From contig NZ_JAHCSH010000004.1 of NCBI RefSeq assembly GCF_018474005.1, positions 186,001-250,000 on the forward strand: DNA of 64,000 bases, given 5' to 3'. This document shows, piece by piece, positions 1-64,000 of this stretch. The notes below the pieces were generated by a model, which was given only the letters and a program-made list of their open reading frames with translations, was not told the origin of the DNA and searched no databases. The stretch's first letter is position 1. The number at the start of each line of letters is the position of its first letter. Origin of the DNA: Curvibacter sp. CHRR-16. GTDB taxonomy: Bacteria; Pseudomonadota; Gammaproteobacteria; Burkholderiales; Burkholderiaceae_C. The position numbers and the translations under genes are program-made.

Positions 1-1196
1 ATGAAGTAATTGATGATGGGCACTTGCGCACCGCTGCCCATGTTGATGACCAAGGGCGCGTTGTCATGCCCCGAGCGGTAAATGGCATCGGCCGAACTCA
101 CCCCCACATTTCGCCCCATGTAGTGCGCTAACCGTTGCTCTGGCGCAGGGCCCCAACGCTGGACTATGAAGCGGGGAAAAGGCCTCTCCAACCATTGACG
201 GGCACTCTGTGGCGGCGTTGTCCATGCGTAGTGTTCGTATGGACCGCCCAGTGGGATGGAGGCACCAGTCAGGGGCAATGTGGTTGGCAACCAACTGGTT
301 TGCGCCATTTTGCGGTTGAGGGCACCGGTGTTGAACAAACGGTCGTAATCGCGGCTGTGCACGCCTCCCAGCCTAGCACCCGGTGTGAACCAGTGCAGCG
401 CAATGTCATGCCACAGAAAATTCAAACCACTGCGTGCCGCCGCCCGGGTAGCCTCATTGCTGGCCACATTGGCGATCAAGGCCAGGTTGTCCAGATCGAC
501 TTCGTAGTACGTGGGGCTCAGGTACTCGTTGATACCGCTTTGGGCGGTGTAGGCCAACCAATCACGCAGCATGTTGTGGCCTTGCGTGGCCAAGCTTGCA
601 TCGTGCAACGCATCGCCCATGGCGATGAGGTTCCACGTTTTCATCAAATAGATGTTCGTGTAGCTGATGGGAACTTGGTGGCGCGTGATCCCTTCTTTGG
701 CTAAGCGCCCTATTCGCTCCAGTGCGGTTCGCTGCTCCGGCGATAGGTGGTTGGCATACAACAAAGGAATCAGCACCAGTTTGCGCACCACAAACTCGAT
801 ACCGTTGCGATCCACCAGTTTCGTATCACCCGCATACCAGTGCATGTTGCCGTAGGTGGGACTGCTGGGATTGGCATCTTGCAAAGAAACCAAAGCCCGC
901 AAGGCGTCGTCGATGGTACTGGGGTCGTAGCGCAGAGCGATGGCATCCAAGGCAAAACCTGCCACATCGATGGATGTTTGCCGAGTACGCACCACGCCAT
1001 GGTCGAACAAACGGTTTTTGCGTGCGTCCAGCGCACTTTGCCATTGCGGCAATGACTCGGGGCTAGGCTGCCAAACCGCGTCGTCTACTGGTTGCGCGTG
1101 CAACGACAAAGGCCAAATGGCACCGCACAGAAGCAGTGCCCCATGGGCTAGGTATAGCGCCAAATAGAGGACAAAACACCGTAGGCACCGCTGCAT
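1..1196 (-). CDS. Exported protein of unknown function, 3' end beyond the window
   Basis: The frame is open from an ATG at 1196 to the left edge, giving at least 398 residues without a stop. The first 35 residues (MQRCLRCFVLYLALYL onward, ending near SLHAQP) form a signal peptide or N-terminal anchor with a likely cleavage site after HAQ. The rest is rich in amphipathic helices with aromatic residues, including EYLSPTYYEVDLDNLALIA and FLWHDIALHWFTPGA. This resembles the alpha/alpha toroid of heparinase-like or other polysaccharide-processing enzymes, but no catalytic motif could be assigned. It is divergent from gyrA. The frame and export signal are seen directly; the fold is a guess. Confidence 0.6.
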   Translation of the reverse strand, partial: MQRCLRCFVLYLALYLAHGALLLCGAIWPLSLHAQPVDDAVWQPSPESLPQWQSALDARKNRLFDHGVVRTRQTSIDVAGFALDAIALRYDPSTIDDALRALVSLQDANPSSPTYGNMHWYAGDTKLVDRNGIEFVVRKLVLIPLLYANHLSPEQRTALERIGRLAKEGITRHQVPISYTNIYLMKTWNLIAMGDALHDASLATQGHNMLRDWLAYTAQSGINEYLSPTYYEVDLDNLALIANVASNEATRAAARSGLNFLWHDIALHWFTPGARLGGVHSRDYDRLFNTGALNRKMAQTSWLPTTLPLTGASIPLGGPYEHYAWTTPPQSARQWLERPFPRFIVQRWGPAPEQRLAHYMGRNVGVSSADAIYRSGHDNAPLVINMGSGAQVPIINYF

Positions 1197-1453
1197 AGCA
1201 CCGCTCCCCCAAAGAACAGGCGCCCATCATATGCATGCGATGCATAAAAGACGAGGTGACCGCCACGCTGACTCACATAAAGCAGTGTCGACAACTGAAC
1301 ATGCAAAGTTCATTAGCAAATCCAATGCAGGCGCTAACCCTGCATTCAGCAGGCGGTCACAGCCAATAGACACAGGGCCTGCCAAAAAGTTCCGCAGTCG
1401 CCATTTAGAATGGCAAGCTTGCCTCGAACCCGAGGAAACCGAACCCACCGTCT

Positions 1454-4120
1454 ATGAACCAGTTCGCCAAAGAAACCCTTCCCGTCAGCCTAGAAGAGGA
1501 AATGCGCCGCAGCTACCTCGATTACGCCATGAGCGTGATCGTGGGCCGCGCCCTGCCCGATGCGCGCGATGGCTTAAAGCCCGTACACCGCCGCGTGCTG
1601 TTTGCGATGCACGAACTCAACAACGACTGGAACCGGGCTTACAAAAAGTCCGCCCGTATCGTTGGTGACGTCATCGGTAAATACCACCCCCACGGTGACC
1701 AGTCGGTGTACGACACCATCGTGCGCATGGCGCAGGACTTCTCCATGCGCCACATGCTGGTCGATGGACAGGGCAACTTCGGCTCCGTAGACGGCGACAA
1801 CGCTGCGGCCATGCGGTATACCGAAATCCGCTTGGCCAAAATCGCCCACGAACTGCTGGCCGACTTGGACAAAGAAACGGTCGACTTCGGGCCCAACTAC
1901 GACGGCAGCGAAAAAGAACCCTTGGTTCTGCCCACCCGCTTGCCCAACCTGCTGGTGAACGGTTCTGGCGGTATCGCGGTGGGTATGGCCACCAACATTC
2001 CACCGCACAACCTCAACGAGGTGGTGGATGCCTGCTTGCACATGCTGCGCAACCCCGAGGCCAGCATCGATGACCTGATGGACATCATCCCCGCGCCCGA
2101 CTTCCCTACTGCTGGCATCATTTACGGCATCCAAGGGGTCAAGGAAGCCTACCGCACCGGCCGTGGCCGCGTGGTGATGCGCGCCCGCTGCCACTTTGAG
2201 GACATCGACAAAGGCCAGCGCCAAGCCATCATCGTCGACGAAATCCCCTACCAGGTGAACAAAAAGAACCTGCTAGAGCGCATTGCCGAGCTGGTGCACG
2301 AGAAAAAACTCGAAGGCATCAGCCACATCCAGGACGAGTCCGACAAGTCCGGCATGCGCGTGGTGATCGAGCTCAAGCGCGGCGAAGTGCCCGAGGTGGT
2401 GCTCAACAACCTGTACAAGCAGACCCAGCTGCAAGACACCTTTGGCATGAACATGGTGGCGCTGATCAATGGCCAACCCAAGCTGTGCGACCTCAAGGAC
2501 TTGATCGAAGTGTTCTTGAGCCACCGCCGCGAAGTGGTGACCCGCCGCACCGTCTACAACCTGCGCAAAGCCCGCGACCGTGGCCACGTGCTCGAAGGCT
2601 TGGCTGTGGCGCTGGCCAACATCGATGAGTTCATCGCCATCATCCGCAACGCCCCCACGCCGCCAGTGGCCAAAACCGAGCTGATGGCCCGCAGTTGGGA
2701 CAGCAAGCTGGTGCGCGAGATGCTCACCCGCACCCGCGCTGACGGTGGCGCTGTCAATGCCGACGACTACCGCCCCGAAGGCTTGGAGCCTTTCTACGGC
2801 ATGCAAAACGACGGGCTGTACCGCCTGTCCGACACGCAAGCGCAGGAAATCCTGCAAATGCGCTTGCAACGCCTGACAGGCTTGGAGCAAGACAAGATCG
2901 TGGCCGAGTACAAAGAAGTCATGGCCGAGATCGAAGACCTGCTGGACATCCTGGCCAAACCCGAGCGCGTGGCCATCATCATTGGCGACGAACTCACCGC
3001 TGTGAAGCTGGAATTTGGCCAAACCAAGCTGGGCGCTCGCCGCAGCGAGATTGAGCACAGCGCGGCTGACCTCTCGACCGAAGACCTGATCACCCCCACC
3101 GACATGGTGGTGACCCTCAGCCACAGCGGCTACATCAAGAGCCAACCGCTGTCCGAATACCGCGCCCAAAAACGCGGTGGCCGTGGCAAACAAGCCACCG
3201 CCACCAAAGAAGACGACTGGATCGACCAGCTCTTTATCGCCAACACCCACGACTACTTGCTGTGCTTCTCCAACCGTGGCCGCCTGTACTGGCTCAAGGT
3301 CTGGGAAGTGCCGCAAGGCTCGCGCGGTTCACGCGGCCGCCCCATCGTCAACATGTTCCCGCTGCAAGAGGGCGAGAAGATCAACGTGGTGCTGGCCCTG
3401 ACGGGCGAGGCGCGCACCTTCCCCGAGAACCGTTTTGTGTTCATGGCCACCTCCATGGGCACCGTCAAAAAGACATCGCTGGACGAATTCAGCAACCCAC
3501 GCAAGGGCGGCATCATTGCCGTCAACTTGGACGAAGGCGACTTCCTGATTGGCGCTGCGCTGACCGATGGCCAGCACGATGTGATGCTGTTCAGCGACGG
3601 CGGCAAGGCCGTGCGCTTTGACGAAAACGATGTGCGCCCACTGGGCCGCAGCGCCCGTGGCGTGCGCGGCATGATGATCGAAGACGGCCAGAGCGTGATC
3701 GCCATGCTGGTGGCCGAAGACGAAACGCAAAGCGTGCTGACCGCCACCGAAAACGGCTACGGCAAACGCACCAGCATCGTCGAATACACCCGCCACGGTC
3801 GTGGTACCAAGGGCATGATCGCCATCCAACAAAGCGAGCGCAACGGCAAGGTGGTCGCCGCCACCCTGGTGCACGCCGATGACGAAATCATGCTCATCAC
3901 CGACAAGGGTGTGCTGGTGCGTACCCGTGTGGCCGAAATCCGTGAACTGGGCCGTGCTACCCAAGGCGTGACGCTGATCAGCTTGGACGAAGGCTCCAAA
4001 CTGAGCGGCCTGCAGCGCATTGTGGAAAACGATGCCAGCGCCCCTGCCGAAGATGAAATCGACAGCGAGACCGACGGCGATAGCCCCGATGCGGCAGGCG
4101 ACAACGGCGAGGCGGTTTGA
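1454..4120 (+). CDS. gyrA: DNA gyrase subunit A
   Basis: GyrA is the breakage-reunion subunit of the type IIA topoisomerase that introduces negative supercoils; it works with GyrB (not in the window). The 888 residues match the family length. The N-terminal winged-helix region holds the active-site tyrosine Y122 in AAMRYTEIR. The C-terminal beta-pinwheel carries the GyrA box QKRGGRG at residues 572-578, which separates gyrase from ParC. The quinolone-determining region reads [10 protein letters not shown], so position 83 (E. coli numbering, identical here) is Gln and D87 is kept. The acidic tail is typical. The stop overlaps the serC start by one base, so translation is probably coupled. Confidence 0.97.
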
Positions 4121-5274
4121 TGGTGCAACGCCCCTACAACTTCTCCGCAGGCCCTGCGGCCATGCCAGCCGAAGTGCTGGAACAAGCCGCCGCTGAAATG
4201 CTCAACTGGATCAGCCCCGCTGGTGTGGCCAGCGGTATGGGCGTGATGGAGATGAGCCACCGTGGCAAGGCTTTCATCTCTATTTACGAGCAAGCCGAAG
4301 CCGACTTGCGCGAGCTGCTGGCGGTGCCCAGCCACTTCAAAATCTTGTTCATGCAAGGCGGTGGCTTGGCCGAAAACGCCATCGTGCCCATGAACCTGAT
4401 GGGCTTGCGCGCCGGACAGAACCCGGCTGCCAGCTTTGTGGTCACCGGCAGCTGGAGTGAAAAATCCGTCAAGGAAGCGGGCAAGTACGGCCGCGCGATG
4501 CTGGCTGCCAGCGGCAAGACCGATGCCGGGTACACCCACATCCCCGCTGCGTCCACATGGCAGATCGCCCCCGATGCCAGCTATGTGCACATTTGCAGCA
4601 ACGAGACCATCCACGGCGTGGAATTCCACACCCTGCCTGATCTGCAGGCACTGGGCTGCGATGCCCCGCTGGTGATCGACTTTTCCAGCCACGTGGCCTC
4701 GCGCCCTGTGGACTGGAGCAAAGTAGGCTTGGCTTTTGGTGGCGCACAAAAGAACTTGGGCCCCGCTGGCCTCACCTTGGTAGTGGTGCGCGAAGACCTG
4801 CTGGGCCATGCCCTGCCCATCTGCCCCAGCGCCTTCGACTACAAGCTGGTGGCAGCCAACCACAGCATGTACAACACGCCGCCCACCTACGGCATTTACA
4901 TGGCCGGGCTAGTGTTCCAGTGGCTCAAACGCCAAGGGGGCATTGCGGCGATAGAAGCGCGCAACATCGCCAAAGCCCAGTTGCTGTACGACGCGATTGA
5001 CCGCTCCAGCCTGTACAGCAACACCGTGCAGGCCGACTGCCGCTCGCGCATGAACATCCCATTCTTCTTGCAAGACGAACATGGCCAAGCCCTGCTCGAT
5101 GCCGAGCATCCACTCAACGCCGCCTTCTTGGCTGGTGCCCAAGCAGCAGGACTCTTGCAGCTCAAGGGTCACAAGTCGGTCGGCGGCATGCGCGCCAGTT
5201 TGTACAACGCCATTCCGCTCGACGGCGTGCAGGCCTTAGTGGCCTACATGCAGGAATTCGAGCGCACCCACTGA
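4120..5274 (+). CDS. serC: Phosphoserine aminotransferase
   Basis: SerC is a PLP enzyme that converts 3-phosphohydroxypyruvate to phosphoserine in serine synthesis and also takes part in pyridoxine synthesis. The 384-residue protein starts [12 protein letters not shown], has [13 protein letters not shown], and has the PLP lysine in [13 protein letters not shown]. The ATG at 4120 shares its A with the gyrA TGA stop; a TTG at 4117 is a less likely start. It lies four bases before pheA, so serC, pheA and tyrA probably form one unit for amino acid synthesis, as in other Burkholderiales. Confidence 0.96.
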
Positions 5275-5278
5275 GACC

Positions 5279-6361
5279 ATGGTCAGAACCCTTCCCGAAC
5301 TCCGCGTCCTGATTGACAGCGTCGATCAAGAACTGCTCACCTTGCTCACCCGCCGCGCCGCTTTGGCGCACGAGGTAGGCGAAATCAAACGCCACGAAGG
5401 CTCGGTCGTCTTCCGCCCCGAGCGCGAAGCCCAAGTCATTGCAGGTCTGCAAGCCAGCAACCAAGGCGCACTCAAAAGCGAAAGCATTGCCTTTATTTGG
5501 CGCGAAATCATGTCCGCCTGCCGATCCTTGGAGGCCCCCCAGCGCGTGGCTTATCTTGGCCCGGCTGGCACGTTTACCGAAGAAGCGGCGATTCGCTTTT
5601 TTGGCTCCAGCATCCAAAAACTGCCTTGCAGCACGTTTGATGAGGTGTTCCACGCCACCACATCGGGCGCAGCCGAATACGGTGTGGTGGCATTAGAAAA
5701 CAGTACCGAGGGTGTTGTTACCCGCACGCTGGATTTGCTGCTGCACTCTCCTCTGCACATCGTGGGCGAAGTGAGTTTGCACATCCGCCACCACCTGCTG
5801 CGTACCAGTCCGTCTATCGATGGCATCGAGGTCGTGCTGGCACACCCGCAAGCCTTGGCCCAGTGCCAGCAGTGGCTCAACCAACACCTGCCACGCGCAG
5901 AGCGTCGCGCCGTATCGAGCAATGCCGAAGGTGCCCGCTTGGCCGCCACCAACCCCGCATGGGCAGGCATTGCCAGCGAGCGCGCTGGGGCAGAGTTTGG
6001 CTTGCACGTAGCATCGCATGCGATCCAAGACGACGCCTTCAACCGCACGCGCTTTGGCGTGGTCTGCTTGCCATCGGTGTTGCCTGCACCGCAAGCCACG
6101 GGCCGCGACTGCACCAGCTTGGTGGTATCAGTCCCCAACAAGGCAGGCGCCGTGCACGACATGCTGGTACCACTCAAGCGCCACGGGGTGTCGATGACAC
6201 GCTTTGAATCACGGCCAGCCCGCTCAGGGCAGTGGGAGTATTACTTCTTCATCGACCTACAAGGCCACCCCACCGATGCCAACGTCCAAGCGGCTTTGGC
6301 CGAATTTGAACAGCTATGCGCTTTTTACAAAGTGCTGGGCACCTACCCACAAGCCGACTGA
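5279..6361 (+). CDS. pheA: Bifunctional chorismate mutase / prephenate dehydratase (P-protein)
   Basis: This enzyme makes phenylpyruvate from chorismate in two steps. The 360 residues fall into three parts: an AroQ chorismate mutase helix bundle at about 1-90 (DSVDQELLTLLTRRAALAHE), a prephenate dehydratase domain at about 94-270 (YLGPAGTFTEEAA, ALENSTEGVVTRT and the TRF triad in FNRTRFGVV), and a C-terminal ACT domain at about 280-355 with the ESRP motif (TRFESRPAR) for feedback inhibition by phenylalanine. It sits between serC and tyrA, so a branch-point pair for Phe and Tyr is encoded together. Confidence 0.96.
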   Translation: MVRTLPELRVLIDSVDQELLTLLTRRAALAHEVGEIKRHEGSVVFRPEREAQVIAGLQASNQGALKSESIAFIWREIMSACRSLEAPQRVAYLGPAGTFTEEAAIRFFGSSIQKLPCSTFDEVFHATTSGAAEYGVVALENSTEGVVTRTLDLLLHSPLHIVGEVSLHIRHHLLRTSPSIDGIEVVLAHPQALAQCQQWLNQHLPRAERRAVSSNAEGARLAATNPAWAGIASERAGAEFGLHVASHAIQDDAFNRTRFGVVCLPSVLPAPQATGRDCTSLVVSVPNKAGAVHDMLVPLKRHGVSMTRFESRPARSGQWEYYFFIDLQGHPTDANVQAALAEFEQLCAFYKVLGTYPQAD

Positions 6362-6398
6362 TAACCCAGCATGGCACGCATACACAAGGGAGTGATGG

Positions 6399-7274
6399 AT
6401 GTTTGAACAACTGGGCCTGATCGGTTGCGGTCTGATGGGCGGCTCATTTGCCTTAGCCATGAAACGAGCAGGTTTGGTCAAGCGGGTAGTGGGTTACAGC
6501 AAATCGCCCTCCACCACCGAACGTGCCCGCCAAATGGGGGTGATTGACGTGGAAGCACCCTCGGCGCTGCTGGCCATTTCTGGCGCAGATATTGTGCTGG
6601 TAGCCGTGCCTGTGGCCGCAACAGAAGCCACCTTCAAATCCATCAAACACCTGTTGCACCACGACGTGCTGCTGATGGATGTGGGCTCCACCAAAGAAGA
6701 GGTGGTGCAAGCCGCACAACGCAGCTTGCGCCAATTTGCCAATTGCTTTGTTCCTGCCCACCCCATCGCGGGCAAAGAAAAAGCAGGCGTAGAACATGCC
6801 GATGCCAACCTCTACCACAATCGACAAGTGATTCTGACGCCCACAGCAGTGACCAGTCCGGCCCTGCTGCAAAAAGCGCAAGCTCTGTGGCATGCACTGG
6901 GCAGCAAAGTCATCCAAATGACGCCCGAACAACACGATGCCACGTTCGCTGCGGTGAGCCACTTGCCGCATTTGCTGGCCTTTGCGGCCATGAACGCCAT
7001 CAGCAACCAAAACCAAGGGGCTGACTTTTTGTCCATGGCAGGCCCTGGCTTTCGGGACTTCACCCGTATTGCAGCCAGTGATCCCAGTGTGTGGCGCGAT
7101 ATTTTTCTCTCCAACCGCACAGAGCTGCTGGCCCAGAGCCAAGCATTCCAGCACGCTTTGCAGGCGCTGGAAACCGCTATTACCAGCGGCGACGGCCAAG
7201 CACTGGCCAAACTTCTGGAACAAGCCAGCACCACCCGCACCCATTGGACGCTGTCGTCCAAGCACCTGAACTAA
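6399..7274 (+). CDS. tyrA: Prephenate dehydrogenase
   Basis: TyrA oxidises and decarboxylates prephenate to 4-hydroxyphenylpyruvate for tyrosine. The 291-residue protein opens with a Rossmann nucleotide site, [19 protein letters not shown]. It has the catalytic-domain landmarks [12 protein letters not shown] and [13 protein letters not shown], whose histidines are conserved in the family. An AAGGGAG ribosome site lies about seven bases before the ATG. There is no fused chorismate mutase or ACT domain, so this is the short monofunctional form; whether it uses NAD or NADP is not decided here. The aroA-cmk gene follows after ten bases. Confidence 0.95.
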
Positions 7275-7284
7275 CCTTTACGCC

Positions 7285-9294
7285 ATGTTTGCCACCCCTT
7301 TTCTGGATTTGCCTGCCCTGAGTCATGCCCAAGGCAGCGTGCAGTTACCCGGCTCTAAGAGCATTTCCAACCGGGTTTTGCTGCTAGCGGCCATGAGCGC
7401 TGGCACCACCACCATCCACGACCTGCTCGATTCGGATGACACCCGCGTCATGCTGCAAGCACTGCGCGATTTGGGTTGTGGCGTGCAAGTCAGCGGCTCA
7501 ACCGTAGTCATCACGGGTTTAGCAGGCCAAGCCCCCGCTGTCGCCGCCAAGCTGTTTTTGGGCAATGCCGGCACAGCCATGCGCCCCTTGACCGCCGCGC
7601 TCGCCGTGCTGGGCGGCGATTTTGAGCTGAGCGGCGTGGCTCGCATGCACGAGCGGCCCATTGGGGACTTGGTCGATGCCTTGCGCCAACTGGGTTGCCA
7701 AGTGGACTACTTGGGCAACGCCGGTTATCCCCCGCTGCGCATTGGCCGCCCACAACTGCAACTGAGCGAGCCCATCCGCATTCGTGGTGATGTGTCCAGC
7801 CAGTTCCTCACTGCGATGCTGATGGCGCTGCCCTTGGTGGCCCAGCAAGACATCACCATCGATGTGGTGGGCGAGTTGATTTCACGTCCCTACATCGAGA
7901 TCACGCTCAACATGCTGCAGCGTTTCGGTGTACAGGTGCGCCGCGAAGGTTGGCAACGCTTCACCATTCCAGCGGGCTGCCAACTGCAAAGCCCAGGCAC
8001 CATCCATGTCGAGGCCGACGCCTCCAGTGCTAGCTATTTCATAGCATTGGGAGCAATAGCAGCAAGCTCTAGCGGCCAATTAGCTGAAAATGGCATCACC
8101 ATCCAAGGTGTTGGCGCAGATTCCATCCAAGGCGACATTCGCTTTGTCGAGGCGGCACAGGCCATGGGGGCCCATGTGGAAAGCGGCCCCAACTGGCTGC
8201 GCGTGCGCCGAGGTAGCTGGCCGCTCCAAGCCATTGACTTGGACTGCAACCACATCCCCGATGCCGCCATGACTTTGGCCGTGATGGCTCTGTACGCCCA
8301 AGGCACTACCACTTTGCGCAACATCGCCAGCTGGCGTGTCAAAGAAACCGACCGCATCGTGGCCATGGCTACCGAACTGCGTAAACTGGGTGCCACCGTG
8401 GAAGAAGGTGCGGACTACATCAGCGTGACCCCCCCTGCGAGTGCGCAGGCTTGGTCTCCCGCCAGCATCCACACCTACGATGATCACCGCGTGGCCATGT
8501 GCTTTTCCTTGGCCGCGTTCAACCCCGCAGGGGTACCGGTGCGCATCCAAGATCCCAAATGCGTGGCCAAAACTTTCCCCGACTACTTTGAAGCGTTGTT
8601 CAGCGTAGCGCAAGCGAAGACAGTGCCTGTGCTGTGTGTCGATGGCCCTACCGCATCGGGCAAAGGCACGCTGGCAGCGGAACTGGCCAGCCAGTTGGGT
8701 TACCACTTTTTGGATTCCGGCTCGCTCTACCGCATCACAGGCTTGGCCGCCAGCCGTGCAGGCATTGCCTTGGAAGCAGCCAACGAGGGACGCATCGTTG
8801 CATTACTGAAAAGCTTGCCCATCCACTTCGAAGGCAGCCACATTTGGCTGGGCGACGAAGATGTGAGCGATGCCATCCGCACCGAAGAAGCTGGCATCAA
8901 CGCCTCGCGTGTGTCGGCATTCCCTGCCGTGCGTGAGGCACTGATTGACTTGCAACGCGGTTTTCGCCGCTTGCCAGGGTTGGTTGCCGACGGCCGTGAC
9001 ATGGGAACGGTGATCTTTCCCGACGCCCAACTCAAGGTATTTTTGACCGCCAATGCGGCCAAACGCGCCGAACGCCGCTTTGCCCAATTGCGCAATCGCG
9101 GCGTAGACGCTACACTTGACAGTCTTCGCGCTGACTTGGAGGCTCGTGACGCCCGCGATCAAAATCGCGTGGTAGCCCCTCTCAAGCCCGCACAAGATGC
9201 CTTGCCGCTGGACAACTCCGAACTGACGATAGAAAAAACCGTCGCGACGGTGCTGGCTTGGTGGCAAGACAAACAACCGTTTGCCACACACTGA
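7285..9294 (+). CDS. aroA-cmk: Fused EPSP synthase and cytidylate kinase
   Basis: The 669-residue protein joins two enzymes that are separate in most bacteria. Residues 1 to about 440 are 5-enolpyruvylshikimate-3-phosphate synthase ([28 protein letters not shown]), a class I type. From residue about 447 a complete cytidylate kinase begins, with the P-loop in [12 protein letters not shown] and the NMP-binding [13 protein letters not shown]. Elsewhere cmk often sits just before rpsA; here rpsA follows the fusion directly. The fusion is known in Comamonadaceae. Inside the AroA part, 8026-8086 matches a dispersed repeat (see that entry) and adds a stretch SSSGQLAEN. Confidence 0.96.
8026..8086 (+). 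repeat. Dispersed 61-base repeat, copy 1, inside aroA-cmk
   Basis: This segment starts with an inverted GCTA...ATAGC core and ends with GCTCTAGCGGCCAATTAGC. It aligns without gaps over 61 bases to 15689-15749 (crcB end) and to 59784-59844 on the minus strand (polA). It is read in the same codon phase in all three places. Some of the match (SASYFIA) is also conserved in ordinary AroA proteins, so only the second half is clearly extra sequence. Its AT-rich codons (ata, tta, gct) differ from those around it. Confidence 0.55.
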
Positions 9295-9368
9295 CAACGG
9301 TATTTTTGGCCCCCTAGGCTCCTCTCGCGCAGCAAGCGCACTGGTCTGGGGGTTCATTAACTTAACCC

Positions 9369-9382
9369 GCGACACTTGTCGC
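9369..9382 (+). promoter_or_regulatory. Hairpin just before the rpsA start, no Shine-Dalgarno sequence
   Basis: A perfect inverted repeat, GCGACA-ct-TGTCGC, ends seven bases before the rpsA ATG, where a Shine-Dalgarno sequence would be expected; none is present. In E. coli the rpsA leader is also structured and lacks a good Shine-Dalgarno sequence, and S1 represses its own translation there. A similar role here is an inference. Confidence 0.5.
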
Positions 9383-9389
9383 ACATTAC

Positions 9390-11066
9390 ATGTCTGAATC
9401 TTTCGCAGCCCTTTTTGAAGAATCGCTCCAACGTGCAGAAATGCGTGCTGGTGAAGTTATCACCGCCGAAATCGTGCGCATCGAGCACAGCTTCGTCGTC
9501 GTCAACGCAGGCCTGAAGTCTGAAGCCTACGTTCCCGTCGAAGAATTCAAAAACGATCAGGGCGAAATCGAAGTCCAAGTGGGTGACTTCGTCTCCGTGG
9601 CTATCGATGCCGTGGAAAACGGCTTTGGCGACACCATCCTGTCGCGCGACAAGGCCAAGCGTTTGGCTTCTTGGATGAGCTTGGAAAAGGCTCTGGAATC
9701 CGGCGAATTCGTGACCGGCACCACTTCTGGCAAGGTCAAGGGCGGTCTGACCGTTCTGGTTAACGGCATCCGCGCATTCTTGCCCGGTTCCTTGATCGAC
9801 ACACGTCCTATCAAGGATCTGTCGCCCTATGAAAACAAGACCATGGAATTCAAGGTCATCAAGCTCGACCGCAAGCGCAACAACGTGGTGCTGAGCCGCC
9901 GTGCTGTGGTGGAAGCCTCCATGGGCGAAGAGCGCGCCAAGCTGATGGACACCCTCAAAGAAGGTTCCATCGTGCGCGGTGTGGTCAAGAACATCACCGA
10001 ATACGGTGCGTTCGTGGATCTGGGCGGCATCGACGGCTTGCTGCACATCACCGACATGGCATGGCGCCGCGTTCGCCACCCATCCGAAGTGGTGCAAGCT
10101 GGTCAAGAGATCACTGCCAAGATCCTCAAGTTCGATACCGACAAGAACCGCGTGTCTCTGGGCCTCAAGCAAATGGGTGATGACCCATGGATGGGCGTGA
10201 ACCGCCGCTACCCCGCTGGCACACGCATGTTTGGCAAGATCACCAACATCGCCGACTACGGTGCATTCGTGGAACTGGAACCCGGCATCGAAGGTCTGGT
10301 GCACGTGTCCGAAATGGACTGGACCAACAAGAACGTTGCGCCTTCCAAGATCGTTGCTCTGGGTGACGAAGTCGAAGTCATGGTTCTGGAAATCGACGAA
10401 GACAAACGCCGCATTTCCTTGGGCATGAAGCAATGCCGCCCCAACCCATGGGAAGAGTTTGCACAAAACACCAAGCGCGGTGACCGCGTGAAGGGCCCGA
10501 TCAAGTCCATCACCGACTTCGGCGTGTTCGTGGGCTTGGCCTCCGGCATCGACGGTTTGGTGCACTTGTCCGACCTGTCTTGGAACGAATCCGGCGAAGT
10601 GGCCGTGCGCGAATTCAAGAAGGGTCAAGAAGTCGAAGCCATCGTGTTGGCTGTGGACGTCGAGCGCGAGCGCATCTCCTTGGGTATCAAGCAGTTGGAC
10701 TCCGATCCTTTCACCACCTTCGTGTCTGTGAACGACAAGGGCCAAACCGTGACAGGCAAGGTCAAGACCGTGGACGCCAAGGGCGCTGAAATCGACTTGG
10801 GCGACGATCTGGTGGGTTACCTGCGTGCTTCCGAAATCAGCCGTGACCGCGTGGAAGATGCACGCACTGTGCTGAAAGAAGGCGATGAAGTGACTGCTGT
10901 GGTAGTGAACGTGGATCGCAAGAGCCGCAATATCCAACTGTCCATCAAGGCCAAGGATGCTGCGGACCAAGCTGACGCCATGGCTAACTTGAACCAAAGC
11001 AGCGCCAATGCTGGTACCACCAGCCTGGGTGCCCTGCTGCGTGCCAAGCTGGATAACAACAACTAA
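9390..11066 (+). CDS. rpsA: 30S ribosomal protein S1
   Basis: S1 is the mRNA-binding protein of the small subunit and helps unfold structured leaders. The 558 residues contain six S1 (OB-fold) repeats; the conserved GxFVxLxxxxGLxHxSE/TD pattern is seen in [39 protein letters not shown] and [20 protein letters not shown]. Length and repeat number match the full-length proteobacterial form. It follows aroA-cmk, matching the common cmk-rpsA-ihfB order, and is closed by an intrinsic terminator at 11097-11132. For its leader hairpin see 9369-9382. Confidence 0.98.
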
Positions 11067-11096
11067 TAATTTGTAGCAGTTGTTGCTATAGGCAAG

Positions 11097-11132
11097 CGAC
11101 CGGTGGCATGATCGTGCCCCGGTCGTTTTTTT
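11097..11132 (+). terminator. Intrinsic terminator after rpsA
   Basis: CGACCGG (11097-11103) pairs with CCGGTCG (11119-11125), with an inner GGCA/TGCC stem, followed by seven T (11126-11132). It lies between rpsA and ihfB, so ihfB probably also has its own promoter or depends on read-through. Confidence 0.9.
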
Positions 11133-11167
11133 ATGCCCCCTTCTCTTTTGGATGCAGCCCGTACGCC

Positions 11168-11470
11168 ATGAATCGCTCCGACCTCGTTGATGAACTGTCC
11201 CAGCGTTTTAGCCACCTGACCCACCGTGATGCGGAACTGGCTGTCAAAACCATTCTGGATGCCATGAACGATGCCTTGGCCAAAGGCCACCGCATCGAAA
11301 TTCGCGGCTTTGGCAGTTTTTCCATCACCCGCCGCCCTCCACGCATGGGACGCAATCCACGCAGCGGCGAACAAGTGGCCATCCCCGAAAAACGTGTAGC
11401 CCACTTCAAACCCGGAAAAGCGCTGCGAGAAGCCGTTGATCAACAGGTTAAGCTCCACCGCGCTGAGTAA
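11168..11470 (+). CDS. ihfB: Integration host factor subunit beta
   Basis: IHF-beta pairs with IHF-alpha (not in the window) to bend DNA, and it assists sigma-54 promoters such as the two found in this window. The 100-residue protein starting [14 protein letters not shown] has the family DNA-binding arm with [15 protein letters not shown] and [11 protein letters not shown]. An upstream in-frame GTG/ATG region (from 11108) would start inside the rpsA terminator, so the ATG at 11168 is preferred. The position right after rpsA is the usual one in proteobacteria. Confidence 0.95.
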
Positions 11471-11497
11471 AATGGGTTCCCTCTTGTTGGGCCAAGC

Positions 11498-11788
11498 ATG
11501 ACACCCATTTATCGATTGCTGAAGTGGCTGCTCGGAGCAGCCATTTTTTTTGTCCTGTTCGTTTTTGCGCTGAACAACCGCAGCGCTGTGAGCGTGCAGT
11601 TGTTCGCCGGGCACGGCTTAGAGTTACCACTGATTGTGGTGATTCTGCTTGCCTTCGCCTTGGGTTTGCTATTGGGGGCTCTGACTGCCTTGCCAGCACG
11701 CACCAACGCTGGAAAGCCTCTTGGCAACACCAGTCCCCCATCAGCCCACTCCAGCGTCCTGAACGACCCGACACAAGATGGAATTTAA
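11498..11788 (+). CDS. lapA: LapA-type inner membrane protein (DUF1049 family)
   Basis: This small protein (96 residues) has two hydrophobic segments at about 7-25 and 43-65, with the hairpin motif FALNNRSAVSVQL between them, as in the lipopolysaccharide assembly protein A family. In E. coli LapA sits with LapB at the inner membrane and is linked to control of LPS synthesis. It overlaps lapB by 11 bases, which points to coupled translation. Family placement rests on size, topology and the lapB neighbour. Confidence 0.85.
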   Translation: MTPIYRLLKWLLGAAIFFVLFVFALNNRSAVSVQLFAGHGLELPLIVVILLAFALGLLLGALTALPARTNAGKPLGNTSPPSAHSSVLNDPTQDGI

Positions 11789-12935
11789 TCTGAGCTTGTT
11801 TTTGTTGGCCTTACCCATTGCATTTGGCTTGGGCTGGATGGCATCGCGTCTGGATATTCGCCAGTTGCGCTTAGAAAACCGCCAAGCACCCAAGGCTTAC
11901 TTTCGGGGTTTGAACTTTTTACTCAACGAGCAGCAAGACCAAGCCATTGATGCCTTCATTGAAGCGGTTCAGAACGACCCCGACACATCGGAGTTGCACT
12001 TTGCCTTGGGCAATTTGTTTCGGCGCCGCGGCGAATACGAACGCGCCGTGCGCGTGCACGAACACCTACTCTCACGCGGGGATCTGAGCCAAGAAGATCG
12101 CCAGCGTGCCCAGCACGCTTTGGCGTTGGATTTCTTGAAGGCAGGCCTCTTAGACCGCGCAGAGAACGCACTGGAAAAACTGGAAGGCACACGCTATGAA
12201 GCGCAAGCGCGCATGGCACGCTTGGCGATTTACGAGCGCGCCCACGACTGGGTTCCCGCAGCAGAGGTTGCAGCCAAGCTGGAGTCGTCTGGGCAAGGCA
12301 GTTTTGCCATCCGCCAAGCGCATTACCTGTGCGAGCAAGCCGAATTGCTGCGTGCCAAGGGCCAAGGGCCCGAGGCCTTGCCGCTGTTAACCCAGGCCCA
12401 ACAAACTGCGCCCACACTGGCTCGGCCACGCATGGCACAAGCCCAGTTGTTGGCCGCCCAAGCCCGCCATGCTGAAGCCTACAGCGTGCTCAAGCAAGCC
12501 CTGCATGCGGCACCTCAAAGCACCGCCTTGATTGCCCCAGAGCTGGCACGCCAAGCCATGGCGTGTGGCTTGGCACCAGAAGCGCTGCAGTTATTGCAGC
12601 AGCATTACCGCAACAGCCCATCGTTGGATTTGATGGATGCCATTGCCAACCTGAACACCAGTCTAGGACATGACGCAACGGCTGTGCGCCAAGCCTACGC
12701 AGAGCATCTGCAGCGCGAACCATCGCTGGTAGCTGCCGCCAAATGGTTACACGATGAGCCACTGAGCCACAGTGAACTCAAACCCCTGGTGCAACGGGCT
12801 TTGGAGCACGCCACCAAGCCCTTAAACCGTTACCGCTGCGCGGCATGCGGCTTTGAAGCCAAAACGCATTTTTGGCAATGCCCCGGCTGCCAAGCCTGGG
12901 ACAGCTATCCAGCCAAACGCGTGGAAGAACTTTGA
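11778..12935 (+). CDS. lapB: Lipopolysaccharide assembly protein LapB (TPR and rubredoxin-type)
   Basis: LapB is a membrane-anchored adaptor that helps control LPS synthesis, in E. coli by promoting LpxC breakdown with FtsH. The 385 residues start with one membrane helix (LFLLALPIAFGLGWMAS) and continue with a run of TPR repeats (for example LNEQQDQAIDAFIEAV and FRRRGEYERAVRVHEHLL). They end in a rubredoxin-like metal-binding module with paired CxxC (CAACGFEAKTHFWQCPGC). All these parts are present in the expected order. The heptose genes that follow are also for LPS, so the run is envelope-related. Confidence 0.93.
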   Translation: MEFNLSLFLLALPIAFGLGWMASRLDIRQLRLENRQAPKAYFRGLNFLLNEQQDQAIDAFIEAVQNDPDTSELHFALGNLFRRRGEYERAVRVHEHLLSRGDLSQEDRQRAQHALALDFLKAGLLDRAENALEKLEGTRYEAQARMARLAIYERAHDWVPAAEVAAKLESSGQGSFAIRQAHYLCEQAELLRAKGQGPEALPLLTQAQQTAPTLARPRMAQAQLLAAQARHAEAYSVLKQALHAAPQSTALIAPELARQAMACGLAPEALQLLQQHYRNSPSLDLMDAIANLNTSLGHDATAVRQAYAEHLQREPSLVAAAKWLHDEPLSHSELKPLVQRALEHATKPLNRYRCAACGFEAKTHFWQCPGCQAWDSYPAKRVEEL

Positions 12936-12951
12936 TAGCAACCGAAGAAGA

Positions 12952-13893
12952 ATGAGCCCATCCCCTACCCTCACCCCTGAGCAGCTGGCCCAGAGCCGCA
13001 TCCTCGTCGTTGGCGACGTGATGCTAGACCGCTACTGGTACGGCAATGTGGACCGTATTTCACCCGAGGCCCCAGTGCCCGTGGTGCATGTCAACCACGA
13101 AGAAGAACGCAACGGTGGCGCAGCCAACGTGGCCTACAACGCCGTAACGCTGGGCGCACAATCGAGCTTGCTGTCAGTGGTGGGCGACGATGCCGCCAGC
13201 CACGCCTTGCAGGCCTTGGTTAGCAAGGCCGGTATCACCCCGCATTTGGTGCGCGATGCCCAACTCAAAACCACCGTCAAGCTGCGCGTGGTAGGCCGTC
13301 AGCAGCAACTCATCCGCTTGGACTTTGAAAACACACCGCAAGCCAATGTGCTGGCCGCCCAAAGTGCAGCCTTTGCACAACTGCTACCCAAGCACGATGC
13401 TGTGCTCTTTTCCGATTACGGCAAAGGTGCCTTGGCCCAAGTGCATGAACTGATTGGCCAAGCCAAAGCGGCCAATAAACCCATCTTCATCGACCCCAAA
13501 GGCAGTAGTTACCAACGCTATACAGGTGCTACCGTACTCACACCCAACCGCGCTGAGTTGCAACAAGTCATTGGCCACTGGAGCAGCGAAGAAGACTTGC
13601 ACACCAAAGCGCAAAACCTGCGCCATCAGCTTCAGCTCGATGCCTTGCTGCTGACGCGCAGCGAAGAAGGCATGACGCTGTTTGACGAACAAGGCCACCT
13701 GCACGTGAGCGCCCAAGCGCGTGAGGTGTACGACGTCACTGGCGCTGGCGACACCGTGATTGCCACCTTGGCCAGCTTGGTGGGAGCGGGTTGGACGCTG
13801 CGCCAAGCCGTGCCACTGGCCAACCGTGCAGGCGGTATTGTGGTGGGTAAATTCGGCACCGCTACGGTGTCTTATCAGGAGTTATTCGCATGA
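12952..13893 (+). CDS. hldE1 (rfaE1): D-glycero-beta-D-manno-heptose-7-phosphate kinase (HldE kinase domain only)
   Basis: This PfkB-family sugar kinase phosphorylates heptose 7-phosphate at C1 for the LPS inner core. The 313 residues show the entry motif [13 protein letters not shown], the glycine-rich [11 protein letters not shown] and the catalytic [13 protein letters not shown] near the C terminus. E. coli HldE carries a second adenylyltransferase domain; it is absent here, so the split form is used and the partner (HldC/RfaE2 type) must lie elsewhere. An upstream in-frame ATG at 12853 would lie inside lapB, so 12952 is chosen. The stop overlaps hldD by four bases. Confidence 0.93.
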
Positions 13894-14912
13894 CACGCAT
13901 TGTGGTTACCGGTGCTGCCGGGTTTATTGGCAGCAACATCATTGCTGGGCTCAATGCCCGTGGTTTGGACGACATCATTGCCGTAGACGATCTGACCCAA
14001 GGCGACAAATTCCGCAACTTGGCCGATCTGCGTATTGCCGACTATGTGGATGCAGGCACTTTCTACACCCAGTTTGCCAATGGCCACTACGGCCAGGTGG
14101 AAGCGGTATTCCATGAAGGCGCTTGCAGCGACACCATGGAACAAAACGGCCAATACATGATGGACAACAACTACACCTTGACCATCAACCTCTTCCAAGC
14201 CTGCCAAAAGCGCGGTGCCCGGCTGCTCTACGCCTCCAGTGCGGCCACTTACGGAGGCTCGGACACCTTCCGCGAAGAACCCGCCTTTGAACACCCGCTC
14301 AACGTCTACGGCTACTCCAAACTGCTGGTGGATCAGCGCCTGCGCCGTGAGTGCGGAGCGCATTTCGAACGCACCAAGGCAGGCCGCACCCACCAAGTGG
14401 TGGGTTTTCGCTACTTCAACGTCTATGGGCCGCGTGAACAGCACAAAGGCCGCATGGCCAGCGTAGCGTTTCACCAGTTCAACCAGTTCCGCAATGAAGG
14501 CAAGGTCAAGCTGTTTGGCGAGTACGGCGGCTACCCTGCTGGTGGTCAAATGCGCGACTTTGTATTCGTAGACGATGTGGTGGCAGTGAACCTGTGGTTC
14601 TTCGACAACCCAGCACAAAGTGGCATCTACAACCTCGGCTCTGGCCGTGCCCAGCCCTTTAACGACATCGCCTTCAGCGTAGTCAATACTTTGCGTAGCG
14701 AGAGCGGCCAAGCAGCTCTCACGCTCGATGAGATGGTGGCCCAAGGCCTGCTGGAGTATGTCGCCTTCCCCGATGCCTTGCGTGGCAAGTACCAGTGCTA
14801 CACCCAAGCCGACTTGACCAGCCTGCGTAGCACGGGCTGCGACCATGTGTTTGCAGGCGTGCAAGCCGGGGTGTCGAGCTACGTGCAATGGATGCTCAAG
14901 ACCTACCGCTAA
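13890..14912 (+). CDS. hldD (rfaD): ADP-L-glycero-D-manno-heptose 6-epimerase
   Basis: HldD inverts C6 of ADP-D,D-heptose, the last step before the sugar is added to the LPS core. The 340-residue extended short-chain dehydrogenase has the Rossmann motif [12 protein letters not shown] and the catalytic tyrosine-lysine pair in [11 protein letters not shown]. It also shows the family-typical [13 protein letters not shown] and [13 protein letters not shown]. Its ATG overlaps the end of the kinase gene (ATGA), so the two heptose genes are translationally coupled. Confidence 0.96.
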
Positions 14913-14938
14913 AGCACCCCTTTCACCTTGGAGTTGCC

Positions 14939-15271
14939 ATGCACCCACTGGGACGTTCACCACTGCGCCATCACTTGACCCGGGCCTGTGTGGGATTGGG
15001 CTTGGCCTGCTTGCTGTGCTTAGCCCCAACTTGGGCGCTGGATATCAATGAAGCCACCGAGGCCCAACTGGACAGTGTGCGCGGGTTGGGGCCCGCATCC
15101 ACAGCGCGCATTTTGGAAGCCCGCCAAGCTGGCGGGCCTTTCAAAGACTGGGCTGATTTGATGCAACGTGTCAAAGGGATCAAAGCGGCTACAGCGCGCA
15201 AACTCTCTGACGCTGGTTTGACTGTGGGCGAACAACCCTTTGCACCACCAGCTTCTGCTCCCAAGCCCTGA
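14939..15271 (+). CDS. ComEA-like exported helix-hairpin-helix DNA-binding protein
   Basis: The 110-residue protein has a signal peptide ending near PTWA, then a double helix-hairpin-helix: INEATEAQLDSVRGLGPASTA and FKDWADLMQRVKGIKAATA. This is the DNA-binding module of ComEA, which binds incoming DNA in the periplasm during natural transformation. A GGAG ribosome site precedes the ATG at 14939; the in-frame ATG at 14888 overlaps hldD and is less likely. Short ComEA-like proteins without an N-terminal anchor domain are common in betaproteobacteria; no other competence gene is in view. Confidence 0.82.
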   Translation: MHPLGRSPLRHHLTRACVGLGLACLLCLAPTWALDINEATEAQLDSVRGLGPASTARILEARQAGGPFKDWADLMQRVKGIKAATARKLSDAGLTVGEQPFAPPASAPKP

Positions 15272-15307
15272 GTCCCGTTCACTGCACTACACCACGGAGT
15301 CACGACC

Positions 15308-15721
15308 ATGTTGGCCATTTTCAGCATAGCGATTGGCGCAAGTCTAGGCGCACTGCTGCGCTGGCAGCTGGGGCTGCTGCTCAATCCCTTGAGCACGGGC
15401 CCCAACGCAGTGAGCCTGCTGCCCGGTATTCCACTGGGCACCCTAGCGGCCAATTTGTTAGGGGGCTATCTCATCGGCGTGTGCGTGGCGGTATTCCAAG
15501 CTTGGCCTGAGCTAGACCCGAACTGGCGTTTGGTGCTGGTCACGGGTTTTCTGGGCGGTTTAACCACCTTCTCCACCTTCTCGGCTGAAGTGGTGGGCAT
15601 GCTCCTGCAGCAGCGCGTAGGCTTGGCTTTGGTGGCAGCAGGCATGCATCTGCTGGGCTCTTTGCTCATGACTTGGTTTGGCATTCGTACTGCTACATTT
15701 TTTATAGCGCCATCAGCTTGA
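15308..15721 (+). CDS. crcB: CrcB/Fluc fluoride channel protein
   Basis: CrcB forms dual-topology dimeric channels that let fluoride leave the cell. The 137-residue protein has four hydrophobic segments and the signature [16 protein letters not shown], which contains the family phenylalanines and the sodium-site region. I looked for a fluoride riboswitch in the 36 bases upstream and found none. The last residues ([10 protein letters not shown]) and the stop codon lie in the dispersed repeat at 15689-15749, so the gene's native end may have been replaced by the repeat. Confidence 0.92.
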
Positions 15722-15749
15722 TGGACGGGCTCTACAGGCCAATTAGCAT
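15689..15749 (+). repeat. Dispersed 61-base repeat, copy 2, across the crcB stop codon
   Basis: GCTACATTTTTTATAGC begins the element and GGCTCTACAGGCCAATTAGC ends it. It aligns without gaps to 8026-8086 and to 59784-59844 (minus strand). It supplies the last ten or so codons and the TGA of crcB and runs 18 bases into the 3' end of the convergent chemoreceptor gene at 15732. Confidence 0.6.
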
Positions 15750-17324
15750 AGGTACTTGCGGCTTCAGTGTGAAATGCTGCATCGCCTGATTCAAGTGCAA
15801 TGACTTGAACTGCAAGGTCTGGGCAGCAGCACTGCTTTCTTGCACCATGGCTGCGTTTTGCTCAGTGGCCGTAGCCATGGCTTGCATGGCATGGGTGATA
15901 GCCTGCAGCCCATGGTGCTGGGCGCTGGTGTGCTGCTGAATAGAGTCAATGGCTGCAGCTACTTGCTCTACGCTGCCCAAAATGGCTTGCATGCGCTTAC
16001 CTGCGCTGTGCACCAGATCGGTTCCCTGTCCCACACGCTCCACCGATGCATGGATGATGTTGCGGATTTGGTGCGCAGCATCGCTGCAGCGTCCAGCCAA
16101 TGAGCGCACCTCAGCTGCCACCACCGAAAACCCCCGCCCATGCTCTCCCGCTCGTGCTGCTTCCACCGCAGCATTGAGGGCCAAAATATTGGTCTGAAAG
16201 GCAATGCCGTTGATCACCTGAATGATGTCGGCAATCTGCTGTGAGGACTGTTCGATGCTGCCCATGGTTTGCACCACCTGCGACATCACCTGTTGCCCCT
16301 GCTCGGTAGTGTGACGAACGTACATAACAGCCTGCACTGCCTGCTGGGCAGACTCGGTAGAAGCTTGCATGCTATGCGACAAATCGGCCACAAAACCATG
16401 CGTACTTTGCAAAGCCGAGCCAGCGTGTTCGGTACGCTCGGCCAGAGACTGGCTGGAGTGGGCCATTTCATCGCAATGCTGCTGTACGTAGGACATTTCA
16501 TCTTGCACCCGCTGTAGTACATCCACCAAAGCGGACTGCATGCCTTGCAACTGCTGCAGCACTTGGGCCAGTTCATCATGACCATGCACTGGCAGCGGTT
16601 GGCTAAAGTCACCATGGCTCCACAGCTCAGCCACATGCTGCAAGGTACGCAATGGCCGCAACAAACTGCGAATCACCACCCACACCAAGGCCACGACCAC
16701 AACCGATACCAGCAAGGTCAGCCCCAGTGCCCATCCGGTGGTCTCACTCACCGAAGCCTGCATGCCGTCCCGGCGCACATGCGATTGCTTGCGCATTGCT
16801 TGAGCCCAGTCATTCATGCTTTGCTCCACTTGGGCAATGGCTGTCAGCATATTTTGCATGGTCTGCAAAGCACCCCAAGGGTCATGAATCTGCCCTTGGG
16901 CAATGCCTTTGAGAACGGCCTCAAATCCTGCCTTATAGGCCTGCAGGCCTTGTTGCATGGCTTGCAAAGAAGCCTTTTGTACCGGTGTAGCGTCCCCCAT
17001 AGAGGACTGCACGCTATCGAGCAGTTGCTGCACCCGCTGCAGCTCGCTGCGCCATGTTTTCTCTAAGGCGGTGGATTGCTGCTCATCCCCCATCATCAGC
17101 AACATATCTTTTTCTAGCTGGCGTGCATGTCCAATAGCGCTGCGCATATCGGCAGCCACCAACACCGCGTTGAACTCTGTATCAATAAAACCTGTGGTTT
17201 GCTCCACATTGCGGTGCATGCTCCACACACACCAGCCCCCGAGCAACCACAGGGGCAACACCGCTGCCAACAACATGGCCAGCAAACGGTGGCGAATACT
17301 CCAACGACTCACATTCAACGACAT
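15732..17324 (-). CDS. Methyl-accepting chemotaxis protein
   Basis: This 530-residue receptor has a first membrane helix at about 12-32 ([18 protein letters not shown]), a periplasmic helical sensor of about 160 residues of the four-helix-bundle type, and a second membrane helix at about 195-217 ([19 protein letters not shown]). A HAMP linker and a cytoplasmic signalling hairpin follow. The tip, [20 protein letters not shown], is the conserved CheA/CheW contact site. The C terminus has no NWETF-type CheR tether. The ligand is unknown. It converges on crcB and is divergent from the MarR gene. Confidence 0.92.
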
Positions 17325-17420
17325 CTTTTTTTCTCCTCTGCTTGTTGCAGGTGATTCAAATGATGTGTCAATAATGTTTCAACGTCATGACAAAAAGAAA
17401 TTGGCCCACACACTTATGAT

Positions 17421-17915
17421 GTGCAGATGCCAACACAGCCAGTCCCCACCCCAGAGAAAGACAATGCCACCCGTGTACTACGGCGCTTTCGCATTGTCTT
17501 CAATGCGGTGCGCACGCACTTTCGTGCGATGGAGAAAGTCTCCGGCCTAGGTGGTGCCCAGATTTGGGCCCTGAGCCTGATCCAGCAGCAACCAGGTCAA
17601 GGTGTGGGATTTATTGCCAACAGCATGGATATCCACCAGTCCACGGCCAGCAATTTGGTCAAAACCTTGGTGAGCAAGCAACTGCTGCGCACCGAACAAG
17701 CCAGTCACGACAAGCGGGCGGTGCAGCTGTACGTCACACCCCTTGGCGTAGAAAAACTAAAAGCCGTCGCAGGCCCGTTTGAAGGCGTGTTGCCCGATGC
17801 ACTGCGCCAACTCGACCCCGCCATATTGAGCCGCTTGGATACAGACTTGGGCTCACTGATTGCCTTACTCGGTGCCGACGAAAAAGCGGCTAACATACCA
17901 CTGGCTGAGATGTAA
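17421..17915 (+). CDS. MarR-family transcriptional regulator
   Basis: The 164-residue protein has a winged helix-turn-helix of the MarR type: IANSMDIHQSTASNLVKTL is the recognition region, and RTEQASHDKRAVQLYVTPLG is the wing with its DxR-type basic loop. The start is either GTG at 17421 or ATG at 17427; neither has a strong ribosome site. It is divergent from the chemoreceptor gene at 15732-17324, so it may regulate that gene or itself, but no palindromic operator was clear in the 96-base gap. Confidence 0.85.
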   Translation: MQMPTQPVPTPEKDNATRVLRRFRIVFNAVRTHFRAMEKVSGLGGAQIWALSLIQQQPGQGVGFIANSMDIHQSTASNLVKTLVSKQLLRTEQASHDKRAVQLYVTPLGVEKLKAVAGPFEGVLPDALRQLDPAILSRLDTDLGSLIALLGADEKAANIPLAEM

Positions 17916-18003
17916 ATACACACAAATTCAGGGAACTTTTGTAGGGCTTTAGATTCCCACAAATACAATTCAATCCACTGTTCGATTTTTCACGGAGAGA
18001 CCC

Positions 18004-18561
18004 ATGCGCAAAACCATCGCTGCAAGCGTTACCAGCAGCCTCTTTCTGCTGCTCGTCGGTTGCAGCAGCACCCCCACCACCACCAGCAATACAGCAGCTA
18101 CAGGTTCCACAGCGGCTAACAGCTCTACCAGCAGCAGTGCCAGCACCGGTTCTGCTGCCAAGCCTGCTGAAACGGCTGTATCTACCGTGGTAGTGCCTGC
18201 GTACCTCGATCCCAATAACGCACTGTCCAAAGATCGCAGCGTGTTCTTTGACTACAACGACTTTGGTGTCAAACCCGAATTCAACAATTTGGTCTCTTTG
18301 CACGGTAAGTTCTTGGCCCAAAACCCCAAGGTCGCCATTCGCGTGGAAGGCAATGCAGACGAGCGTGGTAGCGTTGAGTACAACTTGGCTCTGGGACAAA
18401 AGCGTGCCCAAGCCGTTGTGAATGCGCTCAAAGTGTACGGTGCGCAAGACAACCAAATGGAAGCTGTGAGCTGGGGTGAAGAAAAGCCCCGCGCTACGGG
18501 CCATACAGAAGCTGACTTTGCCCAAAACCGCCGTGCCGACGTGGTGTACCCCACCAAATAA
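18004..18561 (+). CDS. Pal-like OmpA-family outer membrane lipoprotein
   Basis: The 185-residue precursor has a lipobox at LLVGC, so it should be lipidated at C20. A low-complexity Ser/Thr/Ala linker follows, then an OmpA-like peptidoglycan-binding domain (RVEGNADERGSVEYNLALG and the DFAQNRRADVVY end), matching Pal of the Tol-Pal system. A GGAGA ribosome site precedes the ATG. Pal genes normally follow tolB; here neither tolB nor any other tol gene is adjacent, so this may be a second copy. A hairpin terminator follows at 18587-18616. Confidence 0.85.
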   Translation: MRKTIAASVTSSLFLLLVGCSSTPTTTSNTAATGSTAANSSTSSSASTGSAAKPAETAVSTVVVPAYLDPNNALSKDRSVFFDYNDFGVKPEFNNLVSLHGKFLAQNPKVAIRVEGNADERGSVEYNLALGQKRAQAVVNALKVYGAQDNQMEAVSWGEEKPRATGHTEADFAQNRRADVVYPTK

Positions 18562-18586
18562 GCACTGCCACTGTGGCATCCACAAC

Positions 18587-18616
18587 CAAGGGCCCCGCTG
18601 GGGCCCTTGTTGTTTA
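18587..18616 (+). terminator. Hairpin terminator after the Pal-like gene
   Basis: CAAGGGCCCC (18587-18596) and GGGGCCCTTG (18600-18609) form a perfect ten-pair stem with a three-base loop, followed by TTGTTT. The T tract is short but the stem is strong; it lies between convergent genes. Confidence 0.8.
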
Positions 18617-18629
18617 CTAGAGTACCGTG

Positions 18630-19970
18630 TTAGGGCTTAGAGGGCGTCCACCGCAGCAGTTGTGCATCGGCCAATGAGGGGTAGAGCGGTGCGCTAATCA
18701 GGCGCGAAATACCACTGGCCACCATGGCGCATGCCATGAGGCTGAGCACCAGCGCATGGCCATCGACCATTTCCATCACGATGATGAAAGCGGTCAGCGG
18801 CGCTTGGGTAGCGGCTGCCAAGAAACCCACCATGCCCAAAGCAATCAAAGTCGGTGCATCCACGTATACGCCGTACACAGCCCAGTAGTGCGCCACATCG
18901 TGGCCTACTGCACCACCAATGGCCAAGGACGGGGCAAAAATCCCCCCCGGCACCCCCGACCATGCCGTAAGCCAGGTGCTCACGAACTTGAGCGGCACAT
19001 ACAGCCAATGGGACTGGCCCGCTCCATCCAGCGCCGCTTTGGTATAGGCGTATCCGCTGCCAAAGGTAGCCCCCTGGGTGACTACACCTATCACCGCCAC
19101 CGCCAGACCACAGAGGGCGGCAAACGCCACCGGGTGCGCTGCCCGCCACTGCAGCACGCGGCCCAGCGGCGCACCAGCAGCCAAGGACACCACCAGCAAG
19201 CGGGAAAAAATACCACCCAATACCCCTGCCACCAGCGTGACCACCAGTGCTGGTGCTACAGCATCCCAGCGCCAATGCTGCACGTGGATGACGCCAAAAT
19301 AACTGGCATTGCCATACACCGACACCCCGATCAAGCCCGCCAGCACGATGGCCGCCATGGACAGCGCATGGTGTTTGCTGTCGCTGTGCCGCCCCAGCTC
19401 CTCCAGCGCAAACATGATGCCGCCCAAAGGGGTGTTGAAAGCCGCCGCAATGCCGGCAGCACCCCCGGCCACCAGCAAGTGCTGCGCGGTGATGCGGCTG
19501 CGCCGTGGCAACCACCTGCGCGCTGCATGCATGATGCCCGCAGCCACTTGCACCGAAGGCCCCTCGCGGCCCAGCGACAAACCCGCCAGCAAGCCCCACG
19601 CGGTGAGCAGCACTTTGGCTACCGACAGACGCAAGGACACAAACAACGAGCGCCCTTGCTCATCATCCACCTCTTGCGCTGCCATCACCTGCGGAATGCC
19701 CGAACCCGCTGCCCCCACGGCCCAGCGGCGTGTGGCCCAGACGATCAAACCTGTGCACAGGGGCGTCCAGCCCAAGGCAAACCACCCCCAGCGCTGCTGC
19801 ATGGCAAAAAACCATGCCAGGGCCAACTCAGCCAACCAGGCCAAGCCCACCACTGCAAAACCCGCCAAGGCAGCAAAGGAAAGCACCACCAAGCGCGTGC
19901 GCCAGACGGTGGTGCTGCGCAGCTCGTAACGCACTGCGCTGTAGATGTGAGGATGGGAACGTTTGCGCAT
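18630..19970 (-). CDS. ClC-family chloride transporter or proton/chloride exchanger
   Basis: The 446-residue multi-helix protein carries the three ClC anion-path motifs in order: GSGIPQV (central serine), GREGPSVQ (gating glutamate) and GGIFAPSLAIGG. The second, proton-path glutamate of exchangers is kept in MFALEELGR, aligned with E203 of E. coli ClcA, which argues for 2Cl-/H+ exchange rather than a channel. There is no C-terminal CBS pair. The ATG at 19970 is preferred to a TTG one codon upstream. It is divergent from the DapB-like gene. Confidence 0.92.
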   Translation of the reverse strand: MRKRSHPHIYSAVRYELRSTTVWRTRLVVLSFAALAGFAVVGLAWLAELALAWFFAMQQRWGWFALGWTPLCTGLIVWATRRWAVGAAGSGIPQVMAAQEVDDEQGRSLFVSLRLSVAKVLLTAWGLLAGLSLGREGPSVQVAAGIMHAARRWLPRRSRITAQHLLVAGGAAGIAAAFNTPLGGIMFALEELGRHSDSKHHALSMAAIVLAGLIGVSVYGNASYFGVIHVQHWRWDAVAPALVVTLVAGVLGGIFSRLLVVSLAAGAPLGRVLQWRAAHPVAFAALCGLAVAVIGVVTQGATFGSGYAYTKAALDGAGQSHWLYVPLKFVSTWLTAWSGVPGGIFAPSLAIGGAVGHDVAHYWAVYGVYVDAPTLIALGMVGFLAAATQAPLTAFIIVMEMVDGHALVLSLMACAMVASGISRLISAPLYPSLADAQLLRWTPSKP

Positions 19971-20041
19971 CAACCCCTGCTCCGAAAGGTAATTTAAAAC
20001 ATTTGTTCAAATTCTTTATACACCAACACGAGGAGAACCTG

Positions 20042-20794
20042 ATGCGCATAGGACTGATTGGATTGGGCAAAGCCGGACAAGCCGTGGCCGATGTACTGGC
20101 CCAAGATCCCCAGTGTGATCTGCGCTGGATTGCAACCCGGACAGGGCAACCCAGCGCCATCGCATTGCATGGGCAGGAGTACCCCGTGTTTGCTCTCAGC
20201 GCAGAAAGCCTGGAACAACGGTGGAACGAGCAGCCGGTAGACGCACTGGTGGACTTTTCCGCCGCCAGCAGTGCTGCCGTGTACAGCCCACTGGCTGCAA
20301 AGTACGGCATCACGGTGGTGTCAGCCATCTCGGCCTACAGTGCTGAGCAGTTGCAAGCCATGCGGGATTTGGGGCAACACACCCGCATCATGTGCTCGCC
20401 CAACATCACCGTGGGCATCAATTTCCTCATCATGGCGGCCAAGCTGCTGCGTGAGATTGCCCCCTTTGCCGATGTCGAGATACTGGAGCAACACTTCAAA
20501 GAAAAGCCCGAGGTGTCGGGTACCGCACAAAAAATCGCCACCAGCCTGCAAGTGGGGCAAGAAAAAATCACCTCCATGCGCTTGGGCGGCATCGTGGGAC
20601 ACCACGAAGTGATTTTTGGCTTTCCCTACCAAACCGTGCGCTTGGTGCACGACTCCATCAAACGCCAAGCCTTTGGCACGGGCACAGCATTTGCGCTGCA
20701 GGAACTGGCGCACTACCCCCATGGCTTTTACACCTTTGAAGACCTGCTACTGGAGCGCATGCGCCAGCAAATACTGAGGAGCGGCAATAGCTGA
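20042..20794 (+). CDS. DapB-like NAD(P)-dependent reductase, divergent member
   Basis: The 250-residue protein has the DapB layout: an N-terminal Rossmann motif (IGLIGLGKAGQAVADVL), ALVDFSAASSAAVY, SPNITVGINFLI and IVGHHEVIFG. In dihydrodipicolinate reductase the catalytic region reads HHxxKxDAPSGTA; here it is EQHFKEKPEVSGTA, so one His is Phe and the DAP segment is changed to EV. A true reductase for lysine synthesis should keep these, so this may act on another substrate, or the normal dapB lies elsewhere. AGGAGA lies before the ATG; much longer upstream frames overlap the ClC gene and are rejected. Confidence 0.75.
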   Translation: MRIGLIGLGKAGQAVADVLAQDPQCDLRWIATRTGQPSAIALHGQEYPVFALSAESLEQRWNEQPVDALVDFSAASSAAVYSPLAAKYGITVVSAISAYSAEQLQAMRDLGQHTRIMCSPNITVGINFLIMAAKLLREIAPFADVEILEQHFKEKPEVSGTAQKIATSLQVGQEKITSMRLGGIVGHHEVIFGFPYQTVRLVHDSIKRQAFGTGTAFALQELAHYPHGFYTFEDLLLERMRQQILRSGNS

Positions 20795-20839
20795 CACAAT
20801 GCGCGGCGAGACACCCACTGCTAAAAAGCCCCACGAACC

Positions 20840-22105
20840 ATGACGCAGCCCACCACCATCCAACTGATTGCCACCCTATTGTTTGCGCTGGCGCTCATCC
20901 ACACCTTCTCTACCAAGTGGTTTGAGCATTTGGCGCACACGCGTCCTGCCCATGCCGGGCTGTGGCATTTACTGGCCGAAGTGGAGATTGTGTTTGGCGT
21001 TTGGGCCATGCTGCTCATGGTTTGCATGGGCGTGCTGCAAGGCTTTGGCGATGCTATGCACTACCTTGATGGGCGCAACTTCACCGAACCGCTGTTTGTG
21101 TTCGCCATCATGGTGACTGCTGCCAGCAAACCCGTGCTGCAAGCGGCCAGTGCGGCTATCAATGCCATTGCCCGCGTGATTCCGCTGCAAAGGCCTTTGG
21201 CATTGGCTTGGACGGTGCTGGCCATCGTGCCGCTGCTGGGCTCCTTCATCACCGAACCGGCCGCCATGACACTGGCGGCTTTGCTGCTGCGCGATACTGT
21301 GTTCGCCAGCAGCAATCGCAAGCTCCAATACGCCGCCCTAGGGGTGCTGTTTGTGAACGTGTCCATTGGCGGCACCCTTACACCCTATGCCGCACCTCCG
21401 GTGCTGATGGTAGCCAAAGCATGGGGCTTGGATATGGCCTACATGATCGGCCATGTGGGCTGGAAAGCGGCGATAGCTGTATTGATCAACTCCGTGGTTT
21501 TTGTGGCTGTATTTGCCAAGGATTTGCGCCAAGGCTCCGCAGACACGCAATCCCCCTACCGTGGCGTTCCCGCATGGCTGGTGGTGCTGCACCTGCTTTT
21601 CTTGGCCTGCATCGTGGTCTTTGCCCACCACCCCGCCGCGTTTGTGGCGGTGTTTTTGCTGTTCATGGGGGTTGCTGCAGCCTACCCGCAGCACCAGCAA
21701 GACCGCTTGATGCTGCGCGAAGCGCTGCTGGTCGCTTTCTTCTTGGGTGGCTTGGTGGTGCTGGGCGGCATGCAGCAGTGGTGGCTGCAGCCAGTGCTCA
21801 CCAGCATGTCAGCCACCTCGGTCTACTACGGCGCAACAGCCCTGACGGCCATCACCGACAACGCAGCACTCACTTACCTTGGCTCGCTGGTAGAAGGCTT
21901 GTCGCCAGAATTCCGCTATGCCTTGCTCACTGGCGCCGTCACGGGCGGCGGCCTGACCATCATCGCCAACGCGCCCAACCCGGCAGGGGCTGCGATTTTG
22001 CGCAGCCGCTTTGACGAAGGTTCCATTTCAGCGGTCGGCTTGCTGCTGGGCGCTGCGCTGCCAACGGTCGTCGCCATAGCTTGCTTCCGCTTGTTACCGC
22101 TGTAA
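20840..22105 (+). CDS. Putative Na+/H+ antiporter (Na_H_antiport_2-type membrane protein)
   Basis: A 421-residue integral membrane protein with about ten to twelve hydrophobic segments. Landmarks include HTFSTKWFEHLA near the start, GSFITEPAAMTLAALLL, NVSIGGTLTPYAAPPVLMVA and ALTAITDNAALTYLGSLVEG. These match the putative antiporter family of about 420 residues, which is related to the arsenite/CitT-like ion transporter fold. Substrate direction is not shown by the sequence. It follows the DapB-like gene by 45 bases and may be cotranscribed. Confidence 0.75.
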   Translation: MTQPTTIQLIATLLFALALIHTFSTKWFEHLAHTRPAHAGLWHLLAEVEIVFGVWAMLLMVCMGVLQGFGDAMHYLDGRNFTEPLFVFAIMVTAASKPVLQAASAAINAIARVIPLQRPLALAWTVLAIVPLLGSFITEPAAMTLAALLLRDTVFASSNRKLQYAALGVLFVNVSIGGTLTPYAAPPVLMVAKAWGLDMAYMIGHVGWKAAIAVLINSVVFVAVFAKDLRQGSADTQSPYRGVPAWLVVLHLLFLACIVVFAHHPAAFVAVFLLFMGVAAAYPQHQQDRLMLREALLVAFFLGGLVVLGGMQQWWLQPVLTSMSATSVYYGATALTAITDNAALTYLGSLVEGLSPEFRYALLTGAVTGGGLTIIANAPNPAGAAILRSRFDEGSISAVGLLLGAALPTVVAIACFRLLPL

Positions 22106-22123
22106 GCAATCAAGCGCCAATCA

Positions 22124-22177
22124 AGGGTAATCCCCAACAGGAATACCCCTGTAACTACGGATAGACGCGATTACCCT
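22124..22177. promoter_or_regulatory. Nested inverted repeats upstream of the TRAP operon
   Basis: AGGGTAATC (22124-22132) and GATTACCCT (22169-22177) are perfect inverted arms. Between them lies a second inverted pair, ACAGG (22137-22141) and CCTGT (22148-22152). The block sits 18 bases after the antiporter stop and 46 bases before dctQ, so it could be an operator or a weak terminator; no T tract follows. Confidence 0.4.
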
Positions 22178-22223
22178 CAGGGGCAGAAAATCGTGTGTTT
22201 GTCTTGACTTACAGGAATAAGGT

Positions 22224-22826
22224 ATGCAAGCCCTGCTGCAACTGTCACGTGCCATCGACTGGCTCAACCGCAAGGTGGGCCAATATGTGATTTGGCTTAT
22301 CTTTGCGTCCACTTTCATCAGCGCCATCAACGCCATCGTGCGCAAAGTGTTCAACGTTGGCTCCAACGCCTTCTTGGAGATCCAGTGGTACCTGTTTGCA
22401 GCATCCTTCCTGCTCGCTGCAGGCTACACACTGCTCAATGGTGAGCACGTCAAAATTGACGTGCTCTACGGCAAGCTATCCAAGCGCACCCAGATGTGGA
22501 TAGACGTTTTCGGTTTTGCCTGCTTCCTCACCCCCGTCAGCGTGGCCATCCTTTACTTTGGCATTCCCTTCTTCCTCAAAGGCTTGGCTTCGGGTGAGAT
22601 GTCCTCCAACGCTGGGGGCCTCATCCGCTGGCCGGTGTACGCACTCATCCCCGTGGGCTTTAGCCTGCTGCTGCTACAAGGCTGGTCTGAGCTCATCAAG
22701 CGCTTGGCGTACCTGCAAGGGCTGATCGAAGACCCCACCGCCAAAAAAGCCGAGAAAACGGCCGAAGAAGAGCTGGCTGAAGCCATTCGCAACTTGACTG
22801 GCAACAAAGACAAAAACGCAGCCTGA
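22224..22826 (+). CDS. dctQ: TRAP transporter small membrane subunit (DctQ family)
   Basis: The 200-residue protein has four membrane helices, the DctQ/M4 type. FLEIQWYLFAASFLLAAGYTL is the conserved segment in which the EIQWY motif contacts the large subunit. A charged C-terminal tail of about 35 residues (KKAEKTAEEELAEAIRNL) follows and is longer than in many DctQ proteins. It lies 17 bases before dctM, and together they form the membrane part of a sodium-driven, binding-protein-dependent uptake system. Confidence 0.9.
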   Translation: MQALLQLSRAIDWLNRKVGQYVIWLIFASTFISAINAIVRKVFNVGSNAFLEIQWYLFAASFLLAAGYTLLNGEHVKIDVLYGKLSKRTQMWIDVFGFACFLTPVSVAILYFGIPFFLKGLASGEMSSNAGGLIRWPVYALIPVGFSLLLLQGWSELIKRLAYLQGLIEDPTAKKAEKTAEEELAEAIRNLTGNKDKNAA

Positions 22827-22843
22827 GCCACGGAGACATCAGC

Positions 22844-24610
22844 ATGGAATTTTTCACTAGCAACCTCGCCCCCATCATGTTCGCGGGGCTTATCTTTTTC
22901 TTGCTGCTGGGCTTTCCCGTGGCATTCAGTTTGGGGGCTTGCGGCCTGTTTTTTGGTTTTGTGGGCATTGAGCTGGGCGTACTGCCAGAAGCCTTGCTGC
23001 AAGCGCTGCCACTGCGCTTGTTTGGCATCATGCAAAACGACACGCTCTTGGCCATTCCCTTCTTCACGCTCATGGGCTTGATCTTGGAGCGCAGCGGCAT
23101 GGCCGAAGACCTGCTCGAAACCATTGGCCAATTGTTTGGCCCCGTGCGCGGTGGGCTGGCCTTTGCGGTGATTTTTGTCGGCGCTTTGTTGGCTGCTACC
23201 ACCGGCGTGGTGGCCGCATCGGTCATTTCCATGGGTTTGATTTCCCTGCCCATCATGCTGCGCTATGGCTATGACCGCCGCATCGCCTCCGGGGTGATTG
23301 CGGCATCTGGCACGCTGGCCCAAATCATCCCCCCCTCCTTGGTACTCATCATCTTGGCCGACCAACTGGGCCGCAGTGTGGGCGACATGTACAAAGGGGC
23401 GTTTGTGCCCGGTTTCATGCTCACTGCAATGTATGCGGGCTACGTAGTTTTGTTGGCGATTTTCAAACCCCAGTGGGTGCCTGCACTGCCCCTGGAAGCG
23501 CGCACCATCCGCGAACCCAATGGCAAAAGCGGGCTGCTGTCCTTGTTGCTGCTGACCATCGCATCGACTGCTGTAGCGGTGTTCTTTGGCGAGCACTACG
23601 CCAACGTGCTGAGCTGGTTCAAAGGCAGCCCCGTAGACCATGTGGCGACCGATGAAACCATCGTCGTGTCGATGTGCGCAGGCGTCATGCTGGCTTTTGT
23701 GCTGGCCGTGATCAACAAGGTGACAGGCCTCAAACTGCTCTCCAACATGGCTGAGCGTGTGACCTTTGTGCTCATTCCCCCGCTGCTGCTCATCTTCTTG
23801 GTACTGGGCACCATCTTTTTGGGCGTAGCCACTCCGACTGAAGGTGGCGCCATGGGTGCTGCAGGTGCTTGCATCTTGGCTTTGCTGCGCAAGCGCTTGG
23901 ATATGAACCTGCTCAAGCAAGCCCTGAACACCACCACCAAACTATCCTGCTTTGTGGTGTTCATCCTGATCGGCTCGACCATCTTCAGCCTGGTCTTCCA
24001 AGGGGTGGATGGGCCACGCTGGGTTGAGCATTTGCTCAGCAGCCTGCCCGGTGGCCAATTGGGCTTTTTGATCGCGGTGAACGCCTTGATCTTTGCTCTG
24101 GCTTTCTTCTTGGACTTCTTTGAACTGTCTTTCATCGTGGTGCCTTTGCTGGCACCTGTGGCTGAGAAACTGGGCATTGATCTGATTTGGTTTGGCGTGC
24201 TGCTGGGGGTAAACATGCAAACCTCATTCATGCACCCCCCGTTTGGTTTTGCGCTGTTTTATCTGCGCAGCGTTGCACCAGCGAAGGAATACACCGACAA
24301 AGTAACAAACAAAGTCATCGCCCCCGTACAGACATCGCAAATCTATTGGGGAGCCGTGCCCTTTGTGGTCATCCAAATCATCATGGTCGGCCTCATCATT
24401 GCCTTCCCCGGCATTGTGTCCAGTGGTTTGGACAAAGCAGAGGCGGTTGATTTGGACAAGGTGCGCTTGGAGATGGAAGCCAACATGCCCCCCATGGATG
24501 CACCAACTACTATGCCCGAGCTAGGTGCCCCAGAAGGTGCAGGCGAACAAGCCAATGACGACCCACTCAAGGCCTTGCAGGAGTCCGTGGGAACGCCCAC
24601 CAAACACTGA
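22844..24610 (+). CDS. dctM: TRAP transporter large membrane subunit (DctM family)
   Basis: DctM is the ion-coupled permease subunit. This one has 588 residues, against roughly 430 in classic DctM, with the longer form seen in the mannitol/chloroaromatic-type TRAP group. Landmarks are FFTLMGLILERSGMAEDLLE, GALLAATTGVVAASVISMG and ASGTLAQIIPPSLVLIILA. The C-terminal half has GVLLGVNMQTSFMHPPFGFA. A hydrophilic tail rich in Pro and Glu ends the protein. The predicted binding protein is encoded convergently at 24728-25810. A two-way terminator separates them. Confidence 0.92.
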   Translation: MEFFTSNLAPIMFAGLIFFLLLGFPVAFSLGACGLFFGFVGIELGVLPEALLQALPLRLFGIMQNDTLLAIPFFTLMGLILERSGMAEDLLETIGQLFGPVRGGLAFAVIFVGALLAATTGVVAASVISMGLISLPIMLRYGYDRRIASGVIAASGTLAQIIPPSLVLIILADQLGRSVGDMYKGAFVPGFMLTAMYAGYVVLLAIFKPQWVPALPLEARTIREPNGKSGLLSLLLLTIASTAVAVFFGEHYANVLSWFKGSPVDHVATDETIVVSMCAGVMLAFVLAVINKVTGLKLLSNMAERVTFVLIPPLLLIFLVLGTIFLGVATPTEGGAMGAAGACILALLRKRLDMNLLKQALNTTTKLSCFVVFILIGSTIFSLVFQGVDGPRWVEHLLSSLPGGQLGFLIAVNALIFALAFFLDFFELSFIVVPLLAPVAEKLGIDLIWFGVLLGVNMQTSFMHPPFGFALFYLRSVAPAKEYTDKVTNKVIAPVQTSQIYWGAVPFVVIQIIMVGLIIAFPGIVSSGLDKAEAVDLDKVRLEMEANMPPMDAPTTMPELGAPEGAGEQANDDPLKALQESVGTPTKH

Positions 24611-24654
24611 TCGCTGCCACAGCAGCCTGCCCCTTTCCACAGTGGAGGGGCCAC

Positions 24655-24683
24655 AAAAAACGCCCTGCAATGCAGGGCGTTTT
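24655..24683. terminator. Bidirectional terminator between dctM and the TRAP binding-protein gene
   Basis: AAAACGCCCTGCA (24657-24669) and TGCAGGGCGTTTT (24671-24683) form a near-perfect hairpin with A and T tracts on the two sides, so it should work for both converging transcripts. Confidence 0.88.
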
Positions 24684-24727
24684 ACTTGAGCAATCACCCC
24701 CTAAACAGAGGTTGAACTGAAGCTGTA

Positions 24728-25810
24728 TTACAGCTTTTGCGTTGACATGAAGCTATCAAAGCTCTTCTCTGCATAGCGGAACCAGCTCACCTGATCGCGT
24801 TGGAATTTACGCAAGTCAGCGTAGATCTTCTTCCACTCAGGGCTCTTGCTGTCGTTTTGAGCAAACACCTCCATGGAGGCCTTGTACGACGCATCCAGCA
24901 CCTGTTGCGAGAAGGGTAGCACTTTGGTTTTTGCCGCCACCAACTGCAGGAGTGCCACGGGGTTCAATGCATCGTATTTGGCCAGCATATCGCTGTTGGC
25001 CATAGCCGCAGCCGCTTCCACAATGGCTTTGTACTCTGCAGGCAAACCATCAAACGCTTTGCGGTTTATGTAGAAGGACACTTCTGGACCACCTTCCCAC
25101 CAGCCTGGGTAGTAGTAGTAAGGCGCTACCTTGTTAAAGCCCAGCTTTTGGTCGTCATAAGGGCCCACCCATTCGGCAGAGTCGATGGTGCCTTTTTCCA
25201 AAGCTTGGTAAATCTCGCCACCGGGAATGCTTTGCGGCACAGCACCCAGCTTTTGCATGACTTCGCCCACCAGACCGCCACCCAAGCGCATTTTCAGGCC
25301 CTTGAAGTCCTCCACGGTTTTCACTTCCTTGCGGAACCAACCACCCATCTGCACACCAGTATTGCCACCGGCAAAGCTGATCATGTTGTAGTTGGCATAG
25401 AACTCGTTGAGCAACTTGCGGCCATTACCATGCTGCGTCCACGCATTCATTTGGCGTGCGTTCAGACCAAATGGAATGGCAGAACCCAAAGCGAACGCGG
25501 GGTTCTTGCCGTAGTAGTAGTAGGGCACGGTATGGGCCATTTCCACCGTAGTGTTTTGCACCCCATCGACCACGCCAAAGGGAGGCATGAGCTCACCACC
25601 GGCGTGCACAGAAATTTCAAACTTGCCACCGGACATGGCCTTGACGGCCTTGGCAAACACTTCGGCTCCACCGTAAATGGTGTCCAAAGACTTGGGGAAA
25701 CTCGATGCCAGACGCCAGCGAATGGCTTGCTGGGCCTGCACAGCTGGGGCTGCACTAGCAGCCAAAACACCAGCCAAACCGGCATGCTTGATAACGGAAC
25801 GACGATCCAT
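24728..25810 (-). CDS. dctP: TRAP transporter substrate-binding protein (DctP family)
   Basis: The 360-residue periplasmic protein should bind an organic acid and pass it to DctQM. It begins MDRRSVIKHAGLAGVLAASA, a twin-arginine-like signal ending at VQAQ, so export folded by Tat is possible. The body shows KMRLGGGLVGEVMQKLGAVP and ESAEWVGPYDDQ-like text (TIDSAEWVGPYDD) with the conserved carboxylate-binding arginine in the KMRLGG region. A further in-frame ATG at 25849 lacks support. It is convergent with dctQM rather than in the same operon, though the pairing is likely. The substrate is unknown. Confidence 0.88.
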   Translation of the reverse strand: MDRRSVIKHAGLAGVLAASAAPAVQAQQAIRWRLASSFPKSLDTIYGGAEVFAKAVKAMSGGKFEISVHAGGELMPPFGVVDGVQNTTVEMAHTVPYYYYGKNPAFALGSAIPFGLNARQMNAWTQHGNGRKLLNEFYANYNMISFAGGNTGVQMGGWFRKEVKTVEDFKGLKMRLGGGLVGEVMQKLGAVPQSIPGGEIYQALEKGTIDSAEWVGPYDDQKLGFNKVAPYYYYPGWWEGGPEVSFYINRKAFDGLPAEYKAIVEAAAAMANSDMLAKYDALNPVALLQLVAAKTKVLPFSQQVLDASYKASMEVFAQNDSKSPEWKKIYADLRKFQRDQVSWFRYAEKSFDSFMSTQKL

Positions 25811-25899
25811 GCGTATCTCCACTTTATGAAAAGAAAATAACGGCTTCATTGTAGAAAGCCGTTATGCATGGTCGTTGCGGGTTTTCCCTCTGAAAACCC

Positions 25900-27783
25900 T
25901 CAGTTTGTGAGGGTCTGCAAACGTTGGTTAACGCTGCTTGCAATCCCTTGTGCATCCAAACCAGCCATTTGCAACAATTTGACCGGATCTCCGTGTTCAA
26001 TGAACTGGTCTGGCAAACCCAACTGCAACAACGGCAGCACGATGCCTGCAGCATGCAAGCTCTCACTCACCGCACTGCCAGCACCACCCATGGTGCAGCC
26101 CTCTTCGACAGTAACCAGCAAGTCGTGGCTGCGAGCCACTTGGTGCAGCAGCGCTTCATCCAAGGGCTTGATCCAACGCATATTGACCACAGTGGCATTG
26201 AGCGCCTCTGCCGCTTGCAAGGCTGGGTAGAGCAAGGTGCCAAAAGCCAGTATGGCCACACGCTGTCCCTGACGGCGCAACTCCCCCTTACCAAAAGGCA
26301 AAGCATGCAAACCAGGCTGTACTGCAACGCCCACACCAGCACCGCGCGGATACCGCACAGCGACAGGGTGATTTTGTTCATAGGCAGTGGTGAGCAACTG
26401 GCGGCACTCATTTTCATCGGCCGGGGTCGCCACACTCATGTTGGGAATGCAGCGCACAAAAGCAATGTCGTACGCCCCTGCGTGGGTCGCACCATCGGCC
26501 CCCACCAAACCTGCTCGATCAAGAGCAAACACCACCGGCAAGTTTTGCAATGCCACATCATGGATGAGTTGGTCATATGCACGCTGCAAGAACGTGGAAT
26601 AAATAGCCACCACGGGCTTGAGTCCCTCCGTGGCCAAACCACCTGCAAAAGTGACCGCATGTTGCTCAGCAATGCCCACATCGAAGTAGCGCTCAGAAAA
26701 ACGCTTGTGAAACTCCACCATGCCTGACCCCTCACGCATAGCAGGCGTGATGCCCACTAGTCGTTGATCCTGCTCAGCCATGTCGCACAGCCATTGGCCA
26801 AACACTTGGGTAAAAGTGGGGTTGGCAGGAGCAGCCGACTTTTGCAGACCTACAGCAGGGTCGAACTTGCCCGGGCCATGGTAGGCAACAGGATCAGCCT
26901 CGGCCAGCTTGTAACCTTGGCCCTTTTTGGTGACCACATGCAAGAACTGTGGCCCACGCAAGTGCTTGATGTTTTCCAGCGTTGGAATCAACGAATCAAG
27001 ATCGTGTCCATCAATAGGACCAATGTAGTTGAACCCAAATTTTTCGAACAGCGTGGCGGGCACCACCATGCCTTTGGCATGCTCCTCGAGTCGCTTGGCC
27101 AGCTCAAACAAGGGCGGTGCCCCCTTGAGCACTTGCTTGCCCACGCTCTTGGCTGCGGCATAAAACTGACCACTCATGAGTTGGGCCAAATAGCGATTCA
27201 ATGCCCCCACAGGCGGACTGATACTCATGTCGTTGTCGTTGAGCACCACCAGCAAACGGCAGTCTTCAACGCCGGCATTGTTCATGGCTTCAAAGGCCAT
27301 ACCCGCTGTCATGGCTCCATCGCCAATGACGGCAATGCTCATGCGATCGGAGCCTTGGATGCGCGAGGCCAAGGCCATACCCAGTGCCGCCGAAATAGAG
27401 GTACTGGAATGGGCTGTGCCAAAGGTGTCGTACTCACTCTCATCACGGCGCGGGAAGCCCGACAGCCCACCCCACTGGCGCAAGGTGTGCATGCGGTCAC
27501 GGCGACCTGTCAGGATTTTGTGCGGATAGGTCTGGTGCCCCACATCCCACACGATGCGGTCATCGGGGGTATTGAACACATAGTGCAAGGCGGTAGTCAA
27601 CTCCACCGTGCCCAAGTTCGAGCTCAAGTGCCCGCCAGTCTTGGCAACACTGTGCAACAGATACTGGCGCAACTCGTCGGCCAAGGCACGCAACTGTGTG
27701 CGTGGCAAAGCGCGCAGATCAGCCGGATCGTTGATCGTATTGAGCAAAGGGTAATGCGAAACGTGTGCTGTGCTGTCTGTCAT
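25900..27783 (-). CDS. dxs: 1-deoxy-D-xylulose-5-phosphate synthase
   Basis: Dxs condenses pyruvate with glyceraldehyde 3-phosphate using thiamine diphosphate, the entry step of the MEP isoprenoid pathway. The 627 residues hold the TPP site ([20 protein letters not shown]), the transketolase-type [15 protein letters not shown] and [18 protein letters not shown] two codons upstream (27789) is an alternative start. It follows ispA by 12 bases, the last gene of the xseB-ispA-dxs unit, so precursor and prenyl chain synthesis are made together. Confidence 0.96.
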
Positions 27784-27795
27784 AGACACTGTCTT

Positions 27796-28752
27796 TCAAC
27801 TGGCGCGGTGCACCACCATGTGGGCCAAAGCGCGTAAACCATCATCATGGGGCAGCGCCAAACCATCCAAGGCATTAAGCGCTTGCTGTAACAAGCCAGC
27901 GGCATAAGCTTGACTGGCCTCCAGTCCCATGATGGAGACATAGGTGGGTTTCTCCTGCAAGGCATCTTTGCCAGCCGTTTTACCCAGGGTTGCGGAATCG
28001 GCCGTGGCATCCAAAATGTCGTCCACCACCTGAAACGCCAGCCCCAAAGCCTCGCCATACACAGCCAAGGCCTGTAGCACGGTGTCGTCGGCTTGTGCAC
28101 TGGCAGCCCCCATGAGCACACTGCCCTTGAGTAAAGCGCCTGTTTTGAGTTGGTGCATGTGCCGCAAGGTCGACTGGCTGAGCTTCACACCCACACTGGC
28201 CAAATCGATAGCCTGACCACCGGCCATGCCTGCACAGCCCGCAGCACGCGCCAACAAGGCACACAACTGGGCCTGCACAATAGCAGGAACGGAAGTATCT
28301 TGCGGTGTCAGTAGCTCAAAGGCCAAGGCCTGCAAGGCATCGCCTGCCAGCAAGGCGCTCGCCTCACCATACTGCACATGCACAGTGGGTTTGCCACGGC
28401 GCAGCACATCGTTGTCCATGCAAGGCATGTCGTCATGCACCAGCGAATAGGCATGGATCAACTCTACCGCACAGGCTGCACGCATGGCCGCTGCAGCGCA
28501 TGGCGTGCCAGAGCTGGCCACGGCATCGTGCGCAGCCAACACCAACAAAGGGCGCAAACGCTTGCCGCCATCGAGTACGGCGTAGCGCATAGGGTCTATC
28601 AAGCTAGCCGGGGCATCTTGCTCGTCAGCACGGTGGGCACTGGCCAACAAAAAAGCATCCAAGGCTTTTTCCACGTCAGTCAACTGCATTTGCATCCAAG
28701 CAGTGAAATCGAATGCCGCATTGGCATGGGTAGCGGTATAAGAGGGAACCAT
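27796..28752 (-). CDS. ispA: Farnesyl diphosphate synthase (polyprenyl synthetase)
   Basis: IspA adds isopentenyl units to make geranyl and farnesyl diphosphate. The 318-residue protein has GGKRLRPLLVLAAH, the first aspartate-rich motif VHDDMPCMDND and the second motif FQVVDDILDATAD. The DDxxxxD form of the first motif is the bacterial C15 type. The ATG at 28752 is chosen because a longer frame from 28779 would run into xseB. It sits between xseB and dxs. Confidence 0.94.
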   Translation of the reverse strand: MVPSYTATHANAAFDFTAWMQMQLTDVEKALDAFLLASAHRADEQDAPASLIDPMRYAVLDGGKRLRPLLVLAAHDAVASSGTPCAAAAMRAACAVELIHAYSLVHDDMPCMDNDVLRRGKPTVHVQYGEASALLAGDALQALAFELLTPQDTSVPAIVQAQLCALLARAAGCAGMAGGQAIDLASVGVKLSQSTLRHMHQLKTGALLKGSVLMGAASAQADDTVLQALAVYGEALGLAFQVVDDILDATADSATLGKTAGKDALQEKPTYVSIMGLEASQAYAAGLLQQALNALDGLALPHDDGLRALAHMVVHRAS

Positions 28753-28766
28753 AGGTCTGCGCGTCC

Positions 28767-29021
28767 TTAGCTTTTCCAAGACTTGAGCACGCCGTTTTCC
28801 AGCACCTGTATCTGCTCATCCAGCGTTTGCAACTGACTGCGGCAGCGCTCAAGCAAGGCCGCCCCTCGCTGGTAGGCACCCAGCAACTCGTCCAGCGGCA
28901 TGTCTCCCGATTCCATGCGGGCTACCAAATCCTCCAGTGCATGCAACGCGTCTTCGTAGCGCTCAGGCACATCGGCAGCAGCTGTGGCGCTATCAGCCGC
29001 ATTGGCTTTGACCTTACTCAT
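28767..29021 (-). CDS. xseB: Exodeoxyribonuclease VII small subunit
   Basis: XseB is the small helical subunit of exonuclease VII, which degrades single-stranded DNA with XseA (not in the window). The 84 residues contain the family core YEDALHALEDLVARMESGDM and LDELLGAYQRGAALLERCR. It is the first gene of the xseB-ispA-dxs unit and is divergent from the Rieske oxygenase gene. Confidence 0.93.
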   Translation of the reverse strand: MSKVKANAADSATAAADVPERYEDALHALEDLVARMESGDMPLDELLGAYQRGAALLERCRSQLQTLDEQIQVLENGVLKSWKS

Positions 29022-29218
29022 AAAAGAATGCTTATTTCAGGATGCAAACCCAGCATTCTAGGCCTGCGCGTGACCACAATCGCTAGGCAAGCGCCCTAAT
29101 GTGGGTAAAATCCCGCCCTCTTTAGCCACCGGCCCCCGTTCTGGGTGGTACGGTTTTCCTTCCACCCGCACAATTTGTGGTGCATCCCCCTGTGGGGAGT
29201 CTTTAGGTCAGGTCACCC
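29022..29218. other. Divergent intergenic region with several small inverted repeats
   Basis: The 197 bases between xseB and the oxygenase gene should hold both promoters. Near the oxygenase start there are several short hairpins: CCACC...GGTGG around 29129-29151, CACAA-t-TTGTG around 29169-29179 and TCCCC...GGGGA around 29185-29200. I did not recognise a known riboswitch or a convincing -35/-10 pair. Confidence 0.4.
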
Positions 29219-30385
29219 ATGTCTGATTTAAGTCTTCAACTGCAGCAGGCGAAAAGCCAACTTCCTGTCTCCAGCTACTTTGACCCGGCGCTGTACGAGC
29301 GCGAATTGCAACTGATCTTTCAGCAAGGGCCCCGCTATGTGGGGCACAGTTTGAGCGTTCCCAACATCGGGGACTACTACACCTTGCCGCAAGAGAAAGA
29401 TGGCCGGGTACTCGTGCGCAACGCGGGCGGTATTGAACTGCTATCGAACGTGTGCCGCCACCGACAAGCCACCATGCTCAAAGGCCGTGGCAACCTCAAC
29501 CAGCAGGGACAAGCCCATGCAGGTGGCAATATCGTGTGCCCACTGCACCGCTGGACTTACAGCGGCGCCCACGGCGGACTCAATGGACGTCATAGTGGCG
29601 AGCTCATTGGTGCCCCCCACTTTGCCGAGCAGCCCCACTGCCACAACCTCAAGCACTACGGCTTGCGCGAGTGGAACGGCCTGCTATTCGAGGACAACGG
29701 GGTGGACATAGCCGCCCAGCTAGCCCATATGGGCCCGCGCCAAGCACTCAACTTTGACGGCTACGTGCTGGACAAAGTGGTACTGCATGAGTGCAACTAC
29801 AACTGGAAGACCTTCATCGAGGTCTATCTGGAGGATTACCACGTCGGCCCCTTCCACCCCGGATTGGGCAACTTCGTCACCTGCGACGACTTGCGTTGGG
29901 AGTTCAAAGAGCACTACTCGGTACAGACCGTGGGCATTGCCAATGGCTTGCGCCAGTCGGGCAGCACCGTGTACGAACGCTGGCACAAAGCGCTGATGGA
30001 CTACCGCCAAAACACCGTGCCCGAGTACGGCGCCATTTGGCTCACCTACTACCCGCACATCATGGTCGAGTGGTATCCGCATGTGCTCACGGTGTCCACC
30101 GTCATTCCTGCGGGTTTGAACAAAACCCTCAATATGGTGGAGTTCTTCTACCCCGAGGAAATCGCAGCATTCGAACGCGAGTTTATCGAAGCCCAGCAGG
30201 CCGCCTACATGGAAACTTGCATTGAGGACGACGAAATCGCCGAACGCATGGACGCAGGACGCCGCGCACTCTTTGAGCGCGGCGACAACGAGGTTGGCCC
30301 CTACCAAAGCCCCATGGAAGACGGCATGCAGCATTTCCACGAGTGGTACCGCCGCATAATCGGGGACAGCGCCATCTCCCCGTAA
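29219..30385 (+). CDS. Rieske-type aromatic ring-hydroxylating oxygenase alpha subunit
   Basis: The 388-residue protein has an N-terminal Rieske [2Fe-2S] domain with ligands CRH at about 79-81 and CPLH at about 107-110. A catalytic domain with the mononuclear iron site in YLEDYHVGPFHPGL follows. The spacing between the two Rieske pairs is 25 residues, longer than the usual 15-17. Such enzymes take electrons from a reductase and hydroxylate aromatic or quaternary-ammonium substrates; no reductase or beta subunit is adjacent. A ring-hydroxylating or choline-monooxygenase-like role are both possible. An EamA permease and a sulfurtransferase follow. Confidence 0.85.
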   Translation: MSDLSLQLQQAKSQLPVSSYFDPALYERELQLIFQQGPRYVGHSLSVPNIGDYYTLPQEKDGRVLVRNAGGIELLSNVCRHRQATMLKGRGNLNQQGQAHAGGNIVCPLHRWTYSGAHGGLNGRHSGELIGAPHFAEQPHCHNLKHYGLREWNGLLFEDNGVDIAAQLAHMGPRQALNFDGYVLDKVVLHECNYNWKTFIEVYLEDYHVGPFHPGLGNFVTCDDLRWEFKEHYSVQTVGIANGLRQSGSTVYERWHKALMDYRQNTVPEYGAIWLTYYPHIMVEWYPHVLTVSTVIPAGLNKTLNMVEFFYPEEIAAFEREFIEAQQAAYMETCIEDDEIAERMDAGRRALFERGDNEVGPYQSPMEDGMQHFHEWYRRIIGDSAISP

Positions 30386-30402
30386 CCGCAAGGATCCCTG
30401 CC

Positions 30403-31290
30403 ATGAACGCACTCTGGATGTTGTTAGCCGCTTTCTGGTTTGCGCTCATGGCAGTGGGCATCAAATACGCCTCGGGCAGCTTTAGCACCTTCGAGTTGGT
30501 GTTCTACCGCGGCATCATCAGCATCCTCTTCATGGGTACGGTGATGCACTTCAAAGGCATCTCGGCCAAAACCCGCTACCCCGCCATGCACCTGTGGCGC
30601 AGCATCATCGGCGTAGCATCGCTGGGTAGCTGGTTCTTTGCCATTGCCCACCTTCCGCTGCCCACCGCGATGACGCTCAACTACATGAGCGGCATCTGGA
30701 TTGCCGCCTTTGTCGTCGGCGGCTCACTCATGTTTGGCAAACAACAGCCCCAAGGCCTGCTGCTGCTCTCGGTACTTATGGGCTTTGTGGGCGTCATCTT
30801 GGCACTGCGCCCCAGCCTGGACCAAAGTCAACTGTTTGCCGGTTTGGTCGGGTTGCTCTCGGGCTTGGGGGCGGCATTGGCCTATATGCAAGTGTCCGCC
30901 TTGGGCCAGATAGGCGAGCCCGAAGAGCGCACCGTGCTGTACTTTTCCATCGGCAGCGCCGTGGTGGGGCTGCTGGGCATGCCGCTGACCGACAACCTGC
31001 CTTGGCACGCCGTAGCGCTGCGCGATGCGCTGTGGGTGGTGCCCATCGGCATCTTTGCCAGCCTAGGCCAGTGGTGCATGACCCGAGCCTACCGCGATGG
31101 CCCCAGCTTGGTTGTCGCCAGCATGCAATACGGCGGCATCGTGTTCGCATCCATTTTCAGCTTGGTATTGTTTGGCGACCAAATCCCCGCATCAGGCTGG
31201 GCTGGCATTGCCATCATCATCGTCAGCGGTATTTTGGCCACCGCCGTGCGCACCAAAGCCCTACCTGACACCCCCGCAGAAGACCACTAA
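30403..31290 (+). CDS. EamA/DMT-superfamily permease
   Basis: The 295-residue protein has ten hydrophobic segments in two homologous halves of five, the drug/metabolite transporter layout. ALWMLLAAFWFALMAVGIKYA opens the first half; LVVASMQYGGIVFASIFSLVLFGD is the typical end-of-repeat segment in the second. The transported compound is unknown. An in-frame ATG at 30343 overlaps the oxygenase gene; 30403 follows an AAGGA site. Close spacing suggests cotranscription with its neighbours. Confidence 0.87.
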   Translation: MNALWMLLAAFWFALMAVGIKYASGSFSTFELVFYRGIISILFMGTVMHFKGISAKTRYPAMHLWRSIIGVASLGSWFFAIAHLPLPTAMTLNYMSGIWIAAFVVGGSLMFGKQQPQGLLLLSVLMGFVGVILALRPSLDQSQLFAGLVGLLSGLGAALAYMQVSALGQIGEPEERTVLYFSIGSAVVGLLGMPLTDNLPWHAVALRDALWVVPIGIFASLGQWCMTRAYRDGPSLVVASMQYGGIVFASIFSLVLFGDQIPASGWAGIAIIIVSGILATAVRTKALPDTPAEDH

Positions 31291-31296
31291 AACTTT

Positions 31297-32181
31297 ATGA
31301 CCACTTCCACACCGCACTACTCCACCCTCATCTCTCCCGAGGAACTGCAAACTCTGCGCGCGCAAGGCCAGACAGTCATGGTGTTTGACTGCTCATTCGA
31401 GTTGATGAACCCGGTTGCAGGCCCAGCCCAGTTTGACGAAGTGCGCATAGCAGGTGCTGTATACACCCACTTGGACACAGCACTGAGCGCCAAAGGTGCA
31501 GGCGTGGCCACCGCATCGGGCGGACGCCACCCGCTGCCCACCCGTGAACACTTTGCCCAGTGGCTAACCAGCGTGGGCTTTACCAACGGCATGCAAGCCG
31601 TGGTCTACGACCGCCAAGGCGTGAACTACTGTGGTCGCTTGTGGTGGATGCTGCGCTGGCTCGGTCACCAAGCCGTGGCGGTGCTCGACGGCGGCCTGCA
31701 AGCTTGGCAAGCCGCTGGCCTGCCCACTGAAAGCGGCCCAGCACCAGCCCCTAGTGCAGCGGCACAAGCCTTTGCCTTGCACGAGCCACTGGTGCGCTTG
31801 GTTGATGCCAGCCATGTGCAAGCCACGCTGGGCCAGCCCCAGTACTCCGTAATCGATGCCCGCGCCACCCCCCGCTACAAAGGCGAGATGGAACCCATAG
31901 ACCCCAAAGCAGGGCACATTCCTGGTGCACTCAATCGGCCTTTTTCTAACAACATCGGCTCCGATGGCCGTTTTAAACCCGCAGAGCAACTGCGCGCCGA
32001 GTTTGCCGCACTGCTAGGCCAGCGCGATGCCGCCCACGTCATCCACCACTGCGGCAGTGGCGTGAGCGCCGTACCCAACGTACTGGCCATGGAGATTGCA
32101 GGCCTGGGCACCCCCGCTCTGTACGCCGGTAGCTGGAGCGACTGGTGCAGCGATGCCAGCCGCCCGGTAGCCCAAGGGTAA
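31297..32181 (+). CDS. sseA: 3-mercaptopyruvate or thiosulfate sulfurtransferase (two rhodanese domains)
   Basis: The 294-residue protein has two rhodanese domains. The N-terminal one (VMVFDCSFELMNP) is inactive by family rule; the C-terminal one carries the active cysteine in HHCGSGVSA. That loop fits the CGSGVTA-like pattern of 3-mercaptopyruvate sulfurtransferases better than the CRKGV pattern of thiosulfate enzymes. It ends seven bases before the sigma-54 promoter of the nrt operon, so the -24 region of that promoter lies almost against its stop codon. Confidence 0.88.
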   Translation: MTTSTPHYSTLISPEELQTLRAQGQTVMVFDCSFELMNPVAGPAQFDEVRIAGAVYTHLDTALSAKGAGVATASGGRHPLPTREHFAQWLTSVGFTNGMQAVVYDRQGVNYCGRLWWMLRWLGHQAVAVLDGGLQAWQAAGLPTESGPAPAPSAAAQAFALHEPLVRLVDASHVQATLGQPQYSVIDARATPRYKGEMEPIDPKAGHIPGALNRPFSNNIGSDGRFKPAEQLRAEFAALLGQRDAAHVIHHCGSGVSAVPNVLAMEIAGLGTPALYAGSWSDWCSDASRPVAQG

Positions 32182-32193
32182 ACCAGCACAAGA

Positions 32194-32209
32194 TGGCACA
32201 GCTCTTGCT
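32194..32209 (+). promoter_or_regulatory. Sigma-54 promoter of nrtABD
   Basis: TGGCACAGCTCTTGCT matches the sigma-54 consensus TGGCAC-N5-TTGC(A/T) at every fixed position, with GG and GC exactly ten bases apart. Transcription should start near 32220, 133 bases before nrtA. Nitrogen-assimilation operons are commonly sigma-54 and NtrC dependent; I could not pick out convincing NtrC boxes, which would lie inside the sulfurtransferase gene. Confidence 0.85.
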
Positions 32210-32219
32210 TGAATAGCTG

Positions 32220-32352
32220 CAACGTGTAGCGGCATTCACCAACGAAGGGCTTGCCGCTACCAAGGACAAGGCGTCCCCACCTCTACAGCACTGGTTCAGT
32301 GCGTATTCGCGGTGCGGACGCTTTTTGCTTTTTTCTGCACAAGGAGTTTGTC
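32220..32352 (+). promoter_or_regulatory. nrtA leader with tandem ANTAR-type hairpins and an attenuator
   Basis: Three elements follow the predicted start in order. P1 is GTAGCGGCA (32226-32234) paired with TGCCGCTAC (32252-32260), topped by hexaloop AACGAA (32241-32246) with A at position 1 and G at position 4. P2 is GGAC-AAGGC-GTCC (32264-32276). A strong intrinsic terminator spans 32271-32334: GCGTCC (32271-32276) with GGACGC (32316-32321), an inner GCACTG/CAGTGC hairpin and two T tracts. The 3' arm of P2 and the 5' arm of the terminator are the same bases, so only one can form. ANTAR proteins bind such tandem hairpins and cause read-through. Confidence 0.8.
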
Positions 32353-33594
32353 ATGTCTCAGTCCTCTCCCCTGATCCAGCGCCGTACCCTCTTGCAAGCC
32401 ACTGCCGCTGCAGCCGTGGGCATTAGCCCCGCCCTGCGCGCTGTGGTGCACGCTGCCGGATCCGACGCACCAGAAAAGACCGAAGTGAAGATCGGCTTCA
32501 TCCCCCTGACCGACTGCGCCAGCGTCGTCATGGCCAGCGTACTGGGCTTGGACCAAAAGTACGGCGTCAAGTTCGTGCTGTCCAAAGAAGCCAGCTGGCC
32601 CGGCGTGCGCGACAAGCTGGTCAACGGTGAACTGGACATGGCCCACGTGCTCTACGGTTTGGTCTACGGTGTGCACTTGGGCATAGGCGGTCCCAAGAAG
32701 GACATGGCCGTGCTCATGACCCTGAACAACAACGGCCAAGCCATTACCCTGAGCAAAAAACTGGCCGACAAAGGCGCTGTGGATGGCCCCGGCTTGGCCA
32801 AGCTGATGCAAAGCGAAAAACGCGAATACACCTTTGCCCAAACCTTCCCCACCGGCACCCACGCCATGTGGTTGTACTACTGGCTGGCCAGCTACGGCAT
32901 CAACCCCATGAGTGATGCCAAAGTCATCACCGTGCCACCACCCCAAATGGTGGCCAACATGCGCATTGGCAATATGGACGGCTTCTGCGTTGGTGAACCC
33001 TGGAACCACCGCGCCATCATCGACGGCATTGGCATCACTGCCACTACCACGCAGGACATCTGGAAAGACCACCCTGAAAAAGTGCTGGGCGCTACGGGCG
33101 AGTTTGCCAAAAAGTACCCCAACACCTGCCGCGCTGCCATGTGCGCCATCTTGGAAGCGGGCAAGTGGATCGACTCTGGCCTGCAAAACAAAAACAAGAT
33201 GGCCGAGACCATCGCCGAAAAGTCCTATGTGAACACGGGCGTTGACGCCATCAACCAGCGCATCTTGGGCCGCTACCAAAACGGCATGGGCAAGACCTGG
33301 GACGACCCCAACCACATGAAGTTCTTCAACGAAGGTGCTGTCAACTTCCCCTACCTGTCTGACGGCATGTGGTTCCTGACCCAACACAAGCGCTGGGGCT
33401 TGCTCAAAGACCACCCCGACTACCTGGGCGTGGCCAAACAGATCAACCAAATTGACCTGTACAAACAAGCTGCCACCGCCACCAAAACTGCTCTGCCCAA
33501 GAGCGACATGCGCACCAGCAAACTGGTGGATGGTGTGGTGTGGGACGGCAAAGACCCCAAGAAATACGCCGATAGCTTCAAGGTCAAAGCCTGA
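32353..33594 (+). CDS. nrtA: Nitrate ABC transporter substrate-binding protein (NrtA/CmpA family)
   Basis: The 413-residue periplasmic or lipid-anchored binding protein should capture nitrate for the NrtBD importer. It starts with a twin-arginine-like signal (QRRTLLQATAAAAVG). The mature part has VKIGFIPLTDCASVVMASVL, MRIGNMDGFCVGEPWNHRA and TTTQDIWKDHPEKVLGATGE, all typical of the NrtA/NasS group. AAGGAG precedes the ATG at 32353; a longer frame from 32251 runs through the attenuator and is rejected. It is the first gene behind the sigma-54 promoter and leader. Confidence 0.92.
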   Translation: MSQSSPLIQRRTLLQATAAAAVGISPALRAVVHAAGSDAPEKTEVKIGFIPLTDCASVVMASVLGLDQKYGVKFVLSKEASWPGVRDKLVNGELDMAHVLYGLVYGVHLGIGGPKKDMAVLMTLNNNGQAITLSKKLADKGAVDGPGLAKLMQSEKREYTFAQTFPTGTHAMWLYYWLASYGINPMSDAKVITVPPPQMVANMRIGNMDGFCVGEPWNHRAIIDGIGITATTTQDIWKDHPEKVLGATGEFAKKYPNTCRAAMCAILEAGKWIDSGLQNKNKMAETIAEKSYVNTGVDAINQRILGRYQNGMGKTWDDPNHMKFFNEGAVNFPYLSDGMWFLTQHKRWGLLKDHPDYLGVAKQINQIDLYKQAATATKTALPKSDMRTSKLVDGVVWDGKDPKKYADSFKVKA

Positions 33595-33605
33595 AAGGAT
33601 TCCCC

Positions 33606-34418
33606 ATGAGCGATACCTCTGCACCGCGCAGACCAGACCTGTCTTGGCTGTGGCACAGCGTGCTCCCACCCGTGCTGGGCTTGGCCTTGTTGGTGCTTAT
33701 TTGGGAGTTGGTCAGTAAAGGCACCGCAGGCTCCATACCCGGCCCCAACGCCACACTGCAAGAAGCAGTCGAGCTGTTCTCCAAGCCCTTCTACCGCAAC
33801 GGCCCCAACGACCAAGGCGTGGGCTGGAACGTGCTCAACTCCCTGCAACGCGTGGCACTGGGCTTTGGCTTGGCTGCAGTGGTGGGCATTCCGGCGGGCT
33901 TTCTGATTGGCCGATTTGACTTTTTGGGCCGCATGTTCAACCCCATCATCAGCCTGCTGCGCCCAGTGTCACCACTGGCGTGGCTGCCCATTGGCCTCTT
34001 GGTGTTCAAGGGGGCCAACCCGGCTGCTATCTGGACTATCTTTATCTGCTCCATCTGGCCCATGGTCATCAACACCGCAGTGGGCGTGCAGCGCGTGCCC
34101 AAGGACTACCTGAACGTGGCCCGCGTGCTCAACCTGAGCGAGTGGAAAGTGTTCACCAAAATCCTGTTCCCTGCCGTGCTGCCCTACATGCTGACGGGCG
34201 TGCGCTTGGCCGTGGGCACCGCGTGGCTGGTCATCGTGGCCGCTGAAATGCTCACCGGCGGCGTAGGCATTGGCTTTTGGCTGTGGGACGAGTGGAACAA
34301 CCTGAACGTCACCCACATCCTCATCGCCATTCTCGTCATCGGCATCGTCGGCTTGCTGCTGGAAACGGCACTCATCCGCTTAGCCAAAGCTTTCACGTTT
34401 GAAGAGGTGTCTTCATGA
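33606..34418 (+). CDS. nrtB: Nitrate ABC transporter permease
   Basis: The 270-residue membrane protein belongs to the NrtB/SsuC/TauC permease group. It has about six membrane helices, beginning [18 protein letters not shown] after a short cytoplasmic leader, and the EAA loop for ATPase contact near [39 protein letters not shown] near the end is typical of nitrate and taurine permeases. It lies 11 bases after nrtA, and its stop overlaps nrtD by four bases. Confidence 0.92.
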
Positions 34419-35248
34419 GCGACAAATACCTGCAAATCGACGGCGTAGCCCAAACCTTCAAGACGCCCAAGGGCGCTTTTCAGGCGCTGCGCGACATCCA
34501 CCTGCACATCAACAAAGGCGAGTTCGTCGCCCTCATCGGCCACTCCGGCTGCGGCAAGTCCACCTTGCTCAACCTGATAGCCGGGCTGACCAGCCCCACC
34601 GAAGGCAGCTTGCTGTGCGCCAACAAAGAAATACGCGGCCCCGGCCCGGAGCGCGCCGTGGTGTTCCAAAACCACTCGCTGCTACCTTGGCTCACCTGCT
34701 ATGAAAACATCTACCTGGCCGTAGAGCGCGTGTTTGGCAGCAGCCGACCCAGCGCTGGCGGTGGCCGCACCAGCGCCGAGAGCAAAACCCAGCTCAAAGC
34801 CCGCACCGAAGCCGCCCTGGCCATGGTGGGCCTGACCCACGCCACGCACAAACGCCCCGGCGAAATATCCGGCGGCATGAAGCAGCGCGTGGGCATAGCC
34901 CGCGCCCTAGCCATGGAACCGCAAGTGCTGCTGATGGACGAGCCATTCGGCGCGCTGGACGCGCTGACACGCGCCAAGCTGCAAGACGAACTGCTAGAGA
35001 TAGTGGCCAAGACCCAGGCCACCGTGGTCATGGTCACCCACGACGTGGACGAAGCCGTGCTGCTGTCCGACAAGATCGTGATGATGACCAACGGCCCCGC
35101 CGCCACCATCGGCGAAGTGCTGCAGGTAGAGCTGCCCCGCCCCCGCTCCCGCGTGACGCTGGCTGACGACCCGCAGTACCAGCACTACCGCAAAGAAGTC
35201 ATCGACTTTTTGTACACCCGGCAGGGGCATGTGGAGAGGGCGGCGTAG
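34415..35248 (+). CDS. nrtD: Nitrate ABC transporter ATP-binding protein
   Basis: This 277-residue ATPase powers nitrate uptake. It shows Walker A (GHSGCGKST), the Q-loop ([11 protein letters not shown]), the signature SGGMKQR and Walker B ([12 protein letters not shown]). The switch histidine is in VTHDVDEA. Only one ATPase is present; cyanobacterial systems have two, NrtC and NrtD, the former with an extra NrtA-like domain. This is the short NrtD form. A 24-residue Ser/Gly/Arg-rich insertion follows the Q-loop at about residues 105-128 ([16 protein letters not shown]). Confidence 0.93.
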
Positions 35249-35287
35249 GGATAGGCAGCTGGGTGGGCGATGCTAGGATGTCTAGAT

Positions 35288-35769
35288 ATGGCTTCAATGA
35301 TGACTTCTTCTGCTTGTCGATATATTTCTTTTGCAGCACTAGCTGTTTTCTTTTCAACTTTGTCATCAGTTCACGCTGCTATGTACGTCCAGGGCGCGAG
35401 ATACGAGCGCAAAGATGGGGCTTATATAAGCATCGCCAATCCGGCCGAATCTGAGGATGGATTAGATCGAGCGCATTTCGAATTGCAATCGCTTGGCAAC
35501 ATCGTTGCTGGAACGCCGACTGTAGGAAACCTAGAGGGTGAATTGACCTTCACACGAGACTCGTGCGCCGGTTTTTTTCAAGCCCGGATATTCCATGTGC
35601 TCTTATAGTTACGTTTGTTGGGAATCGTGCACAGGCTTATCAAATCGGCCTCTGCTATTCTGGGGCAGGAGCCTATGCGGATGGGATTTATTTCAAGGTC
35701 AAGGGAAAGCAATTAAAAACTCGCAGAAGTAGCATTGCTCAGTCTGTAGCCTTCCCAACTTCTAGATGA
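35288..35769 (+). pseudogene. Small exported protein gene broken by a frameshift in a T run
   Basis: The first frame codes for a signal peptide (SFAALAVFFSTLSSVHAA) and about 65 further residues, then meets a stop at 35607. The next frame continues with coding-like text (FFSSPDIPCALIVTFVGNRA, then AYQIGLCYSGAGAYADGIYF) to a stop at 35767-35769. The two join if one base is added to the run of seven T at 35572-35578. The joined protein would be about 160 residues, with a late Cys-rich part resembling small secreted proteins that end in a xNRAxxxQxGxC pattern. Function unknown. The DNA is visibly richer in A and T than its neighbours. A sequencing error would give the same picture. Confidence 0.6.
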
Positions 35770-35776
35770 ATCACCC

Positions 35777-36187
35777 ATGCGAGCTTTGATTTTTGCTGCA
35801 ATACTTTTGAACACCACTCTTGCTGCCAAAGCAGATGAATGGGATTTTGCGGCGCAACACAAACAGCATTGTTCTGTCGGCGGACAAGATGTAATGAACG
35901 TTTGCTTGGCAAACGCCTATCGAGACACAAACCAACGCCTGAGTGCTCTTTACGAACAATTGCAAGTTGTGCTTGAAGACGGTACTAGCCTCAGAAAAGC
36001 GCAAGCAACTTGGCTGCGCTTTCGCGATCAAACCTGTGAGTACGAAGTATCTGGTCTTGTGAAAGACAACGCCGGGCTTTACGCCTATGCGAAACATGCT
36101 TGCATGATCGACATAACGGAGAAACGAATTCGTGATTTGAAGGAGTACCTTTCATGGGACTGCAATGGCTGCCCAGGGCGTAAATAG
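35777..36187 (+). CDS. LprI-like exported protein (DUF1311 family)
   Basis: The 136-residue precursor has a signal peptide (MRALIFAAILLNTTLAAKA). The mature part contains VCLANAYRDTNQRLSALYEQL and LRKAQATWLRFRDQTCEYE, the core of the lysozyme-inhibitor LprI/DUF1311 family with its Ala-x-x-x-Trp-x-x-Phe-Arg-Asp signature and paired cysteines. LprI of Mycobacterium inhibits lysozyme; most relatives are uncharacterised. It starts seven bases after the broken gene and shares its lower GC content, so both probably arrived together. Confidence 0.8.
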   Translation: MRALIFAAILLNTTLAAKADEWDFAAQHKQHCSVGGQDVMNVCLANAYRDTNQRLSALYEQLQVVLEDGTSLRKAQATWLRFRDQTCEYEVSGLVKDNAGLYAYAKHACMIDITEKRIRDLKEYLSWDCNGCPGRK

Positions 36188-36364
36188 CGCAACAAAGTAT
36201 CTCGATAGCATTTTGAATATAAGCCGCTGGACCTCGCTTGAGGAGAGTCAAACCCTAATATATTGACACCTTACTGGGGCGACACCTCACCACAGACCGA
36301 CTGACCCAATATCAAAAAAAGCTGCGAGGGGAGCACTGCCCCGTTCGATAGCAACCATCTTTCC

Positions 36365-36682
36365 TCACACCGCAAATATCTCCTGCAGCGTTGCCAGCAC
36401 GGCTGCCAATGTCTTGGGTGACACAGCACCCAGCTTCTTGACCAAGCGCAACTTGTCTACCGTGCGCAGTTGATCGAGCACGATCAGCCCCTTGGTCCCT
36501 GCGTGGGTAAGCGGCACTCGGAACGGGGTGGCAAATCCTTTGGAGGTCATGGGAGCCACCATCACAGTCTTGAGGTGGTCGTTCAGCTCAGCAGGCGACA
36601 CCACCACGCAAGGGCGCGACTTTTTGATCTCGCTGCCCACCGTGGGGTCTAGGTTGACCAGCCAGATGTCACCGCGCTTCAC
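36365..36682 (-). CDS. mazF: MazF/PemK-family toxin (mRNA endoribonuclease)
   Basis: The 105-residue protein begins MKRGDIWLVNLDPTVGSEIK and continues KSRPCVVVSP and MTSKGFATPFRVPL, the SH3-like barrel pattern of MazF ribonucleases, with the active-site Arg/Thr region in place. Such toxins cut mRNA at short motifs when the antitoxin is lost. Its ATG overlaps the antitoxin gene by four bases, the standard order with the antitoxin first. Confidence 0.92.
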   Translation of the reverse strand: MKRGDIWLVNLDPTVGSEIKKSRPCVVVSPAELNDHLKTVMVAPMTSKGFATPFRVPLTHAGTKGLIVLDQLRTVDKLRLVKKLGAVSPKTLAAVLATLQEIFAV

Positions 36683-36933
36683 CAGCCCAGCTCCTCATCG
36701 CCCGCGTTGGCAAACTCACCCATCAGCAGCGCATCACCACCCTGCGCTGCCACGGCTGCAGCTGCATCAGCCCAGCCAGCGCGCACGGGCTTGGTGGGTT
36801 TGCGCAGCACGATGCAGCCGTTTTCCACCACCACCTCTGCGCTGGATTCCGCATCTAACCCCACCTGCGCCAGCAATGGCTTGGGCAGCACCACGCCTTT
36901 GCTGTTCCCGATAGTCCTGATAGCAATTTCCAT
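36679..36933 (-). CDS. mazE: MazE/AbrB-family antitoxin
   Basis: The 84-residue protein starts MEIAIRTIGNSKGVVLPKPL, the swapped-hairpin AbrB/SpoVT DNA-binding fold used by MazE. The C-terminal half, rich in Ala, Gly and Asp, should wrap and block MazF. MazE normally represses its own operon by binding near the start. A longer frame back to 37035 overlaps the end of the ANTAR gene and is rejected. The pair sits at the edge of the AT-richer insertion within the nitrate locus. Confidence 0.9.
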   Translation of the reverse strand: MEIAIRTIGNSKGVVLPKPLLAQVGLDAESSAEVVVENGCIVLRKPTKPVRAGWADAAAAVAAQGGDALLMGEFANAGDEELGW

Positions 36934-36982
36934 GACCAGCTCCTGTTGCAACAATGTTATTCCACAAAGAATAGCACAGCCC

Positions 36983-38380
36983 CTAACCCAACAACACCTG
37001 CAAGCTGTGCTCGTACTGGCTCGATAGCTGGTCAAACGTGGTCAGCAATTGCTCGCTGCCGTCGCACAGCAGGTGCAGTTGCTCCAAGCGGCTGTGGCCT
37101 TGGTGTTGCGGGGCGGTTTGGGCGGCTCGCACCAATCTAAGCCACAGTACCCCGGCCTGGGTTAGCGCATCGCTAATAGCTTGGCTGCTCAGTGGGGCGG
37201 CGTTCAGGCGCAGCAGCGCGGCTTCAAAGGCCTCTTTGGCGCTGGCCATGCCCACGTGGGCGCGCTGCTCCAGCGTGGCCTCGCCCAGCCCCAACAGCAG
37301 AGCGTACTTGGCGTAGCGCTGGCTCAGCATGCGCTGGCGGCCCGCTACATTGAGCAGTTGCAGGCGGGCAGCGCCTTGGCTCTCTAGCCGGTTGGTCAGC
37401 GCGTCGGCTTCTTGCAGCAGCACCTCGGCGGCGCTGTCCAGCGCCAGGGGGTCGTCGCGCTGCAGGCGAACTTGCAGCTGCTGCCACACGGCCTGCAGGG
37501 CTTGCAGGTCGGAGCCAAACTGCTGCACGTCCACATGGCGCTGCAAAAAAACCAGATTGCCATCGGCCCAGCGCACGCTCTCGTCCAACAGGGTTTTGCA
37601 CTGGGCTTGGTTCACGCCTGCCAACTGCAGCCAGTGCAGCTTGACGATGCGCTGGCTCAGCATGCGCAGCTGGCCGCAGCGGTTCAGGCTTTCGGCCAGC
37701 ACGGCGCTGTCCACCACGGTTTGGGCCAGTTCGCCCAGCCGCATATTGGTGTTCATGGCGGTGGAGCGCAGCAGGGTAAAGGCCTCATCATCAGGCAGCG
37801 CCTGCGTGCGCATGAGCAAGCCTTTAGCCCGGTCCACAGCGATGCGGTCTTGCAAACGGCGCGACACCTCTTGCAGTGCCTTCAGCTCACGCTGCACCTG
37901 CTGCTGGCGCACGCGAGCCAGACACACCAGCGCAGGCAGCTCATGGGCTGCGTGGCCCTGCAGACCGTAGTAGTGCACACCACGTTCCAGCGCTTGGTGC
38001 ATGCTGGCGCTACGGCTGTCTTGGGTGAACAGCAGCACGCCACCGCTGTAGTGCTGCGCTAGGCGCGACAGCCCTGCCAACAGCGCTTCGTCTACCTGCT
38101 CGGCGGCACACAGCACGGCTTGCGGCTGGGGCTGTGCGGCCAGCACGTGGGCTACCCAATCTAGATGGGCATCGGCCGTATCCAAGGCCAACACCGCAGA
38201 CCAAGCTGCACCGATATCCTGCTCAACTGGGGTGGCTTGGTTGGCATACGCCGCTTGGCAGTCGGCCAGCAAGCGCTGCCAAGCGGGGCCGTGGCCTAGC
38301 ACCAGCACGGGTTGAGCAGCGGGCGAAGCAGTGGAAGCTGCAAACAAAGCAGCAGAGGATGGGGCAGCGTTTTTGGACAT
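36983..38380 (-). CDS. ANTAR-domain antiterminator fused to PilJ-type sensor modules (NasT/NasR-like)
   Basis: The 465-residue protein has three parts. Residues about 22-155 look like a degenerate receiver (VLVLGHGPAWQRLLADC, VLLFTQDSRS) as in NasT. Residues about 168-230 are an ANTAR RNA-binding domain (LQDRIAVDRAKGLLMRTQ). Residues about 233-465 hold two PilJ-type helical modules, each led by a box: CGQLRMLSQRIVK and AGRQRMLSQRYAK. ANTAR proteins bind tandem hairpins in leader RNA and prevent termination; the two nearby leaders (32220-32352, 38478-38659) are likely targets. PilJ/NIT-like helical domains sense nitrate in NarX and NasR, so nitrate is the expected signal. The start at 38380 is used; an antisense extension to 39613 is rejected. 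Confidence 0.88.
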   Translation of the reverse strand: MSKNAAPSSAALFAASTASPAAQPVLVLGHGPAWQRLLADCQAAYANQATPVEQDIGAAWSAVLALDTADAHLDWVAHVLAAQPQPQAVLCAAEQVDEALLAGLSRLAQHYSGGVLLFTQDSRSASMHQALERGVHYYGLQGHAAHELPALVCLARVRQQQVQRELKALQEVSRRLQDRIAVDRAKGLLMRTQALPDDEAFTLLRSTAMNTNMRLGELAQTVVDSAVLAESLNRCGQLRMLSQRIVKLHWLQLAGVNQAQCKTLLDESVRWADGNLVFLQRHVDVQQFGSDLQALQAVWQQLQVRLQRDDPLALDSAAEVLLQEADALTNRLESQGAARLQLLNVAGRQRMLSQRYAKYALLLGLGEATLEQRAHVGMASAKEAFEAALLRLNAAPLSSQAISDALTQAGVLWLRLVRAAQTAPQHQGHSRLEQLHLLCDGSEQLLTTFDQLSSQYEHSLQVLLG

Positions 38381-38381
38381 G

Positions 38382-38400
38382 CCCACACTGTAGCAGTGGG
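38382..38400 (-). promoter_or_regulatory. Hairpin directly before the ANTAR gene start codon
   Basis: Read on the minus strand, CCCAC...GTGGG encloses the inverted pair CACTG/CAGTG and ends two bases before the ATG. No purine-rich ribosome site is visible outside it, so it could limit translation or serve as an operator. This is an observation without direct support for function. Confidence 0.4.
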
Positions 38401-38451
38401 TATGCCACCGCCAAGCCTTGGAACTCAAGTCTGCACTGAAGACAGCACACA

Positions 38452-38467
38452 TGGCACGCAGTTTGCT
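38452..38467 (+). promoter_or_regulatory. Sigma-54 promoter of the nirB operon
   Basis: TGGCACGCAGTTTGCT matches TGGCAC-N5-TTGC(A/T) exactly, with GG and GC ten bases apart. Transcription should begin near 38478, about 182 bases before nirB. It faces the nirB-nirD-nasA operon and is the second such promoter in this locus. Confidence 0.85.
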
Positions 38468-38477
38468 TAATCCTATC

Positions 38478-38659
38478 CAGCGCAACGAAGCGCACCTGCC
38501 CCTTGCAGCAACACCACCACCGTATTCAGTGGGTTGCGACCAGCCAAGGCGGCATTCCGATTCCCCCTTTTGTTTCACACGAACCGGAACCCACAGGTGC
38601 CCTGCTCCGCTATTGCGCGCCTGTTCGTCCGGCTCGGTAGCGCTTTGGAGTTCAGGCCC
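38478..38659 (+). promoter_or_regulatory. nirB leader with ANTAR-type hairpins and a weaker attenuator
   Basis: P1 is GCGC-AACGAA-GCGC at 38480-38493, with the same AACGAA hexaloop as the nrtA leader. A separate hairpin lies at 38508-38537 (GCAAC/GTTGC then CCAC/GTGG). P2 is GCC-AAGGC-GGC at 38543-38553, with the same AAGGC loop as in the nrtA leader. A terminator-like stem AAGGcGG (38546-38552) with CCcCCTT (38563-38569), followed by TTGTTT, overlaps P2. The terminator is weaker than that of nrtA, and P1 and P2 are further apart than usual, so the model is less secure here. Confidence 0.65.
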
Positions 38660-41140
38660 ATGAAAAAAGCACGACTGGTACTCATTGGCAACGGCATGGC
38701 CGGTGTCCGCACCATCGAAGAGCTGCTCAAGCTCGCACCAGATTTGTACGACATCACCATTTTTGGTGCAGAGCCCCACCCCAACTACAACCGCATCATG
38801 CTCTCGCCCGTGCTGGCCGGGGAGCAGCAGGTTAGCGACATCGTGCTCAACCCGCTGGACTGGTATGCCGAGAATGGCATCACCCTGCACACGGGCAAAA
38901 AGGTGGTGAAGGTAGACCGCGTGCAGCGCGTGGTGGTGGCTGAGGACGGCACACAGGCCCCATACGACCGCCTGCTGCTGTGCACGGGGTCTAACCCCTT
39001 CATGCTGCCCATACCGGGCAAAGACCTGCCCGGCGTATTGGCCTACCGCGACATAGCCGACACCGAGGCCATGATTGCCGCAGCCAGCCAGTACCGCCAT
39101 GCGGTGGTGATTGGCGGCGGACTGCTGGGCTTGGAAGCAGCCAATGGCTTGAAACTGCGTGGCATGGACGTGACCGTGGTGCACGCCACCCAAACGTTGA
39201 TGGAGCGCCAGCTCGACAAAACCGCCGGAAGCATGCTGCAAAGCGCGCTGGAAGGCCGTGGCCTGCAATTCCGCATGGGCGCACAAACCCAAGAACTGGT
39301 AGCCGGGCCCAGCGGTCGCGTGGCCGCTATCCGCTTCAAAGACGGCAGCGAGTTGCCTGCTGATCTGGTGGTGATGGCCGTGGGCATTCGCCCCAACACC
39401 GAACTGGCGCAAAGCATGAACCTGCATGTGGATCGCGGCATCGTGGTAACCGACACCATGCAGACCGTGACCGACGCCCGCATCTACAGCGTGGGCGAAT
39501 GTGCCGCACACCGGGGCGTGGCCTACGGGCTGGTAGCCCCGCTGTTTGAGCAGGCCAAAGTAGCCGCCAACCACCTGGCCCAGATGGGCATAGGCCGCTA
39601 CACCGGATCGCAAACCAGTACCAAGCTGAAAGTAACGGGCATAGACCTGTTCTCGGCAGGCAACTATTTGGGAGCCTCCACCGGCAAGGCCGAAGACGCT
39701 AGCTGCGAAGACATCGTGCTAAGCGACCCGTTCAGCAATGTGTACAAGCGCCTGGTAGTGCAAGACAACAAGCTGGTAGGCGCTTGCCTGTATGGCGACA
39801 CAGCCGATGGCAGCTGGTACTTCAAGCTGATGCGCGAAGGCACGCCGGTGAACGACATCCGCGACCGACTGATGTTCGGGCAAAACTTCACCAGCTCCAA
39901 CACGGGTGACGTAGGACACCAAGGCCACAACAAAGCCGCTGCCATGGCCGACAGCGACGAGGTGTGCGGCTGCAACGGCGTCACCAAAGGCGCCATCTGC
40001 AAGGCCATCAAAGACAAAGGCTTGTTCACGCTGGAAGACGTGCGCAAGCACACCAAGGCCAGCGCCAGTTGCGGCTCGTGCACAGGCTTGGTGGAGCAGA
40101 TCATCATGGTCACCGCAGGGGGTGACTTCTCGGCCACACCGAAGAAGAAAGCCCTGTGCGGCTGCACCGACCACAGCCACCAAGAGGTGCGCGAGGCCAT
40201 CCGCACCCCGCTGGCAGACGGCAGCAAGCTGCTGAGCATAGGCAGCGTCTACCAAGCCTTGGGTTGGCGCACGCCCAACGGTTGTGCGACATGCCGCCCA
40301 GCCGTCAACTACTACCTCATCAGCACATGGCCGCACGAGGCCAAGGATGACCCGCAAAGCCGCATGATCAACGAGCGCAGCCACGCCAACATCCAAAAAG
40401 ACGGCACCTACAGCGTGATACCGCGCATGTGGGGCGGCGAGACCACGGCGTCTGAACTGCGCCGCATTGCCGACGTGGTGGACAAGTACCAGATACCCAC
40501 CGTGAAGGTGACGGGCGGCCAGCGCATCGACCTGCTGGGCGTGAAAAAAGAAGACCTGGTGGGCGTGTGGAAAGACCTGGACATGCCCTGCGGCCACGCC
40601 TACGCCAAGGCGCTGCGCACCGTGAAAACCTGCGTCGGCTCGGAGTGGTGCCGCATGGGTACCCAAGACAGCACCCAGATGGGCAAAGACCTGGAGCGCG
40701 CCCTGTGGCGCATGTACGCCCCACACAAGGTGAAACTGGCCGTGAGCGGCTGCCCGCGCAACTGCGCGGAAGCGGGCATCAAGGACGTGGGCGTGATCGG
40801 CGTGGACAGCGGCTGGGAGCTGTACGTGGCGGGCAACGGCGGCATCAAGACCGAGGTGGCCCACTTCTTTGCCAAGGTGAAAACCGCCGAAGAAGTGCTG
40901 GAGTACAGCGGTGCTTTCTTGCAGCTCTACCGCTTGGAAGCGTGGTATCTGGAGCGCACCGTGCACTGGGTCAATCGCGTGGGCTTGGACTATGTGAAGC
41001 AGCAAATCTTGGACAACGCCGACAAACGCAAAGCGCTGTGGGCGCAGCTGCAAGCCGCACTGGAGGGCGAGCCCGACCCATGGTTTGAACACGCCAAGGC
41101 GCAGGTGGATGTGCGCCAGTTCACCCCCATTAGCGCCTAA
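38660..41140 (+). CDS. nirB: Assimilatory nitrite reductase large subunit
   Basis: NirB reduces nitrite to ammonium with NAD(P)H, FAD, Fe-S and siroheme. The 826 residues run: FAD/NAD domain (LVLIGNGMAGVRTIEELL, VIGGGLLGLEAANGL), two BFD-like Fe-S motifs (CGCNGVTKGAIC with CGSCTG; CGCTDHSHQEV with CATCRP) and a sulfite/nitrite reductase domain. The siroheme-4Fe4S ligands are in KTCVGSEWCRMG and SGCPRNCAEAG. The ATG at 38660 follows GGAG; a longer frame from 38534 would cross the attenuator. It leads the operon nirB, exported PilJ protein, nirD, nasA, methyltransferase, PilJ/MCP protein. Confidence 0.95.
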   Translation: MKKARLVLIGNGMAGVRTIEELLKLAPDLYDITIFGAEPHPNYNRIMLSPVLAGEQQVSDIVLNPLDWYAENGITLHTGKKVVKVDRVQRVVVAEDGTQAPYDRLLLCTGSNPFMLPIPGKDLPGVLAYRDIADTEAMIAAASQYRHAVVIGGGLLGLEAANGLKLRGMDVTVVHATQTLMERQLDKTAGSMLQSALEGRGLQFRMGAQTQELVAGPSGRVAAIRFKDGSELPADLVVMAVGIRPNTELAQSMNLHVDRGIVVTDTMQTVTDARIYSVGECAAHRGVAYGLVAPLFEQAKVAANHLAQMGIGRYTGSQTSTKLKVTGIDLFSAGNYLGASTGKAEDASCEDIVLSDPFSNVYKRLVVQDNKLVGACLYGDTADGSWYFKLMREGTPVNDIRDRLMFGQNFTSSNTGDVGHQGHNKAAAMADSDEVCGCNGVTKGAICKAIKDKGLFTLEDVRKHTKASASCGSCTGLVEQIIMVTAGGDFSATPKKKALCGCTDHSHQEVREAIRTPLADGSKLLSIGSVYQALGWRTPNGCATCRPAVNYYLISTWPHEAKDDPQSRMINERSHANIQKDGTYSVIPRMWGGETTASELRRIADVVDKYQIPTVKVTGGQRIDLLGVKKEDLVGVWKDLDMPCGHAYAKALRTVKTCVGSEWCRMGTQDSTQMGKDLERALWRMYAPHKVKLAVSGCPRNCAEAGIKDVGVIGVDSGWELYVAGNGGIKTEVAHFFAKVKTAEEVLEYSGAFLQLYRLEAWYLERTVHWVNRVGLDYVKQQILDNADKRKALWAQLQAALEGEPDPWFEHAKAQVDVRQFTPISA

Positions 41141-41150
41141 GCCCAGCCTT

Positions 41151-41948
41151 ATGCTTCGCCGACAACACCTTCTCTGTTTGGCTAGCGCTGCCATGTTGGG
41201 TTGGGCACACACTGCCAAGGCTCTAAACAGTGATAGCAACAGTGCTTTGACGGCTGCTATCAACAAAGCAGGTCGCCAGCGCATGCTCAGCCAACGCATG
41301 AGCAAAGCATGGCTCTGCTTGGTGCTGGGCGTGCAGACAGATCGAGCCAAGGATGTACTGCGCGCATCCACCGAGTTGTTCGAAAAACAACTCAGTGAGC
41401 TGCAAGCCTTTGCACCCAAAGCTGAAATTGCCAGCACCTACACCCAGCTCGGCGCGGCTTGGCAAGAGTTCTCCGCCACATTGCAAACCAACACTGCCAG
41501 CAACGCTGGTCAGCTCTTACTGCAAGATAGCAAAGTACTGGCCTTGGCACACCAAGGCACACAGCAACTTGAAGCAGAACTGAACCAACCCATTGGCAAG
41601 CTCGTCAACATTGCAGGCCGACAACGCATGCTCAGCCAACGCATGGCCAAGTTTTATTTCGTGAGCGTATTGAAGTCCGATGCACAAGCAGAGAGCGAGA
41701 TCGTCAAAGCACGCAACGAGTTCTTGTCAGCACTAGAAACCCTCAAAAAATCTCCATTGGCCACGCCCAGCATCTTGAACGAGCTGGCCTTGATCGATGG
41801 GCAATGGGTCTTTTTCAACGCTGCATTGCAAAAGCTGACAGCCGATCAAAACAGACAGCGCTCCATGCGCGACGTTTTGATTGCCAGTGAAAACATCCTG
41901 ACCGAACTGGACAAAGTGACAGGCCAATACGCTGCTTTATCTAGTTAA
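41151..41948 (+). CDS. Exported PilJ-type protein in the nitrate operon
   Basis: The 265-residue protein has a signal peptide (LLCLASAAMLGWAHTAKA) and then two copies of a helical module, each opened by the box AGRQRMLSQRM at about residues 40-50 and 155-165. This is the N-terminal domain of PilJ-type transducers and resembles the nitrate-binding P-box helix region of NarX. There is no membrane anchor after the signal and no signalling domain, so the protein should be free in the periplasm. It lies between nirB and nirD, ten bases after nirB. A nitrate or nitrite sensing or buffering role is inferred from place and domain only. Confidence 0.82.
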   Translation: MLRRQHLLCLASAAMLGWAHTAKALNSDSNSALTAAINKAGRQRMLSQRMSKAWLCLVLGVQTDRAKDVLRASTELFEKQLSELQAFAPKAEIASTYTQLGAAWQEFSATLQTNTASNAGQLLLQDSKVLALAHQGTQQLEAELNQPIGKLVNIAGRQRMLSQRMAKFYFVSVLKSDAQAESEIVKARNEFLSALETLKKSPLATPSILNELALIDGQWVFFNAALQKLTADQNRQRSMRDVLIASENILTELDKVTGQYAALSS

Positions 41949-41982
41949 CGAACCCCATACAGCCGCATTCAAAGGAAGCCCC

Positions 41983-42393
41983 ATGACCACAGGCACCCAC
42001 CCCACCGACTGGACTTATATCTGCCAACTGCAAGACATTCCCGTGCTGGGCGCGCGGCGTGTCAGCCGCCCACAAGGGCTGGACGTGGCAGTGTTTCGCA
42101 ACGACCGCGACGAGGTGTTCGCCCTGCTCGACCGTTGCCCGCACAAAGGCGGCCCGCTGTCGCAAGGCATTGTGTTTGGCACCCACGTGGCCTGCCCGCT
42201 GCACAACTGGACCATTGGCCTATGCGACGGCCAAGCCAGCGCGCCCGATGAGGGCTGCACCCCCAAGTTCGCCGTGCAGCGTGAGGGCGATGCCATTTAC
42301 CTGCTGGCCAGTGAGCTCAGCGGCCACGCCGTCGCCGAGACACGCCCCGTGGCAGGCCCCGTACAGCGGATCACCCAACACAAACAGGCCTAA
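41983..42393 (+). CDS. nirD: Nitrite reductase small subunit
   Basis: NirD is the Rieske-like partner of NirB. The 136 residues show the fold with both Rieske ligand pairs present, CPHKGG and CPLHNW, so a [2Fe-2S] cluster is likely; in some NirD proteins these ligands are lost. It follows the exported PilJ gene and precedes nasA by eight bases. An AAGGAAG ribosome site lies before the ATG. Confidence 0.93.
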   Translation: MTTGTHPTDWTYICQLQDIPVLGARRVSRPQGLDVAVFRNDRDEVFALLDRCPHKGGPLSQGIVFGTHVACPLHNWTIGLCDGQASAPDEGCTPKFAVQREGDAIYLLASELSGHAVAETRPVAGPVQRITQHKQA

Positions 42394-42401
42394 GGCCCAC
42401 G

Positions 42402-45398
42402 ATGACTCCGACGATGACGCCCATGGTGACCAGCACGCTCGCCCCTGCGGCTACGCACACAACCCGCTCCACCTGCCCCTACTGCGGGGTGGGCTGCGGG
42501 GTGCTCATCGAGCACGATGGCACGCACATCAGCGGGGTGCGCGGCGACCCCGAGCACCCGGCCAACTATGGCCGCCTGTGCTCCAAAGGGGCCAGCCTGC
42601 ACCAAACCGCCACGGTAGAGATACACCGCCAAACCCGCGTGCTGCACCCGCAGTGGCGCAGCCACACCAGCGGGCCTTGGCAGGCACTGGGCTGGAATGC
42701 CGCGCTGGACATGGCGGCCCAGCGCATCGCCAGCACGGTGCAGCAGCATGGGCCGGACTCGGTGGGTTTTTACCTCTCGGGCCAGTTGCTGACGGAGGAC
42801 TACTACGTCTTCAACAAACTGGCCAAGGGCCTGCTGCAAACCAACAACCTGGACACCAACTCACGCCTGTGCATGAGCAGCGCGGTGGCGGGCTACAAAA
42901 AGTCGCTCGGTGCCGATGCGCCCCCGCCCTGCTACGACGACATAGCGCTGGCGCAGTGCTTGTTCATCACAGGCTCGAACACGGCGTTTGCGCACCCTAT
43001 CCTGTTCAGGCGCATAGAGGATGCCAAGCGCGCCAACCCGGCGATGAAGATCATCGTCTGCGACCCGCGCCGCACCGACACCGCCGAGCTGGCCGACCTG
43101 TACCTGCCCCTGCTGCCCGGGACCGATGTGCTGCTGTACCAAGGCATGCTGCGCATCATGCTCGACGAGGGCTGGCTCGATACCGACTTCATCGCCCAGC
43201 ACACCGAGGGCTTTGACGCACTCCAGCAGAGCGTGGCGGATTTGGAGCCCGCCACGGTGGCCGCCGCTTGCGGCATCGGGCTGGACGATTTGCTGCAAGC
43301 CACGCGCTGGTTTGCCGGAGTAGACAGCGGTAGCCGCAGCCCGACCCTGAGCCTGTACTGCATGGGCCTGAACCAGAGCAGCCACGGCACGGACAAGAAC
43401 ACCGCCCTCATCAACCTGCACCTGGCCTGCGGGCAGATTGGCATCCCCGGCGCAGGCCCCTTTAGCCTGACCGGCCAGCCCAATGCCATGGGCGGGCGCG
43501 AGGTAGGCGGTCTCTCTAACCTGCTGAGCGCCCACCGTGACATGGCCAACCCCGAACACCGCGCCGAAGTGGCCGCGCTGTGGGGTGTACCCAACGTACC
43601 CAGCCAGCCAGGGCTATCGGCCATCGACATGTTCCAAGCCGCGGCGGATGGGCAGATCAAGGTGCTGTGGATAGCCTGCACCAACCCAGCACAAAGCCTG
43701 CCCGACCAAAAGCTGGTGCAAGCGGCGCTACAGCGCTGCGAGCTGGTGGTGCTGCAAGAAGCCTTTGCCACCACCGCCACCGCCCGCTACGCCCACCTGC
43801 TGCTGCCCGCCACCACGTGGGGCGAGAAAGACGGCACCGTGACCAACAGCGAGCGCCGCATCAGCCGCGTGCGCACCGCAGTGCCACCGCCCGTGCTTTT
43901 GCCAGCGGATGCGCCAGAAGCCTTGACGGCCACCGCAGACACCCTGGCCGACTACGCCCCACGGCACGACTGGGCCATAGCCGCCGCGCTGGGCCAGCGC
44001 CTGCAAGCGCTGCTGCACCCCGACTGGCCTACCCTGTTCGACTACCCCAGCCCCGAGAGCGTGTGGAACGAACACCGTGCCAGCACCCGGGGCCGTGACT
44101 TGGACATCACCGGCCTGAGCTACGCCGCACTGGAGCAGGCGCCGCAGCAATGGCCTTGCCCGGCTGGGGAAAGCACAGGCCTTGCCCAAGGCCAGGTACA
44201 AGGAACAGTACGCCTGTACACCGACCACCGCTTTGCCACGCCCAATGGCAAGGCGCGCTTTATCACCACACCCTACCTGAGCGTGGCCGAAGAGACCGAT
44301 GCGCGCTACCCCATCGCGCTGACCACAGGCCGCCTGCGCGACCAGTGGCACGGCATGAGCCGCACCGGCAACGTGGCGCGCCTGTACGCCCACCAAACCG
44401 AACCGGTGTTGCAACTGCACCCGCTGGAGGTGGAGCGCCTAGGCTTGCGTGATGGCGCGCTGGCGCGCGTTCGCAGCCGCCGTGGCGAACTGGTGCTGCC
44501 CGTGTTGTCCAGCCCCGATCTGGGGCGCAACCAAGCCTTTGTGGCCATGCACTGGGGGATTGAGTGCCTCAACGGCGGCGTGAACCTGCTGACCAACCCG
44601 CGCTACTGCCCCGACTCCAAGCAGCCCGAGCTGAAGCACAGCGCGGTAGCGGTGAGCGCCGTAGCCCCCACCGAACTACCTTGGCAACTGTCCGCCATGG
44701 TGCTGTGCGGCCCGGATACGCTGCACACCACGCGTCAAGCGCTGCAGGCCTGCATGCAGGATCTGCAATACGCCAGCTGTGTGCTGGCCACTGGCCCAGC
44801 TGGCGATGCCGTGGTACTGCGCGCCGCGCATACCACCAGCCCAGCTAGCCCTACTGGCAGCGCAAATGGCTTGCTGGAGCGCCTACAAAGCGTACTGGGT
44901 TTGCCGCACAGCGCAGTGGGTATGGCACTGGCAGCAAGCCAAGAAAGCAGCCAAGCCAACACCGCCAGCTATAGCGATGCCCAGCGCGGACTATGGCGGC
45001 AAATCCGCTGGGACACGGGAACCAAGCATAGTGCTCTGTCTGCGACTCAGACTACCCCCGCGTTGCAGGCCTTTTTATTGGTTGGCCCACAGGCTGCCCC
45101 TGCCAGTACGCACGACTGGATGGCCCAACTGCTGCTGCAAGCCACGCCCATTGGCCCACTGGCTGCAGCCCTGCTGCGCGGCGTGCCAGGCGAAAACGTG
45201 GCGGCCCCCAGTCCCACCGTGTGCAGTTGCGAGGGCGTACGCCAAGACGCTATCGAACAAGCGTTGACACACATGCTGCATGTTGCCCCTGCAACAAGCG
45301 CCGAGCAACAACTGCAGCAGCTCAAAGACACCTTGCGCTGCGGCACGGGCTGCGGCTCCTGTGTGCCACAACTGCAGCGTTTGATCCGTATCCACTGA
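42402..45398 (+). CDS. nasA: Assimilatory nitrate reductase catalytic subunit
   Basis: NasA reduces nitrate to nitrite in the cytoplasm with a bis-MGD molybdenum cofactor. The 998 residues begin with the [4Fe-4S] motif CPYCGVGCGVLIEHDG and the fourth Cys in GRLCSKGASL. Molybdopterin oxidoreductase regions follow (NTNSRLCMSSAVAGYKKSLG; GREVGGLSNLLSAHRDM). A molybdopterin dinucleotide-binding domain comes next, then a C-terminal BFD-like [2Fe-2S] domain (VCSCEGVRQDAI and CGTGCGSCVPQLQ). The C-terminal Fe-S domain suggests direct electron delivery by a ferredoxin or reductase encoded elsewhere. Confidence 0.95.
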   Translation: MTPTMTPMVTSTLAPAATHTTRSTCPYCGVGCGVLIEHDGTHISGVRGDPEHPANYGRLCSKGASLHQTATVEIHRQTRVLHPQWRSHTSGPWQALGWNAALDMAAQRIASTVQQHGPDSVGFYLSGQLLTEDYYVFNKLAKGLLQTNNLDTNSRLCMSSAVAGYKKSLGADAPPPCYDDIALAQCLFITGSNTAFAHPILFRRIEDAKRANPAMKIIVCDPRRTDTAELADLYLPLLPGTDVLLYQGMLRIMLDEGWLDTDFIAQHTEGFDALQQSVADLEPATVAAACGIGLDDLLQATRWFAGVDSGSRSPTLSLYCMGLNQSSHGTDKNTALINLHLACGQIGIPGAGPFSLTGQPNAMGGREVGGLSNLLSAHRDMANPEHRAEVAALWGVPNVPSQPGLSAIDMFQAAADGQIKVLWIACTNPAQSLPDQKLVQAALQRCELVVLQEAFATTATARYAHLLLPATTWGEKDGTVTNSERRISRVRTAVPPPVLLPADAPEALTATADTLADYAPRHDWAIAAALGQRLQALLHPDWPTLFDYPSPESVWNEHRASTRGRDLDITGLSYAALEQAPQQWPCPAGESTGLAQGQVQGTVRLYTDHRFATPNGKARFITTPYLSVAEETDARYPIALTTGRLRDQWHGMSRTGNVARLYAHQTEPVLQLHPLEVERLGLRDGALARVRSRRGELVLPVLSSPDLGRNQAFVAMHWGIECLNGGVNLLTNPRYCPDSKQPELKHSAVAVSAVAPTELPWQLSAMVLCGPDTLHTTRQALQACMQDLQYASCVLATGPAGDAVVLRAAHTTSPASPTGSANGLLERLQSVLGLPHSAVGMALAASQESSQANTASYSDAQRGLWRQIRWDTGTKHSALSATQTTPALQAFLLVGPQAAPASTHDWMAQLLLQATPIGPLAAALLRGVPGENVAAPSPTVCSCEGVRQDAIEQALTHMLHVAPATSAEQQLQQLKDTLRCGTGCGSCVPQLQRLIRIH

Positions 45399-45418
45399 GG
45401 TTTTCATTGAGGTTTTGC

Positions 45419-46246
45419 ATGCCCACCACGCCTGTTTCCACTTCTTCTTTGACCCTGTGCCCCGGCAGCGTGACACTGGTGGGCGCAGGCCCGGGTGATC
45501 CCGGTTTGCTCACCCTGCATGCGGTGCAAGCCATTGCCCAAGCCAGCGTGCTGCTGGTGGACGATTTGGTGAACGACACAGTGCTGCAACACGCTGCACC
45601 GGGCGCACGCATCATCCATGTGGGCAAGCGTGGGGGCTGCGTGTCCACACCGCAGTCCTTCATTGAAAAGCTGATGATCACCGCCGCCCGCGAAGGCGAG
45701 TGTGTGGTACGCCTCAAGGGCGGTGACCCTTTCATCTTTGGGCGCGGTGGCGAGGAGGTAGAACACCTGCAAGCCGCTGGAGTGCCCGTGCAGGTGGTGC
45801 ATGGCATTACTGCCGGACTGGCAGCGCTGGGGCGCTTGCAGGTGCCGCTGACGCACCGCGACCACGCGCACGGCGTGCTGTTCATGACTGGGCACAGCAA
45901 ACCCGGTGGTCAAGCCCCGGACTGGGCACTGCTGGGACAGACGGTGCAGCAGTGCAAGCTAACGCTGCTCATCTACATGGGCATGGGCCAGCTAGAGGGT
46001 ATCCAAGCCGGGCTGCTGAACAGCTTGGCCGATACCACGCCAGCGGCTATCATCCAGCACGCTAGCTTGCCCACCCAGCGCCATGTGGTGTGCACTTTGG
46101 CCAACCTGCACGCTACCGCCGCGCGCGAACACATGGGTAGCCCCAGCGTGGTGGTGGTAGGCGATGTGCTGCAGGGCCTAGCCCAGCTTGCCAGCACGAC
46201 GGACGATACAGCCACCACATTCATGCCCCTGCGCCATGCCAGCTAA
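45419..46246 (+). CDS. cobA: Uroporphyrinogen-III C-methyltransferase (siroheme synthesis)
   Basis: This SAM-dependent enzyme adds two methyl groups to uroporphyrinogen III to give precorrin-2, the route to siroheme needed by NirB. The 275 residues contain VGAGPGDPGLLTLHA, the RLKGGDPFIFGRGGEE loop and GITAGLAALGR, as in SUMT/CysG C-terminal domains. A dehydrogenase-ferrochelatase part is not fused. The ATG at 45419 is chosen; a longer frame overlaps nasA. It supplies a cofactor for the same operon. The stop lies 11 bases inside the next gene. Confidence 0.93.
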   Translation: MPTTPVSTSSLTLCPGSVTLVGAGPGDPGLLTLHAVQAIAQASVLLVDDLVNDTVLQHAAPGARIIHVGKRGGCVSTPQSFIEKLMITAAREGECVVRLKGGDPFIFGRGGEEVEHLQAAGVPVQVVHGITAGLAALGRLQVPLTHRDHAHGVLFMTGHSKPGGQAPDWALLGQTVQQCKLTLLIYMGMGQLEGIQAGLLNSLADTTPAAIIQHASLPTQRHVVCTLANLHATAAREHMGSPSVVVVGDVLQGLAQLASTTDDTATTFMPLRHAS

Positions 46247-46913
46247 TCCCAGCGTGCCCTCCTCTTCCGCGTCGGCCCAACCCGCCTCGCACCTGAACTT
46301 GGCTGGCCGCCAGCGCATGCTCTCGCAACGCCTGCTGCTGCAAACCATGCTGGCCAGCCAAGCCAGTGACCAAGCAGCCAACCCACATTTGGCTACGGCA
46401 CAAGCCACTCGGACGGAATTTGAGCGCAGCCAGCAAGCCTTGGCCCAATGCTGGCAGCACTACCCTGCCCCAGCCAGCCAGACGCTGCGCACCCTGTACA
46501 CCGAGGTACAAGGCATCAGCCCCGTGGTACAGGACTTTTGCCAGCGCATAGACCAGTGCCACCAAGCGATTGCCCAGCGGCGTGACAGTGTTGCACTGGT
46601 GCATGCGGCCGTCAGTTGCGCTGATGCGGTGCTGCAGGCGCTCAACCGCGCTACCGAGGTGTTTGACCAGATCAACCGCCAAGCCGAAAAAGCCCTGTTC
46701 CAAGAGTTGCAACACATCGTGGGGCGCGTGCAAGAGATTGCCCGCGAAGCCAAAATTGTGAGCTTCAACGCCCAAGTCATTGCCGCCCGCGCAGGCACCG
46801 AAGGGCGCGAGTTTTCAGTGGTGGCCAATGTGCTGGCGGGCATCAGTGGCCAAGTGACCGAACTGTCGCAGCAAGCGCTGCAGTTGGTGGGAAACAAGAA
46901 CGCCCGCAACTGA
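46236..46913 (+). CDS. Soluble hybrid of a PilJ-type box and an MCP-like helix
   Basis: The 225-residue protein has no signal peptide and no membrane helix. Near the start (about 21-33) it carries LNLAGRQRMLSQR, the same box as in the two other PilJ-type proteins of the locus. Its C-terminal half contains AREAKIVSFNAQVIAARAGT followed by EGREFSVVANVLAGISGQVT. That corresponds to the tip of a chemoreceptor signalling hairpin but lacks the long methylation helices. It overlaps the methyltransferase gene by 11 bases, so it belongs to the nir-nas operon. A cytoplasmic nitrate-linked chemotaxis or regulatory role is possible; I know of no named family member. Confidence 0.75.
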   Translation: MPANPSVPSSSASAQPASHLNLAGRQRMLSQRLLLQTMLASQASDQAANPHLATAQATRTEFERSQQALAQCWQHYPAPASQTLRTLYTEVQGISPVVQDFCQRIDQCHQAIAQRRDSVALVHAAVSCADAVLQALNRATEVFDQINRQAEKALFQELQHIVGRVQEIAREAKIVSFNAQVIAARAGTEGREFSVVANVLAGISGQVTELSQQALQLVGNKNARN

Positions 46914-46930
46914 CACCAGCGAAGTAAAGG

Positions 46931-47953
46931 CTACAGGGGATTGGACAACCCCACCAAATTACCCAGCACTTGGTTGCGGCCTGCATCTTTGGCTTGGTAC
47001 AGGGCGCGGTCGGCACAGAGCAGCAAATCCCCAAAACCCATAAGTGGCAGTTCCAAAGCGTCTTGTAGATCATCCACGGACAAGGTGGAAACGCCGATGC
47101 TGGCTGTACAGGAAACAGTCAAACCATTGCCAATCCCAATTTGTTGTTGCTCGACGCTTTGGCGCAGCGCTTCGGCCATATGCATTGCCTCAGCATAAGG
47201 GGTGGTGGGCATCAGCACAGCAAACTCTTCGCCCCCTAAGCGGGCCACCACATCATGGCCCCGTCGGAAGCGGCTGCTGCACAGCTCGGCCACTGCGCAC
47301 AAAACAGCATCGCCCACGGGGTGACCCCAGGAGTCATTGATTTGCTTGAATCGATCCAAATCAATCACCAGCAAGGACAAGCACTGCCCTTGACCAACGC
47401 TGCGCAGGGTTTCGCGCTCGCCAGCCTCGATCAGCACGCGGCGATTGGCCAGCCCTGTCAATGCATCGGTCGAGGCCAACACCTGCAGTTCATGATTCAT
47501 GCTGCGCAGCATCTCGTTTTGCTCTACCAAACGCTGGTTGAGCTCAGCAAGCTCGGCCTCATGGCGCTTGCGGGCATCGATATTGAAGGTCACGCCAATG
47601 AAACGGGTCTCCAACCGATCTGCCGAGACCTCCACAATCTTGCCAAAGTTGGCATACCAAACCCACTCGCCTTGGCGCGAGCGCATTCTGCATTCGCTGC
47701 GATAGACAGTTGTTTCCCCTGCCATATGGCGCTCAATGGCCTCTTTGACCGCTTCCACATCGTCAGGGTGCACGAGTGAAAACACGTCATCCATGTAGTC
47801 AAGGCGATCTTGTTCGTTGTAACCCAGTTCGGCAAAGATACGCGTCACTCGCTGGGTTACCTCTCCCGTGGAGAGGTTGTTTTCCCATAGGTCTAACCCC
47901 GATGCTTCCAGTGCCAGCTGGAGTCGGTTTCGATAGAGGTCTTCTTCACTCAT
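46931..47953 (-). CDS. PAS-GGDEF diguanylate cyclase
   Basis: The 340-residue soluble protein has a PAS domain with PAC motif at about 10-130 (LWENNLSTGEVTQRVTRIF, WVWYANFGKIVEV), a short coiled coil and a GGDEF domain. The active site is intact as GGEEF in VARLGGEEFAVLMP, and the start has DALTGLANRR and VIDLDRFKQINDSWGH, so it should make cyclic di-GMP. The RxxD inhibitory site is not obvious. Its ATG lies two bases after the stop of the DUF917 gene, so the two are cotranscribed. Confidence 0.9.
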   Translation of the reverse strand: MSEEDLYRNRLQLALEASGLDLWENNLSTGEVTQRVTRIFAELGYNEQDRLDYMDDVFSLVHPDDVEAVKEAIERHMAGETTVYRSECRMRSRQGEWVWYANFGKIVEVSADRLETRFIGVTFNIDARKRHEAELAELNQRLVEQNEMLRSMNHELQVLASTDALTGLANRRVLIEAGERETLRSVGQGQCLSLLVIDLDRFKQINDSWGHPVGDAVLCAVAELCSSRFRRGHDVVARLGGEEFAVLMPTTPYAEAMHMAEALRQSVEQQQIGIGNGLTVSCTASIGVSTLSVDDLQDALELPLMGFGDLLLCADRALYQAKDAGRNQVLGNLVGLSNPL

Positions 47954-47955
47954 AC

Positions 47956-49125
47956 CTACATACTGTAGGGCAATTGTCCAGCGTAGCCAATTTGTTGCAA
48001 TAGGCCTGCAAAAGATGCCATCACACCGGGTGTTTGGTACAACTTCTTATCAGCTTGTACTTTGATGATGCTCACCGTTGCCCCCGTGCTCTGGGCAGTG
48101 GTGAAGTCGTAGTAATCGGCCAGATCGTTGGTGGCATTGGAAAAAGGCATGCCCGTGCTTTCTGAGTAGTAGCAAATGGAGTCTGGGGCTACCACCAACG
48201 GTGATGTACTGGCTGTTGAATAGAGCAGCAAGCTTTCATTGAGGTTGTACAAATAGCAGGTTGCGGTGCTGTTGGCAGGATCTGGCGCGTTGTCTAACCG
48301 CACCACGCCTGCGTCAAGCGAGGACTGATCGGTAGCCTGCTGCACGGCGGTGATGTAGTAGTTTTCGACCACCACAGTAGCCGTTCTTTGGGTTGCTTTT
48401 TCAATGGCCTCGGCCACTGCGCTCGATGACAAAGGCACAGCAGCGTCATTGAGCAATTGTCCCAGTTGGTGGGCTTGTAGCAAGGTACCTGCGATGTAGT
48501 TGCCAGTCAGAGCAAATGCATTCGCTTGGGTGGAAGGCCACAGCGCAATGCCCGCGAAACTGCCAAATTCAGCCACCACACTCCCCGCCAGTGTTTCCAC
48601 CCGCTCGGCACTGTTGGCGTTGATGATGGCGGACTCTACTTGCGCTGCCGATTTATCGTTGGCCACTGCACAAGGGGATGCGGCCAAATTGAGGCTACCT
48701 GCGAAAGTGGTTTGGGGCAGTTCAGGCACTGCTCGGCCCGCACCGTCTCCATCGACAACCCACCACTGCTTTTCCCACGCGGCCAGCAAAGGCACCAGCG
48801 AGTTGATGGCACCCACCTCCCCCGGGATCAAGCAGCCAAAACTGTTGTTCATGCTGGAGGAGAGTGCCGACAAGGCATTGTTGTAACTGCCGCGCACGTT
48901 ATCCAAGGTCAAACCCACAGCCGCGTCTGGCGATCCCATCATGGCCAGCATGCAGGCATTGGTCTGGCCATCGTAGCCCTGCACAGTCACAGAACCCGGC
49001 CAATCCGCTATGCCTTGCAGCACATTGAGCGCGTCTTGGAAACTGCCACCCCCTCCGCTACCGAGCAAGGCTGCGCCAATAGCGACGCACAGCAAATCTT
49101 CTTGGTCAAAAACTGCACTGGTCAT
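47956..49125 (-). CDS. DUF917-family protein (S-methyl thiohydantoin desulfurase-like fold)
   Basis: The 389-residue protein opens with AIGAALLGSGGGGSFQDALN, the glycine-rich start of the DUF917 family, and has MMGSPDAAVGL, CLIPGEVGAINSLVPL and WWVVDGDGAGRAVPELPQTT, all family landmarks. Known relatives act on hydantoin-like compounds or accompany hydantoinase genes; no such gene is near. The C-terminal third (TATCYLYNLNESLLLY, DYYDFTTAQSTGATVS) is less like the family. AAGGACGG lies before the ATG at 49125; an ATG at 49236 is less likely. It is two bases upstream of the cyclase gene. Confidence 0.75.
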   Translation of the reverse strand: MTSAVFDQEDLLCVAIGAALLGSGGGGSFQDALNVLQGIADWPGSVTVQGYDGQTNACMLAMMGSPDAAVGLTLDNVRGSYNNALSALSSSMNNSFGCLIPGEVGAINSLVPLLAAWEKQWWVVDGDGAGRAVPELPQTTFAGSLNLAASPCAVANDKSAAQVESAIINANSAERVETLAGSVVAEFGSFAGIALWPSTQANAFALTGNYIAGTLLQAHQLGQLLNDAAVPLSSSAVAEAIEKATQRTATVVVENYYITAVQQATDQSSLDAGVVRLDNAPDPANSTATCYLYNLNESLLLYSTASTSPLVVAPDSICYYSESTGMPFSNATNDLADYYDFTTAQSTGATVSIIKVQADKKLYQTPGVMASFAGLLQQIGYAGQLPYSM

Positions 49126-49259
49126 ATTCCGTCCTTTCAGGCCTACCACCACATTGGAAACAGGAAAGTATCGACGGAAAGTGTTGCACAATTCTGACAA
49201 TTCAAAACGTGCATTTACATGCATATTCCCAGCCAATTCACCAGCGTTTGGCCATCAAC

Positions 49260-50540
49260 TCAAATCAGCTCTTGCTCCAAGGCCAACAACTCTTGCACTG
49301 TTTGGCGGCGGCGAATCAAGCGCCCCTTGCCGTTTTGCGGGCCGCCTTCCACCAGCACTTCGGCAGCCAAGGGGCGGGTGTTGTAGTTGGAGGACATGGA
49401 CGCCCCGTAGGCTCCTGCATCGTGCAGCACCAAAATGTCGCCCACCTGTGCGGCAGGCAGGTCGCGAGTGAGCACCACGCCGCCATCGGCCTGGGTAAAG
49501 ACATCGCCCGATTCGCACAAGGGGCCGGCCACCACCACAGGTTGCAGTGGGCCTGTGGGTACGGTGCCATCGGGGCGTAGCAGGCTCATGCCGTGGTGGC
49601 TGCCGTACATGGCCGGGCGCATCAGGTCGCTAAAGCCGGCGTCCACCAGCACAAAGCGCTGGCTGCCCTGCTCTTTGATGGCGCGCACTTCGGCCAGCAG
49701 CACACCGCTTTCGGCAACCAAGTAGCGACCCGGCTCCAGTTCCAGCGTCACGGGGTGACCCAGCATGGTGGCCACTTGCTGGCGTGCAGCATCCCACAGG
49801 CTGAAATAGTGGGCGGTGTCGATGACAGGCTGGCCCGCTTGGTAAGGAATAGACAAGCCACCGCCAGCGGATATGGCCTGCAAGTCCATGCCCTGCTGCT
49901 GCACCACGCGCACCAAGTCCACCATGGCGCTGCACACCTCTTGCAAGTGGCTGTAATCCACGCCAGAGCCAATGTGCATGTGCACGCCCACCAGTTCCAG
50001 ACCGTGCTGGCGCACTTGCTGCAGGGCTTGGGGTAACTGGGTGTGCCAGATGCCGTGTTTGCTGTGCTCGCCGCCGGTGTTGGTCTTATTACTGTGGCCA
50101 TGGCCAAAACCGGGGTTGATGCGCAACCACACAGGGTGGCCGGGGCTGGTAGCGCCTAGCTGGCCCAGCATATCAATGGATCCGCAGTTCACTGGCACGC
50201 CCAGCTCGGCCACGCGGGCCAGCGTGGTGCGGTCCAGCACGTCGGCGGTGAAGACGATCTCGGCGTGGCTGCCGTGTTCGCCGTGCTGCACACCTGGTTG
50301 AAAGCCCGCAGCGATGGCACGCTCCACCTCGCCCAGCGAGACGGAATCCACGCTCACGCCCAGGCTGCGCATATGGCGCAGGATGTGGATATTGGAGTTG
50401 GCTTTTTGCGCAAATCGCAGCACGTCAAACGGCTGGAGCGCTTGCACGCGCTGGGTGATGGTGTCTGCGTCGTACACCCACAGTGGGGTGCCGTGTTGGC
50501 GGGCCAGTTGGGCCAGCAAGGTGGGGCTAAAAGGATTCAT
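49260..50540 (-). CDS. lysA: Diaminopimelate decarboxylase
   Basis: LysA makes lysine from meso-diaminopimelate with PLP. The 426-residue protein has the PLP lysine in VLRFAQKANSN, VHMHIGSGVDY, and the second-domain motifs EPGRYLVAESGVLLAEV and GPLCESGDVFTQ (the catalytic cysteine region). The family barrel and beta domain are complete. It is divergent from the LysR-type gene across an 81-base gap, the same arrangement as lysA-lysR in E. coli. A longer frame to 50669 overlaps lysR and is rejected. Confidence 0.96.
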   Translation of the reverse strand: MNPFSPTLLAQLARQHGTPLWVYDADTITQRVQALQPFDVLRFAQKANSNIHILRHMRSLGVSVDSVSLGEVERAIAAGFQPGVQHGEHGSHAEIVFTADVLDRTTLARVAELGVPVNCGSIDMLGQLGATSPGHPVWLRINPGFGHGHSNKTNTGGEHSKHGIWHTQLPQALQQVRQHGLELVGVHMHIGSGVDYSHLQEVCSAMVDLVRVVQQQGMDLQAISAGGGLSIPYQAGQPVIDTAHYFSLWDAARQQVATMLGHPVTLELEPGRYLVAESGVLLAEVRAIKEQGSQRFVLVDAGFSDLMRPAMYGSHHGMSLLRPDGTVPTGPLQPVVVAGPLCESGDVFTQADGGVVLTRDLPAAQVGDILVLHDAGAYGASMSSNYNTRPLAAEVLVEGGPQNGKGRLIRRRQTVQELLALEQELI

Positions 50541-50621
50541 GCCCGCATCATGCCGCCACCCATCTATGCCTGCAATGCCATTTTTATGCTTTATTAATTC
50601 ATTTTGGATATAGTTTGCAGC

Positions 50622-51584
50622 ATGCCCCAACCCACCCAATCCACCTCGCGCGCCCCTGCCCTGAGCCACCGCCAGCTAAGCTGGTTTCGCGCCCTCATGC
50701 TGCACGGCAGTGTGAGCCGGGCCGCCGAGGCCTGCCACACCTCTCAGCCCACACTGAGCCGGGAGCTAGCGCGGCTGGAGCAGCTACTGGGCTACGCGCT
50801 GTTTGACCGTGTGCGTGGGCGCTTGCGCCCCACGGCGCGGGCCTTGGCGCTGCTGCAGGAGGTGGAGCGTTCGTTCATAGGGTTAGAGCAGATCGCCCAA
50901 CGCGCCCACGAGCTGCGGGGCATGGCCAGCAACCGTGTGCGCATTGCCTGCCTGCCCGCACTGGCGCACGCCCTGCTGCCGCAGGTGCTGCGCCGCGTAG
51001 CGCTGCAGTTGCCACAAGCGGCCATCAGCGTGGTGCCACTGGAGTCGCCTTGGCTGGAGCAAGCCCTGATTGAGCAGCGCGTGGACTTAGGGCTGAGTGA
51101 GATTGCTGAACCGCCGCCGGGGCTGGAGCTGCTAGGCCAATGGCAAACCAGTGAAGTAGTAGTGCTGCCCGCACGCCACCCGTTGGCCCTGCGCCAGAGC
51201 ACCAAAACCAGCCCCCCCCCCAACATCGCCATTACCCCGCACGATTTAGCAGGCCTGCCCTTTATCAGCCTAGCGCCCAACGACCCCTACCGCCAAGCCA
51301 TCGACCAACTGTTTGCCGATCTGGGCATAGAGCGCCAACTGCTGCTGGAAACCAGCAGCGCCGTGGCGGTGTGCGCCATGGTGCAGCAGGGTTTGGGTGT
51401 GAGCATCGTCAACCCCCTGAGTGCTGCCGCGCTAGAGCCCACAGGCATTGCGGTGCGGCCCTTGTCGGTGGACATACCGTTTCGCGTGAGCCTGCTGCAA
51501 GCCAGCCAAACCGAAGTAAGCGATGAAGCCCTGCCAATGCACGCCCTGCTGCGCGAAGCCATCCATGCAGAGATGCTGCGCTAA
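50622..51584 (+). CDS. lysR: LysR-family regulator, probably LysR of lysA
   Basis: The 320 residues have an N-terminal helix-turn-helix (GSVSRAAEACHTSQPTLSREL) and a periplasmic-binding-like effector domain (CLPALAHALLPQVLRR). E. coli LysR activates lysA in response to diaminopimelate and lysine. The divergent neighbour is lysA here too, so the same role is inferred. The ATG at 50622 is used; a TTG at 50604 is possible. The intergenic region is AT-rich, as expected for LysR-type operators, but no clear T-N11-A box was chosen. Confidence 0.88.
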   Translation: MPQPTQSTSRAPALSHRQLSWFRALMLHGSVSRAAEACHTSQPTLSRELARLEQLLGYALFDRVRGRLRPTARALALLQEVERSFIGLEQIAQRAHELRGMASNRVRIACLPALAHALLPQVLRRVALQLPQAAISVVPLESPWLEQALIEQRVDLGLSEIAEPPPGLELLGQWQTSEVVVLPARHPLALRQSTKTSPPPNIAITPHDLAGLPFISLAPNDPYRQAIDQLFADLGIERQLLLETSSAVAVCAMVQQGLGVSIVNPLSAAALEPTGIAVRPLSVDIPFRVSLLQASQTEVSDEALPMHALLREAIHAEMLR

Positions 51585-51599
51585 AGGCCATGCCAACCG

Positions 51600-52076
51600 C
51601 TACAAATTGTCGTAATCGATGAAATACACCTTCAAAGACTCTTTATCGACCAGCATGAAGCAAGGGCGATCATGGTCAAAAGAGACGGCCAGCACATGGA
51701 ATGTCGCTCGCTCCATGAGGTAGGTAAATCGCTGCGAGTCAGCACCATCGCGCTTGCCCTTGAATTGGAAGTCAGTCAACCGCAATGCTGGCTTGTCTGG
51801 CACTTCCAAAACAAGGGTATTACCCACACGGCTAACGCCGCTTGGCATAGCACCATCGCGCTCTTGGTACTGCTGGTTACCCAGCTTGAAGTACTGATCA
51901 AAAAATACCTGATCAATATCCACAATACCCAGTAATTGGGATGCTGCACGCGTAGAAACGCGTGTGACAAACGGCTGCTTGAAGATGTAACCCTGCCGCC
52001 CGTTGAAATCCTGCGCGTGGGCTGCGATACCAAAGGCCAGAATCCAACTGGCTGCCACGAATTTTCTGACCATCAT
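51600..52076 (-). CDS. Exported protein of unknown function
   Basis: The 158-residue precursor has a signal peptide (FVAASWILAFGIAAHAQ). The mature part, about 136 residues, has no recognised motif and only one cysteine (PCFMLVD), with mixed charged and aromatic residues such as VFFDQYFKLGNQQYQERDG. It is the last gene of the minus-strand run YHYH protein, diguanylate cyclase, this gene, 19 bases after the cyclase, so it may be made with them. It converges on lysR. Confidence 0.75.
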   Translation of the reverse strand: MMVRKFVAASWILAFGIAAHAQDFNGRQGYIFKQPFVTRVSTRAASQLLGIVDIDQVFFDQYFKLGNQQYQERDGAMPSGVSRVGNTLVLEVPDKPALRLTDFQFKGKRDGADSQRFTYLMERATFHVLAVSFDHDRPCFMLVDKESLKVYFIDYDNL

Positions 52077-52095
52077 TTCACCACCATGCCATCGA

Positions 52096-53373
52096 TTAGC
52101 TGGGCACGCACACCCGGTTGCGTCCCTCGTTTTTGGCACGGTACAGCAAAGAATCCGCCTCGTGCAAAGCCGCTTCAAAGTCCTTTTGCTGCTGGGCACT
52201 GCACAAGCCAAAGCTCATGGTCACATGCAAACCGGGATGTACCTGCTCCCAGTCGTAGGATTCGATGCGCTGGCGCAGCAACTCGCACACAAGCTCGGCT
52301 TGGGTCAAGGCGGTTTCAGGGAAAGCAATCACAAACTCCTCGCCACCATATCGGGCCACCAAATCGGTAGCGCGCAGCTGGGTATTGAACACCTCGCCAA
52401 TGCGGCGCAACACCTCGTCGCCCACTGCGTGCGAATAACTGTCATTGATTTGCTTGAAGTGATCCACATCGGCCAGCACCACTGCCATAGGGCGCTGGTA
52501 GCGATTGGCCTGCTGCCACAACTGGCGCCCCTGCTCGTCAAAGTAGCGGCGGTTGTGCAGGCGCGTTAAGGCATCGCGCATGCTCAGTTCACGCAATTCG
52601 TTGGCCATGGCTTCTATGCGCTGGTGTGACTGGTTGAGTTCTTCATACTGCCGAGCCAAGGTGGCACTCATGCTGTTAAAGGACTGGGCCAGTGCCCCCA
52701 CCTCATCGCGGCTTTTCACATCCACGGTCTGCTTCCATTGGCCTTGTTCCATACGCCCTGCCGCCAAGGTCAACGCATGCAAATTGCGGCTCAAGCGATG
52801 CCCCAACCACCACCCCAGCCCCAGCGTGAGCAGCAAGGCAACACCTCCGCCTTGCACAATTGCCCACCGCAAGCCCTCCACATTGGCACGATCTTGCTCG
52901 GTGAGGTTGGGCTTGGCCGATGGCACCATATACGCCACCACCGTCCCGTGGTACGTGATGGGCTGCCACACCTGCTGGTGCTCTGGCTGAACAGGTTGAC
53001 CGCGCCTGTAAGGCGGCACCCCCGACAAGGCCAAACCTTGTGTATCGAACAAATAAAAGCGAAATGGTGGCGGTGGTGGCGCGCTGGGCCCGCTGATTGC
53101 TGCCCCTTGTGGATCAGCAGGCGGCGCTTTGCGCTTGTCTATGAAAGCCTTTAAGCCGCCATAAGGGCGCCCAGCCTCCCATGAGCCATAGGTGTCAAAG
53201 TACGCCTCCACGTCTGAGCGAAAGTCTTGCGCCGCTATTTGCAGGCGCTGGTCGGTAAAGCGCTCCATGAGCTTCCAATACGCCAAGCCCGACACGGCCA
53301 CGATGGAGCACACGCTCACGGCGACAAAAGAGGCCACCAGCTTGCTACGCAGAGAAAAAAGCAAAGAACTCAC
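52096..53373 (-). CDS. Membrane HAMP-GGDEF diguanylate cyclase
   Basis: The 425-residue protein has a membrane helix at about 9-32, a periplasmic sensor of about 150 residues (including a proline-rich run SGPSAPPPPPFRF), a second helix at about 173-193 (GVALLLTLGLGWWLG), a HAMP region and a C-terminal GGDEF domain. The active site reads YGGEEFVIAFP, preceded by DALTRLHNRRYF and LADVDHFKQINDSYSH, so it should be active. Its ATG overlaps the YHYH gene by four bases, so translation of the sensor-cyclase is tied to that of the exported protein. Confidence 0.92.
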   Translation of the reverse strand: MSSLLFSLRSKLVASFVAVSVCSIVAVSGLAYWKLMERFTDQRLQIAAQDFRSDVEAYFDTYGSWEAGRPYGGLKAFIDKRKAPPADPQGAAISGPSAPPPPPFRFYLFDTQGLALSGVPPYRRGQPVQPEHQQVWQPITYHGTVVAYMVPSAKPNLTEQDRANVEGLRWAIVQGGGVALLLTLGLGWWLGHRLSRNLHALTLAAGRMEQGQWKQTVDVKSRDEVGALAQSFNSMSATLARQYEELNQSHQRIEAMANELRELSMRDALTRLHNRRYFDEQGRQLWQQANRYQRPMAVVLADVDHFKQINDSYSHAVGDEVLRRIGEVFNTQLRATDLVARYGGEEFVIAFPETALTQAELVCELLRQRIESYDWEQVHPGLHVTMSFGLCSAQQQKDFEAALHEADSLLYRAKNEGRNRVCVPS

Positions 53374-54341
53374 AAAACATCTCCTCGGCGTGGGGGTGGC
53401 ATACCACCTGGCCCCATACCTGCAGGACCACCGGGCCCCATGCGACGGCTAGGGGGTGGGCCACTGATGGTCCTCACATCGCTCTGCTGGTAGCTGCCAC
53501 GCAGGCAGCCAGCGGTGTACGGAAAGTCCCACGTGGCGTGGTAGTGGTACAGGGTGACCAGCTTGCCATCCCACACCACGCTATGGGTGTGGCCATGGCA
53601 CTCGTCCAAGTCCTGACTGCTCAACTCTTGACCATCTTCCCCATAACGGCCATAGATGCCAAAACCATCGAGCATGTAGCCCACCAACGCCGAATGGCTG
53701 CTGCCCTCGCCACTACCACCACGCTTGTCCTCTAAGCAGGTGCTCACACTGTGGTAGTGGTACACGCCCGACTCTTGCGGATGGCCTTGGCACGCGTCTT
53801 GGGTTTCATGGGCCACGGCGTCACGGCCCGGTGCATCCAAGGCATTGAAGAGCACCACGCCAGACAACAAGACCCCCACAGCACCGGGCGCACAACTGGG
53901 CTGGGCCGCCAACTGCGGCCACTGGGGCAGGCTCAAGCGCATGCGCTGGGAGGAGATGCGGTTGGGGTTGCGGTCGTACAAAAACGCTTGGCTATCGCTC
54001 GGTATGGGGTAGATGCCCGTGGAGTGCACAGGCAAAGCATTGGTATCCAAAATGCGCTGCCCGTCTTGCACCATGGTGCTAAAGCTCGATGGCCACGACA
54101 CCGCGCCGGGCACTATGGGCTTGACCGTGAAGTCGTAAATGCCTTGCGCCACCTTGATCCACGGGCCCACCACTTGGGCCCCACCGGCTTGCGGGTCTAT
54201 GCGGCAGGCCCAAATCCACCCCTTGCGCGGGGCATTGGACAAGCGCCCATCGCCCAGCGGCAAGGCGGTCAAGTCGTGGGCCCACGCCGACAGCATGCCC
54301 AAGCCATACAGCACCAATCCACACCACAGAGCACGCCGCAT
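53370..54341 (-). CDS. Exported YHYH-domain protein
   Basis: The 323-residue protein has a signal peptide ending near SAWAH and the YHYH-domain landmarks: GVYHYHSVSTC, MLDGFGIYGRYG, ECHGHTHSV and TLYHYHATWDFPYT. The repeated His and Cys pairs suggest metal binding or a secreted role; family functions are poorly known. The tail is rich in Pro, Gly and Arg (MGPGGPAGMGPGGM), similar in style to the proline run in the sensor of the next gene. It is translationally coupled to that diguanylate cyclase (ATGA-type overlap at 53370-53373). Confidence 0.82.
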   Translation of the reverse strand: MRRALWCGLVLYGLGMLSAWAHDLTALPLGDGRLSNAPRKGWIWACRIDPQAGGAQVVGPWIKVAQGIYDFTVKPIVPGAVSWPSSFSTMVQDGQRILDTNALPVHSTGIYPIPSDSQAFLYDRNPNRISSQRMRLSLPQWPQLAAQPSCAPGAVGVLLSGVVLFNALDAPGRDAVAHETQDACQGHPQESGVYHYHSVSTCLEDKRGGSGEGSSHSALVGYMLDGFGIYGRYGEDGQELSSQDLDECHGHTHSVVWDGKLVTLYHYHATWDFPYTAGCLRGSYQQSDVRTISGPPPSRRMGPGGPAGMGPGGMPPPRRGDVL

Positions 54342-54368
54342 ACCACCTCCCTTTAGTTTGCTAAAGCA

Positions 54369-54947
54369 CTAAAACCCGAACGATTGACCCAAGCCCAGCA
54401 ATGTAGCCACGCCCAACACGGCAAACAAGGCCGCGGCAATGGAGTGAACCAGTTTCATGGGAATGCGCTCGGCCAATTTGTCGCCCAAGAAAACGGCTGG
54501 CACATCCGCAATAAGCATGCCCAGCGTAGTACCGGCAATCACCCACAATGGGTTGGCAAAATGCGCGGCCATGGCCACAGTGGCAATTTGGGTTTTGTCA
54601 CCCATCTCAGCCAAGAAAAAGGTCACAAAAGTCGCCCCAAAAACACCCAGTTTGTGGGCCACTTGGGTTTCTTCGTCTTCGATTTTGTCGGGTATCAACG
54701 TCCAAATGGCCATACCGATGAAGGACAAGCCCAAGATCCAACGCATCCAAAACGGCCCCAGCATGGCGGTGACCCAAGCGCCCACCGCACCGGCCAAGCC
54801 ATGGTTGATGAGGGTAGCGGCCAATATGCCGGCCACGATAGGCCACGGCTTTTTGAACCGGGTGGCCAAAATGAAGGCGAGTAACTGGGTTTTGTCGCCC
54901 ATCTCGGCCAAAGCCACCACACCGGTGGAGTACAGCAATGCTTCCAT
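54369..54947 (-). CDS. mneA: Manganese exporter of the TMEM165/GDT1 (UPF0016) family
   Basis: The 192-residue membrane protein has six helices in two homologous halves, each with the ion-binding motif EMGDKTQ (VALAEMGDKTQLLAF and FFLAEMGDKTQIATV). Bacterial members export Mn2+. A yybP-ykoY-type riboswitch lies directly upstream (54985-55130), and this riboswitch class senses Mn2+, so role and control agree. A longer frame from 55097 would start inside the riboswitch and is rejected. The ATG at 54947 has no obvious purine-rich ribosome site. Confidence 0.9.
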   Translation of the reverse strand: MEALLYSTGVVALAEMGDKTQLLAFILATRFKKPWPIVAGILAATLINHGLAGAVGAWVTAMLGPFWMRWILGLSFIGMAIWTLIPDKIEDEETQVAHKLGVFGATFVTFFLAEMGDKTQIATVAMAAHFANPLWVIAGTTLGMLIADVPAVFLGDKLAERIPMKLVHSIAAALFAVLGVATLLGLGQSFGF

Positions 54948-54984
54948 GATTGTTTTGAAAATAAAACGGGCCGGTAGAACGCAA

Positions 54985-55130
54985 TTGACCAATAGCCCCC
55001 ACCGGCCACGGGGAGGGGCGTATTGGTCAAAGGTCTTGCCAGGCTGGAGCTGCTTACGCCATGGTCTGCGGACCAAGTGTGTTGACGCAAGCCTCAAACA
55101 GAAGTGTTTGAGCGGCTACTCCCCAATGAC
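54985..55130 (-). ncRNA. yybP-ykoY-type (Mn2+) riboswitch and expression platform
   Basis: Read on the minus strand, TTGGGGAGTAGC is followed by a hairpin (GCCTCAAACA/TGTTTGAG region), CGTCAACACACT, the stem TGGTCCGCAGACCA and GCAAGACCTTTGACC, matching the conserved class layout. The outer helix pairs CATTGG with CCAATA. That CCAATA can instead pair with TATTGG in a long hairpin at 54985-55030. A further alternative pairs GGCCGGTGG with CTACCGGCC and is followed by CGTTTTATTTT. The aptamer begins about nine bases after the dienelactone hydrolase stop codon. Confidence 0.82.
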
Positions 55131-55138
55131 GGGCGCGA

Positions 55139-56041
55139 TCATAACTTGGTTTTGAACCACTGCAGTGCCCGCTGGAAACCGTTCTCTGCATCGGCCTTGC
55201 GGTAGCTAGCGCGGTAGTCGGCGTGGAAAGCATGGCCTGCATCGGGGTAGATGACGAATTCGCTGGCCTTGGCCGCTGCATTGCCCTTCTGGGCTGCGGC
55301 TTGCAAAGCGGCTTTCATTTCGTCCACCGTGGACAAGGCAATACCGCCGTCTTTGCCACCGTACAAGCCCAGCACCGGGCCTTTGAGTTCGCCAGCCAAC
55401 TGCACTGGGTGCTTGGGCGTCATCTCTGAGGATGCGCCCACCAAGCGACCATACCAAGCCACACCGGCTTTGATTTGCGGGTTGTGGGCGCTGTAGAGCC
55501 ACGTGATGCGGCCACCCCAGCAAAACCCGGTGATGGCGAGTTTTTTCACATCGCCCTCGTTCTCAGCGGCCCACTGCACCACAGCATCCAAATCTTGCAT
55601 GACTTGGGCATCTGGCACCTTGGAGACGATATCGGCCATCAGTTTGCCCATATCGGTGTAAGTGGTGGCATCGCCTTGGCGGGAAAACAAATCGGGGGCA
55701 ATGGCCAAATAACCCGCTTTGGCAAAACGGCGGCAGGTGTCGGCTATGTAGGCGTGAACACCAAAAATCTCGTGCACCACCAAGACTATCGGCAAGTTGC
55801 TCTTATTGGCTGGTCGAGCAAAGTAAAAAGGCACAGTTTGGCCTTCTACGTCCACCACCTTTTCGCCTGTTTCCAGGCCTTCTTCCGAGGTGGTGATGGC
55901 CGTTTGTGCAATAGCCGACACGTGGGCTGCTGCGTAAGTGGCCCCCAAAGCGACTTTGAGCGCCGTCCGGCGGCTGGCACCTTGCTCGGTGCTACGGCCT
56001 GGCAATTGCGATTCGATCTCTTGTTTCAACAAATCAAGCAC
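55139..56041 (-). CDS. Dienelactone hydrolase-family protein
   Basis: The 300-residue alpha/beta hydrolase has the cysteine nucleophile in ITGFCWGGRITW, the acid in LYGGKDGGIAL and the histidine in YPDAGHAFHADYR, the family triad. Residues about 24-48 (ASRRTALKVALGATYAAAHV) form a Tat-like export signal preceded by a charged extension. The start is uncertain: GTG at 56041 has a GAGGAG ribosome site, while an in-frame ATG lies at 56092. Typical substrates are lactones of ring cleavage, but many members are uncharacterised. The Mn riboswitch lies just past its stop. Confidence 0.87.
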   Translation of the reverse strand: MLDLLKQEIESQLPGRSTEQGASRRTALKVALGATYAAAHVSAIAQTAITTSEEGLETGEKVVDVEGQTVPFYFARPANKSNLPIVLVVHEIFGVHAYIADTCRRFAKAGYLAIAPDLFSRQGDATTYTDMGKLMADIVSKVPDAQVMQDLDAVVQWAAENEGDVKKLAITGFCWGGRITWLYSAHNPQIKAGVAWYGRLVGASSEMTPKHPVQLAGELKGPVLGLYGGKDGGIALSTVDEMKAALQAAAQKGNAAAKASEFVIYPDAGHAFHADYRASYRKADAENGFQRALQWFKTKL

Positions 56042-56103
56042 ATGCGTCTCCTCTGAATGGATTGGAAAGCGCACATGCTGCCACAGGGCCATGGCCCTGT
56101 GAA

Positions 56104-57699
56104 TCAGCGGGTTACCCGTAGTGCGGCGTACTGCGGCAGGGTTGGTGCTGCCGATGTTTGCACACTGAAGACCGATACCACTTCGCGCAATTTGTCAGCT
56201 TGCTCGCGCAAACTCATGGAGGTGGCAGCACTTTGCTCCACCAGTGCGGCGTTTTGCTGTGTCAGCTGATCGAGCTCGGCCAAAGCCGTGTTCACATCGC
56301 CAATGTCATGGCTTTGGGTACCTGTCATGGTGCTGATTTCGCCCATCACATGCACCACCTGTTGCACGGCCTGCACGATTTCATTCATGGTTTGGCCTGC
56401 TGAATTCACCAATTCAGAGCCTGATTGGACTTTTTCCACCGAATTGTTGATAAGGCCCTTGATCTCGCGGGCGGCCTCGGCGCTTCGTCCCGCCAAGGAA
56501 CGCACTTCGCTGGCTACCACCGCAAAGCCACGGCCTTGCTCACCGGCACGGGCAGCTTCCACAGCGGCGTTCAGGGCCAAGATATTGGTTTGGAACGCGA
56601 TGCCGTCAATCACGCTGATGATGTCGGCAATCTTCTTGCTGCTGGTGTCTATCTCTTGCATAGTGCTGACCACTTGCGAGACCACCTGCCCGCCGCGCTG
56701 GGCCACACTGCTGGCGCGTTGCACCAAGTCGCTGGCCTGCACGGCACTGCCGGCGCTGTGCTGCACCGAATCGGTGATGTTGCGCAAATTGGAGGCCGAT
56801 ACCTGCAAACTGCCTGAAGCCCGTTCGGTGCGCTGGGCCAGATCGTTGTTGCCAGCGGCGATTTCGCCAATCGAGACCGCCATGTTGTCGGCGCTGGCGC
56901 GCACCTGCGCCACCATGTCCGACAAAGCCCCCGTCATATTGCGCAAGCTGTGCAGCAGTTGGGCAAACTCGTCGTTGCCTTCGACGCGGATTTCGGTTTG
57001 CAAATCCCCTTGAGCAATGCGTGCAGCCACTTTGTTGGCAAAGTCCATCGGCTGGCGAATAGAGCGCACAAAGCTGGCAATGGCCACTACGGTCAGCCCA
57101 ATCAAGGCCAGCATGGCCACTGTGACGATGGTGATGGAGCGACTGCGCCCCTTTTCAATTTCTTGATCGGCTTGGGTCAACACTGATTTTTCGTAAGTCA
57201 ACACCGCTTTTTGGGCCGCCAAATACGCATCCATGGCTGGCAAATACTGGGTATCTACGATTTGCTTGCTTTGCGCGGCATCGCCAGCAGCTTTGGCATC
57301 GCGGGCTTTTTCGCGTGCGGCAATCATGGCCTTGCGGGTATCGGCGACCTTGGCCATGAGACTTTTACTCTCTGCATCCAATTGCAAAGCCTCCATCTGC
57401 TTTTGCAACTCCGAAATTTTGGCCGTGGTTTTGGCAATCGGCTCTTTGAAAGCAGCAGCCACGGCTGGATCAGAAGCTATCAGGGAAGCTTGGGTGCGTG
57501 CTGCATTGCTCAAAGTCAGGCCATTCCATTCGATGGCCATTTGCACCAAATCCTCAGCGACAACCTCTTTGGCGCGCGTCTTCTCCATCACGCTATCGAG
57601 ATACCACTGCCCTGCTATACCCACACCGCCCAAAGTCACAGCAATGCCCAAACCGAAACCCCACAGTTTGGAAATCACGGGAATATTTCGCCATTGCAT
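56104..57699 (-). CDS. Methyl-accepting chemotaxis protein
   Basis: The 531-residue receptor has a first membrane helix at about 10-31 ([19 protein letters not shown]), a periplasmic helical sensor, a second helix at about 190-212 ([20 protein letters not shown]), a HAMP linker and a signalling domain. The tip, [20 protein letters not shown], is conserved. The C terminus lacks a CheR-binding pentapeptide. The sensor is mostly helical, of the four-helix type, with unknown ligand. It is a different receptor from the one at 15732-17324 but of the same general class. Confidence 0.93.
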
Positions 57700-57801
57700 A
57701 CACGCTCCTCGTTTACGGAAACAGTTTAGAACTACCGTCTCCTTTTAACCGAGGAATACCGAATACAAAAGGTAAAAAAACCTTGCAAAACCATTCCAGC
57801 T

Positions 57802-60663
57802 TCAGTGCGCCGCTTCCCAGTTGGGGCCCAGCCCCAACTCGGCCACCAGCGGCACGGCCAATGTGGCGGCGTTGGCCATGAGGCGCGGCACCTCCTGCTT
57901 GACCCAATCCACCTCGGCCAGCGGCACTTCCAGCACCAGTTCATCGTGCACCTGCATGATGATGCGTGTGGCTTGGCCCTGCGCATCGAGCGCCTGCTGC
58001 ACTGCCACCATGGCCAGTTTGATGATGTCCGCCGCCGTGCCCTGCATGGGCGCATTGATGGCGGCACGCTCGGCCCCAGCGCGACGTGGGCCGTTGGGGG
58101 ATTTGATCTCGGGCAGGTACAAGCGGCGGCCAAACACGGTCTCCACATAGCCTTGGGCGCGGGCCAGCTCACGGGTTTGCTCCATGTAGAGCTTCACGCC
58201 GGGGTAGCGCTCAAAGTAACGCTCGATGAAGTTCTTGGCCGCCGTGTTGTCTATGCCCAAACTCTTGGCCAAGCCATACGCGCTCATGCCATAGATAAGG
58301 CCAAAGTTAATCGTCTTGGCATAGCGGCGCTGCTCGTTGCTCACCTGGTCTATGGCCACGCCAAACACTTCCGACGCGGTAGCGCGGTGCACGTCGTGCC
58401 CGTCTTGGAAAGCGCGCTGCAAGGCCGCATCACCACTCAGGTGGGCCATGATGCGCAGTTCGATCTGGCTGTAGTCGGCACTGGCAATGACGCAGCCCTC
58501 GGGGGCCACAAAAGCCTCGCGTACGCGGCGGCCTTCCGCGGTGCGGATCGGGATGTTCTGCAGGTTGGGATCATTGCTGGAGAGTCGCCCGGTAACAGCC
58601 ACCGCCTGCGCGTAGTGGGTGTGCACACGGCCCGTGCGGGGCAGGGCCAGTGCGGCCAATTTGTCGGTATACGTGCCTTTGAGCTTGGACAGGCCCCGGT
58701 GCTCCAGGATGCGGGCGGGCAGCGGGTAGTCTTCGGCCAGCTTTTCCAGCACCTCCTCGTCAGTGCTGGGCGCGCCAGTGGCGGTTTTCTTCACCACGGG
58801 CAAGCCCAGTTTGGTGAAGAAAATCTCGCCAATCTGCTTGGGGCTAGCCAGGTTGAACGCTTGCCCTGCTAGCTGGTGCGCTTCGGTCTCCAACTCCATG
58901 ATGCGCGCACCCAGTAGCTGGCTTTGGCGGGCCAACACCCCGGCATCCACGCGCACGCCGTTGCGCTCCACGCGGTACAGGGCTTCGCTGCTGGCGATTT
59001 CCAGCTCGTAAATAAAGCGCAGCTTGGCGTTTTGCTCTATGCGCGGCCACAGCGTCAGGTGCACGTCCAGCGTTTGGTCGGCGTCTTCGCAGGCGTATTC
59101 GGCCACGCGCTCCACTTCCACTTGGTCTATGGTGAGCTGCTTGGCACCCTTGCCACACAGGTCTTCAAAGCTGATGCCGGTGCGCCCCACGTGGCGCTCG
59201 GCCAAGCTGGTCAGGTTGTGCGGGCGGTGCACTTCCAGCACGTAGCTTTGCAGCATGGTGTCGTGCACATAGCCGCGCACCTCGATGCCATGGTTGGCCA
59301 ACACATGGCGGTCGTACTTCACGTTCTGACCCAGCTTGGGGCGGCTGGCATCTTCCAGCCAGGGCTTGAGCAGGGCCAGCACCTCGTCACGCGGCAGTTG
59401 CTCGGGCGCGCCGGGATAGCTGTGCGCCAGCGGGATGTAGTAGGCCACGCCGGGCTGGGTGCTGAAAGACATGCCCACGATCTCGGCCCGCATTTCATCC
59501 AGATTGTTGGTTTCGGTGTCCAGCGCCACCAGCTCGGCCGTTTGCAGGGTTTGCAGCAAAGCCTCTAATGGAGCGCGCTCCAGCACAGTGTGGTACTGGC
59601 GGGTGCTGGCGTGGCTGGCGGCTGGAAGTGCGTCCTGAACCTCGTCAGCCTGGGCAGCCGGGGCAAACAAATCCCCGGTTCCGCCTGCGCCGCTGGTTTT
59701 GGCTGTGCGGGCAGGCTTGTCAGCGGCAGCGCCACCCAGCACAGCCTTGGCCAAGGACTTAAAACCGTAGCGCTGGTAAAAATCAGCCAATTGCTCTGTA
59801 GAGCTTGTGGATATTGCTGTGGCCGCTATCGATTCCATAGCAGGCCAAGCGGGTATCCACTGCGCCAAGTCGCAGTCGGTGCGGATGCGCAGCAGCTCAC
59901 GCCCGGTGGGCAACCACTCCAGCGCCTTGCGCAGGTTCTCGCCCGCCACGCCTTTGATGGCGGCAGCGTTCTCCACCACGCCTTGCAGCGAGCCGTATTC
60001 CTGCAGCCACTTGGCAGCGGTTTTGGGGCCCACCTTTTCCACGCCGGGCACGTTGTCCACGGCGTCGCCCACCAGCGTCTGGTAGTCCAGCATCAGGCGG
60101 GCGGGCACGCCAAACTCGGCCTCCACGCCAGCCAAGTCGCGGCACTTGCCATTCATGGTGTCCACGATGCTGATGCGCTCGGTCACCAACTGGGCCAGGT
60201 CTTTGTCACCACTGCTGATGAGCACGTTCATGCCCTGGCGCTCGCCCTCCACCGCCAGCGTGCCAATGACGTCATCGGCCTCGACGCCGGGCACATCCAG
60301 CACCGCCCAGCCGAGCAACTTGACCACTTGGTGGATGGGCTCGATTTGTGCGCGCAAGTCGTCGGGCATGGGCGAGCGGTGGGCTTTGTACTCGGGGTAC
60401 AACTCGTCGCGAAAGGTGGGGCCTTTGGCATCGAACACGCAGGCCACGTAGTCGGCGTGCACGTCTTTGCGCAGGCTTTGCAGCATGTTGATCATGCCGC
60501 GAATGGCCCCCGTGGGTGGGCTGCTGGGGTCGCTGGGGTCGGCCCGCAAATCGGGCATGGCGTGGAAGGCGCGGTACAGGTAGCTGGAGCCATCGACCAG
60601 CAGCAAGGTCTTGGGCTTGTCGCTGGGCAAAGTCACGGTGTCGGGATTCAGGGCATCGGTCAT
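57802..60663 (-). CDS. polA: DNA polymerase I
   Basis: The 953-residue protein has all three activities: an N-terminal 5' nuclease (LLLVDGSSYLYRAFHAMPD, SSGDKDLAQLV), a 3'-5' exonuclease whose metal-binding acids are kept in VALDTETNNLDEM, and the polymerase. Polymerase motif A is ADYSQIELRIMAHLSGD, the O-helix region is RRYAKTINFGLIYGM and motif C is QVHDELVLEVP. It fills gaps in repair and lagging-strand synthesis. Near residues 274-293, at the end of the 5' nuclease domain, the sequence SIAATAISTSSTEQLADF comes from the dispersed repeat. An upstream frame overlapping thrB is rejected. Confidence 0.96.
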   Translation of the reverse strand: MTDALNPDTVTLPSDKPKTLLLVDGSSYLYRAFHAMPDLRADPSDPSSPPTGAIRGMINMLQSLRKDVHADYVACVFDAKGPTFRDELYPEYKAHRSPMPDDLRAQIEPIHQVVKLLGWAVLDVPGVEADDVIGTLAVEGERQGMNVLISSGDKDLAQLVTERISIVDTMNGKCRDLAGVEAEFGVPARLMLDYQTLVGDAVDNVPGVEKVGPKTAAKWLQEYGSLQGVVENAAAIKGVAGENLRKALEWLPTGRELLRIRTDCDLAQWIPAWPAMESIAATAISTSSTEQLADFYQRYGFKSLAKAVLGGAAADKPARTAKTSGAGGTGDLFAPAAQADEVQDALPAASHASTRQYHTVLERAPLEALLQTLQTAELVALDTETNNLDEMRAEIVGMSFSTQPGVAYYIPLAHSYPGAPEQLPRDEVLALLKPWLEDASRPKLGQNVKYDRHVLANHGIEVRGYVHDTMLQSYVLEVHRPHNLTSLAERHVGRTGISFEDLCGKGAKQLTIDQVEVERVAEYACEDADQTLDVHLTLWPRIEQNAKLRFIYELEIASSEALYRVERNGVRVDAGVLARQSQLLGARIMELETEAHQLAGQAFNLASPKQIGEIFFTKLGLPVVKKTATGAPSTDEEVLEKLAEDYPLPARILEHRGLSKLKGTYTDKLAALALPRTGRVHTHYAQAVAVTGRLSSNDPNLQNIPIRTAEGRRVREAFVAPEGCVIASADYSQIELRIMAHLSGDAALQRAFQDGHDVHRATASEVFGVAIDQVSNEQRRYAKTINFGLIYGMSAYGLAKSLGIDNTAAKNFIERYFERYPGVKLYMEQTRELARAQGYVETVFGRRLYLPEIKSPNGPRRAGAERAAINAPMQGTAADIIKLAMVAVQQALDAQGQATRIIMQVHDELVLEVPLAEVDWVKQEVPRLMANAATLAVPLVAELGLGPNWEAAH
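59784..59844 (-). repeat. Dispersed 61-base repeat, copy 3, inside polA
   Basis: Read on the minus strand, GCTATGGAATCGATAGC begins the element, and AAGCTCTACAGAGCAATTGG is its later core. It aligns without gaps over 61 bases to 8026-8086 (about 39 identities by eye) and to 15689-15749. It is read in the same codon phase as the aroA copy, giving SSTEQLAD against SSSGQLAE. It sits between PolA domains, where an insertion could be tolerated. Confidence 0.6.
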
Positions 60664-60732
60664 GGGGGGATTGTGCCTGCTGTACTGTGCGTTGCTGCGC
60701 GGGGCCCCCAGCAAGCCCCCTACAATTCGGGC

Positions 60733-61752
60733 ATGGCCGTCTACACCGAGGTCTCCCAAGCGGAGGCCAGCAAACTTCTCTCCTCGCTGCAACTGGGCAC
60801 CCTCATTTCTATGGAAGGGTGCATGGGCGGCATAGAAAACACCAACTACTTCGTCACCACCGACCAAGCACCCTATGTGCTGACGGTGTTTGAGCGCTTG
60901 GGCTTTGAGCAATTGCCCTTTTACCTGCGCCTGATGAAGCACCTAGCGCTGCACGGCATTCCCGTGCCCGACCCGGCTGCTGACAGCGATGGCGACGTGC
61001 TGCACACACTGCAAGGCAAACCCGCTGCCGTGGTGAACCGCCTGCGCGGCAAGAGCGAACTGGCCCCCAGCGCAGAGCACTGCGCCCAAGTGGGCGCCAT
61101 GCTGGCCCGCATGCACTTGGCAGGCCAGAGCTTTGGCATGGAGCAGCCCAATTTGCGGGGCCTGTCGTGGTGGAATGAAACCATTCCCGTAGTGCTGCCG
61201 CACCTGACGGCCGAGCAAGCCCAACTCATCAGCGCCGAGTTGGCTTACCAAAACCATGTAGCCGCCAGCAGCGACTACACCGCCCTGCCCCGTGGCCCCA
61301 TCCACGCCGACCTGTTCCGCGACAACGTGATGTTCGAGACCGTGGACGGCCAGCCTACGCTGAGCGGCTTCTTTGACTTTTACTTTGCTGGCGTGGACAC
61401 TTGTTTGTTCGACTTGGCCGTGTGCCTGAATGACTGGTGCATAGACCTGCCCACGGGTATGACCGACCTGCCACGCAGCCAAGCCTTTGTGCACGCCTAC
61501 GAGAGCGTGCGCCCTCTCACAGCAGCCGAACGCCGCCTGCTGCCCGCCATGCTGCGCGCCGGAGCCTTGCGTTTTTGGACATCACGCCTGTGGGACTGGT
61601 TTTTGCCACGCGAAGCCTCCATGCTCAAGCCCCATGACCCCACCCACTTCGAGCGCGTACTGCGCCACCGCAGCCAGCAACCACTGACCATGGATGCACT
61701 GGCAACCACGACCACACAGGCAACAGCCACCCCTAGCGAGACCACTGTATGA
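60733..61752 (+). CDS. thrB: Homoserine kinase (APH-fold ThrB)
   Basis: ThrB phosphorylates homoserine for threonine synthesis. The 339 residues belong to the kinase group with an aminoglycoside phosphotransferase-like fold, found in many betaproteobacteria and alphaproteobacteria, and not to the GHMP type of E. coli. Landmarks are GIENTNYFVTT near the start, the catalytic loop GPIHADLFRDNVMFE, and the metal site in SGFFDFYFAG. It is divergent from polA across 69 bases and overlaps the next gene by four bases. Confidence 0.93.
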   Translation: MAVYTEVSQAEASKLLSSLQLGTLISMEGCMGGIENTNYFVTTDQAPYVLTVFERLGFEQLPFYLRLMKHLALHGIPVPDPAADSDGDVLHTLQGKPAAVVNRLRGKSELAPSAEHCAQVGAMLARMHLAGQSFGMEQPNLRGLSWWNETIPVVLPHLTAEQAQLISAELAYQNHVAASSDYTALPRGPIHADLFRDNVMFETVDGQPTLSGFFDFYFAGVDTCLFDLAVCLNDWCIDLPTGMTDLPRSQAFVHAYESVRPLTAAERRLLPAMLRAGALRFWTSRLWDWFLPREASMLKPHDPTHFERVLRHRSQQPLTMDALATTTTQATATPSETTV

Positions 61753-62513
61753 AGCTGCACACACTCCCCGCCAGTACCGGCTGGCAATGGGTGCGCGCCG
61801 GACTGCGCACCTTCTGGCGCCAGCCTTTGGCCATGAGCGGGTTGTTCTTTCTCATGATGCTCTTGCTCAGCTTTATTGGCGCTATTCCTTATGTGGGTAC
61901 GCTGCTGGCGCTGACCTTGTTCCCAGCCGCCACGCTGGGCTTTATGGTGGCTTCTGAGCAAGCGCAACACAGCAAATTCCCCTTACCCACCGTGCTGATA
62001 AGCGCTTTTCGTGCTGGCCCCGAGCGCATGCGCAACATGGCCAAACTGGGATTTTTGTATGCAGGCTGCTTGCTTGTGGCGATGCTGCTTTCCAGCATCA
62101 TCGACGGGGGTACCTTTGCCAAACTCTATCTGCATGGCGGCGACATCAGCCCTGAAGCAGTAGCCCGCCCGGAATTCATGTGGGCTGGCCTAGTGGCCTT
62201 GGGGCTGTATTTCGTGCTGTCGGCGGTTTTTTGGCACGCCCCCGCACTGGTGTACTGGCACAACCTGTCCCCCATCAAGAGCTTGGTATTTAGCTTCATG
62301 GGTTGCTGGCACAACTGGCGTGCTTATTTGGTGTACGCACTGTGCTGGGCGGGTTTGAGCATGGGTGTGACGCTCACAGTGGCCACGCTGACGTCCTTGA
62401 CAGGCAATGACCAAATCGTCATCACCGCCTTGGTGCCAACCACCTTGCTGCTGGCGAGCATGTATTTCTGCTCGTTCTACACCACGTTTGTAGAAACCTT
62501 TGACCCAAGCTAA
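61749..62513 (+). CDS. BPSS1780-family membrane protein
   Basis: The 254-residue protein has five or six membrane helices (for example LAMSGLFFLMMLLLSFIGAI and GLYFVLSAVFWHAPALVYWH) and resembles the BPSS1780 family of uncharacterised betaproteobacterial membrane proteins. It follows thrB with an ATGA overlap, the usual place for this family, so the two are cotranscribed. Function is unknown. A block of short CTAG-containing palindromes (62538-62560) follows and overlaps the end of the convergent regulator gene. Confidence 0.8.
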   Translation: MKLHTLPASTGWQWVRAGLRTFWRQPLAMSGLFFLMMLLLSFIGAIPYVGTLLALTLFPAATLGFMVASEQAQHSKFPLPTVLISAFRAGPERMRNMAKLGFLYAGCLLVAMLLSSIIDGGTFAKLYLHGGDISPEAVARPEFMWAGLVALGLYFVLSAVFWHAPALVYWHNLSPIKSLVFSFMGCWHNWRAYLVYALCWAGLSMGVTLTVATLTSLTGNDQIVITALVPTTLLLASMYFCSFYTTFVETFDPS

Positions 62514-62537
62514 AGAGCGCTTGTTTGTGCAAGCCAA

Positions 62538-62560
62538 GGCCTAGGGACCTAGGGGCCTAG
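62538..62560. repeat. Short CCTAGG palindrome cluster between convergent genes
   Basis: GGCCTAGGGACCTAGGGGCC has two CCTAGG palindromes and GGCC ends, giving a foldable block between the membrane protein gene and the regulator; the regulator's stop codon (TAG) lies inside it. It may help end transcription, but there is no T tract. Confidence 0.4.
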
Positions 62561-63258
62561 ATCTTGGCGGAGCGCTCCTCACTGGCAGGCTCATTGTCGT
62601 CGGGGTCACCACCATCGACCAAGTGCTGGGCCCCAACCAAAATCATGCGCACCATCACCACCAGCTGCTCGGTGACACCGGGCCACTTATCACGTGGCAA
62701 ATCCACTGTGCTGGCCCCCATGGCAAACACCAAGCGCGTGATGGCTTTGGCTGCCAAAGCCGGCTCATAGAGCGCGTTGTCACCCGCTAGCCGAATCAAG
62801 TCCAGCCGCAATTCATCTTCAAAATAGTTCAACTGGCGATCCACCGCTTGCTTGAACGCATCAGACCCCACCATGCCCTCGCGCAGCAAGATGTGCAGCA
62901 GCTTGTCATCGCTGCTGAGCTGCTGCATGAAAATTTCCAGCGAATTGCGCACCACGCTGCCATGGCCCCGCGCCCGCTGGCGCGCCGTACCAATGATTTG
63001 CCGCAGCGAGGCACCTGCCATGTCGATGAGTGCCACCGCCAGCTCATCCATATCGCGGAACTGGCGATAAAAACTGTTAGGCGCAATGCCCGCTTCGCGC
63101 GCCACTTCGCGCAGGCTCAGCGACGACACACTGCGGTGCGGCCCCAAGAGCGACAAGGCCGCAGCAATCACGTCTTCGCGCGAAATCACGGGCTTGCGCC
63201 CCACCCCATTGCTGGGGCTGCTGGCGGCGACATTCGGTGGGGTGGAAGAGGTATCCAT
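62557..63258 (-). CDS. TetR-family repressor of the FabR/DesT type
   Basis: The 233-residue protein has an N-terminal helix-turn-helix that closely follows FabR: SLSLREVAREAGIAPNSFYR and FRDMDELAVALIDMAG. FabR and DesT repress genes for unsaturated fatty acid synthesis or desaturation in response to acyl-CoA or acyl-ACP. The divergent gene is a ferredoxin-NADP reductase-like protein, like DesC beside DesT in Pseudomonas, so control of a desaturase system is likely. N-terminal (20 residues) and C-terminal extensions are specific to this protein. Confidence 0.88.
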   Translation of the reverse strand: MDTSSTPPNVAASSPSNGVGRKPVISREDVIAAALSLLGPHRSVSSLSLREVAREAGIAPNSFYRQFRDMDELAVALIDMAGASLRQIIGTARQRARGHGSVVRNSLEIFMQQLSSDDKLLHILLREGMVGSDAFKQAVDRQLNYFEDELRLDLIRLAGDNALYEPALAAKAITRLVFAMGASTVDLPRDKWPGVTEQLVVMVRMILVGAQHLVDGGDPDDNEPASEERSAKI

Positions 63259-63335
63259 GGTTTTAGTAAGGTTGACCCAATAATACCCAAAGAAATAAAA
63301 TACACTTGTGCATATATCTGTACTAATGCCTGTTC

Positions 63336-64000
63336 ATGAATTCTGTCAGTCTCTCCGCCAAGCCACGTCGCACCCGTCCATCATGGTGGATGCGCAAGGC
63401 CTTGCCGTGGCTACACGCCGCTGTTGACCCCTCCACCGCCGACTTCTGGCTGCAACGCATCAACCCCACTTGGAGTTGGCAGCGCAGTCTGGCCCGCATC
63501 GTTTCCATCAGCCACCCCGCGCAGGGCTATGTGTCAGTGGTGTTGCGACCCAACAAGCACTTTCGCGGCTTCAAAGCCGGGCAACACACCAACCTGAGTG
63601 CCATCATCCATGGTCGGCGCATCACACGCAGCTACAGCTTTACCCAGCCCCCCGGTGCCGATGGCCTATTGCACCTGACCGTGCGCCACGTAGAAGGCGG
63701 CGTGCTCAGCAGCCATCTGTGCCAACACGCCCGCGTGGGCGATGTGCTGGAACTCTCACGCCCCTTTGGCAACATGCGCTTGGCCGCTGATGCACAGCGC
63801 CACCTACTGCTGGCGGCGGGCAGCGGCATCACGCCACTGGCCGCCCTGCTGCGCGAGTGGGCCAAGCAGCCCGCATCGGCCCGCACTGCCCCACTGACGC
63901 TGGTGTATTGGGCCCGCACCCAAGCCGAGTTGTGCTTTGCCGCTGAATTCCAAGCCCTAGCGGCCAGCCAGCCGCTGTTCCAGTTCGTACCCGTGCTCAC
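63336..64000 (+). CDS. Ferredoxin-NADP reductase-like flavoprotein, 3' end beyond the window
   Basis: The frame is open from ATG 63336 to the right edge (221 residues seen). It has the FAD-binding motif RSYSFTQPP and the start of the NAD(P) domain, LLLAAGSGITPLAALL. An N-terminal extension of about 45 residues (PRRTRPSWWMRKALPWLHAA) precedes the FAD barrel, as in DesC-like reductases that pass electrons to acyl-CoA desaturases; these usually end in a plant-type [2Fe-2S] domain, which would lie past the edge. Its divergent partner is the FabR/DesT-type gene, so a desaturase gene may follow. Confidence 0.85.
   Translation, partial: MNSVSLSAKPRRTRPSWWMRKALPWLHAAVDPSTADFWLQRINPTWSWQRSLARIVSISHPAQGYVSVVLRPNKHFRGFKAGQHTNLSAIIHGRRITRSYSFTQPPGADGLLHLTVRHVEGGVLSSHLCQHARVGDVLELSRPFGNMRLAADAQRHLLLAAGSGITPLAALLREWAKQPASARTAPLTLVYWARTQAELCFAAEFQALAASQPLFQFVPVL

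Follow-up and report, generated by a model that had tools for sequence, protein, structure and literature searches.

The RNA targets of ANTAR proteins are described in PMC3369931 as dual hairpins with six-base loops that carry A at the first position and G at the fourth (A1 and G4), the second hairpin, P2, lying within a terminator. For the EutV targets of Enterococcus, P2 and the terminator are reported to exclude each other, the signal is ethanolamine, and the regulator has a phosphorylated REC domain (PMC3369931, PMC8934654); the passages describing these targets make no mention of sigma-54 initiation. In the published account of the EutV-RNA structure, G4 is the sole base-specific contact, a single dimer engages first one loop and then the other, and Met172 of EutV possibly sets the loop size (PMC8934654). 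Klebsiella nasF and NasR are described as tandem hairpins before a terminator and a one-component nitrate sensor with an ANTAR output (PMC7496416, PMC3369931). In Pseudomonas, the nirBD leader NalA is reported to have a sigma-54/NtrC start and to be subject to antitermination by NasT (PMC12830290). Two-step control, with a sigma-54 start and then ANTAR antitermination, is thus not new, since it is already known for NalA.

Here we describe a leader upstream of nrtA in Curvibacter sp. CHRR-16. We are fairly confident that it is an ANTAR-type transcription attenuator under a sigma-54 promoter that is relieved by an ANTAR-PilJ protein and nitrate.

The nitrate gene cluster and its ANTAR-PilJ protein

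We analyzed 64,000 nucleotides of contig NZ_JAHCSH010000004.1, called the window here, from a genome of 3.45 Mb. The window contains the following nitrate genes:

32353..33594, plus strand: nrtA, nitrate ABC transporter substrate-binding protein (NMT1_2)
33606..34418, plus strand: nrtB, nitrate ABC transporter permease (TIGR01183, over cut-off)
34415..35248, plus strand: nrtC, nitrate ABC transporter ATPase (TIGR01184, over cut-off)
36983..38380, minus strand: gene for the ANTAR-PilJ protein, 465 aa (Pfam ANTAR and PilJ matches)
38660..41140, plus strand: nirB, assimilatory nitrite reductase large subunit (TIGR02374)

The best named relatives of NrtA, in Curvibacter, Rhodoferax and related records, are 86-87% identical to it. 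The cluster also encodes a protein with two PilJ stretches after nirB (41085-41948) and a protein with PilJ and a chemoreceptor signalling domain (46188-46913). Elsewhere in the window there is a manganese riboswitch (yybP-ykoY) on the minus strand (54965-55136, 97.6 bits).

A whole-genome search found a single ANTAR match, the ANTAR-PilJ protein. This protein is comprised of a REC-like part (residues ~21-160), the ANTAR domain (172-223) and two PilJ units. The REC-like part gave no Pfam REC match and is assigned from a fold model only. The fold prediction points to a NasR/McpN-like sensor C-terminal to the ANTAR domain, with the PilJ pair matching the NIT part of NasR. The NIT domain itself (PF08376) was not found in the window protein by the Pfam set that finds it in L059 and L033; ANTAR and PilJ were the domains detected. 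There are P-boxes at N233..R244 and N344..R355, and the G-x-x-R motif described for the P-boxes of PilJ/NarX-type nitrate sensors (PMC8199190) is present as GQLR and GRQR, both invariant in 22 of 22 proteins. Together, the P-boxes and the predicted fold suggest that the tandem PilJ units may bind nitrate. With 465 aa and two PilJ units the protein is not of the NasT type, which is a REC-like part plus ANTAR in about 200 aa.

By our mapping, EutV residues R142, K143, K147, K149, E160 and Y164 correspond to R179, I180, R184, K186, D196 and F201 of the window protein, and R168, M172, N173, R175 and R177 to R205, M209, N210, N212 and R214. Lys143 of EutV contacts RNA, and Ile at this position (I180) occurs in the window protein only; other residues found there are Gly in two ANTAR-PilJ proteins and, among 45 ANTAR-only proteins, Arg or Gln in four. 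Phe for Tyr164 and Asp for Glu160 are both frequent in the window protein's class.

The leader upstream of nrtA

The leader, at window 32194-32352, and the region just before it contain these features:

32134..32149, plus strand: possible NtrC-like site TGGAGCGACTGGTGCA, two mismatches to TGCACC-N-GGTGCA
32194..32209, plus strand: sigma-54 promoter TGGCAC-N5-TTGCT (-24/-12), TGGCACAGCTCTTGCT, with a predicted RNA start at ~32220
32226..32260, plus strand: hairpin P1, loop AACGAA at 32241-32246 (A1, G4)
32264..32276, plus strand: hairpin P2, GGAC-AAGGC-GTCC, five-base loop at 32268-32272 (A1, G4)
32271..32334, plus strand: intrinsic terminator, stem 32271-32321 and U tracts 32322-32334
32341..32346, plus strand: ribosome-binding site AAGGAG of nrtA (from the sequence)

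The initial annotation had called the sigma-54 site exact, and it is (TGGCACN5TTGCW). This pattern occurs twice in the window, compared with 0.39 occurrences expected by chance, and 7 of 100 shuffles reach two. Among relatives (see below), a sigma-54 site is found in all 104 distinct upstream regions (71 exact, 32 with one mismatch and one with two), 127-251 bases 5' of the extrapolated nrtA start, and 1 of 104 shuffled 160-base stretches reached such a site with two mismatches. The sequence TGCACC-N-GGTGCA, which we take to be the NtrC consensus, was used to score the site at 32134..32149. Taken as a single case this site is a weak candidate; sites with up to two mismatches within 300 bases 5' are present in 55 of 101 leaders, the window's included, versus 2 of 101 shuffled.

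P2, the terminator and the bases common to both (32271-32276) are at the positions annotated initially, and folding agrees. Sharing these bases makes the two folds mutually exclusive. The terminator (-26.9 kcal/mol) is preferred to P2 (-3.7 kcal/mol), and forcing P2 to form costs 12.5 kcal/mol (from -51.2 to -38.7). P1 with its AACGAA loop also forms as annotated (-18.3 kcal/mol), but the stem right under the loop is weaker than had been claimed; an outer stem of 9 bp is followed by an internal loop and by 2-3 bp under the loop. The linker between P1 and P2 (between 32260 and 32264) is 3 nt. The leader folds better than shuffled sequence (z -3.5), with 1 of 200 shuffles equally good. A hairpin with an A..G loop and a 3' arm that re-pairs with a downstream arm plus T-run occurs once in the window, at the leader; this pattern was defined after the leader had been seen, and in 60 Markov-1 random sequences it averaged 0.1 occurrences, with 4 of the 60 containing it at least once.

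The R1 model aligns P1 with the P1 of relatives (20.1 bits, E 2e-4, window search). When the whole genome was searched with R1, the leader scored 20.2 bits versus 20.5 bits for a match elsewhere (L115), presumably in the acnB coding region. Since the leader scores no better than this chance hit, we claim no further targets from R1.

Comparison with known RNA families

A scan for the Rfam ANTAR target, proposed in the initial annotation, returned no match of that name. The nearest were RF00625 (P11), matched over its full length at 28.6 bits (E 7.6e-5; gathering threshold 70), and RF03032 (narK RNA) at 24.2 bits (gathering threshold 43.2). No Rfam family matched at threshold for the leader in the window or in the loci of three relatives (L009, L024, L071). 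We take P11 to be NalA. The leader is like NalA/P11 in its sigma-54/NtrC start, as described for NalA, and is like the P11 consensus, which has an AACGAU loop and GGAC-AAAGGC-GUCC overlapping a terminator. It differs in that it precedes nrtA rather than nirB and in that its P2 loop is AAGGC, not AAAGGC. NalA is also described as working with NasT and NasS, whereas the window genome's only ANTAR match is the ANTAR-PilJ protein. The Klebsiella system is similar in having a one-component nitrate sensor and tandem hairpins, and nasF transcription starts from sigma-54. By contrast, NasR is described as NIT followed by ANTAR, and the window protein is REC-like, ANTAR and two PilJ units. The consensus for narK RNA opens with a sigma-54 site and closes with CGAC-AAAGAC-GUCG, which can be read as an ANTAR P2, although the structure that Rfam annotates in the match has a single hairpin. 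Comparison with window 32195-32277 suggests that this family combines a sigma-54 promoter with an ANTAR target.

Compared with published ANTAR targets, the leader has A1 and G4 in both loops (AACGAA, AAGGC) and a P2 that overlaps an intrinsic terminator, as EutV targets do. Its linker is within the 2-25 nt accepted for known targets (PMC8164766), while a linker of this length is reported to be too short for eutP and to impair it (PMC3369931). It departs from the usual pair of hairpins, in which each stem has at least 3 bp and each loop six bases: P1 has a six-base loop but 2-3 bp directly under it, and the P2 loop has five bases. With this P2 loop the leader is not a standard ANTAR-target RNA, though it very probably works as one.

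Conservation and covariation in relatives

Searching with the leader DNA matched only its own genome among 100 genus genomes. In 250 family genomes there was a single match (L004), which was taken for chance and rejected as it sits within apparently coding DNA. Because this search gave no relatives, we reached them through NrtA and used the upstream regions of the nrtA loci fetched in this way. These are 109 loci, some possibly from one genome that is present in both of two collections; for leader counts we merged upstream sequences only where they were identical, and for regulator-gene counts we merged none. One locus with 19 bases upstream (L042) was left out of the leader counts, and P2 was parsed in 101 of the 104 distinct leaders (the window's included), L028, L033 and L109 being omitted.

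Many relatives have three hairpins, P0 (GACC..GGTC), P1 (ACCC-AACGGC-GGGT and variants) and P2, and some have two, for example Polaromonas records, L055 and L072. In a Limnohabitans genome (L055, 9853-9903) and a Comamonadaceae MAG (L072) the two-hairpin leader is shortened and its linker is 2 bases. The window's P1 may descend from either the P1 or the P0 of relatives. The commonest P2, in 70 of 101 leaders, is GGAC-AAAGGC-GTCC, and GAAC-AAAGGC-GTTC also occurs.

Thinning by spacing, stem and similarity left 57 leaders, from which ten with divergent or shortened hairpins were dropped (L023, L029, L041, L057, L058, L068, L074, L080, L081, L082), so that 47 entered the alignment; both selection steps bias it toward conservation. 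In this alignment 10 of 18 pairs changed on both sides, and compensatory change was found in P1. Four of five covariation measures were above all 500 shuffles. The fifth, which counts doubly changed pairs, was not, as 109 of the 500 shuffles reached the same count. P2 is invariant across the 47. Outside them, a GAAC/GTTC stem occurs in 7 of 96 leaders, with terminator arms GAACGC (3), GAGCGC (3) and GGACGC (1), and the terminator arm is present in 95 of the 96 examined. Thus, the P2 and terminator arms have been altered jointly, which is the attenuator signature of one segment with two alternative partners. Loops with A1 and G4 are found in P1 of 47/47 aligned leaders, P2 of 44/47 and P0 of 20/47. 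Given this last count, the P0 stem is conserved but we rejected P0 as a strict ANTAR site.

The initial annotation had flagged the five-base P2 loop as an exception, and it is a real one. A GGAC/GTCC or GAAC/GTTC stem is present in 97 of 101 leaders (neither stem in L043, L052, L073 and L078); the loop has six bases in 96, and five in the window's alone. These are recounts made with no preference for loop size, since our first parser favored six-base loops and misread some hairpins (e.g. L043, L073, L078). A single assembly supplies the five-base loop, which could reflect drift or a sequencing error of one base. A second five-base P2 pattern match, in a genus genome (G093), was taken as chance; it lies within open frames of 465 and 529 aa on a different contig from that genome's nrtA. 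Another genus genome, G079 (82% complete), weakens the idea of a five-base loop being required wherever ANTAR-PilJ is the sole ANTAR protein: its single ANTAR match is of the ANTAR-PilJ type, and its leader (L091) nevertheless has a six-base loop.

The nirB leader and neighboring regulator genes

Two features were found upstream of nirB:

38452..38467, plus strand: second exact sigma-54 site (pattern search)
38480..38493, plus strand: hairpin GCGC-AACGAA-GCGC with a single ANTAR-type loop

A candidate second hairpin, GCC-AAGGC-GGC at 38543-38553, was dropped, as it has only 3 bp and its region has a z of -1.74 versus shuffles. Fetching genus loci through the ANTAR-PilJ gene gave 18 (L124-L141), in all of which nirB adjoins that gene on the opposite strand; most of these nirB leaders have a sigma-54 site and AACGAC-type loops. 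Genus nirB leaders beside ANTAR-PilJ mostly have two ANTAR-type loops, and a GGATCTC..CTACCCC stretch is conserved in one subgroup. No clear U-tract terminator over P2 was seen in them, so control may differ. Three relatives in which nirB is separate from nrtABC have a duplicate of the nrtA-type hairpin leader just 5' of nirB (L024 13252-13337, L033 16964-17056, L071 14592-14674).

Immediately 5' of nrtA and in the same orientation, an ANTAR gene lacking NIT or PilJ is present in 76 of the 109 loci and a NIT-ANTAR gene in 12; five of these loci carry an ANTAR-PilJ gene too. Five others have an ANTAR gene further off, and 16 have none within the stretch examined. We call the first type REC-ANTAR for its lack of a NIT or PilJ match; domains were checked with Pfam in eight proteins, and the receiver test applied to four was weak in L005, L006 and L014 and negative in L055. 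An ANTAR-PilJ protein (E 1e-50 or better) was found in 19 of 103 genus genomes, the window's included, and all but two of these have a second ANTAR match, the exceptions being the window's genome and an incomplete one. Judging by gene position, with two ANTAR genes in several genomes, one RNA switch appears to operate under different sensors (NasT-like, NIT-ANTAR and ANTAR-PilJ).

Discussion

Conservation, covariation, the terminator overlap and a single genomic ANTAR match beside the operon support the initial reading of this leader as an ANTAR attenuator. The promoter site, exclusive pairings, conservation and covariation in relatives and the single ANTAR match are computed; that the protein binds the leader and senses nitrate, and that transcription terminates or reads through, is what we infer. 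Nitrogen shortage would start RNA at ~32220, presumably through NtrC. Where nitrate is lacking, the terminator at 32271-32334 would form and release an RNA of ~115 bases. When nitrate is present, the ANTAR-PilJ protein would recognise the P1 loop and then the P2 loop; with P2 held together, 32271-32276 would be hidden from the terminator and nrtABC transcribed. We counted against this reading the five-base P2 loop, the 2-3 bp under the P1 loop, the 3-base linker, the I180, Phe and Asp substitutions relative to EutV, the leader's R1 score in the whole genome, no higher than a chance hit, the double-change count at shuffle level and the invariance of P2 in the 47 aligned leaders.

Several of our results would also be expected if the leader had decayed to a fixed attenuator that is never relieved, NasT having been lost and the ANTAR-PilJ protein reading the nirB leader only. 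The genome has no second ANTAR match, P1 is weak under its loop, no other leader has a five-base P2 loop, and nirB is the constant neighbor of the ANTAR-PilJ gene in the 18 genus loci, mostly with its own sigma-54 site and AACGAC-type loops. Yet the sigma-54 site, P2 stem, terminator, loop A1/G4 and nrtABC are all intact, and a leader reduced to its terminator would shut the operon, which leads us to regard decay as improbable. We give very little credence to the terminated leader being mainly a trans-acting small RNA; the name of P11 in Rfam, 'Pseudomonas sRNA', and the full-length match suggest this, but that match is below threshold, NalA is described as the nirBD leader (PMC12830290) and the element is conserved as a cis switch before nrtA. 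Nitrate control at initiation only, with incidental hairpins, is hardly credible, for the sigma-54 site by itself would give nitrogen control but would not account for P1 covariation or the joint changes in P2 and terminator arms.

Within the attenuator reading, it is conceivable, though we rather doubt it, that a regulator swap was followed by co-evolution. NasT would have been lost and the nirB-side ANTAR-PilJ protein would have taken over the nrtA leader, the leader gaining a nirB-type loop and a five-base P2 and the protein losing the lysine equivalent to Lys143. By our reading, loop position 5 is A in the AACGAA of the window's nrtA and nirB leaders alike, as it is in 16 of the 19 nirB leaders next to ANTAR-PilJ genes, and it is G in 44 of 47 nrtA P1 loops. 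However, position 5 of the P0 loop is also A, in 36 of 47 nrtA leaders and in 20/20 of those with A1 and G4. The window's P1 may therefore simply descend from P0, and this made us more doubtful of a swap than we had been. Also counted against it is the six-base loop kept by the incomplete genome whose only ANTAR match is ANTAR-PilJ.

What is particular here is the REC-like–ANTAR–PilJ–PilJ regulator, the five-base P2 loop and, in many relatives, a third hairpin upstream. The common three-hairpin nrtA leader of Burkholderiales appears to have no Rfam model at threshold, as the loci tested suggest. If the swap is true, the window would contain an ANTAR site with a five-base loop, the first of which we are aware. 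Such a loop would test the proposal, made for EutV in PMC8934654, that Met172 sets loop size. One conserved switch beside REC-ANTAR, NIT-ANTAR and ANTAR-PilJ genes would form a natural series for how ANTAR proteins exchange targets.
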